From assembly GCA_022072445.1 (NCBI GenBank), contig JAJVHV010000004.1:62001-126000 (forward strand): 64,000 bases of DNA. The letters are read 5' to 3'. The translations under genes were made by a program, and so were the position numbers. The DNA is from Phycisphaerae bacterium (GTDB lineage Bacteria > Planctomycetota > Phycisphaerae > UBA1845 > Fen-1342). How positions within the stretch are numbered: position 1 is the first letter of the stretch; each line of letters opens with the position of its first letter. Shown piece by piece: positions 1-64,000 of the stretch. The notes beneath the pieces are model-generated. The model saw only the letters and a program-made list of their open reading frames with translations, searched no databases and had not been told where the DNA came from.

Positions 1-1895
<1,895 letters not shown>

Positions 1896-1986
1896 GGTCA
1901 GCTCTGTCCTCTTGTAGGGTGACCGGCGGGCTGCGCCGGGCCATTCGTCCGTTTTCGGGCCTACGTCAAACAACAAGGCGTCGGAG

Positions 1987-2481
1987 TCAGCGCGCGGCCG
2001 ACACCGCCGCATCCGCCGCCGGCCTTCCCGGGCCGTGCGTGCGCAGGGTCATGCCGACCAGTCCGCCGCTGCGGCGAAACCCGAGTTCCTCAAGAAAATC
2101 GACTTCGGTTCCCCAGGCCATCACGTCGATGCGCGTGATGCCCCGCTCCTGCAAGTCGCCGATGACGCGCCGCGCCATTTCGGCGGCGACGCCCGACGTG
2201 TCGTGCTCGATACGGCCGTCGGTGCGGGTCACCGCCGCCGGCCCCTGGTACGCGGGATCGAGCTTGCACTCGGTCAACCAGCCGCGCAGGCCGTCGGAAA
2301 CTCCGCGGGCAATGCCGATCAGCTGGCCGTCGTTGCGGGCTGTCACGAAAACAGTGCTGCGGTCGATCATTTCCGAAAGCTGCTGCGGCGTCGCGTCGAT
2401 CTCGTGGTTGACGCGCCCGTAGAATTCGTCCAGTTCCCGGACGTCGAGCTTGCCGCCGACGGCGAATTTGACGTTGGTCAT
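1987..2481 (-). CDS. GNAT-family N-acetyltransferase inserted between rpoB and rpoC
   Basis: This 164-residue protein resembles small GNAT acetyltransferases. A central strand reading [21 protein letters not shown] is followed by an acidic substrate-side segment ([12 protein letters not shown]). A helix comes next ([18 protein letters not shown]), then the C-terminal strand and [12 protein letters not shown], the typical end of the acetyl-CoA fold. The usual R/QxxGxG/A loop is not clear, so the substrate and even the activity are unknown. The start is the ATG at 2481, with GGGAG 7 nt upstream. Only 26 nt separate it from the rpoB stop and 91 nt from the rpoC start, so it is probably read through as part of the rpoBC transcript. 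A GNAT gene at this position is unusual. Confidence 0.7.
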
Positions 2482-2507
2482 GTGTCTGCTCCCGGGCCGC
2501 GCCGCTG

Positions 2508-5500
2508 TTAGATCAGCTTCTTCTTTTCGAGCGTGATGTTCAGGCCCAGGCCGCGAATCTCGTTGCAGAGCACGTCAAACGAGACCGGTGTGCCCGCCTC
2601 GAGCGTCGGAATGCCCTTGACCATGCTCTCGTAGATCTTGGTGCGGCCGTCCTGATCGTCGCTCTTGACGGTCAGCAACTCCTGGAGAATGTACGCCGCA
2701 CCGTACGCCTCGAGGCCCCACACTTCCATTTCGCCGAAACGCTGACCGCCGGTGCGGGCCTTGCCGCCCAGCGGCTGCTGCGTGATCAGGCTGTAGGGGC
2801 CGGTCGAGCGGGCGTGAATCTTGTCATCGACGAGGTGATGCAGCTTGAGCATGTAGATGAAGCCCACGGTGACGGGCTGATCGAAGGGCTCGCCGGTGCG
2901 GCCGTCGTGCAGCGTCACCTTGCCGGTGGTCGGCATCTCTACCAGCAACTGACGCGAGTCGCCCGCCTGCTGCACGACCTGCACGTCGCGGCCCAGCTCG
3001 ATCACGCGTTCGTTCGCCTCGCGAATGCAGGCCTGAACGTGCTGCTCGGTGGCGCCGTCGAACACGGGCGTGAGGGCGCGGAATCCGAGCACCGCCGCCG
3101 CCCAGCCGAGATGCGTCTCCAGAATCTGGCCGACGTTCATGCGGCTCGGCACTCCCAGCGGATTCAGCATGATGTCAACCGGCGTGCCGTCGGCCAGGAA
3201 GGGCATGTCCTCTTCCGGCACGATGCGCGCGATGACGCCCTTGTTGCCGTGCCGGCCGGCCATCTTGTCGCCCACCGACAGCGTGCGCTTGGTCGCCAGG
3301 TAGACCTTGACCATTTCGAGCACGCCGCTCGGCAGTTCGTCGCCGCGCTTCATGTGCTCCAGCTTCCGCCGGCACTCCTCGCCGATCGCCCCGATCCGCG
3401 GCCAGAACTGGTTGTAGATCGCTTCGGCTTCGGAGCGCTTGCCGGCGCTGCGAATCCAGCTCAGCGAGAACGACTCGATCTGCTCCAGAATGACTTCCGG
3501 GTTCTCGCTCTTGCCCGCCTTCTGACGCGTGGACGGGTCGATCAGCACTTGCTCGGTCTTCTCCTCGACCGACTCGCACATCCGCCGGAAGAGTTGAATC
3601 CGCTTCAGGTCGCACTCGGTCTTGAACTCCTTCATCCGCCGATCGAGGTCGCGCTTCTGGTCCTCGCCCAGGTGGGTGCGGCGGCTGAAGTGCTTGGCGG
3701 CGATGACGACGCCTTCCTGGCCGGCGGGCACTTCGAGCGAGACGTTTTTCACGTCTTCGCCGGCGCGGCCGAAGATCGCGTGCAGCAGCTTTTCCTCGGG
3801 GGAAAGCTCGCTCTTGCTCTTGGGCGTGACCTTGCCGACCAGGATGTCGCCCGCGTTCACGTGCGTGCCCGGGCGGACAATGCCGCGCTCATCCAGGTTG
3901 CGCAGGGCGCGCTCGCTGACGTTGGGGATGTCGCGCGTGAACTCCTCGCGCCCCAGCTTGGTCTCGCGAATCTCGACGTCGTGCGACTCGATGTGGATGC
4001 TGGTGAACACGTCCTCCTTCACCAGCCGCTCCGAGATGACGATCGCGTCCTCGAAGTTGTAGCCGTCGTAGGTCATGAACGCGACCAGCACGTTGCGGCC
4101 CAGCGACAGCTCACCCTGCCACGTCGCGGCCCCGTCCGCGATCACCTGCCCATTCTTGACCTTCTGCCCCAGCTCGACGATCGGCTTCTGGTTCAGGCAG
4201 GTGCGCTCGTTCAAACCCACAAACTTCCGCAGCTCGTACTCGTCCGTCTCGTCGATCACGATCCGCGTCGCGTCGACGAACGTCACCTTCCCGTCACGCC
4301 GCGAACGCACCACCATGCCGCTGTTCTCGGCGACGGCGCGCTCCATGCCGGTGGCCACCAGCGGCGGATCGGCCACCACCAGCGGAACCGCCTGCCGCTG
4401 CATGTTCGAACCCATCAATGCACGGTTGGCGTCGTCATGCTCCAGAAACGGAATCAGCGCCGCCGACACGCCCACCGTCTGCTTGGGCGAAATGTCCACG
4501 TAGTCGATCGCGTCCGACGTGACCTGCCGCAGATCGCCGCGCACCCGCGCCAGCAGGCCGCCCTCGCGCAGGCGCGACGTCCGCCGAACGCCCGCGTACT
4601 CCTTGCGCAGCCGCGCCAGGTACTGCGGCACCGGCTCGGTCGGCGGCATGCGGCCCTCGGTCTCACGCAGGTCCACCACGTCGGGCGGCGCCAGCGTGAC
4701 GCGCATCTCCTCATCGGCCCGCAGGTACTTCACCTCGCCGTTCACCTTGGCGCGCTCAACCGGCCGGTATGGCGTGATCAGAAACCCGTAGTCGTCGACG
4801 GCACTGTAGATGCTGAGCGAAGCGATCAGTCCGATGTTGACACCCTCGGGTGTCTCGATCGGGCAGATGCGGCCGTAATGGCTGATGTGCACGTCGCGCA
4901 CTTCAAAGCCCGCCCGCTTGCGGTTCAGACCGCCCGGCCCCAGCGCCGACAACCGCCGCTCATGCGTAAGCTGCGACAGCGGGTTCGTCTGATCGACGAC
5001 CTGACTCAACTCGCTGCGGCCGAAGAAGAAGTCGATGCTGCTGCTGATGCTCTTGGTGTTGATCAGCTCCGAGATCTTGCCGATCGAATCCGGCTCCTTC
5101 AGGCTCATGCGCTCCTGCACCGTGCGGCGGAGCTTGAGGAAGCCCTTGCGCATCTCCTCGGCGGCCAGCTCGTCGATCGTCCGCAGCCGGCGGTTGCCCA
5201 GGTGGTCGATGTCGTCGACTGTCCCTTCGCCGCTGCGCAGCGAGAGCATGTACTTGATCGCGCTGATGAAATCCTCGGGCCGCAGCACCATCTCCGTCTC
5301 GGAGATGCCCTGCTCGAACTTGCGGTTCAGCCGGAAGCGGCCCACGCGCCCGAGCCGATAGCGGTTCTCGTCGTAGAACTTCTCTTTGAACAGCTTGCGG
5401 GCCTTGTCGGCGTTCGGCGGGTTGCCGGGCCGAAGGCGCGCGTAGATTTTCTGAAGCGCTTCCTCGTGCGTGTGCGTGCTGTCTTCCGCCAGCGTGTTCA

Positions 5501-6335
5501 GCACGACCGGGTCGCCCAGTTTGCTGACCACGTCGACCTGCTTCACCGACGACTCGCGAATCTTGTTCAGCGCCTCGCCGATCTGCGCGCCGGCTTTCAC
5601 CAGCTCCTCGCCGGTCTCTCCGTCGACCACCGCCGACGCCGCCCACATCTCCGGCTTCAGGTTGGCGACCTTCACGCTCTTGACGTCGTGAAACGCCCGC
5701 ACGATCGACTCGTCGCTGCCATAGGCCGGGTCCATCGCCCGCAGAAACGTCGTCGCCGCGATCTTGCTGCTCTGATCGATGCGAATCGCCAGCACGTCCT
5801 TGCGCGTCACCACGATCTCAATCCACGAGCCACGCTCGGGAATGACGCGGCAGGAGTGCAGCGCGCGGTCGCCTTCCGCCGCCTCCTTCACAAAATCCAC
5901 TCCGGGCGAACGGTGAAGCTGCGACACAATGACGCGCTCGGCGCCGTTGATGATGAACTCGCCGCCGCCGATCATCCGCGGAATCTCGCCCAGGTAGATG
6001 CTCTCTTCCTGGACTTCTTCGACGTCTTTGCGCTTCAGTTGCACGCGAACGCGAAACGGCATGCCGTAGGTCAGGCCCAGCTCGCGGCACTCGTCGGGCG
6101 TGTAGCGCGGGACTTCGAGCGAGTAATCGAGATAGCGCAGCGCCATGTTGCCGTCGTAGCTTTCGATCGGAAACACTTCGCGCAGCAAACCCTCCAGGCC
6201 GTACCCCTCGCGCTTGTCGGGGGCGGCGTGCTCCTGGAGAAACCGTACGTACGACTCGGTCTGAATCTGAATGAGATTGGGAACCGGCACCGCATCCCCG
6301 GTCCGGCTGAAATCGCGGACACTTTCCACGCGCAT
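2508..6335 (-). CDS. rpoB: RNA polymerase beta subunit
   Basis: This full-length beta subunit has 1275 residues, slightly shorter than the E. coli protein. The rifampicin-binding region is recognisable: [20 protein letters not shown] is followed by [12 protein letters not shown] and then [18 protein letters not shown]. The positions equivalent to E. coli D516, H526 and S531 are kept, while F514 and M515 are both Val. The C-terminal clamp region contains [24 protein letters not shown]. The start ATG at 6335 is preceded by GAGG at 9 nt. No rplL or rplJ gene lies upstream; the neighbour is the divergent ruvX. A good sigma-70-type promoter lies about 195 nt upstream. It should be expressed with the GNAT gene and rpoC. 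Confidence 0.98.
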
Positions 6336-6527
6336 GAAGTTTGGCCTCGAACTAGCGTGTAGCGTTGGAGTCGCAACCCCGGGAGGGACTCAGACAAGTG
6401 CCTGCACGCCTTCGCTCCCTGCTCAAAAGCGTCATGCACTCACCCGTTCGCAGTATGCCATCTGTTCGGCTGCGGTCCCGCGTCCGTGTGCGCAGCCGTT
6501 CTCGCATTCCGCGATTTATCGAGCCAA
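6336..6527 (-). other. Long untranslated leader of rpoB
   Basis: From the predicted start point near 6523 to the rpoB start there are about 190 nt with no convincing gene. Together with 6528-6927 this forms the nearly 600 nt divergent space between rpoB and ruvX. Apart from the promoter I see no other feature in it. The length leaves room for leader regulation of rpoBC, but no specific structure could be assigned. Confidence 0.45.
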
Positions 6528-6529
6528 GA

Positions 6530-6558
6530 AGTATAAATCATGTATGACCCGAATGCAA
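6530..6558 (-). promoter_or_regulatory. Predicted sigma-70-type promoter of rpoB
   Basis: On the minus strand TTGCAT (6558-6553) is followed by a 17 nt spacer and TATACT (6535-6530). This sits in a locally A/T-rich stretch of an otherwise G/C-rich intergenic region, about 195 nt upstream of rpoB. It is a motif match only. Confidence 0.6.
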
Positions 6559-6927
6559 ATAAATCGCCCAAAAATTTTGCCGCGAACCCATGCATTCCTG
6601 AACAACCGACACAAACAGTCGTTAATCTCCGGCTACCACGCCACTCCCCTCGCCCGTACCGTCACCACTGCGGGCCGCGGACACGCCAGAAAATCGCTGG
6701 CCGGCGACGAAGCCCGAAGCGCTGCGGCCGCGTCCCGACGGCGCCGGTGTGCTGACTCCCGCGCCGCCGCCCGACCTCGGCGCGTGCTGGACAAATCTGA
6801 ACACGCCGGAAGATTGGTCGCGGTGTGTTCGCGGATGAGCTTCCGCCCGCGCCGACGCCGATTCGAGCCGCCGACGTTCCGTCGCCCTCTACTGCCCGCC
6901 ACCCCGAACCAGTACGATCGGCGGCCT

Positions 6928-7380
6928 GTGTGCAAGCGCCCAACATCCCCGACCGGCCGCTGGCTTGCGGTCGACTATGGCCGTCGCCGCATCGGCCTTG
7001 CAATCTGCGATCAGTCGGAGCGTTTTTCGTCGCCGCTGGCGGTGATCGCATCGACGCAATCGCTCCCGGACGACGCACAAGTGATTCTGCGCCATGCGGT
7101 CGAAAACGACGCGGTTGGAGTCGTTATCGGGCTACCCCTGAACATGGATGGGACCGATAGCGAACAGACCAGGCTCGTGCGCAAATTCGCGAGCCAGGTC
7201 GCCGCAATCGGATCGCTGCCGGTCGAATTTGTCGACGAGCGGCTCTCCACCTACGCGGCCGACGACCTGATGCGCGACGCGCGGATACCGCGTGCGCGCC
7301 GCTCGAGCCTGCGCGACGCGCTCGCCGCGCAGATCATCCTGCAGGCGTTTCTGGACACGCGGCAACGGCCCGCGGAATAG
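6928..7380 (+). CDS. ruvX: Putative pre-16S rRNA nuclease / Holliday junction resolvase-like protein (YqgF/RuvX)
   Basis: The 150-residue protein has the RNase H-like YqgF fold. LAVDYGRRRIGLA carries the first catalytic Asp, VIGLPLNMDG is the conserved central strand, FVDERLST supplies the acidic residue, and RDALAAQIILQAFLD has the C-terminal Asp-containing helix. YqgF proteins process the 5' end of 16S rRNA precursors in E. coli. The start is uncertain. I use the GTG at 6928, which gives the usual family length. An ATG at 6836 in the same frame would add a basic 31-residue extension, and neither has a strong ribosome-binding site. It is divergent from rpoB and convergent with the next gene. 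Confidence 0.88.
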   Translation: MCKRPTSPTGRWLAVDYGRRRIGLAICDQSERFSSPLAVIASTQSLPDDAQVILRHAVENDAVGVVIGLPLNMDGTDSEQTRLVRKFASQVAAIGSLPVEFVDERLSTYAADDLMRDARIPRARRSSLRDALAAQIILQAFLDTRQRPAE

Positions 7381-7421
7381 GCGCCCACAAGGCTCCTCGG
7401 GGGCGAAAGACCCCGCGCGTG

Positions 7422-8744
7422 CTACGCGTCGGGTGCATCGGCGGGCGGCGCGGCCGGAGCGCGCGCCACGAGAATCTTGTCGACGCGGCGGCCGTCCATA
7501 TCAACCACTTCGAAACGGTAGCCGCCCCACACGACGTGATCAGACACACGGGGAATGCGTCCGAGGTGGGCGATCAGAAAACCCGCCAGCGTTTGATATT
7601 CTCCGACGTCGTCGTCGGGCGGGTTGCCCAGTTCCAGCACGTCCCGAAACTCGTCGACCGACATCTTGCCGTCCATCAACCACGAGCCGTCCTCGCGCCG
7701 CACGGCGTTGGGCTCGTCGGACCGCCCGTCATGCGGCAGGTCCCCGACAATCGAACCCAGCACGTCGTTGAGCGTCACCAGTCCGCTGATCCCGCCGTAT
7801 TCGTCGATGACCAGCGCCAGGTGCCGCCCGTGGCGTTTGAAGGTTTCGAGCAGTTGCAGGGCCGGCATCGTCTCAGGCACAAACACCGGAGGAATCATGC
7901 AGGCCTGAAGGTCCGGAAGCTGTTTACTAACCATCCGCGCCCACTGGTCCTTGACCGAGGCGAGCCCCACGACGTTCTCGATGCTCCCGCGGCAGACCGG
8001 ATAGTACGTGTGTCCGCCCGACGTCATCGTCCGCATGCTCTCGCCGATCGGATCGTTGATGTCGATCCAGACGATGTCGGTCCGCGGCGACATGACGGCG
8101 TTGACATTTCTCTCGCCCAGGCGGAAGACACGTTCGACGATGGTCTGCTCGGTTTCGGCGACGACGCCCGCTTCGCGGCCCTGGTCAAGCATGATGCGGA
8201 TTTCGTCCTGCGTCACGTCGGGCTCGCCGGACGAGCGTACGCGCAGCAGCGACATTACCAGGTCGGTCGAGCGGCGCAGCACGTAGACGAACGGCGCGCC
8301 GATCCGCGAGAGGGCCCGCATCGGGGCGCTCATCGCGATCGCGATCCACTCCGGATAGGCCAGCGCCAGCCGCTTGGGGACCAGCTCGCCGATCACCAGC
8401 GACAGAAACGTGATCGCGACCACGACGACCACCAGCGAGAGCGCTTCGCCATACGGGGCCAGCGCGGTCGTGGCGAGGGTCTTCTCGATGGACTCGGCGA
8501 TCGTCGCCCCGCCGAACGCGCCGGCGAAGATTCCGATCAGCGTGATGCCGAACTGAACAGTGGGCAGCAGGTGCTCGGGCGAGCGCGCCAATTCGAGCGC
8601 CAGACCCGCGCGGCGGTCGCCGGCCTCGGCGCGCTGCTGGAGGCGCGCCTTTCGTGCCGAAACGATCGCCAGCTCAGACATGGCGAAGATGCCATTCACG
8701 AGCGTGAGGCAGATGATGATGATGACTTCGACGACGATGTCCAT
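7422..8744 (-). CDS. CNNM/CorC (TlyC-type) membrane protein with DUF21 and CBS domains
   Basis: The N-terminal DUF21 domain (about residues 1-190) opens with the membrane segment VVEVIIIICLTLVNGIFAMSE. The SELAIVSARKARL sequence and further hydrophobic helices are typical of the family. A CBS pair follows: VNAVMSPRTDIVWID to VVGLASVKDQW, then MIPPVFVPETMPALQLLETF to LVIDEYGGISGLVTLNDVL. The C-terminal CorC/HlyC domain ends with GGYRFEVVDMDGRRVDKILV. Relatives are implicated in magnesium or divalent cation homeostasis; the older hemolysin label is not informative. The start is the ATG at 8744 (an in-frame GTG lies at 8759), giving 440 residues. Confidence 0.88.
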   Translation of the reverse strand: MDIVVEVIIIICLTLVNGIFAMSELAIVSARKARLQQRAEAGDRRAGLALELARSPEHLLPTVQFGITLIGIFAGAFGGATIAESIEKTLATTALAPYGEALSLVVVVVAITFLSLVIGELVPKRLALAYPEWIAIAMSAPMRALSRIGAPFVYVLRRSTDLVMSLLRVRSSGEPDVTQDEIRIMLDQGREAGVVAETEQTIVERVFRLGERNVNAVMSPRTDIVWIDINDPIGESMRTMTSGGHTYYPVCRGSIENVVGLASVKDQWARMVSKQLPDLQACMIPPVFVPETMPALQLLETFKRHGRHLALVIDEYGGISGLVTLNDVLGSIVGDLPHDGRSDEPNAVRREDGSWLMDGKMSVDEFRDVLELGNPPDDDVGEYQTLAGFLIAHLGRIPRVSDHVVWGGYRFEVVDMDGRRVDKILVARAPAAPPADAPDA

Positions 8745-8875
8745 AGGGCGACGCAGCACCAGCTCGACCGTCGCGGTCCGGCTCCGTCGGCCACCATAGC
8801 CCGGATCGGACCATTGGGCCAGACGGGTCGCCTCCGAGAGACCGGCGTCAGTGGCCGTCGCCTGCCGAAGTCCGC

Positions 8876-11560
8876 CTACTGCTGCGAGGCGGACTGGGCG
8901 CGTTCCAGCTTCTCAACCAGCCCGTTGACCTGCGTCTTAAGCTCCTCGAGCTCGGCGCGCAGCGAGTCGATGCCGCGATTGCCGCTCGGCGCCGCCGTGA
9001 TCTTGTCGATCGCCTCGCGTAGCGCGCGGCGCGCTCCGCCCCGCGTCGCCTCGGCCGAGAGCTTGCGCAACTTCGGCAGAAACGGTTCGCCGCGCTCTCC
9101 GAGCAGGCCGGCGGCGCGAATCGCCTCGGAGCGCTGCCGCCGATCCTGACCCTCGAGCGCCGACCCGATCCGCTGGACGATCTTCTCCATCTGCTCCTCC
9201 GGCGGTGGCGTGCCATCGAGGAGCGAGGCGATGGCCGACATCGCCGCCCGACGACAGGGCGTCGGCCGTTCCGGCGCACACCACTCCAGCAGCAACTCGT
9301 ACGACCTCGGGTTCTTCAGCCCCGCGACGGCCCGCAGCGCCGCCGAGCGGATTCGCTCGCGATCCGAGTCGCGCTGCAGCACGGGCGACAGCACGTCGAG
9401 CGCGTCAGCCGGCGCCAGCGCGCCATACACCTCGATGGCCTCCTCCTCCACGCCGTACGCCGGGTCGCCCGTCTCGACCAGCGTACGCACGGCGGCGATC
9501 ACCGCCGGATCGGACGTGAAGTTGCGCAGGGCTGAAACGCTCGCGCGGCGGGTGCGCGGATTCGCGCTGCGCAGCGTGGCGAGCAGGGCGTCGCGCGCCA
9601 CGTCTCCACCCATCGGACCCAGGATTCCGGCGATCTCGCTCTGCACGCCCCAGAACTTCTCGCTCTGCAGGGCCGCGGCCAGCGCGGCGCGATTCGCGTC
9701 CGACTTCTCCCGGCCGAGCTCCCGAGCGGCGTGAATTCGCCCGGCCACGTCGGGGTCGCCGGTAAGCTGTGCCAGCCACAGATCGCGGCCCTTGGTTTCG
9801 CGCAGCTCCTTGAGGACGGTGTTGCCCGGGTCGATCCGCACCATCGATGGGGCGCGCGGCAGGCGGGCCGTCAGCGTTGTCTCGCGGGCGGTCACGTCGC
9901 GCTGCACAACCACGGGTGCGTCCTTCTCGCCGAGACGGAATTCGACCGTCAGCGGGAACTGAAACGGCTCCGCCAGTTTCGGATCGGGTTGCGGCGGCTT
10001 GCGATTCTCACCAGCCGACTCATCGTCGTCATTGCGGCCGTCGCCTCGCCGTGGCGCGCCCTCCGGCGTTCCCTGCACCTGCTTGACGACGACCTCGGCC
10101 ATGCCGCTGCTCTCGTTCCAGGTCGTGGTCACGTCCAGGATGGGGTGGCCGCTGCGTTCGGTCCAGTCGTAGAAGAAGCGGTCGAAGCTGCGGCCCGAGA
10201 CGCGCTCGATCGTACGGCGCAGGTCGACGCTTTCGACCAGATCGAGCTTGTGCTCGTTGGCGTACTCCTGAAGCGCCTTCCAGAACAGCGCGTCGCCGAG
10301 GCGGCAGCGGATCATGTGCAGCACCCAGGCGCCCTTGGGGTACGACCGGCTGTCGAACATCTCGTCCGGACTGCCGTAGAACCGGTCCACCATGGGCCGC
10401 CGCACGCAGGCGTCGCTGGTCGCGCCGCGCGTCTTCTCGAACAGGTCGTACGCGGCCTCATCGGCGCCCAGGACGTGCTCGGACCAGACGATCTCAAAGT
10501 AGCTGGCAAAGCCCTCGTTGAGCCACAGGTGCGACCAGTCGCGGCAGGTCAGATAGTCTCCCCACCATTGGTGCGCCAGCTCGTGCGCCAGCAGGCCATC
10601 GGCCGACGTGTCCAGATGCGCCCGCTCGTCGTGCAGTGAATTCTCGCCGATCGTCGTGGCGCTGGTGTTCTCCATCCCGCCGCCGTAGCTGTAGCAGCAC
10701 GCCAGGGCGTATTTGTCCCAGGGGTAGGCGACACCGATCTTCTGCGAGAAGAGCTCCAGCATGTCGGGCGTGCGGCCCAGGGAACGGACCGCGTCGTCCT
10801 TACGGTCGGGCGGGACCCAGTACATGACCGGCTTGCCGCGCCAGGTCTCCTCGTGCACGTGAAAATCACCCACCACCAGCGTCACCAGGTAGATGACGTG
10901 CGGCTGCGACTGCCGCCAGTGATAGACCGTGCGTCCGGAGTCCTTGGCCGGACCGACGTGCTCGAGCGTGCCGTTCGACAGCACGCGGTACTTCTCGTCC
11001 ACCGTGGCGACGACTTCAGTGGTCTGCCGCTCATTGGTGTGGTCGAAACACGGAATCCAGTAGCGGTTGGAGATCGACTGCCCCTGCGACCAGACCTGGT
11101 ACGGCGCGTCCGGCTCGTCTTCGCTCGGCCCGAAAAACGACAGCCCGCTCTTCGGCTCGTCAATCGCGTAGCGAATCTGCACCGACACGTCCTGGCCGGG
11201 CGCGAGCGGGCGCTCGAAAAACACCTCGATGTGCTTGCCGTCATTCGAATGCCGCGCCGGTTTCAGGCTGTCGGGCGCTACCGCGACCGCCACGGCGCTG
11301 GTCTCGAAGTTCACCGCGTCGAACACCACTGAGCCGACTTCGCGCAGCGGCGTCAGCTCGATCGAGGCCACCGCGTCGACGTGCTTGTGCGGCAGGTCGA
11401 TGTCCAGATCAAGCCGGATGTGCCGGATGTCCACCGGCCGATCCGCCACGGCTCGGTACTCGTCGGCCCGCGCGGCGCTGGAGAAAAGAATGACGAGGCA
11501 CAGCGCCGCCGCCCGCCGCACGCCCCACCCGACCACGCACCGCCAGAACCGCTGTCGCAT
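8876..11560 (-). CDS. Exported M1-family zinc aminopeptidase with HEAT-like repeats
   Basis: This is an 894-residue M1 metallopeptidase. The zinc site is HELAH at 326-330, with the third ligand E349 in LNEGFASYFE. Just before it lies GGMEN, the variant of the GAMEN exopeptidase motif that binds the substrate N-terminus. Residues 1 to about 32 form a signal peptide ending SSAARA, so the enzyme acts outside the cytoplasm. After the catalytic part come alpha-helical HEAT-like repeats (for example ARDALLATLRSANPRTRRAS) and a short C-terminal coiled coil. The start is the ATG at 11560, which has GGAGG at 6 nt; a longer frame exists upstream but lacks such a site. It is probably a peptide-scavenging enzyme. 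Confidence 0.92.
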   Translation of the reverse strand: MRQRFWRCVVGWGVRRAAALCLVILFSSAARADEYRAVADRPVDIRHIRLDLDIDLPHKHVDAVASIELTPLREVGSVVFDAVNFETSAVAVAVAPDSLKPARHSNDGKHIEVFFERPLAPGQDVSVQIRYAIDEPKSGLSFFGPSEDEPDAPYQVWSQGQSISNRYWIPCFDHTNERQTTEVVATVDEKYRVLSNGTLEHVGPAKDSGRTVYHWRQSQPHVIYLVTLVVGDFHVHEETWRGKPVMYWVPPDRKDDAVRSLGRTPDMLELFSQKIGVAYPWDKYALACCYSYGGGMENTSATTIGENSLHDERAHLDTSADGLLAHELAHQWWGDYLTCRDWSHLWLNEGFASYFEIVWSEHVLGADEAAYDLFEKTRGATSDACVRRPMVDRFYGSPDEMFDSRSYPKGAWVLHMIRCRLGDALFWKALQEYANEHKLDLVESVDLRRTIERVSGRSFDRFFYDWTERSGHPILDVTTTWNESSGMAEVVVKQVQGTPEGAPRRGDGRNDDDESAGENRKPPQPDPKLAEPFQFPLTVEFRLGEKDAPVVVQRDVTARETTLTARLPRAPSMVRIDPGNTVLKELRETKGRDLWLAQLTGDPDVAGRIHAARELGREKSDANRAALAAALQSEKFWGVQSEIAGILGPMGGDVARDALLATLRSANPRTRRASVSALRNFTSDPAVIAAVRTLVETGDPAYGVEEEAIEVYGALAPADALDVLSPVLQRDSDRERIRSAALRAVAGLKNPRSYELLLEWCAPERPTPCRRAAMSAIASLLDGTPPPEEQMEKIVQRIGSALEGQDRRQRSEAIRAAGLLGERGEPFLPKLRKLSAEATRGGARRALREAIDKITAAPSGNRGIDSLRAELEELKTQVNGLVEKLERAQSASQQ

Positions 11561-11725
11561 GCCAGACCTCCGCAGATTGCTCAAGACGACCCGCTCTTCC
11601 GCCAAGTGTATCCGATCCCCGCGGATACGGAGAGATAGGGGGCGCAGCCGCCTCGGTTGTATGGAGAGCAGCCGCCCCGGCTGCACTCCGCCTGCCCACG
11701 TTCTTGACGTGCACGCGCCGCACTG

Positions 11726-13168
11726 TCACAACAGCGGCGAACAGAGCCGGGCCGCGCCCTCGATGATCTGCTGGTGATAGCGCCGCCGCCAGACCGACGG
11801 CAGCGTGATGGGGCGCGCATCTCCGAGGTCGCGGTCGATCGACTCGGACAGCTCGATCGTCGCCGCCGAGTCGTAGATCAGCGCGGTGATTTCGAAATTG
11901 AGGCGGAAGCTGCGGATATCCATGTTGGCCGAGCCGAGCATGCACCAGCGATCGTCCACCGTGATGATCTTCGAGTGCAGGACGCCATGGTCGTATTCGC
12001 AGATTTCGACGCCGGAGCGGATCAGCTCGTCGTAGAAGCTGCGCCCGGCCCACAGCACCACCGGCGCGTCGTGCCGCGTCGGAAGCACGATCTGCACGCG
12101 AACGCCGCGATACGCGGCGTGCTTGAGGGCCATCAGCAGCTCGGGATTGGGCACGAAGTAGGGCGTGGCGACGCGGATGCTCTTCTGGGCGGTGGAGACG
12201 GCACCGAAAATGACCTGCTCCAGCACGCGCACGTCCTGATCGGGCCCGGTCGCGACGATCTGCACCGTCGAGTTGCCCGGGCTCTCGGGCGCCGGGCAGT
12301 AGCGCTCGTCCGCCAGGTCCTCGCGCGTGCTGAAGTACCAGTCTTCCGCGAACGTCTGCTGCAGGAACAGCACCGCCGGCCCTTCCAGCCGAATGTGCGC
12401 GTCGCGCCACGGGCTGAGTCGCTTGCGGCGGCCGAGATACTCGTCGCCGATGTTCTGGCTGCCGGTGAACGCGACGCGGCTGTCGATGACGGCGATCTTG
12501 CGGTGGTTGCGGGCGTTGATGTGCCAGCGGCGGGCCAGCGGGTTGACGGGCAGAAAGAATGCGACGCGGACGCCGGCGTCGATCATGGGTGTCACGAAGT
12601 CTCTCCGGACCGACCAGGAACCAACGGCGTCCATGAGCACACGGCACTCGAGTCCGTCGCGCGCTCGGGCGATGACCAGGTCGCGGAAGTGCCGTCCGGT
12701 TTCGTCGGGCTGCCAGATGTAGTATTCGAGGTGGATGTGGCGCTCGGCGGCGCGAATGGCCTCTTCGATCGCGTAGTAGGTCGCGTCGGCCTTCTGGTAG
12801 ATGCGCAGGCGGTTGCCGCGCGTAGCCGGTACGCCCATCAGACGTTGCGTGAGGTGCTCGATCAGGGCGAGGTCTTCGGGCAGATCGTCCCGGGTGGGAA
12901 CGTGCATTCCGGTGGCGCGGTCGATGGTTTGATCGCGGATGCGGGCCACGATGCGGGCGATGCGTTTTCGGCGGCGGCTGACCTTCCGCCGCACGCGGCT
13001 GGAGCCGACGAGCCAGTAAAGCAGCAGGCCCAGAACCGGCAGGAAGGTGGCCGCCAGGATCCAGGCCAGCATGGCCATCGGCTCCTTGCGTTGCCGCAAG
13101 ACGCTCAAGATCACGAGCAGCACGAGCCCATAGTGGACGGCTGCCAGCAGCGACCAGAGCCACGCCAT
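11726..13168 (-). CDS. cls: Cardiolipin synthase (phospholipase D superfamily)
   Basis: This 480-residue membrane enzyme has two N-terminal transmembrane helices (about residues 4-24 and 32-54) and two HKD motifs. The first is H222, K224 and D229 in NHRKIAVID, followed by GSQNIGDEYLG. The second is H398, K400 and D405 in HSKIITVDD, followed by GSANMDIRSF. This layout matches bacterial ClsA-type enzymes, which condense two phosphatidylglycerol molecules to cardiolipin and glycerol at the inner membrane. The start ATG at 13168 begins exactly at the first membrane helix. It lies between the M1 peptidase and the sulfatase-fold gene on the same strand, with gaps of 165 and 88 nt. Confidence 0.9.
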   Translation of the reverse strand: MAWLWSLLAAVHYGLVLLVILSVLRQRKEPMAMLAWILAATFLPVLGLLLYWLVGSSRVRRKVSRRRKRIARIVARIRDQTIDRATGMHVPTRDDLPEDLALIEHLTQRLMGVPATRGNRLRIYQKADATYYAIEEAIRAAERHIHLEYYIWQPDETGRHFRDLVIARARDGLECRVLMDAVGSWSVRRDFVTPMIDAGVRVAFFLPVNPLARRWHINARNHRKIAVIDSRVAFTGSQNIGDEYLGRRKRLSPWRDAHIRLEGPAVLFLQQTFAEDWYFSTREDLADERYCPAPESPGNSTVQIVATGPDQDVRVLEQVIFGAVSTAQKSIRVATPYFVPNPELLMALKHAAYRGVRVQIVLPTRHDAPVVLWAGRSFYDELIRSGVEICEYDHGVLHSKIITVDDRWCMLGSANMDIRSFRLNFEITALIYDSAATIELSESIDRDLGDARPITLPSVWRRRYHQQIIEGAARLCSPLL

Positions 13169-13256
13169 GCGGTCACTGTCGGTTGCGGATCAGCGACTGT
13201 CAAATCACCGCCACGAAGCGACGAAGCGACGGAGCGCCGAAGGGAGCCGTCTCGGA

Positions 13257-14906
13257 CTATTCGGCGTAGCCGAGCGATTTGAGCTTTTTGAGCGTTTCCG
13301 GATCGAGCACTGGAGGTTGGGCCGCCGCCGCGCGCTGCGAAAAACGCTGCAGGCGTTCGACCAGGGCGGCGTCACCGGGTTGATCGCCGGCGATCGGCGT
13401 GCGCTCACCCGGGTCGGATGACAGGACGAAGCGCTGCGGAGAGTTGTCCTTCATGTTGCAGATGAGGAGCTGGGCGCGCGTGCGTACGGACTTGAGTGTT
13501 TCCCATCCCCAGCATTCCGCGTAGATCTCGTCGCGCGGCAGCGTCGCGCCGCCAGCCAGCGCGGCGAGGCTCAGACCGGCGAATGCGGGCGGTTTCTCGA
13601 CGCCCAGGACGTCGAGGACCGTCGGGGCGACGTCGATCTGGCTGACGAGCGCGTCGCAGACGCTGCCCGCACCGCGGCCATCGGGATAGCGGATCAACAG
13701 CGGAATGTGCGTGACGCTCGAATAGAGGAACGGATCGTGCGAGAAGAGTCGTTCGGGATGCTCGAGCAGGCTCTCGCCGTGATCCGCCGTGATGACCACC
13801 ATCGTGTCGGCGCGACGTGCTGGCGCGGACAGCTCGGCCAGGAGCGGCGCGAGCTGCGCATCGGCGTAGGCGATGCCGGCGTCGTAGCGATCGACGAGAT
13901 AGGCCAGGTGCGCGTCGCTGAGCCGCTGGCGGCGGACGTCCTGCGGCCGCAGGTTGTAATGCCCTTCCTGATTTCCCAGCTCCGGCCGATCGGTCTGCCC
14001 GAATGCGTCCGTCCAGTTCGCCACGCGGCCATAGGGTCGATGCACGTCATAGAGATGAATCCACAGGAAGAACGGCCGCGCGGGCCCGCGGATGAATTCG
14101 AGCGCGTCGCTGACGACCTCGCGTCCGTCGCGCGTACCCTCGCGGCGCCACTCCACACCCTGCCCAAGCTGCTGCTCGGAAAGCAGATTCAGGCAGACGC
14201 TGGCGCCCGTGCGATAGCCGTTCTCTGACAGAACTTCGGGCAGCGTAACCTGTGCGTCGTCCAGCCGGTTCCACGTCAGCAGACCATGGTCGCCCACGTA
14301 GCGTGACGTGAGCAGCGAAGCATGAGTGGGCGGCGTGAAGCTGCTCGCGCTGAAGGCCCGCGTGAAGCGTACCGACTGCGCCGCGAATGCATCCAGGTTT
14401 GGACTGGTCGACCGGGTGTGTCCATAGCAACCCAGCCGGTCGGGACGCAGCGAGTCGATGGTGATCAGCACGACGTTGTGCGGCCGCGGCGCCGAGCGCC
14501 CGCGGACGGCGACCAGCTCGAAGCGCAGCGGTGCCGCCCCGGCCTCCGGCCCGTCGTCGATCAGAACTCGCGTCTCATAGCCATTCTCCGCAGCCGGCTG
14601 CTGGATGACGTGCACGGCGGGCCGGCCGTCGCGATTGCGGACCGCGATGCGGAAGCCCGGCTCGCGCGGCGTCGCGTTGGGACACTCCGTCTTCACGCCG
14701 ACCATCGGCTGCCATTCGCGGTGTTGGATGACAACGGCGCCGTCGCGCAGCACCAGCTCGTCGACGCCGTCCACTGCCTGAGCTGCAAAGACAAGCACGC
14801 TGACCGGCTGAGGCTGCGCGGTCTGCGGCTTCGTCTGCACAGCGGCTTCGAGCGCCGGGATGCAGGGAAGAACCGCCATCAGTACCCCGGTAGTCACTGG
14901 CATCAT
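13257..14906 (-). CDS. Exported sulfatase-fold (alkaline phosphatase superfamily) hydrolase lacking the formylglycine site
   Basis: The 549-residue protein has a signal-like N-terminus, a roughly 120-residue N-terminal region and a sulfatase-fold domain beginning NVVLITIDSLRPDRLGCYGH (metal ligand D151). Later metal ligands appear in TADHGESLLEH. The C/S-x-P-x-R sulfatase signature is replaced by T191-P-P-T-H195 (TPPTHASLLTS). The residue that becomes formylglycine is therefore Thr and the Arg is His. In the wider superfamily Thr can be the nucleophile of phosphohydrolases and phosphotransferases, so a true sulfatase is doubtful. The ATG at 14906 has AAGGGA just upstream; the frame extends to 15320 without a supported start. 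The gene is divergent from the PEP-CTERM gene. Confidence 0.82.
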   Translation of the reverse strand: MMPVTTGVLMAVLPCIPALEAAVQTKPQTAQPQPVSVLVFAAQAVDGVDELVLRDGAVVIQHREWQPMVGVKTECPNATPREPGFRIAVRNRDGRPAVHVIQQPAAENGYETRVLIDDGPEAGAAPLRFELVAVRGRSAPRPHNVVLITIDSLRPDRLGCYGHTRSTSPNLDAFAAQSVRFTRAFSASSFTPPTHASLLTSRYVGDHGLLTWNRLDDAQVTLPEVLSENGYRTGASVCLNLLSEQQLGQGVEWRREGTRDGREVVSDALEFIRGPARPFFLWIHLYDVHRPYGRVANWTDAFGQTDRPELGNQEGHYNLRPQDVRRQRLSDAHLAYLVDRYDAGIAYADAQLAPLLAELSAPARRADTMVVITADHGESLLEHPERLFSHDPFLYSSVTHIPLLIRYPDGRGAGSVCDALVSQIDVAPTVLDVLGVEKPPAFAGLSLAALAGGATLPRDEIYAECWGWETLKSVRTRAQLLICNMKDNSPQRFVLSSDPGERTPIAGDQPGDAALVERLQRFSQRAAAAQPPVLDPETLKKLKSLGYAE

Positions 14907-14994
14907 GCGATCCCTTGTCTGGTGGTTGCCTGCTGTAGATATTACGGGACGTAAGCGGTTATCTGACGCTGACGCGCGCGGTCTGAGTTTAACG

Positions 14995-15023
14995 TTGATT
15001 CTAGGCCGCGAGGACGTTATATT
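14995..15023 (+). promoter_or_regulatory. Predicted promoter of the PEP-CTERM gene
   Basis: TTGATT (14995-15000), a 17 nt spacer and TATATT (15018-15023) fit a housekeeping promoter. The likely start point near 15030 leaves a leader of about 70 nt. It lies in the 196 nt divergent space with the sulfatase-fold gene, where I saw no other feature. Confidence 0.6.
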
Positions 15024-15102
15024 CCAACTCTGGAGGTGAGCAAGGAAGGACGGGCGGGAACGTCCTACACATTGCAGCCAATTCTTCAACTGGAGGAACG
15101 AA

Positions 15103-15984
15103 ATGCGAAAGTTGATTCTGGGCTTGGGCGCCGTGATTGCGCTTGCCAGCGCGGCGGCGTCGTATGGCGAGACCATCTGGGCGTATGACAACCTGGCCGA
15201 GGTGAATCGCGGCGGCGTCGGCGACGCGCTGATCAAGTTCGACTCGGCCACACCCGGTGTGGTGACCGAAGTGGGCCGGTCGACGATTGCCGGCACGCTG
15301 ATGAGCGGTCTGGATTTCACGCCCGACGGAAACCTGTGGGCCTATTCGCAGGCCGGCAACATCGGTATGTTCTCGGTCAACACGACCACAGGCAAGGCGA
15401 CCAAGATCGGCAGCGGCGGCTTGACGGGCGGCGACTTCATCACCGACCTGAGCTACAACCCGCGCGATGGCAAGATGTACGGCATCGGCGAAGTCAGCGC
15501 TGACAGCCTGCTGCGGCTTTATTCGATCAGCCTGGTGACGGGCGTGGCGACGCTGGAGAAGACGCTTAGCTCCGGCGCGCTGTCGACGCTCGACGTCGGT
15601 CTGGCGACTGACAGCACGGGCAAGCAGCTTGTTCACGACCTGGTGAACGACCGCATGTTCGAGATCTCGGGCACGTCGCTGGTTCCGCTGGCGCTGCCGG
15701 AGGGCTTCGATGCCAACTTCAGCCAGGGCATGACCATCGACTGGTCGCGCGCCAATGACTGGTGGCACGGCGCCTTCAACAACGTCACCTTCCGCACCGA
15801 GCTGTGGAGAGTCGCTCCGACCGGTGCCGGCGCGTTCGTCGGCAACATCGGCGGCGTCAACGGCGGCACGGGTCTGCCGGAGTACGAGACGGGCGACGTC
15901 GCCGTCAAGCCGGTTCCTGAGCCGGCGACGCTGGCGCTGCTGGCGCTGGGCGGTCTGATCGCTTCGCGTCGTCGTCGGGCGTAA
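15103..15984 (+). CDS. Secreted PEP-CTERM sorted protein
   Basis: This 293-residue exported protein starts with a signal peptide (MRKLILGLGAVIALASAAASYG). It ends with a textbook PEP-CTERM tail: VPEP, a hydrophobic helix (ATLALLALGGLIA) and RRRR. Such tails are recognised by exosortase, and the protein is normally released or anchored at the envelope. The central part contains repeated strand-rich units reminiscent of a beta-propeller, such as LDFTPDGNLWAYSQAGNIGMF and LSYNPRDGKMYGIGE. Its ligand is unknown. The start has GGAGG closely upstream. The gene has its own promoter and terminator, so it is a single-gene transcript. No exosortase is in the window. Confidence 0.92.
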   Translation: MRKLILGLGAVIALASAAASYGETIWAYDNLAEVNRGGVGDALIKFDSATPGVVTEVGRSTIAGTLMSGLDFTPDGNLWAYSQAGNIGMFSVNTTTGKATKIGSGGLTGGDFITDLSYNPRDGKMYGIGEVSADSLLRLYSISLVTGVATLEKTLSSGALSTLDVGLATDSTGKQLVHDLVNDRMFEISGTSLVPLALPEGFDANFSQGMTIDWSRANDWWHGAFNNVTFRTELWRVAPTGAGAFVGNIGGVNGGTGLPEYETGDVAVKPVPEPATLALLALGGLIASRRRRA

Positions 15985-16017
15985 TACCCCCACACGCCTG
16001 AGACACGGTAATGACAT

Positions 16018-16050
16018 ACGCCCCGGCGATGAACCGGGGCGTTTGTTTCT
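16018..16050 (+). terminator. Rho-independent terminator of the PEP-CTERM gene
   Basis: A perfect 9 bp stem (ACGCCCCGG with CCGGGGCGT) has a 7 nt loop and is followed by the T-rich run TTGTTTCTTCTT on the plus strand. It ends 34 nt after the stop codon and separates the gene from the convergent moxR. Confidence 0.85.
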
Positions 16051-16090
16051 TCTTGTGGGACGCTCGCGGAATCGCCGCTTGGATGCCGGC

Positions 16091-17104
<1,014 letters not shown>

Positions 17105-17237
17105 AACGGAAGCTCCCGTCTCGTGCTGCGACAGCCTGCCGCGCGGACCGCACCGCCCGGCAACGTCGCCGGCAATCTTACTCGCGCGGCGCGGAGAAGT
17201 CAGGCATGAACGGCGGCGCAGCGGGCGGGGCCCGTGT

Positions 17238-17573
17238 TTACTTGCGGCGGGCTTCGCGGCCGTCGGGCAGCTTGTCCAGCCGCACGCGCGGCATGAGCAT
17301 CTGCACGCTGCGGCGGTTGTAATCGTAGCCGTAGACGATGCCCATCTTGGCGGCGGCGTCGATCACCAGCACGCCCTCGACCGACTGGTCGATCTGGTGC
17401 GTCAGCATGAGGTAGTCGCCGGCGCGGTCGTTCTGGCCCGAGGCCTGGGCCGTGGGCGCGTTGCCCATCAGAATCAGGCCGACGAACAGCACGCAAGCCG
17501 TCACGCTCAGGATCCCGATCGCGAACGACTTGCCATCCAGCGCGGTAGTGGCGGAGGGAGCGGCGGAGCGCAT
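17238..17573 (-). CDS. Small membrane-anchored protein, paralogue of the upstream gene
   Basis: This 111-residue protein has one N-terminal hydrophobic segment (FAIGILSVTACVLFVGLILMG) followed by a soluble domain. The domain shares a pattern with the neighbouring upstream protein: GDY followed by a strand, a VIDA element, YDYNRRSVQMLMPR and a Leu-rich end. The upstream protein has GNY, LIDL, YHDRGARQLEYGG and a similar end. The start is taken as the ATG at 17573, 4 nt after the upstream stop, and an extension to 17693 in the same frame lacks support. No known family was recognised. The context is an operon ending in moxR. It is probably exported with the domain outside the membrane. Confidence 0.7.
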   Translation of the reverse strand: MRSAAPSATTALDGKSFAIGILSVTACVLFVGLILMGNAPTAQASGQNDRAGDYLMLTHQIDQSVEGVLVIDAAAKMGIVYGYDYNRRSVQMLMPRVRLDKLPDGREARRK

Positions 17574-17577
17574 CGGA

Positions 17578-17874
17578 TCAGCCCTTTTCCTTATTGCGGA
17601 AATCGACCTCGAGGTTGCGATTGCCGCCGTATTCGAGCTGCCGCGCGCCCCGGTCGTGGTAGAGCACGTGCAGCATGCGCGTCTGAAGGTCAATCAGGTA
17701 GATGGCGTCGTAGCCGTCCTGCACTTCCCCGGCCACAACCATGTAGTTGCCGCTCAGACCTGCCCCCTGGGCATGCGCGGCGGGCAGCGAATAGCTGCCC
17801 AGCGCCAGCGTCGTCGCCAGAAGGAGATTCACGCAGACCAGCGCGGCAATGACCATCGACTTATCGAGTTTCAT
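17578..17874 (-). CDS. Small exported protein of the moxR operon
   Basis: The 98-residue protein has a signal peptide or membrane anchor (MVIAALVCVNLLLATTLALG) ending near PAAHA. A compact domain of about 60 residues follows (SGNYMVVAGEV, AIYLIDLQTRMLHVLYHDRG, LEVDFRNKEKG). It looks like a duplicated relative of the next gene downstream. The start ATG at 17874 has GGGAG nearby. Function is unknown; the short strand-turn-strand units with an IDLQT element recall a fragment of a propeller repeat, but this is a guess. It sits between the 72-residue membrane protein and its paralogue. Confidence 0.7.
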   Translation of the reverse strand: MKLDKSMVIAALVCVNLLLATTLALGSYSLPAAHAQGAGLSGNYMVVAGEVQDGYDAIYLIDLQTRMLHVLYHDRGARQLEYGGNRNLEVDFRNKEKG

Positions 17875-17912
17875 GAAACGTCTCCCGGCGGCGCCGACGG
17901 GCGGGGGCGAGC

Positions 17913-18131
17913 CTAATCCAGGTGCGTACGGGCCGGGTTCTTGAACGCAATCGCCAGGATCGCAATCACGAAGAGCACGCCGACGCCCCACTGCGCGTAC
18001 GGCTTCACCAGCGGTTTGGTCGGCACGTCGAAGAACGGCTTCTCCTCGTCGTCCTGGGCAAGTGCCGGCGTGGCGAGAACGCAAAGGCCAATGAGGACGG
18101 CGGCGAGGCCCCGCCAGCCACGACTGCGCAT
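17913..18131 (-). CDS. Small membrane protein with signal peptide, first gene of the operon
   Basis: This 72-residue protein has a cleavable-looking signal peptide (GLAAVLIGLCVLATPALA) and a short acidic stretch (QDDEEKPFFD). One C-terminal transmembrane helix follows (WGVGVLFVIAILAIAFKN), with a short tail. The ATG at 18131 has GGGAG at good spacing. With the next two genes it forms a tight set of small envelope proteins ahead of moxR, with gaps of 38 and 4 nt. No known family was recognised. Confidence 0.7.
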   Translation of the reverse strand: MRSRGWRGLAAVLIGLCVLATPALAQDDEEKPFFDVPTKPLVKPYAQWGVGVLFVIAILAIAFKNPARTHLD

Positions 18132-18247
18132 AAATCACTCCCGACTACCCGCTTCAGACGCCAGGCAAATGGGTGGGACGTCACAGGTCCGAAACATCGT
18201 ACGCACGCCGGCCTGCGGGGGCAAGGCGTGCGCAGCGCGGGCCGCAC

Positions 18248-18442
18248 TCACGCATTCGCCGCTTCGAGCGCAACCTGAATAAAAGCTTGAAGATACGCAC
18301 CGATCAGGCCGGTGGAAACATCGATAATACCCTGCTCGGTGGTGGCGCGCAGCGTGGGGTCACAGCTTCCGAAGATGAAACCGCTCCCGAGAACGGCGAG
18401 CACCAATTGCACGAGCTTGCCGCGTCGATCAAACCGCTTCAC
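18248..18442 (-). CDS. Small exported peptide with lipobox-like cysteine (dispersed member of the 49-50 kb set)
   Basis: This 64-residue peptide starts at a GTG at 18442, chosen because GGAGG lies exactly 6 nt upstream. It has a basic N-terminus (KRFDRRGK), a hydrophobic stretch and FGSC, a lipobox-like site, then a short tail of about 40 residues. The plan matches the six peptides at 49.1-50.6 kb: basic start, about 20 hydrophobic residues, x-G/S-x-C and a short variable tail with Gly, Ile and Leu. The likely location is the envelope, possibly as a lipoprotein. No function can be assigned. It lies alone between the moxR operon and elbB. Confidence 0.6.
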   Translation of the reverse strand: MKRFDRRGKLVQLVLAVLGSGFIFGSCDPTLRATTEQGIIDVSTGLIGAYLQAFIQVALEAANA

Positions 18443-18583
18443 GTGGTGCCTCCGAATCCAGGACGGTCGGCGAAGAAGCGCCCAAACTGCCACGTTGGAC
18501 CACTTGTCCGGTCGTCAATCCTACCGTTGATACACGTGTCCGGCTACGCGGTGGCACGGGCGCCGCCGCCGCTGACCCGGCCA

Positions 18584-19249
18584 TTACGCACACATCGCCA
18601 GGATTCGATCGACCAGTTTCCGGATACCCTCAAAGACCGCCGCCGGCCCGGGTCCAAGCATGTACGCGGGCGTGGTGACGATCCGGTGCGGCTCGTCCGC
18701 GGCCATCTCGGTGACGACGCACGCCTGGTGCGTACAGCCCATCTGCCGAATCGCCGCCGCCGTCCGCTCGTCATTTCCGATGGTCAACGTCGCATGAAGG
18801 TCGCGTCGGCCGGCAATCCGGGCCAGCAGGGCCGGAGCGATGCAGATCGCGCCGACCGGCCGGCGGGCCGCGAGCATGTCACCCACGAGCTTTTCCACCG
18901 CCGGGTTCACGCTGCAATCGGCGCCGGCCTCGGCGAAGTTGCAGAGGTTTTTCGCCGCCCCGAAGCCACCCGGGATGATCAGGGCGTCGAGGTCGGTGGC
19001 GCGAACGCGCGCCACGTCCTGAATCTCGCCGCGCGCGATCCGGGCCGATTCGCGCAGTACATTGCGACGCTCGCCCACCTGTTTTCCGCTCAGGTGGTCG
19101 ATGACCGCCGGCTGATCGACGTCGGGCGCACAACAGACCGGCGTCGCACCGCGCTGGTCGAGCGCCAGCAGCGTCAGCACCGATTCGTGAATTTCGGCCC
19201 CGTCGCGGAAGCCGCAGCCTGAAAGCAGCACGCCGACTTTTCTGGACAT
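18584..19249 (-). CDS. elbB: ElbB/ES1-type DJ-1/PfpI superfamily protein
   Basis: The 221-residue protein matches ElbB (isoprenoid biosynthesis glyoxalase-like) and eukaryotic ES1. Visible motifs are VGVLLSGCGFRDGAEIHES at the N-terminus, the loop LIIPGGFGAAKNLCNFA and the nucleophile region VGAICIAPALLA with the conserved Cys. VVTTPAYM-like and LGPGPAAVFEGIRKLV sequences close the protein. ElbB has been linked to isoprenoid synthesis in E. coli, and glyoxalase III activity has been reported for the fold; its role here is inferred. The start is the ATG at 19249. It follows phoU on the same strand with a 57 nt gap but is probably functionally unrelated. Confidence 0.88.
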   Translation of the reverse strand: MSRKVGVLLSGCGFRDGAEIHESVLTLLALDQRGATPVCCAPDVDQPAVIDHLSGKQVGERRNVLRESARIARGEIQDVARVRATDLDALIIPGGFGAAKNLCNFAEAGADCSVNPAVEKLVGDMLAARRPVGAICIAPALLARIAGRRDLHATLTIGNDERTAAAIRQMGCTHQACVVTEMAADEPHRIVTTPAYMLGPGPAAVFEGIRKLVDRILAMCA

Positions 19250-19306
19250 GAGAATGCCTCCTGAGCACGAGGCGGCGCCGCCGCCGTGCCGCGGACGCTC
19301 GGGCCC

Positions 19307-19975
19307 TCAGCGCGGGCGGCTCGCGCCGCGATGTCGCACAATCTGGCCGGTCGAGACGAAGATCACTTCCTCGGCGATGTTCGTGGCGTGGTCGGCGATG
19401 CGCTCGAGGTTCTTGGCGACCGAGAGCAGGTCGAGCTGGCCGCCCATGTTCTCCGACGACCTCGTGGCGTTGGCGACGATCTCGCGCACGATCTGGCCGT
19501 AGTAGGCGTCGATCGGCTCATCTTCCTCAAGCACGCGCCGCGCCACCTGCATGTCGTCGGCGCTATAGGACTGAATCGCGTGCCGCAGGATGCGCCGCAC
19601 GATCGGGGCCATCCGCCGCAGCGCGTCGCACTCGCTGGCCAGCGACTGCACCTCGAGGTGCGAGGCGCGCTCGGCGATGTTGACGGCACAGTCCGCGATG
19701 CGCTCGAAGTCGTTGTTGGCCTTCAGCACCGTACACAGCAGCCGCAGATCGACGCCCACCGGCTGGTACAGCGCCATCAGCCGGATCACCTCCGACTCGA
19801 CCGCGACTTCCTCGGCATCGACCTCGACGTCGCGGGCGATGACACGCTGCGCCAGCGTCTCATTGAGCTGGAAGACCACTTCGCAGGCTTCCTGCACCAT
19901 GTCCTCCACTTCACTGGCCATGCGCAGCGAGCGGCGACGGAGATCATCGAGCAGGTTGACGAAGTGGGCGGTCAT
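19307..19975 (-). CDS. phoU: PhoU phosphate-signalling regulator
   Basis: This 222-residue helical protein carries two PhoU repeats. Each has an acidic metal-binding signature: the first is in LRMASEVEDMVQEA and the second is near YGQIVREIVANATRSSENMGG. NDFERIADCAVNIAE and KNLERIADHATNIAEEVIF are the two hallmark E-R-I-x-D repeats. PhoU connects the Pst transporter to the PhoR/PhoB two-component system. It is the last gene of pstSCAB-phoU, following pstB by 73 nt. The start is the ATG at 19975; the frame extends to 20047 without support. Confidence 0.93.
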   Translation of the reverse strand: MTAHFVNLLDDLRRRSLRMASEVEDMVQEACEVVFQLNETLAQRVIARDVEVDAEEVAVESEVIRLMALYQPVGVDLRLLCTVLKANNDFERIADCAVNIAERASHLEVQSLASECDALRRMAPIVRRILRHAIQSYSADDMQVARRVLEEDEPIDAYYGQIVREIVANATRSSENMGGQLDLLSVAKNLERIADHATNIAEEVIFVSTGQIVRHRGASRPR

Positions 19976-20048
19976 CGCTTGTCCCGGACGCGATCGCTGC
20001 GCGGCGCGCCGCGCGACGCCGAGTCGGGGCGCCGATCGCGCCGGCATC

Positions 20049-20882
20049 TTATCCGAAGCGGCCGGTGATGTAATCCTGCGTGCGCGGATTGCCGGGGCGG
20101 GTGAAGATCAGATTGGTCTGGTCGACTTCGACCAGCTCGCCCATGTACATGAACGCCGTGCGGTCCGAGACGCGCGCCGCCTGCTGCATGTTGTGCGTCA
20201 CGAGCACGACCGTGTACTGGCTCTTGAGTTGGTCGATGAGGTCCTCGATGCGGGCCGTCGCGATCGGATCGAGCGCCGAGCAGGGCTCGTCCATCAGCAG
20301 TACCTCGGGCTGCAGCGCGATCGCCCGCGCGATGCACAAGCGCTGCTGCTGTCCGCCCGAAAGAGCCAGGGCGCTCAGCGACAGCTTGTCCTTCACCTCG
20401 TCCCACAGCGCCGCCCGCCGCAGCGACTGCTCCACCAGCTCGTTGATGTCGCCGCGATATCCGTTCATCTGCGCCGCCCAGGCGACGTTGCGGAAGATGG
20501 ACTTGGGAAACGGATTGGGCCTCTGAAACACCATGCCCACCCGTCGGCGCAGCTCGACCGGATCGCACTCGGCGGCGTAGACGTTCTGCCCGTTGAAGAT
20601 CACCGCGCCTTCCACGCGCACGCCGGGAACAAAGTCGTTCATCCGGTTCATGGCCCGCAGCAGCGAACTCTTCCCGCAGCCCGACGGGCCGATGATCGCC
20701 GTGACGCGCCGCGGCGGGATGTCCAGGCAGACGCGCTTGATCGCCTCGAAGTCGCCGTAACGAATCGTGAGCTGATCGACGCGGACGATCGGCTCGACGA
20801 CGTCGGCGTCCGGCGTCTGGCCCGGGGCGAGCGTGGTGCGCTGCGGCACGGCAGACTCCCTGAGGGCGGCTCCGGCGCTCAT
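20049..20882 (-). CDS. pstB: Phosphate ABC transporter ATP-binding protein
   Basis: This 277-residue ATPase powers high-affinity phosphate import. Visible motifs are Walker [10 protein letters not shown], the Q-loop in [15 protein letters not shown], the signature [14 protein letters not shown], Walker [13 protein letters not shown] and the switch His in [10 protein letters not shown]. The phrase [11 protein letters not shown] is characteristic of PstB. The start ATG at 20882 overlaps the pstA stop by 4 nt (ATGA), indicating translational coupling. An N-terminal extension of about 30 residues precedes the ABC domain. Confidence 0.96.
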
Positions 20883-21811
20883 CGCGTCTTGCCCCCCTGC
20901 TGCCAGGCTCGGATTCCGACCGCCAGAGCGTTCATCGACAGCAGTGTACCCAACAGCACAATGATGGCGGAACCGGCCAGGTCCTGAAACTCGGGATCGG
21001 TCTCCATCGACCAGTCGAAGATCTGGATCGGCAGCGCGGTGAAGCCGGCCGCCAACAGCGCTTCGCGCAGCCACCGCGCCCAGCCAAACAGCGAAGCCGT
21101 GTCGACGCCGCCCCCGGGCATGATAAAGGCGGCGGCCCCGATCACGATCAGCGGCGCGGCCTCGCCGATGGCCCGCGAGACGGAGAGGATCACGCCGGTG
21201 AGAATTCCGGGCAGCGCCGCCGGCAGCACGTGGTGGCGGATCATCTGCCAGCGCGTCGCGCCCAGCGCCAGGGCGGCGTGACGGATGGAATTCGGGACGG
21301 CGGCGAGCGCTTCGCGGCTGGCGATGATGACCACCGGGACGATCAGAATCGCCAGCGTCAGCCCGCCCGAGAGCACGCTGCGGTCGAACCGCAGCCAGCG
21401 GACGAAGATCGCCAGGCCCAGCATGCCGTAGACGATCGACGGCACGCCGGCCAGATTGGCAATGTTGAGCTGAATCAACTGATTGAGACGCGTCTTGCGC
21501 GCGTACTCCTCAAGGTAGACGGCGGCGCCGACGCCGACGGGAACGGCGACGACCGCGGCGACGAGCACAAGCAGGACGGAGCCGATCAGGGCGATGCGGA
21601 TGCCGCCTTCGGCCGGGTTCAGAAACGACGGCTCATTGGTCAGTAGCGCCCAGGTCAAATACTTCCAGCCGATCCGGAAGACCAGCGCCAGCAGCAGGAA
21701 CAAGACGAACACGCCGACCAGCGTGATCAACAGGCAGAGCCCGTGAAAGCACGCTCCCAGCAGGCGGCGCTGAGCGAGACGCGGCTGAAACAAGGCTGGT
21801 GCGGCGCTCAT
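20879..21811 (-). CDS. pstA: Phosphate ABC transporter permease PstA
   Basis: The 310-residue inner-membrane permease has about six transmembrane helices. It carries the PstA-type sequence [34 protein letters not shown] and the ABC-coupling loop around [23 protein letters not shown]. It pairs with PstC to form the phosphate channel. Its start overlaps the pstC stop and its stop overlaps the pstB start, each by 4 nt. Confidence 0.95.
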
Positions 21812-22701
21812 TCGTACGCCTCGCGGAAGCGGGCCAGGACGCGCTGCGCCGCCACGTTGATGAGGAACGTCATCAGAAAAAGCACCAGCCCGACGGCGAA
21901 AATCGAGTCATATTCGACCGAATCGGCCGGAGCATCGCCCTTGGCCACCTGGACGATGTACGCCGTCATGGTCTGCACGCTGCGCAGCGGATTGAGCGTC
22001 AACGTCGGTGAGGCGCCGGCGGCGATCGACACCGCCATCGTTTCGCCGATCGCGCGGGCAAACGCCAGCAGCACCGACGCAACCACGCCCGACATCGCGG
22101 CCGGCAGTACGACGCGCGTCGAGACTTCCAGCCGCGTCGCCGCCAGGGCGAAGCCGGCCTCGCGCAGCGAGCGCGGCACGGCGCGCAGCGCGTCGTCGCA
22201 CAGCGACGAGATGGTCGGGATCACCATGATGGCGACGACGATCGCGGCCGACGCCGCGTTAAAAATCTCAGTCGACGGGAACAGGGGCCGCAGAACGTAC
22301 GGCGTCACGAAGAGCAGCGCAAAATAGCCGAAGACGACGGTCGGCACGCCCGCCAGAACCTCCAGCACGGGCTTGGCGACCTGGCGGACGGCCGGCGGCG
22401 CGTACTCGCTCAGATAGACCGCGGTCGCCACACCAATCGGAATCGCCAGCAGCAGCGCGCCGCCGGCGATCAGCGTCGTCCCGCACAGGAGCGGCAGGAT
22501 GCCGAAGCTCTGCGGCGTGAGCAATGGGGCCCAGCGCGTCCCGAAGAGGAATTCGGTCGCGGCGACGTGGCGGAAGAACGGGATCGACTGCGTGAAGAGA
22601 ACCCAGACGATGCCGAGCGTTACGACGATCGAGAGCAGCGCGCAGCCCTGAAGCAGCAGTTTGATCGCGCCTTCCCGCAGTCGCAGCGACGTACGCGTCA
22701 T
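21808..22701 (-). CDS. pstC: Phosphate ABC transporter permease PstC
   Basis: The 297-residue permease has an N-terminal helix (LLLQGCALLSIVVTLGIVWVLF) and further membrane helices. SEYAPPAVRQVAKPVLEVLAGVPTVVFGYFAL is followed by the coupling loop DDALRAVPRSLREAGFALAATRLE and the end RAIGETMAVSIAAG. These are PstC hallmarks. The start ATG at 22701 follows the pstS stop by 14 nt. The stop overlaps the pstA start. Confidence 0.95.
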   Translation of the reverse strand: MTRTSLRLREGAIKLLLQGCALLSIVVTLGIVWVLFTQSIPFFRHVAATEFLFGTRWAPLLTPQSFGILPLLCGTTLIAGGALLLAIPIGVATAVYLSEYAPPAVRQVAKPVLEVLAGVPTVVFGYFALLFVTPYVLRPLFPSTEIFNAASAAIVVAIMVIPTISSLCDDALRAVPRSLREAGFALAATRLEVSTRVVLPAAMSGVVASVLLAFARAIGETMAVSIAAGASPTLTLNPLRSVQTMTAYIVQVAKGDAPADSVEYDSIFAVGLVLFLMTFLINVAAQRVLARFREAYE

Positions 22702-22715
22702 GCGCGCCCCAGCCC

Positions 22716-23732
22716 TCAGTCATTCTCGCGCTTGACGTATGTCTGCCGCAGCGGGGCCTGCAGCGCTGCGTGGTCGGCGAACAGCGACCCGAGCGTGCGG
22801 TCGGCCAGCCGCCGCGTCGCCGCCGCGTACACGTCCTCTTCGAGCACGACGTAATTCACCTTGGGATGCTCGACGATCTTCTTGGCGTTGCGATAGAAGA
22901 ACGTGACCAGCGCCTCGACTTCCGCGCGCTTCAACGACTCGACGTTGACGTACACAAACAGCGGCCGGGCCAGCGGGCGGTAGGTACGGTCGGAGATCGT
23001 CGTGCGGTCCGGTGCGACCGGCTTGCCGTCGCCTGGATCGATCGCCACCGCGTTCAGCTTGGCTGCGCCCAGCGCGAAATAGGAGTAGCCCAAGTAGCCC
23101 ATGGCGCCAATGTCGCCCTCGACGCCCGTGGCGATGACGTTGTCGTCTTCGCTGCCCGTGTAATCGGAGCGCGAAGCACGCGCCTTGCCGACCACGACCT
23201 CGGTGAAGTAGTCGAACGTCCCGCTGGCCGTTCCCGGTCCATAGAGCCGCAATGGCATGTCGGGGAACCCGGGGCGCACGTCCTTCCAATTCCTGATCTT
23301 GCTCTCCGGTTCCCAGATGCGCTTCAGCTCGGCCAGCGTCAGCGACTTGCAGAAGTCGTTCTTCTTGTTCACCACCACCGCCAGCCCGTCATACGCCACG
23401 GGCAACTCCACGAAGCGAATGCCGCGCTCCGAGGCCATCCGCGTTTCCTCCGCGGTGATCGGACGCGATGCCGCGCTGATGTCGGTACGCAAGGCGGCGT
23501 CCGCCTCCAGAAACTTCTTGAACCCGCCGGTCGTGCCCGAGATGCCGACCGAGACCTTGACCTGTGGCTGCTCCGCGCGGAACAGCTCGGCCGTCGCCTT
23601 CATGATCGGGGCAACGGTCGACGAGCCATCGATCGAGACCTTGCCGGTCAGGCGGGCCGGCTGCTGGGCGGCAGCCAGGCTCGAACCCATGACCACAATG
23701 AGACTTATGGCGATGCGCCGCAGACCGTTCAT
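22716..23732 (-). CDS. pstS: Phosphate-binding protein PstS
   Basis: This 338-residue exported binding protein has a signal peptide ending SSLAAA. IDGSSTVAPIMKATAELF is the phosphate-binding loop start, and SVGISGTTGGFKKF is the second ligand loop. GPGTASGTFDYFTE and IGAMGYLGYSYF are typical for PstS. It delivers phosphate to PstCAB. It is the first gene of the operon and is preceded by a divergent intergenic region with a PHO-box-like direct repeat. The Pho regulator genes themselves are not in the window. Confidence 0.94.
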   Translation of the reverse strand: MNGLRRIAISLIVVMGSSLAAAQQPARLTGKVSIDGSSTVAPIMKATAELFRAEQPQVKVSVGISGTTGGFKKFLEADAALRTDISAASRPITAEETRMASERGIRFVELPVAYDGLAVVVNKKNDFCKSLTLAELKRIWEPESKIRNWKDVRPGFPDMPLRLYGPGTASGTFDYFTEVVVGKARASRSDYTGSEDDNVIATGVEGDIGAMGYLGYSYFALGAAKLNAVAIDPGDGKPVAPDRTTISDRTYRPLARPLFVYVNVESLKRAEVEALVTFFYRNAKKIVEHPKVNYVVLEEDVYAAATRRLADRTLGSLFADHAALQAPLRQTYVKREND

Positions 23733-23839
23733 GATGTTCCTCGCTCGCTATTGACGGCTGACTGGCACGTCGACCGGTGCGTCCGACGGTCGCGTCGATC
23801 GCGCACGCAGAATCCGTGCCGGTATTCTCGCGGCCGCGT

Positions 23840-23857
23840 GTTAAGGTGGCGTTAACG
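23840..23857 (-). promoter_or_regulatory. PHO-box-like direct repeat upstream of pstS
   Basis: On the minus strand TTAACG, a 5 nt spacer (CCACC) and TTAACA form a direct repeat with an 11 nt period, about 110-125 nt upstream of pstS. The 11 nt period and the TTAACA unit resemble PhoP/PhoB-type boxes, which bind tandem response-regulator monomers. The placement is right for the operon, but only two units are visible. Confidence 0.45.
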
Positions 23858-23911
23858 AGCGGGGCGGCGGACCGAACGGCTGGAATCGCGCCCGGACGCC
23901 GCTCTTTCTCA

Positions 23912-23940
23912 TTGCCGCAGCCCCAAGCGACTGCTAGACT
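23912..23940 (+). promoter_or_regulatory. Predicted promoter of the TGA-containing redoxin gene
   Basis: TTGCCG (23912-23917), a 17 nt spacer and TAGACT (23935-23940) give a plausible sigma-70-type promoter. The expected start point near 23947 leaves a leader of about 30 nt before the ATG at 23978. Confidence 0.45.
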
Positions 23941-23952
23941 GCAAGTTGCAGT
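23938..23952. promoter_or_regulatory. Perfect 15 bp palindrome over the -10 and start point
   Basis: ACTGCAAGTTGCAGT has seven-base arms around a central G. It overlaps the predicted -10 hexamer and transcription start, where a repressor would act. The regulator is unknown. Confidence 0.45.
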
Positions 23953-23977
23953 GATTCCGACACCTATGGAGGACGTC

Positions 23978-24613
23978 ATGCGAAAGTTCATCCTCGCCCT
24001 GGGTGCATCATTGGCGCTGGCCGGGGTGGCCGGCGCGCAGCCGATGCAGCAGGAGCCGCTCCCCGAAGGAAAACCACCACCCAAGTGGTCCGTCACCGCG
24101 GTTCGCGACCTGAAAAAACCGGTGAAAATCGAGAACTTCCGCGGCAAGTGGCTGGTGGTCGAATTCTGGGGCTACTGGTGAGGGCCGTGCACGAGCGGCA
24201 GTTTGCCGCATTGGATGGAATTCTACGAAAAGCATAAGTCCGACCGCGACTACTTCGAGATCATCGCCTTTCACGAACCTTCCGCCAAGAACTTCGCGCA
24301 GCTCGACAAGTTCATGGCCAAGCTCGAAAAGGACAAGTGGGGCGGCAAGAAGCTCCCGTTCCCGATCGCGCTCGACTCCACCGGTGGCACGGTCAAGCGC
24401 TGGCGCGTGCCGGGATACCCGACGGTCGTGCTGATCGACCCGGACGGCAAAGTGGCCAAATACCAGGTCGGCCACAGCGACGATCTCTCGAAATTCCTCG
24501 AAACCAAACTCGAGGAAGCCAAGAAGTCCGGCCCGCCGAAGAAACCCGAAACCAAGCCCGACAAGCCTGAGCCGAAAGACGACGAGCCGGAAGACGTCGA
24601 GGTCAGTCCCTAG
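23978..24613 (+). CDS. Predicted selenoprotein: exported TlpA/thioredoxin-fold protein with UGPC active site (TGA read as Sec)
   Basis: Read through the in-frame TGA at 24179-24181, this is one 211-residue protein. It has a signal peptide (residues 1-20, ending AGVAGA) and a TlpA-like thioredoxin domain. The active site reads FWGYW-U68-G69-P70-C71. In TlpA-like proteins this position is Cys of CxxC, and the paralogue just downstream has FWGYWCAGC. The frame continues without other stops through the cis-Pro loop (VPGYPTVVLIDPDGKV) to a Lys/Pro/Glu-rich tail. The ATG at 23978 has GGAGG at 5 nt. A 6 bp hairpin follows the TGA at SECIS-like distance. The protein probably acts as a periplasmic thiol/selenol oxidoreductase. 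The alternative, a chance nonsense mutation, is much less likely because a second gene at 56.4 kb shows the same change. Confidence 0.8.
24179..24209 (+). promoter_or_regulatory. Sec UGA codon and putative bacterial SECIS hairpin
   Basis: The in-frame TGA (24179-24181) is followed by a perfect stem GCGGCA/TGCCGC (24195-24200 and 24204-24209) with loop GTT. The loop begins 19 nt after the TGA and starts with G. As known for bacterial SECIS elements, the hairpin lies within the coding region directly after the UGA, with a short loop carrying an early G. Confidence 0.6.
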
Positions 24614-24692
24614 CCGCCCTGCTGCGGCGTTCGAACATGCGATTGCGGCCCCGTTCGCAATGATCGAGCGGGGCCGCATGATTGGAGCCATG

Positions 24693-25784
24693 ATGTCGCA
24701 CGGCGCGACGGCATACTTCTCGCTGGTGGCGCTCATCGCGCTGTCAGCCACTCCCGCGGCCCGCGGCCAAACACACCGCATCAGCGGGCGCGTCGTCGAC
24801 GCTCAGCAGCGGCCCGTCGCCGGCGCAGTCGTCGCGCGGCAGTGGGCCGGCTCATCGAAACAGATGCAGCCCACCCGACCGATGACCAGCGGGCCAGACG
24901 GCACGTTCAGCGGCGACGTGATCTCGATCGGCCAGCCGATCGCGCTGGTCGCCTTGCACGCCGAGCATGGCTGGATGGGCGTCCGCGAGCTGACCGAGGC
25001 CGAGCTGTCCGCGCCGATTACAATGCAGGTCGGACCGGCAGTCGTCGTACGCGGTTCGGTGCTGCCGCCCGCGGCCGGCGAAGGCACCTGGCGAACGATC
25101 ACGCTGACGCGCCTGCCCGGCCGACAGGCCATCTACGTCAACAACCGGCTCGAACACGAGTTCGACTTTCTGGCCCCGCCCGGCCGTTACGAACTGTCCA
25201 TCGTCGGCAGCGACATCCAGCGCTTCAGCCGCGAGCTATCGATCGCGACCGACTCGCCGACGCTCGACCTCGGCGCTGTCGAAGTCAATGCCATCGGCGG
25301 CGCGCTGTCGATCGGCGCCGATCCGCCGCCGCTGCGGTTCACCGCGGCCCGTGGCGTGCCCGAGACGTTTTCGCTCAGCGATCTGCGCGGCAAGTGGGTG
25401 GTGATCGAGTTCTGGGGCTATTGGTGCGCGGGCTGCGTCCGCGGCAGCCTGCCCAAGCTGATGCGCATGGCCGATTCGCTCAAGCCCTATGGCGATGATC
25501 GCTTTGCGATCATCACCGTGCACGACGCGCGCGCCCGATCGATCGAAGAGGTCGATCGCCGGCTCGAGCAGCTCAGCCGCGAGCTCTGGGAGGGCCGCAA
25601 ACTGCCCTTCCCGGTCCTGCTTGACGGCGCGGGCGAGACGGTCCGCAACTGGGGCGTGCGCGGGTTCCCGACGCTGGCCGTCATCGACCCGGCCGGCAAG
25701 GTTCTCACGGTCGGCGTCGCGATCGACGTCGAGCCGATCCTGAGGAAACGGCTGGAGACGCCCGCCAGCCGGCCGGCGCCATAG
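24693..25784 (+). CDS. Exported TlpA-like thiol-disulfide protein with N-terminal beta-sandwich domain (Cys paralogue)
   Basis: This 363-residue protein follows the predicted selenoprotein gene by 79 nt. A signal peptide (to about ATPAARG) leads into a beta-sandwich of the carboxypeptidase-regulatory type (ISGRVVDAQQRPVAGAVV). A less defined middle region and a C-terminal TlpA domain follow, with FWGYW-C245-A-G-C248 and the cis-Pro loop VRGFPTLAVIDPAGKV. The active site is ordinary CxxC, where the neighbours at 24.0 and 56.4 kb carry Sec. The start is the second of two adjacent ATGs (24693), with GGAG 5 nt upstream; upstream in-frame ATGs at 24660 and 24678 lie in or at the edge of a GC-rich hairpin. 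It is probably a periplasmic reductant or cell-surface redox protein. Confidence 0.85.
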   Translation: MSHGATAYFSLVALIALSATPAARGQTHRISGRVVDAQQRPVAGAVVARQWAGSSKQMQPTRPMTSGPDGTFSGDVISIGQPIALVALHAEHGWMGVRELTEAELSAPITMQVGPAVVVRGSVLPPAAGEGTWRTITLTRLPGRQAIYVNNRLEHEFDFLAPPGRYELSIVGSDIQRFSRELSIATDSPTLDLGAVEVNAIGGALSIGADPPPLRFTAARGVPETFSLSDLRGKWVVIEFWGYWCAGCVRGSLPKLMRMADSLKPYGDDRFAIITVHDARARSIEEVDRRLEQLSRELWEGRKLPFPVLLDGAGETVRNWGVRGFPTLAVIDPAGKVLTVGVAIDVEPILRKRLETPASRPAP

Positions 25785-25935
25785 GCGCACTTCACGCCGC
25801 TCTACGCGCTGCCGCCCCACGCCGGTATCATTCCCGCGGTGGGCGTACGCGTGGGAGCGTGCCAACCGCCTGCGGCGGATTTCGCCGTGCGCCGGCTCGC
25901 CCGCGACGGGCCGCTTGCAGTGAGGAATCAACCCC

Positions 25936-27420
25936 GTGGCAGACATACCGCGTCCATCGGAGCAGGAAGAGCTGGAACGGGAGATCGCCGACGCACTCGG
26001 CGACATCTCATTGGCCGACATGACGATGCTTTCCGGCGACGCACCGGCCCGTCCGGTTGACAGCGGCGGGAAGATCAAGGGCCGCATCCTCCGTGTGACG
26101 CCCGGCTACGTGTTCGTCGACGTGGGCGGCAAGAGCGAGGGAATCATCTCCATCGACGAGTTCCCTCCCGACCGCCCCCCGGCGATCGGCGAGGAAATGA
26201 GCTTCATCTCGCATGGCGTCGACCGCGAATCCGGCATGCTCAAGCTCTCGCAGCGCGAGATCCTGCTCGAAGCGTCGTGGGATTCGCTCACGCCCGGCGC
26301 CGTCGTCGAAGGGCGGGTCACCGGCGTGAACCGCGGCGGCCTGGAGCTGAACGTCAACGGGCTCCGCGCGTTCATGCCCGCCAGCCAGGTCGACATCCAC
26401 CGCGTCGACGACGTCTCGCTGCTGATCAATCACAAGCTCGAATGCGAAGTCGTCGAGGTCAAGCCCTCCGATCAGAATCTGCTCGTCAGCCGCCGCCGGC
26501 TGCTCGAGCGCCGCCGCGCCGAAGCCCGCGAGCAGCTCAAATACACGCTGCGCGAAGGGCAAGTCCGCGAGGGGATCGTGCGGCGACTGATGGACTTCGG
26601 CGCCTTCGTGGATCTGGGGGGCGTCGACGGGCTGCTGCACGTCAAGGACATCAGCTACGGCCGCGTGAAGCACCCCTCCGAAGTGCTCAAGCCGGGCGAC
26701 AAGGTCTCTGTGACGGTGCTCAAGATCGACCTGGTCACCGACCGCATCGCGCTGGGCCTCAAGCAGCTCCAGACCGACCCCTGGACGCTCGTGCCGGCAC
26801 GCTACGCCCCCGGCCAGAATGTCCATGGCCGCGTGCTCAAACTGATGAACTTCGGTGCGTTCGTCGAGCTCGAGCCCGGCATCGAGGGCCTCATCCCCAT
26901 CAGCGAGATGAGCCACACCAAACGCCTGCACCATCCCAACCAGCTTCTCAAGGAGGGCGACTCGGTCGAAGCGCAGATCATGGAGCTCGACGCCGAGAAG
27001 CACCGCATGAGCCTCAGCCTCAAGCGCCTCAGCGCCGACCCGTGGCACACCGTCGCGGAGCGCTACCGGCCCGACGAGATGGTCAGCGGCGTCGTCATGC
27101 GCACCACCGAGTTCGGCGCCTTCGTCCAGCTCGAAGAGGGCGTCGACGGCCTGGTCCACATCTCCGAGCTGAGCGACCGGCGCATCCGTGCCGTCACCGA
27201 CGTCGTCAAGCCCGGTCAGGTCGTCAGCGTGCGCGTCCTCAGCGTCGATCCCGAAAACCGCCGCGTTTCGCTCTCAATGAAGGCGCACGCCGCCCCGACG
27301 TCCCACGAACACGCAGCCGCCCACGGACACGCGGCCTCGCACGAACATCCCACGGCCGATCACCCGCCACCGCACACGGAGCGCAAACGCAAGCGCCCCC
27401 TCCGCGGCGGATTGGACTGA
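25936..27420 (+). CDS. rpsA: Ribosomal protein S1 with five S1 domains and a His-rich tail
   Basis: The 494-residue protein has five consecutive S1 (OB-fold) domains at about residues 44-108, 120-188, 207-277, 293-363 and 378-448. The last three contain the repeated FGAFV motif, typical of RNA-binding S1 repeats. S1 brings mRNA to the 30S subunit. It has one domain fewer than the six of E. coli, a common situation outside the proteobacteria. The tail (about 455-494) is unusually rich in His and ends in a basic KRKRP stretch. The start is the GTG at 25936 with GAGG about 10 nt upstream; this start gives a complete acidic N-terminus. Confidence 0.93.
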   Translation: MADIPRPSEQEELEREIADALGDISLADMTMLSGDAPARPVDSGGKIKGRILRVTPGYVFVDVGGKSEGIISIDEFPPDRPPAIGEEMSFISHGVDRESGMLKLSQREILLEASWDSLTPGAVVEGRVTGVNRGGLELNVNGLRAFMPASQVDIHRVDDVSLLINHKLECEVVEVKPSDQNLLVSRRRLLERRRAEAREQLKYTLREGQVREGIVRRLMDFGAFVDLGGVDGLLHVKDISYGRVKHPSEVLKPGDKVSVTVLKIDLVTDRIALGLKQLQTDPWTLVPARYAPGQNVHGRVLKLMNFGAFVELEPGIEGLIPISEMSHTKRLHHPNQLLKEGDSVEAQIMELDAEKHRMSLSLKRLSADPWHTVAERYRPDEMVSGVVMRTTEFGAFVQLEEGVDGLVHISELSDRRIRAVTDVVKPGQVVSVRVLSVDPENRRVSLSMKAHAAPTSHEHAAAHGHAASHEHPTADHPPPHTERKRKRPLRGGLD

Positions 27421-27511
27421 GCCGCCGGAGCCGCGCCCGTCTGAAAGCGACGGCGACCCCAATCGCCCCTCGCGCACCGCTCCAAGCCCGGAGCGGCCGC
27501 GACGAGTCGCG

Positions 27512-28540
27512 CTACTCTGCCCCAGCCGTCAACCTGATCGTCTTCAGTTCGTTCTTACGCTTCACGACCAGCTCAACCGCGTCGCCGGGCTTCAGACCCG
27601 CGACCGCGGCGTGGAACGCCTCGCAATCCCCCACCGTCCGTCCATTCACCGAGATGATCAGGTCGTCGCGCTGCAACCCCGCCTCCCGCGCCGCCGATCC
27701 CATCCGCACACGTTCGACGAACGCCGGCTTGTTCCGCCCCCCGATCTCAAACAGCCGGATGCCCAGGTCGACCCGCGCAGCGGCGACGGCCTCGGCGGGC
27801 GTTTCCGCGGGCGCTGGTGTCGCAACGCGCTGTGTCTCGCCGCGGTCGGCCGCCTCCACAAACGCGGCCACCTCCGCAACCGGCAGCGCGTAGTTGATCC
27901 ACGTGTTCGTCAGGTCGTTGATGACGGCGTTGCCGATCACACCCACCAGCCGGCCCTCGAGGTCCACCAGCGCCCCGCCCGCGTAGCCCGGCGTCGCGAC
28001 GAGCACGTCGACCAGCACCACCGGCCCGGTATACGGATAGTCCGCCGCTCGACGTCGCCCGCTCAGATTCGTCTCCGCCGACACGACGCCCAGGCCGATC
28101 GATACCGGCTCGTCGCCCTGTGCCACCTGAAACGGATTGCCCGCCGACAGCACCCAGTCGCCTGGCTTGAGCGCCGGGGGCGACGAGAGCTCGAAGGCGG
28201 CAAGCCCGTTCGCCGCGATCTTCAGCAACGCGAGCTGCCGCACTTCGTCACGCGCGACGATCGACGCCGCGTGCTCGACGCCGTCGGCCGTCACGACCTT
28301 CAAGGTCTGCCCCTCCAGCAGCAGCGACAGCGTCGTCACGATCCGCCCGTCAGCACTGATGATCACACCCGACCCGTAGCCATGATCTCGCCCGATCCGG
28401 GCGCCAAAAATCTTCACCACGCGCGGCGTGACGCGCACGATCGCCGCGTCCAGCGGCCCGCCACCCGCCGGCGGCGGCGGGACCTGCGCCGTGGTGATGC
28501 AGGAAAGCCCCAGTACGACGTGGAGCAACGCGTGCGTCAT
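27512..28540 (-). CDS. Catalytically dead HtrA-like pseudoprotease with PDZ domain
   Basis: This 342-residue exported protein has a trypsin-like fold (about residues 30-240) and a C-terminal PDZ domain (about 255-340). All three triad residues appear to be lost. The His loop reads VTTLSLLL where HtrA proteins have LTNYHVV, the Asp position is Gln in VRQLALLKI, and the nucleophile loop reads GYAGGAL in place of GNSGGPL. Substrate-binding features such as SAGNPF and the PDZ core (DLIISVNGRTV) remain. It probably binds peptides or acts as an adaptor for the active protease upstream. Its start overlaps the stop of that gene by 4 nt, so both are translationally coupled. The rpsA gene converges from the other side. 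Confidence 0.85.
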   Translation of the reverse strand: MTHALLHVVLGLSCITTAQVPPPPAGGGPLDAAIVRVTPRVVKIFGARIGRDHGYGSGVIISADGRIVTTLSLLLEGQTLKVVTADGVEHAASIVARDEVRQLALLKIAANGLAAFELSSPPALKPGDWVLSAGNPFQVAQGDEPVSIGLGVVSAETNLSGRRRAADYPYTGPVVLVDVLVATPGYAGGALVDLEGRLVGVIGNAVINDLTNTWINYALPVAEVAAFVEAADRGETQRVATPAPAETPAEAVAAARVDLGIRLFEIGGRNKPAFVERVRMGSAAREAGLQRDDLIISVNGRTVGDCEAFHAAVAGLKPGDAVELVVKRKNELKTIRLTAGAE

Positions 28541-30204
28541 GGCACCGCTCGATCCGACGACGACGCAGCCGCGTGCAACGTGTGCACCTCAATCGCGAAA
28601 TCCGCGCCGCCCGGCAGCGATCGGACCCACCGGCCGCTACCCGACCAGCCGGGCATTGGCCGCTCAGCACACCCCCGCCCGTGCACACCCGAATCAACCA
28701 GCGACCAGCGGACGGCTTCAGGCGTCGCCAGATCGCCAATCGTCACTTCCCGCAGGCAGCCACACTCGGCATCGACCCTCCAGCGAATGCGCCGATCGCC
28801 CGCGTGCCGATGCTCGATGACGTACACCAGGCGGCCGTCGACGCAATCGCCCTCAATCAGCTCCCAACCCAGGCCCAGCCGCGGCGGCGCAAGCAGCGGC
28901 GCGGCAAGCTCGATCCACTCGCGCCAGGCCCGCTCCGCGACGCCAACCTCCTCCGGCACGCCTTCGGCGCCGGCGGTTCCATCGCCGATGGAGAATTCAA
29001 GCGCGGCGCCGTCCTGGCTTTCGACGCGCGCCGACGCCGCACCCTGCTGCACCACCACGGCCTGCGGCGTCGCCCCCGGCGGTGCCACGACCGCGCCGCT
29101 CCAAACCACGTCGCGCCCCGCGCCGCCGGCCGCGAGCCGCGCGAATCGGCGGCCCAGTTCGCCGAACAACCGGCGAATCTCGGCGTGGTTGTGCTTGAAG
29201 TCGACCTGGAACTTCTTGTCGCTCGGGACGGGCAGGCGCTCCAGCCGGGCGACGACCGACAGCGCGTCGCCGCCGCGCTTCAGCCGCAGCGTCACCGGCC
29301 AGCCCGACGGCAGCACGTTCACCTCGTTGTTGAACTGATTGGCGCTGCGGATGAGGCGCCCGTTCAGCTCGATCAGTTCGTCGCCCAGCCGCACGCCCGC
29401 CGCGTAGGCCGGCGCGCTGTGCTGCACCGCGTTGAAGACGACGCGCCCGTCGCTGTCCGAGACGGTCGCACCCAAGGTGCCGTGTTCGCACAGCCGTCCG
29501 GCGCGCAGACAGGGCACGAAGCGCTTGATCTGGTTAATCCCGATCGCGTAGCCCAAGCCGACGTTGACGCGGCCGCGCTCCTCAAACGACCCGCGGCCGT
29601 TGATCCCGATCACCTCGCCGCGCATGTTGAAGAGCGGACCGCCCGAATTACCCGGGTTGATCGACGTGGAGACCTGAATGCAGTCCGCGTACTCCAGCGC
29701 ATTGCCCTGCCCCGTCTGGTAGCGATGCACGCCGCTGACGATGCCCAGCGTTATCGTCGGCGTGTAGTCTTCGGCCAGCATGAAGGGGTTCCCCATCGCC
29801 GCGGCCGCGTCGCCGGCCCGCACCGCGTCCGAATCGCCCAGCGGCGACCACGGAAATGAGTCGGCCCCCTCGAGCTTGAAGAGCGCGACATCGCCGCCCG
29901 GGTCGATTCCGATCACCGAGAGCTCGTACAGACGGCCGTCTGACAGTCCGCCGACGCCCTTGCGTGATTCCACCATCTCGCCCACGACGTGATAGTTCGT
30001 GAGGCCGTACCCGTCCTGCGAGATGATCACGCCACTGCCGCCGCCCTCGGCCCGCGCGTTGGCGAAGATGGCGACCACCGACCGCGCCGCCCGGGCAAAC
30101 ACCTCGACGCGCTGCGCCTCCGCCTCGCGGACGCGCTGCAACGCGTCGTCGAACGGCTCGGCCGCCGCCGCCAGCACCAGCATCCATGCCACGCAAATCG
30201 TCAT
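28537..30204 (-). CDS. Exported HtrA/DegP-like serine protease with PDZ domain
   Basis: The 555-residue protein has a signal peptide and an S1C protease domain with intact triad: H72 in TNYHVVG, D105 in GGDVALFKL and S187 in NPGNSGGPL. A PDZ domain (about 245-330) includes AGVRLGDELIELNGRLI. The C-terminal 200 residues form a strand-rich region with no recognised family. DegP-type enzymes degrade or refold damaged envelope proteins. It is 51 nt downstream of the NPCBM gene at the end of the large operon. The catalytically dead paralogue follows directly. Confidence 0.9.
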   Translation of the reverse strand: MTICVAWMLVLAAAAEPFDDALQRVREAEAQRVEVFARAARSVVAIFANARAEGGGSGVIISQDGYGLTNYHVVGEMVESRKGVGGLSDGRLYELSVIGIDPGGDVALFKLEGADSFPWSPLGDSDAVRAGDAAAAMGNPFMLAEDYTPTITLGIVSGVHRYQTGQGNALEYADCIQVSTSINPGNSGGPLFNMRGEVIGINGRGSFEERGRVNVGLGYAIGINQIKRFVPCLRAGRLCEHGTLGATVSDSDGRVVFNAVQHSAPAYAAGVRLGDELIELNGRLIRSANQFNNEVNVLPSGWPVTLRLKRGGDALSVVARLERLPVPSDKKFQVDFKHNHAEIRRLFGELGRRFARLAAGGAGRDVVWSGAVVAPPGATPQAVVVQQGAASARVESQDGAALEFSIGDGTAGAEGVPEEVGVAERAWREWIELAAPLLAPPRLGLGWELIEGDCVDGRLVYVIEHRHAGDRRIRWRVDAECGCLREVTIGDLATPEAVRWSLVDSGVHGRGCAERPMPGWSGSGRWVRSLPGGADFAIEVHTLHAAASSSDRAVP

Positions 30205-30255
30205 AGGTCGAGAGTCTAACGCCGCCGTGCGGCGCCGCCACGCCCCTGCGCCGGG

Positions 30256-31494
30256 TCAGCGGATCAGCCGCGCGAACCCGAAACAGACGTGGTCGGACAG
30301 GTCGAGGTCTTCGCCGAAATCGACTTCCAGCGTCAGCTCGGCGACGCGCGCCACACTGACCAGCACGTCGCGCGGGGCCTCCCCGCCGCGCACGTCGGGG
30401 CTCTCCCACAGAACCTGCCCGTCGCCCAGCACCCGCACCGCGGCCCGGCCCCGCGGCGCCATCGCGTCGTCAATGCCCACGGTCGCGGCGAACTGCGCGA
30501 ACTCGCCGTTCAGCGCATACGTCAGCCGCGCGCGGCTGTGCAGCGCGACGCCGCGCGCAAACTCCCGCCCGCCCAGCCGGATCGGCCTGCCGCTCAGCGA
30601 ACGATCCACCGCGTACTCCCAGCGCACGTCGAAGAACGGCTCGAATTCGTAAGCGCTGGGCGTCAGGTCGGACAACAGCCGCAGCCGCTCGCTGCGCACG
30701 TCGATCCGGGCCACGCGACGCCACGCCAGCGGCAGATTCTCAAACACCGTCGACGCGATCGTCAGCGACTCGTCGTCGCACGACACCGCCCGACCGGCGA
30801 ACACCTGCCCGTCGCGCAGCACGACGCGGCATGTCAGCTCGCGCGGCGCCGTCGCCGCGAACAGCACCGCCGCCAGCCGCGCCCAAGGCAGCTCCACGTT
30901 GCGTTCGTTCCAGGCAAACGTCAGCCCAGCCTCGTGCACCCGCCGCACGGCGCCGCGCAGCACGAGCACTTCGGCGTCCTTGGTGACGCACACCACGTCC
31001 TTGACGCGGCTCGGCTCGCGCTCGGCCTCGCGCCGCCGGTCGAGCGCGGCCTGCGATGCGCCTTCCGCCACGATCGACGAGATACCCCCAAGCTGCAGCC
31101 GGCACTCGCGGCCCTCGCCGAACGACACGCGAAAATCCGACCCGTTCGACCCGCTGACGCGGCCGACAAACTGCGAGCCGTCCGCCAGCGCGAATCGCAT
31201 CAGCCCGTTCGTCGCCCCACCCGACGTCGGCGCCGGCTCAGACGCGCCGCGCGGCGCCACCGAGACGAGGTCCGCCCAGCTCAGCTCCACCACCCGCTCC
31301 CCGACGACGAGGCGAAGCTGCGGGGAGACCGCGTCCAGCCGGCCGCTCAGCGCGCGGCCGTCGAGCAGCGTCAGGTCCACCTCCGGACCGCCGCCGCGCG
31401 CCGCCGCCGCGCATGCCGCGGCGAGCGCAAGCAGCAACGCACCGCCCGCCCGGGCGCCGCCGCGTCTTTTCGCCAGGACGGCCTTCGCGCTCAC
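30256..31494 (-). CDS. Exported NPCBM-domain protein
   Basis: This 412-residue protein starts at a GTG that overlaps the upstream stop by 4 nt (GTGA). The signal sequence is GGALLLALAAACAAAARG. Several beta-rich modules of similar pattern follow (VDLTLLDGRALSGRLDAV, RFALADGSQFVGRVSG, CRVVLRDGQVFAGRAV), each with a DGxxxxGRx core. The C-terminal NPCBM-type domain (about 270-412) includes LGGREFARGVALHSRARLTYAL and ends near VDLSDHVCFGFARLIR. NPCBM domains are putative carbohydrate-binding modules. The function is probably binding of envelope glycans. The longer open frame upstream overlaps the preceding gene and is not real. Confidence 0.82.
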   Translation of the reverse strand: MSAKAVLAKRRGGARAGGALLLALAAACAAAARGGGPEVDLTLLDGRALSGRLDAVSPQLRLVVGERVVELSWADLVSVAPRGASEPAPTSGGATNGLMRFALADGSQFVGRVSGSNGSDFRVSFGEGRECRLQLGGISSIVAEGASQAALDRRREAEREPSRVKDVVCVTKDAEVLVLRGAVRRVHEAGLTFAWNERNVELPWARLAAVLFAATAPRELTCRVVLRDGQVFAGRAVSCDDESLTIASTVFENLPLAWRRVARIDVRSERLRLLSDLTPSAYEFEPFFDVRWEYAVDRSLSGRPIRLGGREFARGVALHSRARLTYALNGEFAQFAATVGIDDAMAPRGRAAVRVLGDGQVLWESPDVRGGEAPRDVLVSVARVAELTLEVDFGEDLDLSDHVCFGFARLIR

Positions 31495-32531
31495 TTCTGC
31501 TCCGCCAGCGCCCGATGGTATTGCTCGACCAGCTCGCGATAGCGCGACGGGAAGCGTGAGCGAAGCGATTGCAGAATCTTCTCGCGCTCCAGCTCCGGCA
31601 GCTTGCCCCACATGTCGCCCGGATCGGCCTTCCCCGATTCGTGCAGCTCGCCGATCGTGCCCTGGCCGGCCGGGGCCACCGACTCGCTGCGCGGCTTCTT
31701 GGGCGACTGCTTGGGCGCCTTCCCCTGCTTGGACCCACCCGCCTTGCACTGCTGCTCGCGCTGCTCAGCCTCCTCGATCAACTTGTCGAGCAGCTTGACG
31801 GCCTCCTCCTGACGAACGCGCGTCCGCTCGCCCCCGTCCGCCACGTTCAGACGCGCCGCCGAATAGGTCATCAACCCGGCCACCTCGTCGAGCGACCCGA
31901 TCTCACGCCGCTCGATCTCCAGCAGCAGTTGCTTGGCGCCGATCAGCACCGCCTCCGGCCCGTCGCCAAAGTCGCGCACCACCCGCCGCAGCGACTCCGC
32001 CGCCACGTCGAACCGCAGATTGCTCGCCTGCGCGAAGCCTTTGAAGAACCACAAATGAGGGGCATAGGGCGTCAGGCCGGCCAGATCGCGCTCCGGATCG
32101 ACCGAGCGCATCAGAAACTCCTCCGCCTCCTCATACAGGCCGCGCTCGATCAGCGAGCGCGCGTGGTAATACGCCGCGTTCGCTCCGACGAACGGATCGT
32201 CCGACTCCGCCAGCGCTCCGAACAGTCGCGCGCTCTCGTCGTATTCTTCAGCCTCGAATGAATCGAGCGCCTTGCGGAATCGCTCATGCAGCACCGCCAA
32301 CCCGTCGGGCACAAACCCCTCGCCCAGCCCGCCGGCCCCCTGCCGGGCCGCCTCGCCGCGAATCGTCGCAATCGCCCGCGCGTCGCCCGCGCCCGGCTCG
32401 CCGATCCGCTTCAGAAACGCCTCGTTCAGCTTGCTGATCCGCGGCGAATCGTCCGCCATGCCGGCATGACACGTCAGCGCGGCTGCGACGCAAACCGCCA
32501 GCCGGACCCATGTGCGGCGTCCTGTGAGCAT
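31491..32531 (-). CDS. Exported helical-repeat (TPR-like) protein
   Basis: This 346-residue protein has an N-terminal signal sequence (WVRLAVCVAAALTCHAG) and a helical-repeat central part. Examples are FEAEEYDESARLFGALAESDDPF, NAAYYHARSLIERGLYEEAEEFL and RFDVAAESLRRVVRDFGDGPEA, consistent with three to four TPR units. A charged low-complexity stretch (KQGKAPKQSPKKPRSE) and a C-terminal helix end the protein. The start ATG follows the stop of the coiled-coil gene by 2 nt, and the stop overlaps the NPCBM start. It is likely a periplasmic scaffold working with the MoxR/VWA proteins of the operon. Confidence 0.75.
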   Translation of the reverse strand: MLTGRRTWVRLAVCVAAALTCHAGMADDSPRISKLNEAFLKRIGEPGAGDARAIATIRGEAARQGAGGLGEGFVPDGLAVLHERFRKALDSFEAEEYDESARLFGALAESDDPFVGANAAYYHARSLIERGLYEEAEEFLMRSVDPERDLAGLTPYAPHLWFFKGFAQASNLRFDVAAESLRRVVRDFGDGPEAVLIGAKQLLLEIERREIGSLDEVAGLMTYSAARLNVADGGERTRVRQEEAVKLLDKLIEEAEQREQQCKAGGSKQGKAPKQSPKKPRSESVAPAGQGTIGELHESGKADPGDMWGKLPELEREKILQSLRSRFPSRYRELVEQYHRALAEQK

Positions 32532-32533
32532 CG

Positions 32534-34405
32534 CTATTTCCTTTCGTGCATCTTGCGGGTCAGCTCCGACAAAACCTTCTGCCGCGCCGACAACTCCGCG
32601 AATCGCCGCCGAAGCTCCTCGGGCGCCGCCGCGTCGCTCGCCGGCGGCTCGGCCACCGCGGCCGCCGCCGGAATCTGCTGCCTGAGATCCTCGGTCTGCC
32701 GGATGATCCGCATCTGCCCCGATTTCAGCAGCTTCAGCTCCGCCGACCCCGGCAGCAGCGGCTCGCTCGGATCCTGCTCGCCCGACGGATTCCCCTGCTG
32801 AGATTCGCTCTGGCTGTTCTCCTCGCGCTTCCGCTCCACGGCCGCAAGCAGCTCCTTCAGCACGTCAATGATGTCCCCCAGCACGCGCCGCGTCGCCGCC
32901 GACGAATCGCCCGCGTCGAGCCGCTCCGCGACAACACGCATGTCCGCCGCAAGCTGCCGCACGATCTCCGGTACGACGACCGTCGTTCCCTCGGTCGTCA
33001 CGATCCGCAGCACCGTGTCGCAGTCCTCCACCACCGCCCGCTGATCCACAACCGCCGCCGCCAACTGAAGCCGATCCGTCCGCTGCCAGGCCGCCGCCCC
33101 CTTGGCATCCAGATCGGTCACCACCGAGTAAATGTGCTCCTCCTTCGCCAGCATGCTGCGAAACCGCGCCTCCAGTGCCGTGAGCGTCTCCTCGGTCTCC
33201 TCGCGGCGGATTTGCCGCAAGGCGTCGTCCAGCTCGTTCATCGCGCTCTGCAATTCATCCAGCGCCGCCGACTGCGCCGGCGCCGAATCCTGCGGATTCT
33301 GCTCCCCCAGCCGATCCGCGGCCCGCTGCATGTGCTCCCGCGCCCGGCCCACCTGCCGCGCGCCCGGCGACGCCGACGATTCAGCGCCCTGCTCCGACAT
33401 CGACCGCTCGATCTGCCCGGTCTTCTCGGCCGTCTGCCGCTCGGCCTGTTCGATCTCGCGCGCGTCGCGCCGCTGCTGCTGTTTTTCCTGCTCCTGCGCC
33501 AGCCGCTCCGCCGCCCGCCGTAGTGCCTCTTCGGCCTGCGTCTGGGCCTGCGCCGCCTGCTCCGCCGCGCCGCCCGCCAGCTTCTCCCGCGCTTGCTGCA
33601 TCTGTTCGATCGCCGCGTCGACGCTGTCGGCGGCCTCGCCCAGCGCCGACCCCGCGCTGCGCTCTTCGTTTTCGGACTGTCCCGCGGACAGCTTGCGCAG
33701 CGACTCGGCCGCCTCGCGCGCCGCCGACTCGGACTTCGCCTGCCGCTCGCCGCGCTCCGCCACCGGCGACTGCGTGTCGGCGGCCTGAGCGGCTTGTTCT
33801 TCCGCCAGTCGGGTCAGCCGCTCGGTCATGACGCGCAGCTCAGCCTCCAGTTCCGCCGCTGAAATCGCTCCCTGCGTCCGATACAGATTCGCCGACTGCT
33901 CCTCCATCACTCCGCGGATGCTCCGCCGAAGCGCTTCCAGCCGTTCGCGCTCCTGTCGGCGACGATCCAGGTCGTTCAGCGAGCTGGTGAGCAGCCGCAG
34001 AACGGACTCCAGGTCGCCGATCAGCTCCTCCTGCCGGCGTTCGGCGTCGCTGAACTGCGCGGCCGAGAGCAGTGTCACCAGTTCCGAAATCCGCGCTCGC
34101 AGCCGCTCGCGGCCGGACAGCTCGACGGCGTCGCGCAATTTTTCGGACTTGTCCGGCTCGGTTTCGCGCAAGAGCTGTGCCAGTCGGAGCATGCGCTCCT
34201 CGAGCCGTTCGAGTCGATCGCGAATCGCCTGCTGCCGCGCCGGCAGTGCCGACCGATCCACCGGTTTTGAAGTCGCCGTCTGCCCCCACGCCGCCGCGAC
34301 CGCGCTGAGCAGTGCGAGCAGTGCCGCGCCGCGCGCGATGACTCCACACCGGCGGTGCGTGGTGCGGCGGCAGGTCAAATTTTCTGCCATGCGGTTCGTT
34401 CTCAT
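32534..34405 (-). CDS. Large exported coiled-coil protein
   Basis: The 623-residue protein has a membrane-targeting N-terminus (ARGAALLALLSAVAAAWG) and is then almost entirely charged helix rich in Glu, Gln, Arg and Ala. This suggests long coiled coils, for example RQEELIGDLESVLRLL and QAQTQAEEALRRAAERLAQ. No enzymatic motif is visible. Its start overlaps the stop of the next upstream gene by 4 nt (ATGA). Proteins of this kind regularly accompany MoxR/DUF58/VWA clusters in planctomycetes; I infer a structural or adaptor role at the envelope. Confidence 0.72.
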   Translation of the reverse strand: MRTNRMAENLTCRRTTHRRCGVIARGAALLALLSAVAAAWGQTATSKPVDRSALPARQQAIRDRLERLEERMLRLAQLLRETEPDKSEKLRDAVELSGRERLRARISELVTLLSAAQFSDAERRQEELIGDLESVLRLLTSSLNDLDRRRQERERLEALRRSIRGVMEEQSANLYRTQGAISAAELEAELRVMTERLTRLAEEQAAQAADTQSPVAERGERQAKSESAAREAAESLRKLSAGQSENEERSAGSALGEAADSVDAAIEQMQQAREKLAGGAAEQAAQAQTQAEEALRRAAERLAQEQEKQQQRRDAREIEQAERQTAEKTGQIERSMSEQGAESSASPGARQVGRAREHMQRAADRLGEQNPQDSAPAQSAALDELQSAMNELDDALRQIRREETEETLTALEARFRSMLAKEEHIYSVVTDLDAKGAAAWQRTDRLQLAAAVVDQRAVVEDCDTVLRIVTTEGTTVVVPEIVRQLAADMRVVAERLDAGDSSAATRRVLGDIIDVLKELLAAVERKREENSQSESQQGNPSGEQDPSEPLLPGSAELKLLKSGQMRIIRQTEDLRQQIPAAAAVAEPPASDAAAPEELRRRFAELSARQKVLSELTRKMHERK

Positions 34406-36624
34406 CGCGGAGCCGGCGCGGGGGTCGGGGGCACGGCCGGCGGCTGCTCAAGTCCGAGAATATCGTCCAACTGAGAGTTGATCGCGCTGAGCGTGCCGGC
34501 ACGCAGGTCGGTCTGCTCGGCGATGATCTCCCGCAGCAGGGCCACCGCTTCGCGATATCCTTCCCATTGTAGCATCTGCGCCAGCACGGCCTGCATGCTG
34601 CGGACGATTTCGTCCTGCCGATCGGACGCCGCCGCCCGCTCATCCGCGGTCGCACTCATTTTCAGACGCAGCAGCGCGTCGCGACCCGCCGGCATCAGCC
34701 GCCGCGCCAGCTCGCCCAGCGGCGTGACGATCGCGTCGGTAATCCGCCGTTCGGCCGCCGCGGTCGCGATCTTATTGGTCCACATCTCGGCCAGCAGTTG
34801 CTCGAACTGCTGGCGGATCGCCATGACGCGGCGGGTGTGCTGATCCTGCTGGCGGGCAAGCGAGGCGACGCGCTGCAACTGCCGCGGTTCGAGCCGCCCG
34901 GTGGCCAGTTCGCCGGTCAGACGGGCGACCGAGTCGCGTACCACGCGCTGCGCCGCCAGCAGCCGCTCAAACTCCTGCCGCAGGGCGTACTCCCGCCGAG
35001 CAAGCTCCGTCAGAAAGTCGTCGGTGCTCACAACCCGCAGCGCATATGTCTGTGAAAGTCCCTCGCCGGGCTGCGCCGGATTGTTATCCGTGCCGCGGGC
35101 CGAGATTCGCAACGTGTCGCCCGCCGCCACCCCCAGCGTCGCCAGGTCGACGCGAAGCGTCGCCAACAGGTTGCGCAGCGGCGGGGCGCCATCGTCTGGA
35201 CCGCTCGCCGGCTGGCTGGTCGGCGCGCCGGGCGGGCTGCGCGCGACCGGCGGCTCCTCGTTTCGCTGCGTAACCAGCTCGACGGCCGAAAGGCCATACG
35301 CGTCGCTGGCCGTCAGCTCGACCGGAATGTCCGCGATCGGCGTCACAATCTCGCCGGCGCCGGAGAGCGCCAGCTTCAGGCTCGGCGCGTGATCGGCGGT
35401 CAGGCGCACGCCGAATCGCAGCGGGTTGCGGTCCTTCCAGCCGTCGCGATCGACGAGATCGAACTGGTACGAGCCGGCCTCGGCGGGTTCGAGCCGCGCG
35501 ACGGCCAGGTCGCCGGAAAGCACGCAGGCGATCGTCGAGCCGTCGGGGCGCACGACGCGCGCCTCGGCCAGCGGCTTGTTGGCGCGGGCCTCGATCCGCA
35601 GCGCGCTGTCCAGCGGCGCCTCGACGAACGGCTGCCGGTCGACCGTGAAGGGCGGCAGGCCGGTGTAGGCCGGCGGCGAAACGTGCACCTGCGTCGACAC
35701 GACGCGCGGACGCTCCACGACCTGCACGCGATACTCGCGCGTATGCTCGTCGCCCCCGATCAGCTGAAACCGCAGGTCCTCCGAGAGCGCCGCAAACGTG
35801 GATTCGAATCGGCTGTCGCCGACGCGCGTCATCGAGTCGCGGCCGCGCTTGCCCGAGGCGGTCCACCACACCACGTCCGCCGTCGGGGGCGGCTCGCCGT
35901 CGATCTGCGCGATCAGCCGGAACTCCTCCCCGCGCGGCGCCCGCAGCACGCCGCTGGCGTCAGCGCCCTGAGGCGTGAGGTGCGTCCGCTGCGGCCAGGG
36001 AATGTCGGCCAGCAGCCAGTTGCGCTTGAACCACGTGTCCATCAGTTCCGGAAGCAGCCTGAACGCCAGCACGACGATCGCAACCTGTAGCGCCAGTTCC
36101 GTGCCGCGCTGGACCGCACGACGGTGATTCAGCACCGTGAGAAACGAGACACGCTGCGCTTCGCGGCAGGCGTCGCCGATGATCTCGGCCACCAGCGCGG
36201 GAGAATTCGACTCCGGGTCGCCGCCCCCCGCCGCCGAAAGCTCGACAGCGGTCGCAAACTGGTCTTGCGGCTCCGTCAGCGAGCCATCCACCACCGAGGC
36301 GAGCGCGACGTCTCCGAGCGGCGTCGCAAGCGGCCGGTAGAGAAAGCGATAGAAAACCCAGAGCCAAATCAGCGTCAGCACGCCGTTGAGTGCCGCCCGC
36401 TGGTCGAGCGAAAGCCGCAGCCAACGGTCCAGCAGGAGCTGAAGCAGCGACGTGGCCAGGATCGTCAGACTGACCCGCACGGCCCCGGCGATCGCCGCGT
36501 AGAGCCGCCAGCGACGGCGCAGCTGCGCCAGCGGCCGCGCCAACCCCGCTGGCAGCGGTTGCGCGGGGATCACCGGGCGCTCGTCGGGCCATGATTCCTG
36601 CGGCGTGGTTGGTGCGGTGCTCAC
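34402..36624 (-). CDS. Membrane protein with long periplasmic part (DUF4175-like)
   Basis: This 740-residue protein begins at a GTG that overlaps the VWA gene stop (GTGA). Two transmembrane segments lie near the N-terminus (LYAAIAGAVRVSLTILATSLLQ and ALNGVLTLIWLWVFY). A third follows around LALQVAIVVLAFRLLPELM. The rest is a strand-rich extracytoplasmic part with Ig-like modules (for example VHVSPPAYTGLPPFTVDRQPFVEAPLD), then a helical C-terminus. The arrangement resembles DUF4175 proteins in VWA/MoxR clusters, but I could not confirm it. It is probably an assembly partner of the two VWA-type proteins. Confidence 0.68.
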   Translation of the reverse strand: MSTAPTTPQESWPDERPVIPAQPLPAGLARPLAQLRRRWRLYAAIAGAVRVSLTILATSLLQLLLDRWLRLSLDQRAALNGVLTLIWLWVFYRFLYRPLATPLGDVALASVVDGSLTEPQDQFATAVELSAAGGGDPESNSPALVAEIIGDACREAQRVSFLTVLNHRRAVQRGTELALQVAIVVLAFRLLPELMDTWFKRNWLLADIPWPQRTHLTPQGADASGVLRAPRGEEFRLIAQIDGEPPPTADVVWWTASGKRGRDSMTRVGDSRFESTFAALSEDLRFQLIGGDEHTREYRVQVVERPRVVSTQVHVSPPAYTGLPPFTVDRQPFVEAPLDSALRIEARANKPLAEARVVRPDGSTIACVLSGDLAVARLEPAEAGSYQFDLVDRDGWKDRNPLRFGVRLTADHAPSLKLALSGAGEIVTPIADIPVELTASDAYGLSAVELVTQRNEEPPVARSPPGAPTSQPASGPDDGAPPLRNLLATLRVDLATLGVAAGDTLRISARGTDNNPAQPGEGLSQTYALRVVSTDDFLTELARREYALRQEFERLLAAQRVVRDSVARLTGELATGRLEPRQLQRVASLARQQDQHTRRVMAIRQQFEQLLAEMWTNKIATAAAERRITDAIVTPLGELARRLMPAGRDALLRLKMSATADERAAASDRQDEIVRSMQAVLAQMLQWEGYREAVALLREIIAEQTDLRAGTLSAINSQLDDILGLEQPPAVPPTPAPAPR

Positions 36625-39125
36625 AGCAGGTGCGTCCTCCGTCGAATGGCCCACTCGGCCGTCAGCAGGACGGAAATCACGATGAGCACCCACGACCGAT
36701 CCCACAGGTCGCGGTCGGGCCCGCGCGTCACGCGCGTCTGACTGGCCTTTTCGATGCGGTCGGGCAGAGATTCGGCCGCCTCGATCGGCACGTAATAGCC
36801 GCCGGTCTCGGTCGCGATACGCGTCAGCGTGTCCACGCGCTGCCGCAACGCCCGCATCTCGATGTCGACGCGCTGCACGTGAACGCGCCGCGAGAGCTGC
36901 TCATGCGCCGCACTGCTCCCGGGTAAGGGAATGCGAACCGTCGCGACACCCTCCATCGGCGACGAAAGCCGGCCCTCGAACCAGCCCTCGCGGCCCGGAA
37001 TCGCGCGCAGCACCGGATTCAGAACGGTCCCGTCCGGAAGCGCGAACTCGGCCGCCACCTGCGGCTCCTGCCAGGGCGAAAACGACTCGTCGAGCACGTG
37101 CGCCTCGAGTTTGAACGGCTCGCCCACGATCGGCCGATCCTGCTCCAGCACGATGACGCCGCGCCGGCTGCCGGTCTGCCGGCGCGGCTGTGCGAGGTAG
37201 CGCACCGCCTGAATCCAGAAACGGTTGAACTGATTCTCGGCCAGCGCCCGCCAGCGCCACGTTGAGTCGATGCCCAGATAGGCCGTTCGCCCGGCACCCA
37301 CCTGCTGGGCGGCAAAGATGACTGCGTCGCCATACTGATTCCGCGACGCCGGGTTCTGCTCCACCAGCAGCGTCGCGGCCACCGGCTTGGCCCGCAGAAC
37401 CGGAACGGCGGAAATCACGCCCGGCAGCGCGTTCCACAACTGCGCGCTGCGCTCCACGTCGTCATCCAGCAGGACCAGCGGATGGGAACGATTCTCCGGC
37501 GGCACGGCCAGCGGAAACGCATGCGCGCGGTAGCTGCCCGTCTCGCTCATCCGCACGGCCGCCTCCGGATCGGGCGTCACCGGCAGCACTGCTACCAGAT
37601 CGCTCATCACCGGGTCGTTCAGAAAACGTGCCGTGAACTGGTGGCCCGCCACGACGATCACACCGCCCGCGAACTCATCCACCCAGCGCCGCACGTTCAC
37701 CGCCCACGACGAGTCCAAATCGCCCGACGCCGGGTCGACCAGCATGATCACGTCATAGGCGAAGAGGTCCTGCGGCAGGCGCGGCAGCTCGGTCAGCGGC
37801 GTGTCGCCGTCGCGGATGGCGCGCTGGTCGGCCGATTGCAGCCACGTGCTGACGTCGATGGTCTGATCGCGGATCAGCAGCCGCATGATGGCGCGGTATT
37901 CGTACGACGGGCGGCCGGCGACCATCAGCACGCGAATGCGGTGGTCGATCACTACCAGCGACGTGGCCCGCCGGTTGTCATGCGTCACCGCCTCACCGGG
38001 AGCCGCGCTGACGATCGCCTCGTAGACGTACTCTCCCGGCGTCTCCGGGCTGAGCGGGAACACGAGCGGCGCGATCGGCTGCCCCGGCACGATCTCCACG
38101 TTGCGCGTGCCGGCCAGGACGCCCTCGCCCGCGTCGGCGGGCTGCGAGCCGGCCGGCGCCGCCGGCACGCCGTTGTCGATCCGCCGGGAACGCAGCTCGA
38201 CGGACACATTCGTGCTCTCAATGCCGTCGGCGGCCAGCTCGACGCGCACTTCAAACGGATCGCCGCGCGCCACCGCGGCCGGCGCCGCCAGACTGGTGAT
38301 CCGCAGGTTCGGCGGCTCCTCGGCCGGTCCGACGCCGACGCAATGCAGCAACAGCTTGTTGCGCCGCGCGTAGGCCAGCAGCTCCTCCGGCCCCATTCCG
38401 TGATTGAACTGCCCGTCGGACAGGACGATCATCGCCGCGATCGGGCTGTCGGCCGCGCGGTCGTATGCTTCGGCCAGCGCCTGCCCCAGGTCGGTCGCCT
38501 GCGTCAGGTCGGCCGGGAGGCGGTCGTAGGGGACAAGTCCGCCCGCAGCGCTGGCCGGCAGGGCGTCGGCGGAATTCGTCACGGTTGCGATCGACGCGGG
38601 CGGGGCCAGCTCGGCGGTTCGCCGGCCAAAGGCATACACCGCCAACTGATTCCGCTCCGCAAGCCGCGCCAGCCAGCGATGATCATGCGCACTGAGCAAG
38701 CGCTCGATCCGCGCCCGGCCGGAGTCGGCTTCGGCGCCGTGCGGAGCGTTCGCCACAGCCGGCGATGACGCCGCAGCCGCGCTCTCCGGCGTGCGGACGA
38801 CGTTCGACACGCCCATGCTGGACGACGCGTCGACCAGGACCGCCACCTGCGCCGTAATCGTCTGGATGACATACGTCGCCAACACCGGCCGCAGCCACAC
38901 GATCGCCAGCAGCATCAGCGTCAGACAACGCACGCCCGCCAGCAGCGCACGGACGCGAGCTGACGCGCCGCCGCGGCCCTCCCGGCGATAGAGCCACACG
39001 ACGACGTAGCAGACCACAGCCAGCGCCAGCAGCCCCACCAGCCGTGCCCAGCCGCTGGGCAGGCCGGCGAACTCCAGCGCCTGGCGCTGCTCTTCGCTGA
39101 TCGAGGCCAACAGGCTGCAGCGCAT
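36621..39125 (-). CDS. Membrane VWA-domain protein (BatA/BatB-related) with C-terminal amidotransferase-like domain
   Basis: The 834-residue protein has two N-terminal membrane helices (about 26-46 and 58-88) and a von Willebrand factor A domain. Its MIDAS motif starts at D99 (DASSS), and SDGQFNHG supplies later MIDAS residues. A beta-sandwich and a flavodoxin-like region (VLMVAGRPSYEYRAIMRLL, VIMLVDPASGDL, GGVIVVAGHQF) of the type found after VWA domains in planctomycetes follow. The C-terminus has another membrane helix (SWVLIVISVLLTAEWAI). The ATG at 39125 lies 5 nt after the upstream stop. The longer frame to 39605 overlaps the neighbour and is not used. It probably works with MoxR as chaperoned envelope machinery. 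Confidence 0.82.
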   Translation of the reverse strand: MRCSLLASISEEQRQALEFAGLPSGWARLVGLLALAVVCYVVVWLYRREGRGGASARVRALLAGVRCLTLMLLAIVWLRPVLATYVIQTITAQVAVLVDASSSMGVSNVVRTPESAAAASSPAVANAPHGAEADSGRARIERLLSAHDHRWLARLAERNQLAVYAFGRRTAELAPPASIATVTNSADALPASAAGGLVPYDRLPADLTQATDLGQALAEAYDRAADSPIAAMIVLSDGQFNHGMGPEELLAYARRNKLLLHCVGVGPAEEPPNLRITSLAAPAAVARGDPFEVRVELAADGIESTNVSVELRSRRIDNGVPAAPAGSQPADAGEGVLAGTRNVEIVPGQPIAPLVFPLSPETPGEYVYEAIVSAAPGEAVTHDNRRATSLVVIDHRIRVLMVAGRPSYEYRAIMRLLIRDQTIDVSTWLQSADQRAIRDGDTPLTELPRLPQDLFAYDVIMLVDPASGDLDSSWAVNVRRWVDEFAGGVIVVAGHQFTARFLNDPVMSDLVAVLPVTPDPEAAVRMSETGSYRAHAFPLAVPPENRSHPLVLLDDDVERSAQLWNALPGVISAVPVLRAKPVAATLLVEQNPASRNQYGDAVIFAAQQVGAGRTAYLGIDSTWRWRALAENQFNRFWIQAVRYLAQPRRQTGSRRGVIVLEQDRPIVGEPFKLEAHVLDESFSPWQEPQVAAEFALPDGTVLNPVLRAIPGREGWFEGRLSSPMEGVATVRIPLPGSSAAHEQLSRRVHVQRVDIEMRALRQRVDTLTRIATETGGYYVPIEAAESLPDRIEKASQTRVTRGPDRDLWDRSWVLIVISVLLTAEWAIRRRTHLL

Positions 39126-39130
39126 CGGCG

Positions 39131-41422
39131 TCAACCCCCCACCGTCGGCGAGGCCGGTCCGGCCGCGCGGGCGCGGCGCGGCCCGCCGCGCAGCCCATGC
39201 CCGAGCCCGAACCACCAGGCCAGGGCCTGCTCGCACATCAACAGCGCGACGGCCGACAGCAGCAGCGTCGGCCACAGCTCGTGCCGCGATTTCTCCTCGC
39301 CAGTCAGGAACGATTCGGCCTGCGTCACATAGCGAAAGGGAATCGGCCCCAGTGCCTGTGTCAGCTCGCTTTCCGTGGCGACCGATAGGTCCGACTCCGC
39401 CGGTTCGGGATTGACCGCCAGCAGCCGCGTCTCGACCCGGCCCGAGCGGCGTTGCAGCTCGGCGCGATAGACGCCCAGTTGCGACGCCAGCGGCCCGCGA
39501 ATCTCCACCACGTCGCTCGGCCCGCTGGTCGCCACCGTCGCTGTCACGCTGACCGCCGGCTCGTCCGGATACAGCGGCGACTTGAACGTCACGTGCGGCT
39601 GCCACATCTCGGGCGAAACTTCCAGCGCCAGCGGCTCACCCGCGACGAACGGGCCACCCCGAATCTCGTCGCCCGCCAGGTATTGCACGACCTCGAGCAT
39701 CGTAACCACGTAGCTGCCGTCGACGCTGCGGGCCCAGTCGTTCCAGTCCAGGTCACACGTCGACGTCAGCAGCACGATCTTTCCACGCCCCAGCGGGCGC
39801 TCCAGAATCGCCGGCGTGCGCTCCGCATCGTCGTACACCGCCAACACCGCCACATCCGAACCGGGCGTCGGCGGATCGACCGCCAGATACCGCCGGAAGT
39901 GCACGTATTCGGTCAGCGATTCGTCGCCGGCCGGGAAGAGCGCCGTCAGCGGATGGGTTCCGGTGCGGCGGAGCCCGACGCCTTCCGGGCGCGTCGCGTC
40001 GACGAGGCGGCTGACCGGCCGCGGCAGGATTCCGCCCCCGTCGGCCCACAGCGCGCGGTTGAAATCGGTCACGTCGCTGACGCCGTCGCCCAGGAAGATG
40101 ACCAACCCGCGGCCGCCCAGCACCGCGCGCCGCAGCAGCTCTACCTGCACGTCGTTGAGTGCGCCGACGTTGCAGAGGAAGACGCAGTCGGCGGCGTTCA
40201 GGTCGGCCGATTCGATGTCGGCCGGCTCGATCGTCTCCACGCGCAGGCCCGACGCGAACGGCCCCGGCGGGGCCAGCGCGCTGCGCAGCGTGAACACCTC
40301 GTCGTCATAGGGATCGATGCTCGGCTGGCCGTTGACCAGCAGGACGTGCAACGCATCGCCCACGCTGACGCCGATGCGACGTGCGTCGTCCTCCGGGTAG
40401 CGGTCGGCTCCGGCGATGCCGATTCGCACGTCGAAGTCGCTCGCGTCGGGAAACGCGAGCTCGACCGAAACGTTGCGCGTCGCGCCGGGAGCGATCGACG
40501 GAACCGGATCGACCGGCACCGGCGCGCCATCGATCTCGACGATGAGCTGCACGTCATCGGCCGGGCGCGGCGCGTGATTCGTCAGCCCGATCGTCGCCAG
40601 CGCCGGCACGCCCGCGACCGCCCGCTTGCGCTCCAGACGGGCCTCGCTCACCGCCAGATTTTCGCGCTCCCCGCTCCCGACGCCAATCAGCATGACGCGC
40701 AGCGCGTCGGCCGCCGCCAGCGCGTCGAGCGCCGCGAACACCGAGCGCGACTCGGCCGTGTTGCGCAGCCAGTCGCTGCGCTGAAAATCCGACAGTACGT
40801 AAACATCCGCCTGCGCCGCGCCCGCCGCGAGGAACTGCGCGATCGCACCCAGGGTGCGCTGCGGCCGCGCCGCCGCGTGCGAGCACTCCAGCCCGGCGAT
40901 CTGCCGCGCCAGCAGCCGCTCGTCGTCATCGCCCAAGCGCTTGTCGGCGACTAACGGCGATTCCGGCCGCGAGGTCAGATAGACGCTGACGCGGCTGTCG
41001 GGCGCCTCCTGCCGCAGCCACGACAGCAGCCGCGTCGCCGCCGCCTTGATCTCGCCGAACTGCACGTCGACGCCGGCGCGGTATCTCAGGCTGGCCGAAT
41101 CGTCGATCAGCACGACGCGCTGCACGGCGCCGCGCACGCCCAGTAATGCCGCCACCAGCCCGTGCTGCACGAACGGCCGGGCGATCATGAGCGCGATCAG
41201 CAGCATCGCCAGGCAACGCAGCGTCACCAGCAGCAACTGCTCCAGTTGCACGCGACGCCGATTCCGCCGCTCCGCCTCCAGCAGAAACTGCATCGCGCCC
41301 CAGCTCACCCGCCGGTAGCGCCGCCGGCTCAGCAGGTGAATGATGATCGGCGTCACGGCGACCGCCATCCCGCCCAAAAGGGCCGGATGCAGCACACCCA
41401 GCGCCAGCACGGCCGTGCTCAT
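39131..41422 (-). CDS. BatA-like aerotolerance-type membrane protein with VWA-like domain
   Basis: This 763-residue protein opens with the BatA N-terminal region (LHPALLGGMAVAVTPIIIHLLSRRRYRRVSWGAMQFL). A second helix (LLLVTLRCLAMLLIALMIARPF) precedes a VWA-like domain with DDSAS at the metal site. A strand-rich segment and an amidotransferase-like domain (LLVNGQPSIDPYDDEVF, GLVIFLGDGVSDV) follow. A last membrane helix near the C-terminus reads LLLSAVALLMCEQALAWWFG. The start overlaps the DUF58 stop by 4 nt. It is the partner of the other VWA protein downstream. Confidence 0.85.
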   Translation of the reverse strand: MSTAVLALGVLHPALLGGMAVAVTPIIIHLLSRRRYRRVSWGAMQFLLEAERRNRRRVQLEQLLLVTLRCLAMLLIALMIARPFVQHGLVAALLGVRGAVQRVVLIDDSASLRYRAGVDVQFGEIKAAATRLLSWLRQEAPDSRVSVYLTSRPESPLVADKRLGDDDERLLARQIAGLECSHAAARPQRTLGAIAQFLAAGAAQADVYVLSDFQRSDWLRNTAESRSVFAALDALAAADALRVMLIGVGSGERENLAVSEARLERKRAVAGVPALATIGLTNHAPRPADDVQLIVEIDGAPVPVDPVPSIAPGATRNVSVELAFPDASDFDVRIGIAGADRYPEDDARRIGVSVGDALHVLLVNGQPSIDPYDDEVFTLRSALAPPGPFASGLRVETIEPADIESADLNAADCVFLCNVGALNDVQVELLRRAVLGGRGLVIFLGDGVSDVTDFNRALWADGGGILPRPVSRLVDATRPEGVGLRRTGTHPLTALFPAGDESLTEYVHFRRYLAVDPPTPGSDVAVLAVYDDAERTPAILERPLGRGKIVLLTSTCDLDWNDWARSVDGSYVVTMLEVVQYLAGDEIRGGPFVAGEPLALEVSPEMWQPHVTFKSPLYPDEPAVSVTATVATSGPSDVVEIRGPLASQLGVYRAELQRRSGRVETRLLAVNPEPAESDLSVATESELTQALGPIPFRYVTQAESFLTGEEKSRHELWPTLLLSAVALLMCEQALAWWFGLGHGLRGGPRRARAAGPASPTVGG

Positions 41423-42330
41423 CGCCGCGTCCCTTGCAGGCCGGCGTCGGCCCGCCGCGCCAGATATCCCGACAGCGCGTACTCGACCGGATCGCGTGTG
41501 TTGATCGCCACGTATTCCACGCCATGATCCAGACAGGCCGCCCGCACCCGCGCCGCGAAGCGCCGCACCGCTTCCAGATAAGCGCTCCGCAGCGACTGCG
41601 GATCGGCCAGCAGCTCGGCCTGATCCTCCAACCCCTCGAAAAACACGTTGTCGACGAACGGAAACTCCCACTCGTCGTCATGCATGACGTGCATGACGAT
41701 CAGCTCGTGCCGCGCCGCCTGAATGTGCTCGATTCCCAGAATCACGTCGTCGATGTCGGTCAGCAGGTCGGAAATCAGAATCGCCATCGAGCGCCGCCGC
41801 AGCTCTTCGGCGAGCTGATGAAACAGCCGCCGCACGTCGGTGCGGCTGTCCGGCCGGCTGTCGTTCAGCACGCTCAGGACGTTGTTGAGCTGCGGCCGCC
41901 CACTGGTCGCGGCGAGCCGCTGGCGCACCTCGTGGTCGAAGGTCAGCAGGCCGACCGCGTCCTGCTGGTGGATCAGCAGGTAGGCCAGGCTGGCCGCCAG
42001 CGTGCAGGCATAGTCGAACTTATTCTGCCCGCCCGCGCCGTAGTCCATCGAGCGGCTGACGTCCAGCAGGATGTTGCAGCGCAGGTTCGTCTCTTCCTCA
42101 TATTGCTTGACGTACAGGCGGTCCTTGCGGCCGAACAGCCGCCAGTCGATGTGCCGCAAATCGTCGCCCGCGGTGTATTCGCGATGCTCGGCGAATTCCA
42201 CGCTGAAGCCGTGATAGGCGCTGCGATGCCGTCCCGAAATGTTGCCCGCGACGATCGATCGCGCCCGCAGCTCCAGCCCGCGCAGCCGCGCGATCACCTC
42301 AGGCCTTAAGTACTTCTTCGACGCCCGCAT
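41419..42330 (-). CDS. DUF58 protein
   Basis: The 303-residue cytoplasmic protein has the DUF58 core ([36 protein letters not shown]) followed by a VWA-like half with DVSRS. DUF58 proteins almost always sit beside MoxR and BatA-like genes, as here. The start is the ATG at 42330, inside the end of moxR (32 nt overlap), and the stop overlaps the BatA-like start. The frame extends to 42375 without support. Role: probable partner of the MoxR ATPase. Confidence 0.9.
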
Positions 42331-43369
42331 GCCGCAGCCCGTCCGTTTCACGCGCCGGATGCAGCGCGAGCACATGGTCGATGATCGTGTCGGTCGTCTG
42401 CCCTTCCGCCTCCGCCGCGTAATTCGTCAAGATCCGATGCCGCAGCACCGGATGCGCCAGCGCCCGCACGTCGTCGTGCGACACGTGCTTGCGCCCGTGG
42501 ATCACCGCCCGCGCCTTGGCCCCCATCAGCATGAACTGCACCGCCCGCGGCCCCGCACCGAACGTCACCGTCCGATTCACAATCTCCGAAGCGTCCGCGC
42601 CCGGCCGCGTCGCCCGCGCCAGTTGAATCGCGTGATGAACCACGCTCGGCGCCGCCGGAACACGCCGCACGACCGCCTGAAGTCCCAGAATCTCCGCCCG
42701 CTCCAGCACGCGCGACAGCGGCGGCGCGTCGGCGCTGGTCGTACGGACCGCGATCTCATACTCGTCGTCATACGACGGATAGTCCACGAACACCTTCAGC
42801 ATGAAGCGATCCTGCTGCGCCTCGGGTAGCGGATACGTCCCTTCCTGCTCGATGGGGTTCTGCGTCGCCAGCACGAAGAACGGCGGCTCCACCGCGTGGC
42901 TCACGCCGCCGATCGTCACCTGTTGCTCCTGCATCGCCTCGAGCAGCGCCGCCTGCGTCTTGGGCGGCGTGCGGTTCACCTCGTCGGCCAGCAGCACGTT
43001 GCTGAAAATCGGCCCCTTGAGAAAGCGGAACGAGCGGTGACCGGTCGAGCGATCCTCCTGGATCACCTCCGTGCCCGTGATGTCCGACGGCATCAGGTCG
43101 GGCGTGAACTGAATGCGCCGGAAATTCAGCCCCAGGCAGCGCGCCAGGCTGCTGATCATCAGCGTCTTGGCCAGCCCCGGCACGCCTTCCAGGATCACGT
43201 GCCCACGCGCAAACAGCGCAATCAGCATCTCGTCGAGCACGCGCTGCTGCCCGACGATGACTTTGCTCAGCTCGCCGCGAATCACCTCATACGTCTCGCG
43301 CAGCCGCCGGATCGCGGCCACGTCGTCGGCAAAGCCCTCCGGGCCGCCGCTTGCAGGGGTTTCGCTCAT
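42299..43369 (-). CDS. MoxR-family AAA+ ATPase (second copy, BatA cluster)
   Basis: This 356-residue AAA+ ATPase has Walker A GVPGLAKT and a Walker B region [24 protein letters not shown]. Sensor 1 is [25 protein letters not shown]. It differs from the first copy in having Ala in Walker A. It is followed by DUF58, BatA-like and VWA genes, the classical MoxR-Bat arrangement, so it probably remodels or loads those VWA proteins. The start is the ATG at 43369, 34 nt after the toroid-gene stop. Confidence 0.92.
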
Positions 43370-43403
43370 CGGTCTTGCTCCGTGCCTTGGGGGGTCCGCG
43401 CCT

Positions 43404-44516
43404 CTAGCGTTGCATGATCGGCAGGTTCCGATACGGCAACTGAAGAATGATCAGGGCCACGGCCGTGCCGTACGTGGGGCCCACCTGGTCCCCGTCCCAC
43501 GATCCGTCGTCCTCCTGGCGGTTCACGAGTGTATCCGCAATCGACTTGTAATAGGGCAGCCATTTCGCGTCGCCCGCCAGGTACATCGCCTGCGCCATGT
43601 ACAGGTGCGCGTAAAAATAATGCCCGAAGTAGCGGACGTTGTTCTGCACGTTGGGCGCCAGCGTCCGCTCGACGAAACCCAGCGCCTTCTTGCAGAGCGG
43701 ATTATCATGCTCGCCGGCGTTCATCCAGCACACCACCGCCGCCGCCGCCAGCGCCGGGCGGCTCGGCCCCGAGTCGCTCACCTGGTAGCGAATGCCCCCG
43801 TCCGGATTGGCCGAGTTCTCCAGATACTTCATCGCGTCCGTGATGATCTTCTTCGGCACCGCGATGCCCGCGTTTCGCGCCGCACGCAGCGCCTGAACCT
43901 GCGTCACCGTCACCGAGCCTTCGTCGCCGCCCGAGTTCGGCGTGTACAGCCAGCCTCCGGCGGCGCTCTGGCTGGCGCCAGTCAGCGCTACGCCGCGCTG
44001 CAGCGCCAGGCGGATCTCGGCCAAGCGGCGCGGGTCTTCCTCCATGCCGAAGCACTCGGCCAGGAAGAGCAGCGCGAAGCCGTGCCCGTGCATGCAGTGC
44101 CCTTCCTCCTCGAGCTGCGCGATCAACCCATCGCGCCGCGCGCTCTTCAGGATGAACGTCAACGCCGCACTGACGTTCTTGGCGTACGGACCCTGCGTCG
44201 GCGTGCTGCCGCTGCTCAGCAGCGCCAGCCCCGACAGCGCCGTCATCGCCACCGGATACGTCCCCACCCCGCCCCGGCTCCGCCAGCTCCCGTCGCGATT
44301 CTGCTGCGCCGCGAGATACTCCAACCCGCGCCGAATCGATCGCTCAACCTCCAGCGTCACCTCGCGCGGCCGCGCCGGCAGCGCCGCGCCGCCCTCGTCC
44401 CGCGCCGGAGCCGTCGCCGTTTCCTGCCGCGCCGCTCCCGGAGCCGAACCGGCCCAGACCAGCGCCGCCGCCAAAGCCACTCGCATCCACGCTCCACGTC
44501 GTCCGCCAGGCCTCAT
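43404..44516 (-). CDS. Exported alpha/alpha-toroid (prenyltransferase/squalene-cyclase repeat) protein
   Basis: The 370-residue protein has a signal peptide ([19 protein letters not shown]) and repeated helix-pair units of the terpene-cyclase/prenyltransferase toroid. Examples are [50 protein letters not shown] and [12 protein letters not shown]. No DxDD or DxxD catalytic cluster is evident, so it is likely a binding protein of this fold, not a cyclase. Such proteins are very common in planctomycetes. The start ATG at 44516 lies 2 nt after the PQQ-protein stop. Confidence 0.85.
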
Positions 44517-44518
44517 GC

Positions 44519-47500
44519 TCAGGGCTCCGTCCGGTAGCGCGACCGGCCAAACGCGGCGATCTTGCCATCCACCGACACCACCACGCGCGTCGGCGAGGCC
44601 AGCAGCACCGCGGCCGACACGTCCGGCGATCGTTGAAACGCCTCGCCGATCGACTCGGGCGCCAGCAGCTCGCCCGTGTCGCGCGCCACACATTGAATCG
44701 CGAGCCGGCGCCGCGCGTCGACGTCTTCGCCGCCGATCACGCCGCCCGCCAGCAGCAGCGGAATCAGCGACGGATGCGCCGCGAGTTGCGACTCGTTGAT
44801 GGCCGCGGCGCTCGGCGCCGAACGAAGCCACGCGCGCTGTCCGCTGGCCGTGTCGAACGCCGCCAGGTGCACCGTCTGGCGCCGCTCTTCCCCTTCGCCA
44901 TCGACCATCACACTGCCGACGAGCAGCCGTTGCCCCTCGAGCCACAACGCCGTCGGCTGGCCCAGCCCGCGCAGCTCGAACGCGCCGCGCGCCCGCCCGT
45001 CGCGCACGTCCTGAAGCGTCCAGGCGGTCGTCGACGCCGTCCGCACCGCCAGCACGCTCGATCCCCCCGCCGGCAGCACTTCCTCCACCGACCCATCCAG
45101 CTCGATCCGCCAGCGCGGCTCGAGCGTCTGCTCATCCAGGGCCATCAGCACCCGCCCCAGCGCCACCACGAGCGTCCCGTCGACCACCCAGGCGCCGCTC
45201 GGCGTCGCCAGCGTGTCCGGCAGACTCCGCACCACGTCTCCCGCCTCGGCCGAGACAAACAGCAGCCGGTGATCCCGCCCCACCACCACCAACTGGTCGC
45301 CCACGCCCATGATCCGCGCGATCTCGATCCCCGCCAGATCACGCCGCCAGCGCAGCCGCCCGTCGGTCCGATCCAGCGCCAGCAGCCGGTCGACGCGCGG
45401 CGCGAAAAACACGCCCATCGGCGTCAGCACGGCACGCGCCGCGAAGTCACCCTCGACGTCGAACGCCTCGGCGAACTCGTGCTCCCACAACCGGCTGCCC
45501 GCGCGACGCTCCGGCCCCAGCCCCACGCACACCAGCCCGCCTCGCACCGGCGTCACGGCCAGCCAGCCGTCGATCAGCGCCGGCCACGTCGCCGGCGTCG
45601 CACCATTCCGATTGCGCTGCGTCGCCCAGAACAGCTCGGCGGTTTCCTCCTCCGCGGCGCGCACGGTTCCTTCACGACCGGCCGAGTCGTGCGTCTTCCG
45701 CAGGATCGCGCCGCTGTTCAGCCGTCGAAGTTGCAGCTCGTGCTCGGTCGAATTCCGGATCAGAACGCAGCGTCCCACCACGCCCGTCCCACGCCGCGCA
45801 TCCACCACCAGCCGGCACTCCGCCTCCGGCGAGAGCCGCCAGCTCCGCGTGAATCCCGCGGCGAAGGGCGGCGCGGCGCGCTCGTCGTTGTGCAGCTTGG
45901 TCAACGCCGCGTCCAGCAGCGCGATGCGATCGGCCTCGCTCTCCCCCTCGCGCGTCGCCGGCGCACTGCTGGCCGGCCCGCCGCCGAACTGGGTCGCCCA
46001 GGCCTCGCGATCGGCCTGCGTCTCCTCGGTCATGCCCAGCGCCACGTGCGTCTCCCAGCGCGCCAGCAGCAGCCGCCGCCGCACTGCTTCGGGAAGCGCG
46101 TCGTCCTCCGCGCCGGTGAGATAGTCGACCGTCAGCTCGGGCCGCGCCGCGAGCAGCGTCAGCGCCTGCCGCGCCGCCAGCCGATGCTCCGGCACGCGCA
46201 CGACCTGCAAGGCTTCGTGCAGCCGCGCCAACGCCGCATCCGCATCGCCGCGCAGCCGTTCGTCGTCGCACAGCTCCAGCGCGTGCGGCAGCAGCGCGTC
46301 GAGCGCCCCGACGCCGCCCGCCTCGCAGATCAGCTCCGCCTCCCACGTCCGCTGCCCGGGCTCGTCGAGTCGGGCGAGCAGCGCGCGCAGCCGCTGCCGC
46401 GCGTGGAGCCCCAGCCGCCGCGAAAGCCCGTGCTCCTCGATCTGCCCCGACGATGGGTCAAACAGCATCTGCCGATAGTGCGCCGCCGCTTCCTCCCAGC
46501 GCCCCGCGTCCTCGAGCGCCTGGCCGAGCAGAACGCTCAGCCGGCCCGTCGCCGCCGGCGAACGCGACAGTCCCTGGGCGCGCCGCAGCCAGGCCAGCCG
46601 CTGCGGACCGTCGCTGCCGCTCGAAAGCGTCACGAACAGGTGCGACAGCAGCGCGTCGCGCTCCTGTGCGTACGCGTCACGCGCGCCGCTCGACGCCTCG
46701 ATCCGCGCCAGAGCCGCTTCGAATCGGCCCGACACGATCTCCAGCCACGCCAGCGCCAACTGGGCGCGCGCGTCTTCGGGCGCCGCCGCCAGCATCGACT
46801 CGCACTTCTCGCTCAGCCGCTCGACGTCCGGGTACTTCGTCACCCGGTTCGGCGACACGCAATACAGCGAATCGCCCGAACTGATCACGTTCCCCACCTG
46901 CGAGGCGTGCGGCCCCTCGTCGCGCTCCGCCATCAGCTTGCCGGTCCGCGCGTCGACCACCAGCAGACCCGTCCGGACCGGAACGTACACACGGTCGTCG
47001 CGCACCAGCGGACGCCCGGTGATCTCCATCGGAATCGTGCGCCACCGCACCGTCTTCCCGTCCCGCAGATCGACGCACGACACGTTGTAGCCGCTCAGCA
47101 CGACGCCGAACGGCGTCGCGCCAACCGGCTGCGCATAGTCGGTCAGCGGCGCGCTCCAACGCAGCACCCCCGTGAAGCAGTCCAGCGCCAGCAGCTCGCG
47201 GCCATCGATCGGCGCCGCCAGGAGCATCCCCCCATACACAATCGGCCGCGCCGGCTGCGGGTCGGCGTACGTCATCGACTCGATCGGCATGACCTGGTTG
47301 CGCCGCGCCAGATACGCCCCCAGCGTGCTCGGGTACGTCGCCGCCCACTTCCAGTCCCAGTATGTCTTGCTCAGGCACGCGATCACCCCGTTGCCCGTGC
47401 ACACGTAAATGCTCGTCTCGTCCTGCGCCAGCAGGCAGCGCCCGCCGCCCACGGTGAAGAACGTCGGTGGGCCGACGATCGGTATCTCACGCACCAGCCG

Positions 47501-48916
47501 CCCGTCGCGCGGATCGATCACGCAGACCAGCAGGTCGGCGCGGCGCTGCGCCGCGACCGCGATGTGCTCGCCCACCGGCACGGGCACGTCCTGAAACGCG
47601 ACGCCGAACAGCCGGTCCGCCGGATCATCCCCGAGCTTCCACAGCAGCCGCCCGCTGTTCAGATCGCGCGCCACCAGCACGTTCGAGTAAACCGCGTCGG
47701 CCGGCTCGAAGATGAATCGCCCCGGAAACTGCGTGCTCGCGTCGTCATGCCGCAGCAGCGTGAGATTCTCGATCGTGTAAAGCTGATCGAACGCCGTCGA
47801 CACCGCGTGCCGCAGAAAATGCCACAGCAGATTCCGCGCGTCGTTCGAGCCGTCGAACCCGCCCGCTTCGCTCTCGCCGCCCTCCCCGCGGCCGAACTGC
47901 GACACGCCCCGCGCCTCGACCGAATCGGCCGGAACCAGCTCGCTGGTCGCCCAACGCGGAAAGAGCGTCAACGCGTCAATCGCGTGCAGCCGCCCGCGCG
48001 CCCGCACCACCAGCGTCTCGCCGGTCAGCAGCGGCTGAACCAGCGGCAGCCGGCGGTGCTTCTCGATCAGCCCACACAGCGAGCGGTCGTCCTCGAAATA
48101 CTCGCTCTCCGCCTCCCCGCGCAGCGGCCGCTCCCACACGCCCTGCATCGAAAGCAGCGGGTTGATCCGCATCGCGCCCGCGTCGCCCGCGCTGGCATGC
48201 CGCCGCCCTTCGAACCACGCCCGCAGCGCCGCCGCCCGCTGCGCCTCGCGGCCCCCCGCCGCCCGACCGTCCGACTCCAGCCGCGCCAGCTCCTCATCCG
48301 CTGACGACCACGCCCCGAGCCCGGTCAGCGCCACCACCAGTTGCGCCCGCCGCTCGCTTCCCAGCGGCTCGCTTCTCAGCGACTGCGCGTCCGCAATCGT
48401 CTCGATGGCCGGCGCGCACTGCCCGGCTTCCAGCAGCCGCGTCACTAGCTCGCGAACGATCTCCGGCGAACGCGTGCACACCGGGTACGCCCGCAGCAGC
48501 TCGCCCAGCGCTGCGGTATCCGACGCATCCAGCGCGTCCTTCAGCCGCGCCTCGGCCTCGCCGTCGTAGAGCTGCCGGTAGTAGGCCAGCCCGTCCGCCG
48601 GCAATCCCGCCAGCAGACGCCGGCCCTGTCGCCACGCCGGGTAGAACGCTTTGCTGCCCGGATCGGCAACGAGCGCGGCGTCGAGCTGCGCGATCCGCTG
48701 GATCAACTGAATACTCAGCCGATAATCCCCGCGCTCGGCCGCTTCGCGGGCCTGACTCGACAGCAGCATTGCCTCGTTGCTCTCTGGCAACGCCGCCGTC
48801 GCCGACTGGGTAAAGTACGGCTGCGCCCCGCTTCGCGTGGCACACGCCGCCAGCGCCATGAGGGTCAGCGCCGCGCGGCCGGCGATTCGCCCGTGATGAA
48901 CTCGGACCTTCGGCAC
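44519..48916 (-). CDS. Giant exported TPR and PQQ-like beta-propeller protein
   Basis: This 1465-residue protein starts at a GTG with GAGG about 10 nt upstream. A signal sequence and an N-terminal helical-repeat region are visible (REAAERGDYRLSIQLIQRIAQ). A PQQ-like propeller follows around residues 290-700, for example ALDCFTGVLRWSAPL and VVDARTGKLMAERD. A second helical-repeat block lies around 700-1000. A second propeller at the C-terminus includes LALDRTDGRLRWRRDLAG, FVSAEAGDVVRSLPD and AFDTASGQRAWLRSA. The propeller blades resemble BamB-type repeats without clear PQQ ligands. It is the first gene of the large operon and probably a scaffold in the envelope. Confidence 0.85.
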   Translation of the reverse strand: MPKVRVHHGRIAGRAALTLMALAACATRSGAQPYFTQSATAALPESNEAMLLSSQAREAAERGDYRLSIQLIQRIAQLDAALVADPGSKAFYPAWRQGRRLLAGLPADGLAYYRQLYDGEAEARLKDALDASDTAALGELLRAYPVCTRSPEIVRELVTRLLEAGQCAPAIETIADAQSLRSEPLGSERRAQLVVALTGLGAWSSADEELARLESDGRAAGGREAQRAAALRAWFEGRRHASAGDAGAMRINPLLSMQGVWERPLRGEAESEYFEDDRSLCGLIEKHRRLPLVQPLLTGETLVVRARGRLHAIDALTLFPRWATSELVPADSVEARGVSQFGRGEGGESEAGGFDGSNDARNLLWHFLRHAVSTAFDQLYTIENLTLLRHDDASTQFPGRFIFEPADAVYSNVLVARDLNSGRLLWKLGDDPADRLFGVAFQDVPVPVGEHIAVAAQRRADLLVCVIDPRDGRLVREIPIVGPPTFFTVGGGRCLLAQDETSIYVCTGNGVIACLSKTYWDWKWAATYPSTLGAYLARRNQVMPIESMTYADPQPARPIVYGGMLLAAPIDGRELLALDCFTGVLRWSAPLTDYAQPVGATPFGVVLSGYNVSCVDLRDGKTVRWRTIPMEITGRPLVRDDRVYVPVRTGLLVVDARTGKLMAERDEGPHASQVGNVISSGDSLYCVSPNRVTKYPDVERLSEKCESMLAAAPEDARAQLALAWLEIVSGRFEAALARIEASSGARDAYAQERDALLSHLFVTLSSGSDGPQRLAWLRRAQGLSRSPAATGRLSVLLGQALEDAGRWEEAAAHYRQMLFDPSSGQIEEHGLSRRLGLHARQRLRALLARLDEPGQRTWEAELICEAGGVGALDALLPHALELCDDERLRGDADAALARLHEALQVVRVPEHRLAARQALTLLAARPELTVDYLTGAEDDALPEAVRRRLLLARWETHVALGMTEETQADREAWATQFGGGPASSAPATREGESEADRIALLDAALTKLHNDERAAPPFAAGFTRSWRLSPEAECRLVVDARRGTGVVGRCVLIRNSTEHELQLRRLNSGAILRKTHDSAGREGTVRAAEEETAELFWATQRNRNGATPATWPALIDGWLAVTPVRGGLVCVGLGPERRAGSRLWEHEFAEAFDVEGDFAARAVLTPMGVFFAPRVDRLLALDRTDGRLRWRRDLAGIEIARIMGVGDQLVVVGRDHRLLFVSAEAGDVVRSLPDTLATPSGAWVVDGTLVVALGRVLMALDEQTLEPRWRIELDGSVEEVLPAGGSSVLAVRTASTTAWTLQDVRDGRARGAFELRGLGQPTALWLEGQRLLVGSVMVDGEGEERRQTVHLAAFDTASGQRAWLRSAPSAAAINESQLAAHPSLIPLLLAGGVIGGEDVDARRRLAIQCVARDTGELLAPESIGEAFQRSPDVSAAVLLASPTRVVVSVDGKIAAFGRSRYRTEP

Positions 48917-49039
48917 CGATTCCGATCCTCTGCGCGGGCATCGTCGGCGACGCCCTGTGTGATACTACCATCGGACTGATGCCGCTGTCGCGAGGTTCCT
49001 GTGGCAGCGTTTTCGGAACTTCCGCCCGCGCCCGATTCC

Positions 49040-49073
49040 CGAAAAAGAAGATCGGCCGCGCGGGCGGCCGATC
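49040..49073 (-). terminator. Terminator after the small-peptide cluster
   Basis: A perfect 10 bp stem (GATCGGCCGC/GCGGCCGATC, 49050-49073) with a 4 nt loop is followed on the minus strand by TTCTTTTTC. It isolates the peptide cluster from the 21 kb operon downstream. A T-rich run on the plus side could also make it bidirectional. Confidence 0.8.
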
Positions 49074-49114
49074 GTTGATTTTTGCGCTCTCGACGGCTCG
49101 GAGTTATCGGCCCG

Positions 49115-49396
49115 TCAGGGCGTGTTGTCAATGCTGATGATCGGGTCCACAGTCGCGCTGCAGAACGGCGGGAACGTGCAGAACGGGTCGACGTCCGGAT
49201 CGACGCCCGGGCCGCGGTAGCCCGAGGTTAGAAACGTGTACGCGAGCGGATCGCAGTTCAGGATCGAGCCGCAGGGGTTCAGCCCGGCGACATAGCGGCC
49301 AATGTTGCCCGGCGAACAGGAGCTGAGCTGAAACATGACGCCGCCGGCGGTGATCGCAAAACTCCAGCGGAAGACGGCTTTCTGAAAGCGGGACAT
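49115..49396 (-). CDS. Small exported peptide 6 with lipobox-like cysteine and NPCGSILNCDP motif
   Basis: This 93-residue peptide has a basic N-terminus and a hydrophobic segment (SFAITAGGVMFQLSSC) with a Cys at residue 27. The tail of about 65 residues contains NPCGSILNCDP and two more cysteines. A similar C-x-x-[IV]-L-N-C-[DE] motif occurs in the neighbouring peptide 5 (CSVLNCE), so the two are homologous. GGAG lies 9 nt upstream of the ATG. The gene is 19 nt after the peptide 5 stop and is probably co-transcribed with it. A lipoprotein or disulfide-stabilised surface peptide is possible; the family is not recognised. Confidence 0.68.
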   Translation of the reverse strand: MSRFQKAVFRWSFAITAGGVMFQLSSCSPGNIGRYVAGLNPCGSILNCDPLAYTFLTSGYRGPGVDPDVDPFCTFPPFCSATVDPIISIDNTP

Positions 49397-49415
49397 AGGG
49401 TTGAGCTCCGCGGAC

Positions 49416-49619
49416 TTAGAGGCAGTCGACCAGCAGGACGACCGGGGTGCAGAAGTTGAAAAACGTGCTGCCCTCGCAGTTCAGCACCGAACAGAAATCG
49501 AAGGCCTGGAGTGCGAACTGGCCGGCGAAATTGCCGCAACCGGTCGGGACGATCTGACAGACGGTACCGGCAGCGAATGCGGCGAGCATTCCGAGCCACT
49601 TGGAGGTTCGACGCTTCAT
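49416..49619 (-). CDS. Small exported peptide 5 with lipobox-like cysteine
   Basis: This 67-residue peptide reads as basic (MKRRTSK), hydrophobic (WLGMLAAFAAGTVCQIV), PTGC at residue 28, then a hydrophobic Cys-containing tail with FCSVLNCEGS. The ATG at 49619 is chosen because GGAG lies 6 nt upstream, and an earlier in-frame Met has no such site. It has its own predicted promoter about 40 nt upstream, after a terminator, so peptides 5 and 6 form a separate transcript. Not recognised as a known family. Confidence 0.65.
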   Translation of the reverse strand: MKRRTSKWLGMLAAFAAGTVCQIVPTGCGNFAGQFALQAFDFCSVLNCEGSTFFNFCTPVVLLVDCL

Positions 49620-49664
49620 GGAGCGCTCCATCAAAATAAACCGTGACCGGTCGTGACGCGCGAA

Positions 49665-49694
49665 AGTATAGGGCGGGCAAGGATGACCGATCAA
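49665..49694 (-). promoter_or_regulatory. Predicted promoter of peptides 5 and 6
   Basis: On the minus strand TTGATC (49694-49689), an 18 nt spacer and TATACT (49670-49665) lie about 45-75 nt upstream of the peptide 5 start and after the peptide 4 terminator. Confidence 0.55.
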
Positions 49695-49737
49695 GGGGGC
49701 CGGCGGGATTCCGCCGCGGCCGCTGCCTCCGGAAACG

Positions 49738-49771
49738 AAAAAAGCGCATCAGACGACGACGTCTGACGCGC
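49738..49771 (-). terminator. Rho-independent terminator after peptide 4
   Basis: The stem TCAGACG/CGTCTGA extends across one mismatch by GCGC/GCGC, with a 4 nt loop. On the minus strand a run of six T follows. It begins about 30 nt after the peptide 4 stop. Confidence 0.8.
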
Positions 49772-49799
49772 TCAAATCTCGTGCAGCGGGCAGCGGCGA

Positions 49800-49919
49800 T
49801 CAGGCGCCGAAGATGCTGCTGAGGTCAAAAGTACTGCCGAGGTTCGGGATGACGTTGCAGCCGAGCGCCGTGAGGAACCCGCCGCACAGCACCACCAACG
49901 CGGACAGCTTGGTTTTCAT
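49800..49919 (-). CDS. Small exported peptide 4 (39 residues) with lipobox-like cysteine
   Basis: This 39-residue peptide (begins MKTKLSALVV, contains TALGC at 17-21 and ends SSIFGA) has a clear GGAG 6 nt before its ATG and a strong terminator 30 nt after the stop. It fits the set by length, charge pattern and lipobox. ALGC is close to a canonical lipobox. Being so short, it could be missed by automatic annotation. No known family. Confidence 0.68.
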   Translation of the reverse strand: MKTKLSALVVLCGGFLTALGCNVIPNLGSTFDLSSIFGA

Positions 49920-49933
49920 TTGAGTCTCCAGTA

Positions 49934-49947
49934 TTTCGCATGCGAAA
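49934..49947. promoter_or_regulatory. 14 bp perfect palindrome upstream of peptide 4
   Basis: TTTCGCATGCGAAA lies immediately upstream of the peptide 4 ribosome-binding site. A second inverted repeat, GGCACA-TCC-TGTGCC, is at 49956-49970. They may be operator sites or leader hairpins; function is unknown. Confidence 0.4.
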
Positions 49948-50039
49948 GCCCGGATGGCACATCCTGTGCCCGCGGGCGGAACTGCGGACTGCGCCCATCG
50001 CGCCGCCGCGCCGCTCGAGCGGCGCGCGCCGACCGGCGA

Positions 50040-50210
50040 CTAGCCGAACAGCTCTTCGTTCAGGATGTCGATCGCCAGGTTCAGCCAGCGGTTGTTGGCC
50101 GGGAACCCGTCGGTGAAGCCGCGGGTGATGCCGCCCAGGCAGCTCGAAAACAGCGTCGCACCGCCCGCAAGCAGCGCCACGTAGGCCATCCACTTGTTCT
50201 TCTTGGTCAT
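50040..50210 (-). CDS. Small exported peptide 3 with lipobox-like cysteine
   Basis: This 56-residue peptide has a basic start (MTKKNKW), a hydrophobic stretch and FSSC at 21-24. A tail follows with LGGITRGFTDGFPANN and a Leu/Ile/Glu-rich end. GGAG lies 6 nt before the ATG at 50210. Upstream Met codons in the same frame lack this. Its first residues MTKK match peptide 1. Unknown function. Confidence 0.66.
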   Translation of the reverse strand: MTKKNKWMAYVALLAGGATLFSSCLGGITRGFTDGFPANNRWLNLAIDILNEELFG

Positions 50211-50293
50211 CGCATTCTCCATTGCCGTCGCAAAGCTGTGTCCGTGCCGTTCAAGACCGCACAAACGACACCGCGACCGGCGCTGTCTTTCGA

Positions 50294-50422
50294 TTAGTCA
50301 ACACCGCGCAGGACGATCGCATCGCCGATCAGGTCGCCGATGCACTGTCCAAGCTGCAGCGCGATCATGCCCGCGCTGATTCCGAACAACGCCAGCTTGA
50401 TACGAGCCAACTTGAAGTTCAT
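50294..50422 (-). CDS. Small exported peptide 2 with cysteine after the hydrophobic stretch
   Basis: The 42-residue peptide reads MNFKLARIK, then a hydrophobic segment, then LGQC at 24-27 and a short tail IGDLIGDAIVLRGVD. GGAG lies 7 nt before the ATG at 50422. Gln at the position before Cys is not a standard lipobox, so this member may not be lipidated. It lies between peptides 1 and 3 with gaps of 52 and 83 nt. Confidence 0.62.
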   Translation of the reverse strand: MNFKLARIKLALFGISAGMIALQLGQCIGDLIGDAIVLRGVD

Positions 50423-50474
50423 TGATTCACTCCTGTATGTGTGCCTGAATACCCAGCCACGCGTCTTTTCGAGA

Positions 50475-50597
50475 TCAGTCGAACATGACGGCGACGAGGA
50501 TGCGCTGAATCGTGGCACCCAGACAGCCCTGGAGTGTCAGCAAGGTGCCGCAGGTGGCGATCATCAGCGCGCCCTTGACCAACGCCTTCTTGGTCAT
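50475..50597 (-). CDS. Small exported peptide 1 (40 residues) with lipobox
   Basis: This 40-residue peptide begins MTKKALVKG, has a hydrophobic core and LQGC at 22-25 (a good lipobox), and ends LGATIQRILVAVMFD. It has the strongest ribosome-binding site of the set: AAAGGAGG 6 nt upstream of the ATG. It is the first gene of the row, preceded by a long leader with an inverted repeat. The tail has an amphipathic appearance. Unknown family. Confidence 0.68.
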   Translation of the reverse strand: MTKKALVKGALMIATCGTLLTLQGCLGATIQRILVAVMFD

Positions 50598-50624
50598 CGA
50601 GAGCCTCCTTTCGAGGTACAACCG

Positions 50625-50645
50625 GCCGGTTCGTTTCGAACCGGC
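50625..50645. promoter_or_regulatory. Perfect 21 bp inverted repeat in the peptide 1 leader
   Basis: GCCGGTTCG-TTT-CGAACCGGC has 9-base arms and lies 28 nt upstream of the peptide 1 start. It may be an RNA hairpin or an operator. No poly-U follows it on the minus strand, so it is not a terminator. Confidence 0.45.
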
Positions 50646-50775
50646 AAGTGCGGTCGGTCACGCACCGACACGCGTTTACACTGAAAGCCTCAGGCGGCCT
50701 GATCATCCCTGTGGATGCGGGGTGTACCCGATGGGGTAGACCAGATTTGACCGCGCCGCCAAATCGAAGCGGCGA

Positions 50776-50803
50776 AGTCTAAGTTTTCCGCGACTCAATG
50801 CAA
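50776..50803 (-). promoter_or_regulatory. Possible promoter of the small-peptide cluster
   Basis: TTGCAT (50803-50798), a 16 nt spacer and TAGACT (50781-50776) lie just after the mtnA stop and about 180 nt upstream of peptide 1. The match is only moderate. The rest of 50598-50775 shows only the inverted repeat listed separately. Confidence 0.35.
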
Positions 50804-50807
50804 CCCC

Positions 50808-51941
50808 TCATCCGAAAATTTTCGCAATTTCGCCCGTCGTAACCGGTTGCAGCAGCCCTTTTTCCGTCACCAGACCGGTGATCATTCCCGCCGGGGTCAC
50901 ATCAAAAGCCGGGTTGAACACCCCAGCACCCCGTGCCACCACCACCCGCGATCCGGCGTGTCGCAATTCTTCCTCCGACCGCGTCTCAATCGGAATCTCC
51001 GCCCCGCTCGACAAACCCCGATCAAACGTGCTCCGCGGCGCCGCGACGTAAAACGGCACACCATGGTGCCGCGCCGCGATCGCCAGCCCGTACGTGCCGA
51101 TCTTGTTGGCCGTATCGCCATTCGCGGCAATGCGGTCGGCGCCGACCACCACCATGTCGATCTTGCGCGTCCCCATCAGCGCCGCCGCCACGCCGTCGCA
51201 CACGACCGTCACGTCGATGCCCGCCGCCGCCAGCTCAAAGGCCGTCAGGCGCGCCCCCTGAAGCAACGGGCGGGTCTCATCCGCGTAGACCTGAAATCGA
51301 CGCCCACGTTCGCGCGCCACGTACAGCAGCGCCAGAGCCGTGCCGCACCCCGCCGTCGCCAGCGCGCCGGCGTTACAGTGCGTCAGAACACCGCCACCCT
51401 CCGGCACCAGCGCCGCGCCATGCTCGCCGATCCGCCGGCAGGTCTCCACGTCCTCGGCGAGAATGGCTACGGCTTCGGCGAAGCCGGCGTTCCACAGCGC
51501 CAGGGCGTCGGCCCGCGGCGTCGCACGCGCGGCGCGCTCGATCGCACACAGCACGCGTTTGACCGCCCACGAAAGATTGACCGCTGTCGGACGCGCCGCG
51601 CTCAGCAACGCTCCCACGCGCCCCCACGCACCAGCGTCCCCTACGCCGCCACTCGCCGCCGATCGGGACAGCTCCAGGCACAGGCCCAGCGCCGCCGCGA
51701 CTCCAATCGCCGGCGCGCCGCGAACCTGCAGCCGGCGGATGGCGTCGCACACGTCGGCGGCCGAGCGACATTCGCGCACCGCCACCTGCTCGGGCAGCAG
51801 TGTCTGATCGAGCAGCCGCAATGTGCCGTCCCGGCCGCCACTCCATTCGATCGTGGGCGGGAGTTTCCCGACCTGATGCGATTGGATGGCGCGCGGCACG
51901 CCCGCGTCGTCAAACGGCCGATAGTCGCTGACGGTCGTCAT
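50808..51941 (-). CDS. mtnA: S-methyl-5-thioribose-1-phosphate isomerase
   Basis: The 377-residue protein belongs to the MtnA/eIF2B family. RRLQVRGAPAIGVAAALGLCLEL is the N-terminal signature. THCNAGALATAGCGTAL carries the catalytic Cys. ADETRPLLQGARLTAFEL and GADRIAANGDTANKIGTYGLA, with the catalytic Asp, are also present. It converts methylthioribose-1-phosphate to methylthioribulose-1-phosphate in methionine salvage. No other mtn gene is nearby. I use the ATG at 51941; an in-frame GTG at 52067, 6 nt after the rhomboid stop, would add 42 residues that do not look like the family. Confidence 0.93.
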   Translation of the reverse strand: MTTVSDYRPFDDAGVPRAIQSHQVGKLPPTIEWSGGRDGTLRLLDQTLLPEQVAVRECRSAADVCDAIRRLQVRGAPAIGVAAALGLCLELSRSAASGGVGDAGAWGRVGALLSAARPTAVNLSWAVKRVLCAIERAARATPRADALALWNAGFAEAVAILAEDVETCRRIGEHGAALVPEGGGVLTHCNAGALATAGCGTALALLYVARERGRRFQVYADETRPLLQGARLTAFELAAAGIDVTVVCDGVAAALMGTRKIDMVVVGADRIAANGDTANKIGTYGLAIAARHHGVPFYVAAPRSTFDRGLSSGAEIPIETRSEEELRHAGSRVVVARGAGVFNPAFDVTPAGMITGLVTEKGLLQPVTTGEIAKIFG

Positions 51942-52073
51942 GCCGGGCTTGTTACGCGATGTGCCGCGCACGGGCAAGTCCCGGCCCGGTGGGGCAGGCA
52001 GCTTGCCATGCTCCTGGCACTGCGACAGCGGGCGGGATGCCGGCTCCAGACGATTCTCGGTCGCCACGGATCG

Positions 52074-53249
52074 TCACGCCGCCCCGCCCGGCTCCGCCAA
52101 CCGCAGCTCATCAAGCGCCAAGGCGCGCTGCGCGGGTTGGCTCAGCTCGGCCGCGGCCCGCCGCAAATGCTCCACCGCCCGCTGCGGCAGGCCCAGATAC
52201 CGGTTGTAGATCAACCCCACCAGCAGGCGGACCTGCGGCGCGTCCGGTGACGTCGGATACGCCGCCAGAAACGCTTCGTACGCCGCGACCGACTCGTGAT
52301 GGCGTTGCAATCGCGCCAGTTGGTTCGCGATCTCGAGCTGCGCCTGCCTCGGCAGCACCTGCTCCGGGTCGAGCTGCATCATCTGCGTGTAGAGCGCCAC
52401 GGCCTCAGCCTCGTCACGCTCCGCGAGTCGTTCCAGTATCTGAGCCCGCAGCCGCTCCACCGGCGAAAGGCGAATCTCCGACAGGGGGCGCGAATCAAGC
52501 TGGTCGACCTGCACCGGACGGGCCGTCGCGACGCGGCGCGGCGGCGGCGCGACACTCAGGAACTGGCGCCGCCGCCAGCGGCTGACCAGCGCCAGCATGT
52601 CGAACTGGCTGCGCGGCACGGCGCGGATCGCCAGCATGAGCATGCCGACGGCCAGGCCGAACGCGTATCCGCCCAGGTGCGCCGAATACGCGACGCTGGA
52701 GTGTGCGGCGCCCCGCTCGATGGCGGGTGCGAGAATATTGTCCCAGAGAATCACCTTGAAGACGATGACGTAGAGCGCCGGGAGCTCGATCGTCGTGACA
52801 AACACAAAGAGGAACAACAGATTCACGCGGCTGCGCGGAAAGAGAACCAGATACGCCGTCGTGATGGCCGCAATCGCCCCCGAAGCGCCCAGAATCGGAT
52901 TCGATGCTCCGGCCGCGAAGATCACTCCGGAGAACACCCCGCCCGCCAGGTAGAAGAACACATACGCCACGTTCCCCATCCGCTCGCAGACCGCGTTCCC
53001 GAAGATCCACAGAAAGATCATGTTGCCGATCAGGTGCATCCAGTCGGCGTGCAGGAACTGGTACGTCACGTACTGGTAGACCAGCGGCCGGGCCGCGTCG
53101 AGAACGTTCCAGCGCTTCAGATACTGCCCGAACGCGCCGCCGAAGTGGTCCGTCAGCAGAAAGATCAGCGCGTTGGCGATGATCAGCGCGACGTTCGCGG
53201 CCGGCATCCGCCGCGTCTGCACGTCGGTCCCGATCGGCACGATCAGCAT
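52074..53249 (-). CDS. Rhomboid-family intramembrane protease with C-terminal TPR-like region
   Basis: This 391-residue protein has a six-helix rhomboid domain with catalytic Ser in GASGAIAAI (S123) and His in AHLGGYAFGL (H191). Further typical elements are QFLHADWMHLIGNMIFLWIFGN and an N-terminal membrane anchor. The C-terminal 150 residues contain TPR-like helices (AEAVALYTQMMQLDPEQVLP, HHESVAAYEAFLAAYPTSPDA). Rhomboids cleave membrane-anchored substrates within the bilayer. The start is the ATG at 53249; a longer frame to 53675 overlaps the neighbouring gene. It lies just upstream of mtnA. Confidence 0.9.
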   Translation of the reverse strand: MLIVPIGTDVQTRRMPAANVALIIANALIFLLTDHFGGAFGQYLKRWNVLDAARPLVYQYVTYQFLHADWMHLIGNMIFLWIFGNAVCERMGNVAYVFFYLAGGVFSGVIFAAGASNPILGASGAIAAITTAYLVLFPRSRVNLLFLFVFVTTIELPALYVIVFKVILWDNILAPAIERGAAHSSVAYSAHLGGYAFGLAVGMLMLAIRAVPRSQFDMLALVSRWRRRQFLSVAPPPRRVATARPVQVDQLDSRPLSEIRLSPVERLRAQILERLAERDEAEAVALYTQMMQLDPEQVLPRQAQLEIANQLARLQRHHESVAAYEAFLAAYPTSPDAPQVRLLVGLIYNRYLGLPQRAVEHLRRAAAELSQPAQRALALDELRLAEPGGAA

Positions 53250-53367
53250 GCCGCGTTTATCGGCGCACGCGCCCGGATTGGCAAGGGGCGGCACCGCGGT
53301 GCAACAGCGTGCGGCCGAAATTCCCGCTTTCGCGCGCGGCGCTCCCCACGCCGACGCGGCGCCGGAG

Positions 53368-55281
53368 TTACCGCCTTGCCGTCTGGGCGCGCCGCGCCGC
53401 GTCGAGCAGCGCCCGATGGGCCGCCGGCGCGTCGGGCCGGGCCAGACGCGCCATGAGCGTGTCGCCGGCGGCCGCGATGATGAGACCAAAGTCGTCCCAA
53501 GCCGGACCCGGGCCCGTACCGACATCCGAAAAGTCGAGCCCGGCCGGCCAGGTGGGCCGCGCGGCACCGGCGCGAACGTCCCAGACGGCGCGCACCGTCT
53601 CGGCCATCGTGCGCACCCAGACGGGCTGGTCGCGCGCTTCGCACCACAGCACCAACGCCGGTCGCCAGCTCTCATCCGGGCGCGACGCGGCGACCGTCAG
53701 GCTCGCGCATAGCGCCGCCGGTGCAACTGGTGAACGGCTCGGGTCGGCCAGCCGCCGCAACTCCGGCGTGAATCCGAATCCCGCGGCGAGCCAATCGCGC
53801 GTCGCGCCGCGCGCTTCGTTCCAGCCCAGCTCCATCCGCCGCAGCAGGTCGAGCTGCTCCTGCCGCCGCACCGTCGCGACGCGAGTGCCGACGCGCGGCG
53901 CGGGGCGGTAGTCCGCGGGCGGCGTACGCAGCGGGCCGGGCTTGGCGATCTGGCTCGTTCGCGCCCACTGCACGACGGCCAACACGTCGTCGCGGCCGAC
54001 GTCAGCCGGCGATCGTTCGCTATCGACGGCCCCGAACGACCGCCCGGTCAGCAGCGCCAGCGTCCAGGTCAGCCGCTGCTGATCGAGCGGCGCACAGGCC
54101 GGCAGCAGCCCGGCCAACTCGGGAATCGCCCGCTCGCGAGCGACCCGATATTGCGGCTGATGCCGCACCAGTACGACGCACGCCGCCGCCTTCACCCCCG
54201 CCGAACCCTCGCCGATGGCGCGCGAAAGCACGTCACGCGCGATACGCGACTCCTCCACCGCCGTCCGCACGTCAATGTCGTCGGACTGGCCGCGTGCAAT
54301 CGCGAAGAGCTCGCTCGAGAAGACTTCGTCACGCTCCTGCCCCAGGTAGTCCCAACCATCCCACAGTGCCGCGGCCGCCGCCATGAACCCTTCCGCGCCC
54401 AGCCGCCGAAGCGCGTCCCGCTGCCGCCGCAGCCGGGACAGACTCAGCTCGACGGCGCCGGGGCTCACCGCCTCGCGGCTGAGCGCCGCCAGCCGCGCGG
54501 CGAACATGGCGCGCCGCAGCGCCAGCGCCCAGCGCTCTGCCACGCGCGCCGCCTCGCGCCCGTCGCCATTCATCGCCAGCGCCCAGGCCGCTTCGTCGCG
54601 CAGGGCCGCGTCTTCCAGACAGCCGGTCAGCACGGCGACCGCCTCCGCCGCCGGGTGTTCGCCCAGTAGCCGGATCGCGGCAAGCTGGTTGAGCGGCCGC
54701 GCTACCGTCGCCGACTCCCGCCGCGCTTGCCCCAGCGCCGCCGCCACGTGCCCCGTGGCGAGCGACCCTTGCGCGCCGATTTCCGCCGCCAGCCGCATCC
54801 GCTCGTCCGCTGAAGTGGCGCGCAGCAGTCGCTCGGCAAGCTGCGCCAGCATCGGCCGCGACGCCGGCGCCGACGCGGCGGCTGTTTGCACCGCGGGCTC
54901 GTGCTCTCCGCGCCAGTACGGAGAGAGCAGGCTGATCGCGGCCCCCACGCACACGGCCAGGCCCGCAAACGATGCAACCAAGATCGTCCAGGTGCGAAGC
55001 GAAACCAGCGCAACACGCCGCAGGATCGGCAAGCGCCGCCCGCTCGCCAGGTCGCGATGACACCTGCGACACACCACCGCCCCCGGCGCGCTCTCCGCCC
55101 CGCAATGCGAGCACGCCGCTCCGACTGTGTGTGCCGCTGGTGCGACGACCGACTCGTTGCGGATCGGCACCGGCACAGAAAGCGGCCGGCCGCACCCGGG
55201 GCAGGCGCGCTGCTCGCCGGCGATCGTCTCGTCGGCGAGCAGGACGCGGCGGCAGTGCGGACATCGGATCTTCAGCGGCAT
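53368..55281 (-). CDS. Membrane protein with two zinc ribbons and HEAT-like helical repeats
   Basis: This 637-residue protein starts with two four-Cys zinc ribbons: CPHC...CPGC (residues 7-30) and CSHC...CRRC (about 57-75). One transmembrane helix follows (TWTILVASFAGLAVCVGAAISLL). A long helical region of HEAT-like character ends the protein, for example AQLAERLLRATSADERMRLAAEIG. No enzymatic motif was recognised. MJ0042-type ribbons at the N-terminus of planctomycete proteins are common. The start ATG at 55281 begins directly at the first ribbon; the frame to 55383 has no support. Confidence 0.78.
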   Translation of the reverse strand: MPLKIRCPHCRRVLLADETIAGEQRACPGCGRPLSVPVPIRNESVVAPAAHTVGAACSHCGAESAPGAVVCRRCHRDLASGRRLPILRRVALVSLRTWTILVASFAGLAVCVGAAISLLSPYWRGEHEPAVQTAAASAPASRPMLAQLAERLLRATSADERMRLAAEIGAQGSLATGHVAAALGQARRESATVARPLNQLAAIRLLGEHPAAEAVAVLTGCLEDAALRDEAAWALAMNGDGREAARVAERWALALRRAMFAARLAALSREAVSPGAVELSLSRLRRQRDALRRLGAEGFMAAAAALWDGWDYLGQERDEVFSSELFAIARGQSDDIDVRTAVEESRIARDVLSRAIGEGSAGVKAAACVVLVRHQPQYRVARERAIPELAGLLPACAPLDQQRLTWTLALLTGRSFGAVDSERSPADVGRDDVLAVVQWARTSQIAKPGPLRTPPADYRPAPRVGTRVATVRRQEQLDLLRRMELGWNEARGATRDWLAAGFGFTPELRRLADPSRSPVAPAALCASLTVAASRPDESWRPALVLWCEARDQPVWVRTMAETVRAVWDVRAGAARPTWPAGLDFSDVGTGPGPAWDDFGLIIAAAGDTLMARLARPDAPAAHRALLDAARRAQTARR

Positions 55282-55748
55282 GTGTGCGTCCGTGCCTGGG
55301 CCGGGCGGCGCGACGCCGCGCGTGCCAACAGCATCGGGTGATCGCGCGCGCCAGGCAGCGTGTTGATTGTGCACACCGGACACGTTGACGCCAGAATCGA
55401 TCGATGAGTTCCGCGAACCATGACCTCGCCGCCCGATTCCCGCAATCGCGCACGGCTACTGCGGTCCGAACGGCATGAGACGCTAACTGCCGCTCCTATC
55501 TGGCCGTTATGAGCTGGAAAAGGTGGAATCGGCGGGCGCATCGCTGGCGAATCGCGACACGCGCCGTCGTCAAGTTATAGATATAATAGTTTCAAAACGA
55601 ATGAAACAACGCCGCCCCGCCAGCTCCCGATCTATCATCCCCGCAGCGCGAACGCTGAAGCGTACGTGTTCATTCCTGCCTTCTTGCTCGCGATCGGGTA
55701 TCGCGGCGGCGCTTTTCAGCGATTGGCGACAATAGGAGTCACACTCAC
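55282..55748. other. 467 nt intergenic region upstream of the fasciclin gene
   Basis: No convincing gene is visible on either strand. It contains an isolated A/T-rich patch around 55572-55607 with a TATAAT hexamer and an inverted repeat, listed separately. The short open frame at 55523-55735 has no ribosome-binding site and no protein-like composition. Confidence 0.5.
55582..55607 (+). promoter_or_regulatory. TATAAT with adjacent inverted repeat, possible regulated promoter of the fasciclin gene
   Basis: A perfect TATAAT (55582-55587) is immediately followed by GTTTCA-AAACGAA-TGAAAC (55589-55607), an inverted repeat placed where an operator would block initiation. No good -35 element is seen 17 nt upstream, so an activator or another sigma factor may be needed. 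The distance to the gene start is about 150 nt. Confidence 0.4.
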
Positions 55749-56294
55749 ATGAATCGTCGGTTCTGGTTGTATGGCGTGGTCGTGCCGGTCGTGGGCGTTG
55801 CTTTCGCCGGTTTCGCCAGCCTCTCCCTGGCGCAAGAGAAGAAGGCTGAGGGCGCCAAGCCGGCCGCCGAAGTCAAGGACGTGGTCGATACCGCCATGGG
55901 CTGTGCCGACCACAAGACGCTCTGCAAGCTGCTGACGCAGGCCGAGCTGGTCGAGACGCTCAAGGGCAAAGGCCCGTTCACCATCTTCGCACCCACCGAT
56001 GCGGCTTTTCAGAAGCTCGGTCAGGCGACGATCGACGACTGGATGAAATCGGAAAACAAAGCGAAACTCCAGGGCGTGCTGAAGTATCACGTTGTCGCCG
56101 GCAAACACACCGCGGCGGACGTGGCCAAGATGAAGACCATCAAAACGATGAACGGCGAAGCGACGATCACGACCAAGGACGGCAAGACGCTGATCGACAA
56201 CGCGCACATCACCAAGACGGACGTGCTGTGCAGCAACGGCGTGATCCACTTCATCGACACCGTGAACATGCCCAAGCACACCAAGCCTGAGTAG
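55749..56294 (+). CDS. Secreted fasciclin (FAS1) domain protein
   Basis: The 181-residue exported protein has a signal or membrane anchor (VVVPVVGVAFAGFASLSLA) and one FAS1 domain. Its two conserved boxes are GPFTIFAPTDAAFQKL and the region from LKYHVVAGKHTAADV to CSNGVIHFIDTVNMP. Single-domain FAS1 proteins are cell-surface adhesion-type proteins found widely in bacteria. GGAG lies about 10 nt before the ATG. It converges with the predicted selenoprotein gene, and a terminator lies between them. Confidence 0.92.
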   Translation: MNRRFWLYGVVVPVVGVAFAGFASLSLAQEKKAEGAKPAAEVKDVVDTAMGCADHKTLCKLLTQAELVETLKGKGPFTIFAPTDAAFQKLGQATIDDWMKSENKAKLQGVLKYHVVAGKHTAADVAKMKTIKTMNGEATITTKDGKTLIDNAHITKTDVLCSNGVIHFIDTVNMPKHTKPE

Positions 56295-56343
56295 ACCGCC
56301 GATCGGGCGGCGCATTCGCCGCTGATCGGAGCGAGCCAGGCGG

Positions 56344-56385
56344 GGAAAAAGCGACGGAGGAGCGGACCGCGGGTTCGCTCCTCCG
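56344..56385 (-). terminator. Terminator of the second predicted selenoprotein gene
   Basis: A perfect 10 bp stem (CGGAGGAGCG/CGCTCCTCCG, 56355-56385) is followed on the minus strand by TCGCTTTTTCC. It starts about 30 nt after the stop codon at 56414 and separates the gene from the convergent fasciclin gene. Confidence 0.65.
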
Positions 56386-56413
56386 CCTTGTCGGGCCGCA
56401 TCGGACCGTACGG

Positions 56414-57553
56414 CTACGGTTTCGCCGCCGCGAATTGGGCTTCGACCGCCTGCTCAATCTGCTCGTGGCTCAGGAAGCCGCGCCTCACGATCTTGCCGGC
56501 TGGGTCGATGATGAAGATGGTCGGGTAGCCGTGGATGTTCCACTTCTTCGAAATCTTCGCGCCGTCCTTTTCACCGTGCGAACCCTCGACGATGTTCGGC
56601 CAGGTGACACCGTCCTTCTGGAATCTGGCTTTCAGACCGGACCGGCCTGAATCGCTGTTGATGCCGAGCAGAACGAATGGCTTGCTTTCGAGCTTCTTCA
56701 CCATTTCACGCTGCTGCGGCAACATCGCGACGCAACCGCCTCACCAGAACCCCCAGAAGTCGAGCACTATCACCTTTCCGCGGAAGTCCGACAGCTTGAT
56801 CGTCTTGCCGGCCAGGTCGGTGCCCTCGAAATCGGGCGCCTGCATCCCGACCTGCAGCTTCTCGATCTCGTAAATGTACGGCTCCGCCTGCGCCGCGGCC
56901 TTGGTTCCGGGGAAGTCCTTCAGCACCGTGCGGAATGTCTCGATCGCGCGGTCGCGGTCTTTCGGGTCGCGCTTCGCGCCGCCCTCCGCGTCGCCGGGCA
57001 TCTCGAACATGAACGGCTCGTAGAGCATGGCGGCGATGGAGAATGTCGCCCACGCTTTCGCCTCGGGGCTCGGGTTCCTTGCCTTCACCGCATCGAACAG
57101 CCGCCGCAGCGCCGCCTCACCCACCGTGTATTTCGCATAGCGCAGCGACTCGAGGTGCTCGGCGATGGATTCCTCTGCGGCGTGATTGTCGATGATCGTC
57201 TGAAGCGCGCGCGCGGCGTCGGAGTCCTTGGCGGGCTCGGTCGCGCCAGTCAGCATCATTGGTCGCTCGTTTTCGACCAGCCACACGAGCGGCGCGACGG
57301 CCGCGGGCGTGCCGGCGCGCTTCTCGGCCAGCGCCTTGAAGCGCGGGCGAAACTCGCGGACCGGAGCCGGCTCTTCATTCATGTTGAAGGCCGGCTTCTC
57401 CCCCTTCTCCTGCTGCGCCTTGAACTCGTCCCAGAATTTCGTCTGGGCCGCCTCAAACTCCTGACTCAGCTTGTCAAACTCCTCGTCGGCCCACCCAGCG
57501 GCCGGTAAGAGAAGCCCGACGAGCGTGGCCGTCAGCCATCTTCGTCGTCGCAT
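56414..57553 (-). CDS. Predicted selenoprotein: exported TlpA-like protein with UGGC active site (TGA read as Sec)
   Basis: Read through the TGA at 56743-56741, this is a 379-residue protein. It has a signal peptide (MRRRRWLTATLVGLLLPAAGWA) and a helical N-terminal region with a TPR-like stretch (RDRAIETFRTVLKDFPGTKAA). A C-terminal thioredoxin domain carries DFWGFW-U271-G-G-C274, then GINSDSG and the cis-Pro loop IHGYPTIFIIDPAGKIV. Conservation continues on both sides of the TGA without a frameshift. The active-site Cys position is exactly the recoded one, as in the gene at 24.0 kb. GGAG lies 8 nt upstream of the ATG at 57553. Two separate genes would be predicted if the TGA were taken as a stop, and neither would make sense alone. 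Probably a periplasmic redox protein. Confidence 0.8.
56708..56743 (-). promoter_or_regulatory. Sec UGA codon and putative SECIS hairpin
   Basis: The TGA (56743-56741) is followed on the minus strand by a 7 bp helix between nt 16-22 and 27-33 after the codon (56725-56708). It includes two G-U pairs and a CGCA loop. The loop starts 22 nt after the TGA and has G as second base. It is weaker than the hairpin in the first gene but within the known bacterial distance range. Confidence 0.45.
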
Positions 57554-57593
57554 GCGATGATCTCCAAGAGGAAAGTGAGCAGAACCACGCGTG

Positions 57594-57623
57594 ATTATCG
57601 CAGCGCGGCGGTGCTGGCCGCAA
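57594..57623 (-). promoter_or_regulatory. Possible promoter of the second predicted selenoprotein gene
   Basis: TTGCGG (57623-57618), an 18 nt spacer and GATAAT (57599-57594) lie about 40-70 nt upstream of the start. A partial inverted motif (plus-strand GCAAGATTGCA, 57620-57630) overlaps the -35 and resembles the palindrome upstream of the first selenoprotein gene. Confidence 0.4.
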
Positions 57624-57663
57624 GATTGCACTTAACCGCCCGCGCGGCGAGGGAGGGCGCCGT

Positions 57664-59745
57664 TCATGCCTCGTCGCCAAACAGCGGGTTGAGCGGGGCT
57701 GGTTGTTCCACCACCAGTGTGGTCTCATCGATCGTCTCAACGCTTCGGCCCGCCGAAGCGCCAGCGGCGACGATCGACCGCTCGCCGGCCGAATTCGCTG
57801 CGTCTGCTGGCATGGTCCTGCCACCCTTGGCGGCCCGGCCCGGCTTCGCGGCGGCTGCGGCTGATTCGTCGGCGACGCGTCCTTCAATCGGCCGGCCCGC
57901 GTCGTCGAGCGTCTCATCCGCCCGCGCCGTCCGATGTCGCGCGATCTCCAGCAGCCGGTGCCCCAGCTCTTCCGTGTCGATCGGCTTGATCGTGTTCACC
58001 GCCGCGACGACTTCGCCGATGTAGCGCTCGAAGACGCTGCGGCGCTCGCCTTCGTAGCGCTGCTTCTTGCGGCGATTCACGTAGGCCTGAAGCTTGCGGC
58101 CGCATTCGAGCAGCGCGAGGCGGATTTCCTTGCGAATCTCGTCGTAGTCGGCGATGGCTTCCTTGCTCTCGCTCGTGAACGGCACCCAGACGCTCGCCAT
58201 GTGCACCATGACGACCAGCGGCGCGACGGGCAGCGCGCCGGACGGCTGCGAGATCCCGTAGCGCCGCCATTCAAGATCGACGACGGCTTTGTAGATGCAG
58301 CAGGCCGACTGCTGATAGAGCAGCGGCACGCGGTTCGCGAAGCGGATCACGCGCGCGGCCGACTCGGCCTCGAGCGCGCCGCCGAAGGCGAGGCCCACTT
58401 CGATCGCGAACGGGTTGCCGCGATAGACAGCGGGTTCGCGCGTGGTGGCGGTGTAGAACTCGGCTTTCACTTCCTTGAGCAGGCCGGAGAGGATGGCTCG
58501 GGCGCCGATGGGGACGAGGCAATCAGTCGGCGGGGCCATCAGCTTCGTGGTCTGAATCGCCTGATAGAGCTTTTCGATCTGCGCCGAGCCGAGCTGGGTC
58601 ACCTGCTGCATCTTGCCGATCTTGGCCGTCTCGCAGATCGTCGCGGCAACGCGGCCGGTGACGCGGCTGAACTGCTCCTGCAAGAAACCCGTCAGCGACG
58701 GCACGCGATGGCCCTTCTGCCGCACACCGGCGTCGTTCAGCATCTTGATCAGCACGCCCAGCTCGATGCCGTGCGGATGCGGTTTGATCTCCTTGGCCTC
58801 GGGCGGAAGCTCCTGATTGCTGCGCGGAAACTCGCGCCGCTCGCCGGTGGGCATCTTGTAATAGATGGCGGCGTGCGGGTTGGCGATCGCGGTCTGCTCG
58901 AGATACTCGTCGACCGACTGCCGGCCGCGCTGGTAGGTCGCGGCGAGCTCGATCGTGACCGACGTGCCGTGGTCCCACTCGACCGCGACGGTTTCGTCTT
59001 TGACGATCTCGGGCCGGTTCTTGGCCGTGTTGATCTGAAGCTCGAAGTGATGCGCGTCGCGCCCCGGGCCGGTGCGCGACGTGATGACCGTCCCCTTCCC
59101 GGTGGTCAGCATGCCGTACATGCCCGCGGCGGAGATGCCGATGCCCTGCTGGCCGCGCGACATCTTGAGCCGGTGAAACTTCGAGCCGTAGAGCAGCTTG
59201 CCGAAGATGTTCGGTATCTGGGCTTTGACGATGCCGGGTCCGTTGTCGCGCACCGTGACGCGGAAACGCTCTTCGTTGATCTGGTCGATGTCGACCCAGA
59301 CGTCGGGCAGGATGCCGGCTTCCTCGCAGGCGTCGAGGCTGTTGTCCACCGCCTCCTTGATCGTCGTCAGCAGCGCCTTGCGCTTGTTGTCGAAGCCCAG
59401 CAGGTGGCGATTCTTGGCGAAGAACTCCGAGATCGAAATCTCGCGCTGTTTGGAGGCCATCGACTCGGCTGTTGCCCGCCGCGCGGGCTTGCGCGGTCCG
59501 ACGCCCTCTTCGGCGGTGAATGCGCTCACCTCCCCGCCCGGTGCCAGCGGCGGCGCGCCGTCCCCGTTGCTCGGCTCGGGCGTAGCTACCGCCTCGACAC
59601 GCTCGGCGCCCGTCGGCGGCGACTCCTTGGAGCCATCACCACGGTCGGCCGGACCGGCCGCGCCGCGTACGGGCTTGGGCAGGTCGAAGAGCGACGGGGT
59701 GGCTTCTCTGCGGCGGGGCTTCCGTGCGATCGTGGTCTCGGCCAT
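57664..59745 (-). CDS. top6B: DNA topoisomerase VI subunit B
   Basis: The 693-residue protein matches the ATPase subunit of type IIB topoisomerase. The GHKL ATP site is complete: EAVDNSLDACEEAG (131-144), DNGPGI (167-172) and SRGQQGIGISAAGMYG (196-211). The transducer-domain sequence ends around ELGHRLLEIARHR. It has an extra N-terminal extension (about 100 residues, Pro/Glu-rich) and a C-terminal low-complexity tail. Topo VI is typical for archaea and plants and found in few bacteria. The DNA-cutting subunit A is not in the window. The start at 59745 is preferred because GAGG lies upstream; another in-frame Met lies 12 codons earlier. Confidence 0.92.
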   Translation of the reverse strand: MAETTIARKPRRREATPSLFDLPKPVRGAAGPADRGDGSKESPPTGAERVEAVATPEPSNGDGAPPLAPGGEVSAFTAEEGVGPRKPARRATAESMASKQREISISEFFAKNRHLLGFDNKRKALLTTIKEAVDNSLDACEEAGILPDVWVDIDQINEERFRVTVRDNGPGIVKAQIPNIFGKLLYGSKFHRLKMSRGQQGIGISAAGMYGMLTTGKGTVITSRTGPGRDAHHFELQINTAKNRPEIVKDETVAVEWDHGTSVTIELAATYQRGRQSVDEYLEQTAIANPHAAIYYKMPTGERREFPRSNQELPPEAKEIKPHPHGIELGVLIKMLNDAGVRQKGHRVPSLTGFLQEQFSRVTGRVAATICETAKIGKMQQVTQLGSAQIEKLYQAIQTTKLMAPPTDCLVPIGARAILSGLLKEVKAEFYTATTREPAVYRGNPFAIEVGLAFGGALEAESAARVIRFANRVPLLYQQSACCIYKAVVDLEWRRYGISQPSGALPVAPLVVMVHMASVWVPFTSESKEAIADYDEIRKEIRLALLECGRKLQAYVNRRKKQRYEGERRSVFERYIGEVVAAVNTIKPIDTEELGHRLLEIARHRTARADETLDDAGRPIEGRVADESAAAAAKPGRAAKGGRTMPADAANSAGERSIVAAGASAGRSVETIDETTLVVEQPAPLNPLFGDEA

Positions 59746-59900
59746 CCTTGGCTTCCTCTTTCCTTTCGACGGCATCGCCACCTATACTAGCCCGCGGAAG
59801 CAGCGTGTACAGGGCGCCGCGGAGCAACGCGCCCGACTGCTGTTCGTCCCCTACTGCCCGAGACCGAGAAGTCAGAAGCAGCGCGGTGGGCGGAATGTTC

Positions 59901-59929
59901 TTGACAGCGGGCCCGTTCCGGCCGATACT
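59901..59929 (+). promoter_or_regulatory. Predicted promoter of the MauE-like gene
   Basis: TTGACA (consensus, 59901-59906), 17 nt and GATACT (59924-59929). The expected start point is at or very near the GTG at 59936, so the transcript may be leaderless. Confidence 0.45.
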
Positions 59930-59935
59930 GAGTGT

Positions 59936-60351
59936 GTGTGGACTTTGGTACGAGCGACGATCCCTGCAAGTCTGCTCACGGCTGCCTTCCTCAAGGTCTG
60001 GGGGGGGGCGGGGAGTGGTGGCAGGAGGCGCTTGGCTTTCAGCCGCCCGTCGCGCACGCAGCAGCTCACCTAACCGTTGGGGTTGAGGTTGGAGTGGCTG
60101 GATTGCTCCTGACGCGTCGACTTCGCCGGGCTGGGTGGGTGTTTGTGGGGGGCATGTTTGCGGCCTTTTCCTCGCTTCACTTTTTTTCACTCGTTTCGTC
60201 CGACCCCGTGCCGTGTCGTTGCTTCGGCGCGCCGCGTCTCGTCCCGGTATCACTGGAGCATTTCTTGCTGTGCGTTTTCGGCTTGTTCGTGGTGTTCGCG
60301 GCCAATCATGAGTTGAGGAGGGGAGCAGATCCATGTATTCAAGTGGGCTAG
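59936..60351 (+). pseudogene. MauE-like membrane protein, interrupted by a frameshift at a G9 tract
   Basis: The first part (WTLVRATIPASLLTAAFLKV, from GTG 59936) and the second part lie in different frames. The second part runs EWWQEALGF to VFAANHELRRG, with several membrane helices and PCRCFGAP. They join if one G is added to the G9 run at 60000-60008. The result would be a roughly 138-residue protein with four membrane helices and a C-x-C-F-G motif, like MauE/DoxX-related proteins that help form disulfides in methylamine dehydrogenase. Either the gene is broken, the tract is phase-variable, or the base is missing from the assembly. The 3' end overlaps the start of the Cys-rich protein. Confidence 0.6.
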
Positions 60352-60683
60352 TGGTAGTCGTCGCATGCGCCACCATTGCGCTCCTTCTTACGGGCGCAGG
60401 AGACCCCCTGCCGAGCAATGACTGCGTCGGCTTGCAGACCTGCTCATCGGTGAGCAAGACATGTTGGGGATCAGGAACTTGCTACTATTGCGACGGCAGC
60501 GGCGGGGAAACGGAATGTTTGTGCAAGAAAGTGTATGCGGATCCCCCAAAGGTGTGTCCGGTCACGGGCGAATATTTTCCTTGTGGAGCGAAGTATCAGG
60601 CCACCTGTAACGCATCTCACATGTGCCTATCGGGAACTTGGGTCTCGGATAGCTGCAGCGTGCGGTTGTGCACGGGTTGTTAG
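60333..60683 (+). CDS. Small secreted cysteine-rich protein (14 Cys in the mature part)
   Basis: This 116-residue protein has a signal peptide (LVVVVACATIALLLTGAG) and then 14 cysteines in about 90 residues, for example CSSVSKTCWGSGTCYYC, CLCK and CSVRLCTGC. An even number of Cys, few hydrophobic residues and export suggest up to seven disulfides. No known family was recognised. GAGGAGGGGAG lies ahead of the ATG. The gene overlaps the end of the MauE-like gene, and MauE-type proteins help form disulfides in the small Cys-rich methylamine dehydrogenase subunit; a similar pairing is possible. The codons are richer in A/T than elsewhere in the window. Confidence 0.72.
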   Translation: MYSSGLVVVVACATIALLLTGAGDPLPSNDCVGLQTCSSVSKTCWGSGTCYYCDGSGGETECLCKKVYADPPKVCPVTGEYFPCGAKYQATCNASHMCLSGTWVSDSCSVRLCTGC

Positions 60684-60717
60684 GCAGTGAGACAATCCAC
60701 CCTCGGAGAATTGAAAC

Positions 60718-61761
60718 ATGCCGCCCGTCACGTCACTCCTCATCGCCTGCTTTCTGGATGCTCCGTCCCTCGATGGCATGAGGGCCGCCATTGCCGACCG
60801 CCTTGCGGCGCTCGATCACCTTGTGCTCGACGTCCGAACGACGGGATTCACGCTTCCGCGCGGTGCATCTCCCCTCGACCGGACGCAATGGACCCCGACG
60901 CATGCGCAGTCGTTCGAGAACCGACTGACGATTGTCCGTCCTGACGTACTCGCTGAGTCCCTGTTGAACACGCCGACATATAGCCCAACGCTGACGTCGC
61001 TAAGCGATGGCGTACTGACATCGAAGCGCCTTCGGCCGTCCTCGGCGGGAACTACGTTCTGGACGCGAAACGCCCGCAATATCGGCGTGAATTGGTACTC
61101 AGCATATCCGCTCCTATGGTTCTGTGACATTCAGTTGCAGGACTGCGCCGTCACGCAGCTTAACCTGCTGCGGGTATTTGACGAGTACCATCCGCACTAT
61201 GTGCGCACGCTTGGCGAGGTGCACACTTTCGCCGCGAACGTCCCGATGGCGGATTACCAACTGGACTATGAAGTCGACCTGAACATCCGCGGCACGCCAC
61301 TGCGATCGACGATCGTCGTGAGAACGCTCTCTGGTGAACTCATTGGCCGCTGGGAACTGCTTGCGCTCGCGTTTCGCGAGGTCAACGGAGCGCAGCTCTG
61401 CACAGAGGCGGTGTCGACGGTGCACAATCCCTCGGTCAGCGTGTCGTGGAATGGCCTTCAGCACTTTGCGGTGACGGCGGATTCGCACGTGCCGTCTCTC
61501 ACGTGCGACGACGTACGACTCGACCTCGATTTGCGAAACGCAGTCGTCGAGGACGAAGGTCGACAGGTTGTTGAGTACTACGACGCGGATGGAAGATTGC
61601 TGCGAATGGTCGCATCGCGATTTAACGCGCTCGCCGATATTGATGAGCCCACTGCCCGCCGAGATCGGGCGCGAACCAGCGCCGGAATCTCGGCGGTGAT
61701 CGGACTACTTACCGGCGTGGGACTCGCGCGGCCTAGATCGAGCTCCGGACAGCGCCATTGA
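60718..61761 (+). CDS. Unrecognised 347-residue protein
   Basis: GGAG lies 9 nt before the ATG. The N-terminus (VTSLLIACFLDAP) could be a short signal sequence. The middle and C-terminal part are strand-rich, for example VDLNIRGTPLRSTIVVRTLSG and GRQVVEYYDADGRLLRMVASRF. Together they are loosely reminiscent of LolA-like or other lipoprotein-sorting folds, but no signature was identified. A hydrophobic helix (ISAVIGLLTGVGLA) is near the C-terminus. It follows the Cys-rich gene by 34 nt and may be in the same transcript. Composition is more A/T-rich than the average of the window, so acquisition by transfer is possible. Confidence 0.6.
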   Translation: MPPVTSLLIACFLDAPSLDGMRAAIADRLAALDHLVLDVRTTGFTLPRGASPLDRTQWTPTHAQSFENRLTIVRPDVLAESLLNTPTYSPTLTSLSDGVLTSKRLRPSSAGTTFWTRNARNIGVNWYSAYPLLWFCDIQLQDCAVTQLNLLRVFDEYHPHYVRTLGEVHTFAANVPMADYQLDYEVDLNIRGTPLRSTIVVRTLSGELIGRWELLALAFREVNGAQLCTEAVSTVHNPSVSVSWNGLQHFAVTADSHVPSLTCDDVRLDLDLRNAVVEDEGRQVVEYYDADGRLLRMVASRFNALADIDEPTARRDRARTSAGISAVIGLLTGVGLARPRSSSGQRH

Positions 61762-61912
61762 CGCGATTCTCGAGTTCACCCTCCCGATCGCCACCTTCAT
61801 CTCGTATGATATCAGCCTAGTTTCGGCGTCTACAGCGCGCTGCGGAGCGCCTGTCGCCCTGTGCAGCGCGAATCGCCGCTGCGTCCGTTCCCTCCGCGAT
61901 GAAGTTTGGCAC

Positions 61913-62413
61913 ATGTCCATTGACTCCGGTTTTCGGCGCGATCTGGCGGCTCGCGCCAACGCGCTCGAACCCCGCGCCATCGTCACGGCCGACCATCTGA
62001 CCGAAAACGTGATCGAGACCGTTCGAAGCTGCTTTGCGCACCACGACCTGGTCAAGGTCCGCATCCACGCGGAGGATCGGGACGCGTGCGACGCGGCGGC
62101 GGGCGAAATCGCGCGGCGCGTGCCCTGCGAATTCGTGCAGCGCGTCGGCCGCATCGTGACGCTCTACCGCCCGCTTCCGGCGCCCGCGGCCGAAGCCGGC
62201 GCCTCCGACGCGCCCCCGGACGCCGCCGCGGACGGGGAAGCGCTGCCCGGCGACTCGGGCGATCCGAGCGCGCGGCGCGCTAGCGGCCCCGCAAACGAGC
62301 GGCGCGCCGGCCGCTCCCCGAACGAGCGGCGCACGCGGCGCGTCGTCCCCCGGGACGACCATGGCGCGCAGCGCGTCCGTGTCCCCCGCGCGCGCCGTGA
62401 ACGGCGCGGCTGA
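61913..62413 (+). CDS. YhbY/CRM-type RNA-binding protein with charged C-terminal extension
   Basis: The first 95 of 166 residues match the YhbY domain. An LAARANALEPRAIVTADHLTENVIETVRSCFAHHDLVKVRIHA stretch is followed by AAGEIARRVPCEFVQRVGRIVTLYRP. YhbY-type proteins associate with pre-50S ribosomal particles. The usual G-K-x-G loop is replaced by TADHLT. The C-terminal 70 residues are Ala/Pro/Arg-rich and probably disordered. The stop TGA overlaps the ATG of the next gene by one base, so they are coupled. Confidence 0.72.
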   Translation: MSIDSGFRRDLAARANALEPRAIVTADHLTENVIETVRSCFAHHDLVKVRIHAEDRDACDAAAGEIARRVPCEFVQRVGRIVTLYRPLPAPAAEAGASDAPPDAAADGEALPGDSGDPSARRASGPANERRAGRSPNERRTRRVVPRDDHGAQRVRVPRARRERRG

Positions 62414-62718
62414 TGCCGGCGCTGGTCGCCGCCTGGGGCGGCCTGCTCGCACTGCTCTTCGCCGCCGTCAACCTGCTGGCCGTGCCGTTCGAGTGGCGGC
62501 TGCTGGTGATGCTGATCTGGGGGATCGTCGACGCATTGCCGCTGACGCTGGGAATCCTGGTGCTCTGGTCGTTTCGAAAGGAGCCGCACGGCGACGCGGC
62601 GCTCGACAGCCAGCGACTCCAGGCACGCGTCGCGATCGCCCTGGCGCTGCTCGCGCTGCTGCTCAACTGCGCCTATCTGCTCTGGTACTATCTGTCGCAC
62701 GTGCCGAGGCATGGGTAG
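62413..62718 (+). CDS. Small membrane protein with three predicted helices
   Basis: This 101-residue protein has membrane segments LVAAWGGLLALLFAAVNLLAV, LLVMLIWGIVDALPLTLGILVLW and VAIALALLALLLNCAYLLWYY. A short polar loop (RKEPHGDAALDSQ) separates the second and third. No known family was recognised. The ATG overlaps the stop of the YhbY gene (TGATG). Confidence 0.7.
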   Translation: MPALVAAWGGLLALLFAAVNLLAVPFEWRLLVMLIWGIVDALPLTLGILVLWSFRKEPHGDAALDSQRLQARVAIALALLALLLNCAYLLWYYLSHVPRHG

Positions 62719-62824
62719 CATCGGCCTCTGGCCGGCGCCAGAATAGCGCCCCGCGTTCGGCGAGCGTGACGATTCTGAGGCGCGACACGGGTGTCTCTTC
62801 TGGCAGTGAAAGGCCCAGTGTGAA

Positions 62825-64000
62825 ATGAACGCGACCCTCTTCGCCCTGGCGGTATCGTCCGCAACGATCGCTCCACCAGCCGAGCAGTTGACATACATCC
62901 TTACGCCCAAGCCGGCCGACGGAACGCTGCACGTCTCGCTGCGCTGGAAAACCGCCGGCCGCGAGCGCTCCACGCTCTCCGTGCTTCCGAACTGGGGCGG
63001 CGTGAGCAGCATTGCCGATCAGCTCCGCGGCATCACCTTCGCCGACGCAACCGGGCAGCGCGAAGGCAACGCGTGGCAGGTCGAGCATCTTCGCGGAGCG
63101 GAGTTTTCGTGCGACTACGACGTCGACGTGCGCCGCGACAAGCTCACCTGGGACGCGACGTTCCGCCCGACCCTCACACCGAAGTTCTTCCACGGCATCG
63201 GCACGACGTTTCTGCTCGCGCCGCGGATCGGCACGGACGACAAGACCGAGTTCGAGGCAATCCTGCGCTGGGAGCTGCCCGCGGACTGGAAAGAGGCCGC
63301 CTGCTCGTGGGGCGTGGGACCCAATGTCGGCGCGCGCGTCAACGTCAGCGACCTGCGGCACTCGGTCTACATCGCCGGCGAGCTGGAGGTGCTGACTGAA
63401 ACCAAGGATGGCCGCAGCGTCACGGTCGCGATGCGCGACGAATTCGCCTTCAGAGTGCGGCCCTTCGCCGCCATGGCCGCCGACATCGTCGCCGACCAGT
63501 GCGCCTTCATGAACGACGCCGAGTTCCCGGAATATCTGGTGACGCTCGTGCCGGTGGGCGACACGCTGCCGGGCGAGTCGTCGCAGCTCAGCGGCACCGG
63601 CCTGTATCAGAGCTTCGCCGCGTTCGCGGCGCCGCGCTCGAAAATGGGCGACGCGCTTGAGCACCTCTTCGCGCACGAGCTGTTCCACCACTGGAACGGC
63701 CGCATCCTGGACCGCGAAGCGCCCGAGGAACACGTCTACTGGTTCAGCGAAGGACTGACCGACTATTACGCCCTGCGCATCCTGTTCGAGTCCGGCCGCT
63801 GGGACGCCCGCACCTTCGCACGCTGGATCAACCGCCACGTCGCCGAATACGTCCGCAACCCGGCGATTCACGCCACCAACGAGGACGTGGCCCGCGGCTT
63901 CTGGACCGAGCGCAGCACCGTCGGCGAAGTCGTCTACCAGCGCGGCCTGCTGCTCGCCCTGCGCTGGCATCGCCTGGCGCGCGACCACGGCGTCGCCGAC
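62825..64000 (+). CDS. M61-like metallopeptidase (truncated by window edge)
   Basis: The 392 visible residues run to the right edge without a stop. The zinc site is HELFH at 284-288, with E309 in WFSEGLTDYYAL, the gluzincin arrangement. The N-terminal strand-rich part (about 20-270) resembles the M61 glycyl-aminopeptidase N-domain. The first 20 residues could be a signal sequence (LFALAVSSATIAPPAE). The start ATG at 62825 has AAAGG about 11 nt upstream. A PDZ domain commonly follows in this family and would be beyond the window. Confidence 0.78.
   Translation, partial: MNATLFALAVSSATIAPPAEQLTYILTPKPADGTLHVSLRWKTAGRERSTLSVLPNWGGVSSIADQLRGITFADATGQREGNAWQVEHLRGAEFSCDYDVDVRRDKLTWDATFRPTLTPKFFHGIGTTFLLAPRIGTDDKTEFEAILRWELPADWKEAACSWGVGPNVGARVNVSDLRHSVYIAGELEVLTETKDGRSVTVAMRDEFAFRVRPFAAMAADIVADQCAFMNDAEFPEYLVTLVPVGDTLPGESSQLSGTGLYQSFAAFAAPRSKMGDALEHLFAHELFHHWNGRILDREAPEEHVYWFSEGLTDYYALRILFESGRWDARTFARWINRHVAEYVRNPAIHATNEDVARGFWTERSTVGEVVYQRGLLLALRWHRLARDHGVAD

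Follow-up and report, generated by a model that had tools for sequence, protein, structure and literature searches.

The window analysed here is a stretch of 64,000 nucleotides from a Phycisphaerae bacterium (contig JAJVHV010000004.1, positions 62,001 to 126,000), and it holds two genes in which a TGA codon falls within the frame of a TlpA-like redoxin, at the first residue of the predicted redox pair. Adjacent to the first of these lies a paralogue that carries cysteine (Cys) at this position. The features, with the evidence behind them, are as follows.

23978..24613, plus strand: gene 1, a predicted selenocysteine (Sec)-containing TlpA/ResA-like redoxin, export predicted (frame and translation, Pfam matches across the TGA, alignment, structure model)
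23978..24037, plus strand: signal-peptide-like N-terminus of gene 1 (MRKFILALGASLALAGVAGA), from the translation judged by eye; a low-confidence region in the structure model
24179..24181, plus strand: in-frame TGA, predicted to encode Sec as the first residue of a UGPC active site (Cys or TGA in homologues; counts of TGA against TAA/TAG and TGY)
24195..24209, plus strand, loop at 24201-24203: predicted upper stem-loop of a bacterial SECIS element (bSECIS), GCGGCA-GUU-UGCCGC (folding, family-wide selection, the constraints in PMC13188914)
24660..25784, plus strand: adjacent Cys paralogue, FWGYW-C-AGC, with a listed length of 374 aa and an N-terminal domain like CarboxypepD_reg
56414..57553, minus strand: gene 2, a second predicted Sec-TlpA of 379 aa, U271, FWGFW-U-GGC, with its TGA at 56743-56741 (clan A in the tree described below)

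The frame of gene 1 opens with an ATG at 23978-23980, passes through the TGA at 24179-24181 and closes with a TAG at 24611-24613. Reading the TGA as Sec (U) gives a product of 211 residues with U at position 68 (MRKF...FWGYW-U-GPCTSGSLP...YPTVVLIDPDGK...VSP), in which the signal-like N-terminus and a redoxin domain are the only recognisable parts. The active-site pair is U68-G-P-C71, and the alignment places a conserved cis-proline (YPT) beyond it. Matches to Redoxin (PF08534, at 52.6 bits against a gathering score of 26.6) and to AhpC-TSA (PF00578) both span the TGA, in agreement with the initial annotation, which had put the codon at the first redox cysteine (FWGYW-TGA-GPC) with the fold intact on both sides. 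It had also warned that standard gene callers would split the gene, and calling with translation table 11 does return two ORFs, 23777-24181 and 24203-24613. When internal TGA codons of the window flanked on each side by 60 codons or more were scanned, none was convincing apart from the FWGxW-U sites of genes 1 and 2.

Taken alone, a TGA in one draft genome might reflect a nonsense mutation, or a TGC that was misread, with the downstream part of the gene decaying, and the relatives of gene 1 bear directly on this reading. Cysteine at the position of the TGA had been named as something to look for in homologues, and in the close homologues it is occupied by TGA or by a Cys codon: among the nearest relatives, from a set of 27 genomes in its family, TGA is found in L034 (FWGHW-TGA-GPC, 42% identity) and Cys at the codon of U68 twice in L033, in L035 and in the adjacent gene in L060. 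Across 114 genomes of the order, the DNA motif FWG[FYHL]W-x-G-x-C has TGA at the variable codon in 10 cases, TGC or TGT in 3, and TAA or TAG in none, and at least 117 DNA stretches bearing the motif with TGA turned up when 84,980 species genomes were scanned. This recurrence, set against the absence of TAA and TAG in the order, indicates that the in-frame TGA is more than chance. The matches fall on at least 116 contigs, of which 94 are assigned to Planctomycetota, 6 to Verrucomicrobiota, 5 to Armatimonadota, 2 to Acidobacteriota and 1 to Myxococcota, with 8 unplaced, counts that rest on the labels of metagenome assemblies in which binning errors are possible. All of the motif sites listed are in frame within TlpA/redoxin reading frames with the exception of L062, a pattern match out of context whose TGA is followed by just 6 codons and which was dropped; among the matches listed, wherever the frame's end is included, 99 codons or more lie between it and the TGA. 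That the gene is broken, or the TGA a sequencing error, is therefore a very improbable account of gene 1, given that the same codon is TGA in at least 116 contigs and again in gene 2, that the sequence past the TGA is conserved, and that codons in the putative SECIS loop are fixed in Sec genes only (see below). For the family as a whole, it is rejected on the recurrence of TGA, the lack of TAA or TAG and the conserved downstream sequence.

Two of the matches hold more than one site. On a metagenome contig labelled Acidobacteriota (L144, 6539-7999, minus strand), a pair of UGPC redoxin domains shares one frame, at a spacing of 341 codons and uninterrupted by any other stop, and this frame could possibly encode a double-Sec fusion protein. 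On the minus strand of L102, a UGPC site is followed 345 codons on, in the same frame, by FWGFW-U-PSC, a double site like that of L144.

In a tree of 76 domains, gene 1 falls in clan B, which has 18 members with Sec and 5 with Cys (support 100/99), and gene 2 in clan A, which comprises 32 Sec members (support 100/95). The domains were sampled by the Sec pattern, and because this sampling is biased to Sec the tree does not decide between Sec and Cys ancestry. Gene 2 has a long N-terminal part and is a distant relative of gene 1. In clan B homologues from elsewhere, a domain similar to CarboxypepD_reg is frequent at the N-terminus, and this is the architecture of the adjacent Cys paralogue.

The start codon of that paralogue may sit slightly downstream of the listed one. 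Inspection by eye found a GC-rich inverted repeat (GCGGCCCCG...CGGGGCCGC) at window positions 24643-24675 on the plus strand, between gene 1 and the paralogue, whose annotated start it overlaps; it may be a terminator or an attenuator, with the true start of the paralogue downstream. Elsewhere in the window, ARAGORN reported a tRNA-Asn of 96 nt at 17556-17651 (plus strand) whose anticodon, ATT, is unusual; it is possibly a false call.

The hairpin that follows the TGA of gene 1 has 6 bp and a GTT loop, starts 13 nt past the TGA and places its loop 19 nt past it, the same distances as had been given in the initial annotation. The constraints published for bSECIS elements are a loop of 3-9 nt, an upper stem of 4-16 bp, a G at loop position 1 or 2, a distance of 16-37 nt from the UGA and an MFE <= -7.5 (PMC13188914); gene 1 has a loop of 3 nt, a stem of 6 bp, G at the first loop position, a distance of 19 nt and -15.2 kcal/mol. 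The stability of this single upper stem is modestly above that of shuffles (z about -1.6), and since a search of the hairpin region against Rfam gave no SECIS family match, only a chance snoRNA hit, support was taken from a codon test across the family.

Folding was assessed in 42-nt windows at 105 distinct Sec sites against synonymous-codon shuffles drawn within the same gene. In the folding window that starts two codons past the TGA, the mean folding z of the Sec genes is -1.83 +/- 0.14 and 72% of the genes score below -1, and in distant windows of the same genes z is near zero. The equivalent position in 25 Cys homologues, which are for the most part more distantly related, gives a z of -0.16 +/- 0.18. 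Base pairing of the clan B upper stem holds in 87 of 102 cells, mostly in the inner five pairs, against 29-49 when the stem is slid. The codons themselves tell a similar story, although the sequences are related and non-independent and no probability is attached to the counts. In clan B, the serine codon that supplies the last base of the stem and the first bases of the loop (A-GU) is AGT at all 17 Sec sites, as compared with 13 of 183 other serine codons (7%) in the same ORFs; it is AGC in the adjacent Cys paralogue and in both L033 Cys genes. The 44 clan A genes that encode PHERSLV have a GGUC loop 31 nt past the UGA, and use CGG in 44/44, TCG in 44/44 and CTC in 43/44. For gene 2, folds after the TGA are no more stable than shuffles, and no canonical bSECIS was found. 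The claim that a SECIS element lies directly after the UGA of gene 1 is thus supported, at the level of sequence, by a hairpin that is under selection in the family and that fits the bSECIS model.

Insertion of Sec depends on the source genome having the means to decode UGA in this way, and absence of selA, selB or selC had been named as evidence that would count against the prediction. In the genome (5.25 Mb, 96.7% complete), all of these were found together with selD: a tRNA-Sec (selC) with anticodon TCA (Rfam score 67.1 bits), a SelB of 694 aa with EF-Tu GTPase, SelB barrel and winged-helix domains, SelA (548 bits) and SelD (375 bits). The SelD gene (G000:C37:1133-2059, L028) itself has an in-frame TGA at the catalytic position, in CAGUAGK, which fits the UxxK motif given for Sec-SelD (PMC13188914), and its product is probably a selenoprotein too. 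TGA serves as an ordinary stop for genes that sequence reading identifies as PstS, PstC, PstA, PhoU, an S1-like gene and SelB, and this, with the sel genes present, indicates that the code is standard and that Sec decoding is available. A UGA reassigned genome-wide, for instance to Trp or Gly, or one that is simply leaky, with no Sec involved, would also let the frame of gene 1 continue. No evidence for either was found, U68 aligns with Cys and not with Trp or Gly, and the ordinary TGA stops lead us to reject genome-wide reassignment; any such explanation has very little chance of being correct. Strong tRNA-Sec matches occur in most genomes of the order, so that their co-occurrence with the motif is uninformative, and were missing in two motif-bearing genomes (82% and 62% complete).

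A model of gene 1 was built with AlphaFold2 from an 18-row alignment, with Sec modelled as Cys. It has a mean pLDDT of 88 and a thioredoxin fold in which U68 lies just before a helix at 69-85. Model and alignment together give the features of a TlpA/ResA-like protein, a thioredoxin fold in which (C/U)xxC opens helix 1, together with a cis-proline, and the best PDB folds are ResA-like, DsbE-like, DipZ, StoA and CcmG. Several Sec redoxins are peroxidases, and the Pfam Redoxin and AhpC-TSA matches would suit a protein in which Sec is inserted and which acts as an exported peroxiredoxin-like peroxidase, not as a disulfide reductase. We consider this unlikely, in view of the TlpA/ResA-type placement of UxxC at the N-terminus of helix 1, the YPT cis-proline and the ResA, DsbE-like and CcmG proteins at the top of the structural matches; moreover, the TxxU/TxxC motif listed for Prx (PMC13188914) is absent from the gene 1 product.

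The sequence evidence that the in-frame UGA of gene 1 is a Sec codon is strong, and the initial annotation's reading of UGPC as a Sec active site in a redoxin draws support from the sel genes, the TGA and Cys homologues and the selection on the hairpin alike. We put at about 93% the probability that gene 1 encodes an exported TlpA/ResA-like thiol:disulfide oxidoreductase with Sec as the attacking residue of the CxxC pair and a UGA read through SelB and the stem-loop, a reading in which read-through, export and the reductant role are predicted. SelB carrying Sec-tRNA(Sec) would bind the stem-loop just past the UGA, whose apical loop begins with GU 19 nt downstream, and the UGA would then be read as Sec and not as a stop. 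The mature protein would act outside the cytoplasm, with Sec as the attacking nucleophile of the UxxC pair. Most likely it reduces exported disulfides and is itself recharged through a membrane transporter of the DsbD type, a role suggested by the signal-like N-terminus, by a DsbD homologue in the source genome with a C-terminal domain bearing CxxC, and by a cytochrome c assembly gene near selB.

A selenoprotein group found mostly in Planctomycetota is well supported, and its genes are broken at the active site by standard gene calling. Two sets of fixed loop codons, AGU in clan B and CGG-UCG in those clan A genes that encode PHERSLV, offer a simple means of telling a Sec gene from a Cys paralogue, and a Sec/Cys pair of neighbours in one genome is a natural system in which to ask why some exported redoxins keep selenium. 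More doubtful is a wider proposal, that the FWGxW-U-Gx-C clans centred on Planctomycetota are undescribed, Sec-dominated lineages of exported TlpA proteins, tandem double-Sec fusions included, in which selection on the loop fixes codons and from which the Cys paralogues of clan B, the neighbour of gene 1 among them, arose when Sec was lost. That planctomycetes have selenoproteins is known in general terms (PMC4807772); a limited search of partial literature found no paper on clans A and B or on such a planctomycete group.

Among characterised elements, the SECIS of E. coli fdhF resembles the gene 1 hairpin in the position of its loop (18 nt past the UGA, 19 in gene 1), in the loop itself (GGUC, GUU in gene 1) and in a UGCA/UGCC-type upper stem, and differs in having a loop of 4 nt, not 3, and in its lower stem. 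The protein shares its fold, the position of CxxC and the cis-proline with the Cys oxidoreductases ResA, StoA, TlpA and DsbE-CcmG (best PDB matches 4nmu, 3gl3 and 1st9), but has Sec at the attacking position. NCBIfam scores fall below the curated cut-offs for ResA (62.1 against 170 bits), StoA (50.5 against 210) and TlpA (27.7 against 230), so that gene 1 is like these proteins and an orthologue of none. No NCBIfam model scored above its own cut-off for gene 1 or gene 2, and PHROGs gave no match. The ResA-like family NF041054 ('ResA-like WAxxUGC motif-containing protein', WAxxUGC_long) has UGC in its name, whereas gene 1 has UGPC; with a cut-off of 300 bits, it gave no hit to gene 1 and only 36.1 bits for gene 2. 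Closer in kind are the UxxC selenoproteins in Table 1 of a 2026 inventory, a 'Redoxin family protein' (PF08534) and a 'Thiol-disulfide isomerase-like protein' (cd02966) (PMC13188914), which have the same domains and a single Sec that opens the UxxC motif, and which are likened to clans A and B by description only. Similarly, the GOS Trx-like 1, Prx-like 1 and Prx-like 3 selenoproteins of a marine metagenome survey (PMC2398784) are UxxC thioredoxin-fold proteins assigned to COG0526, pfam00578 and, weakly, pfam08534; they are marine metagenome clusters, and their likeness to gene 1 is one of description, not sequence by sequence. Gene 1 therefore belongs to a kind of selenoprotein that has been recognised before, the UxxC redoxin/TlpA proteins.
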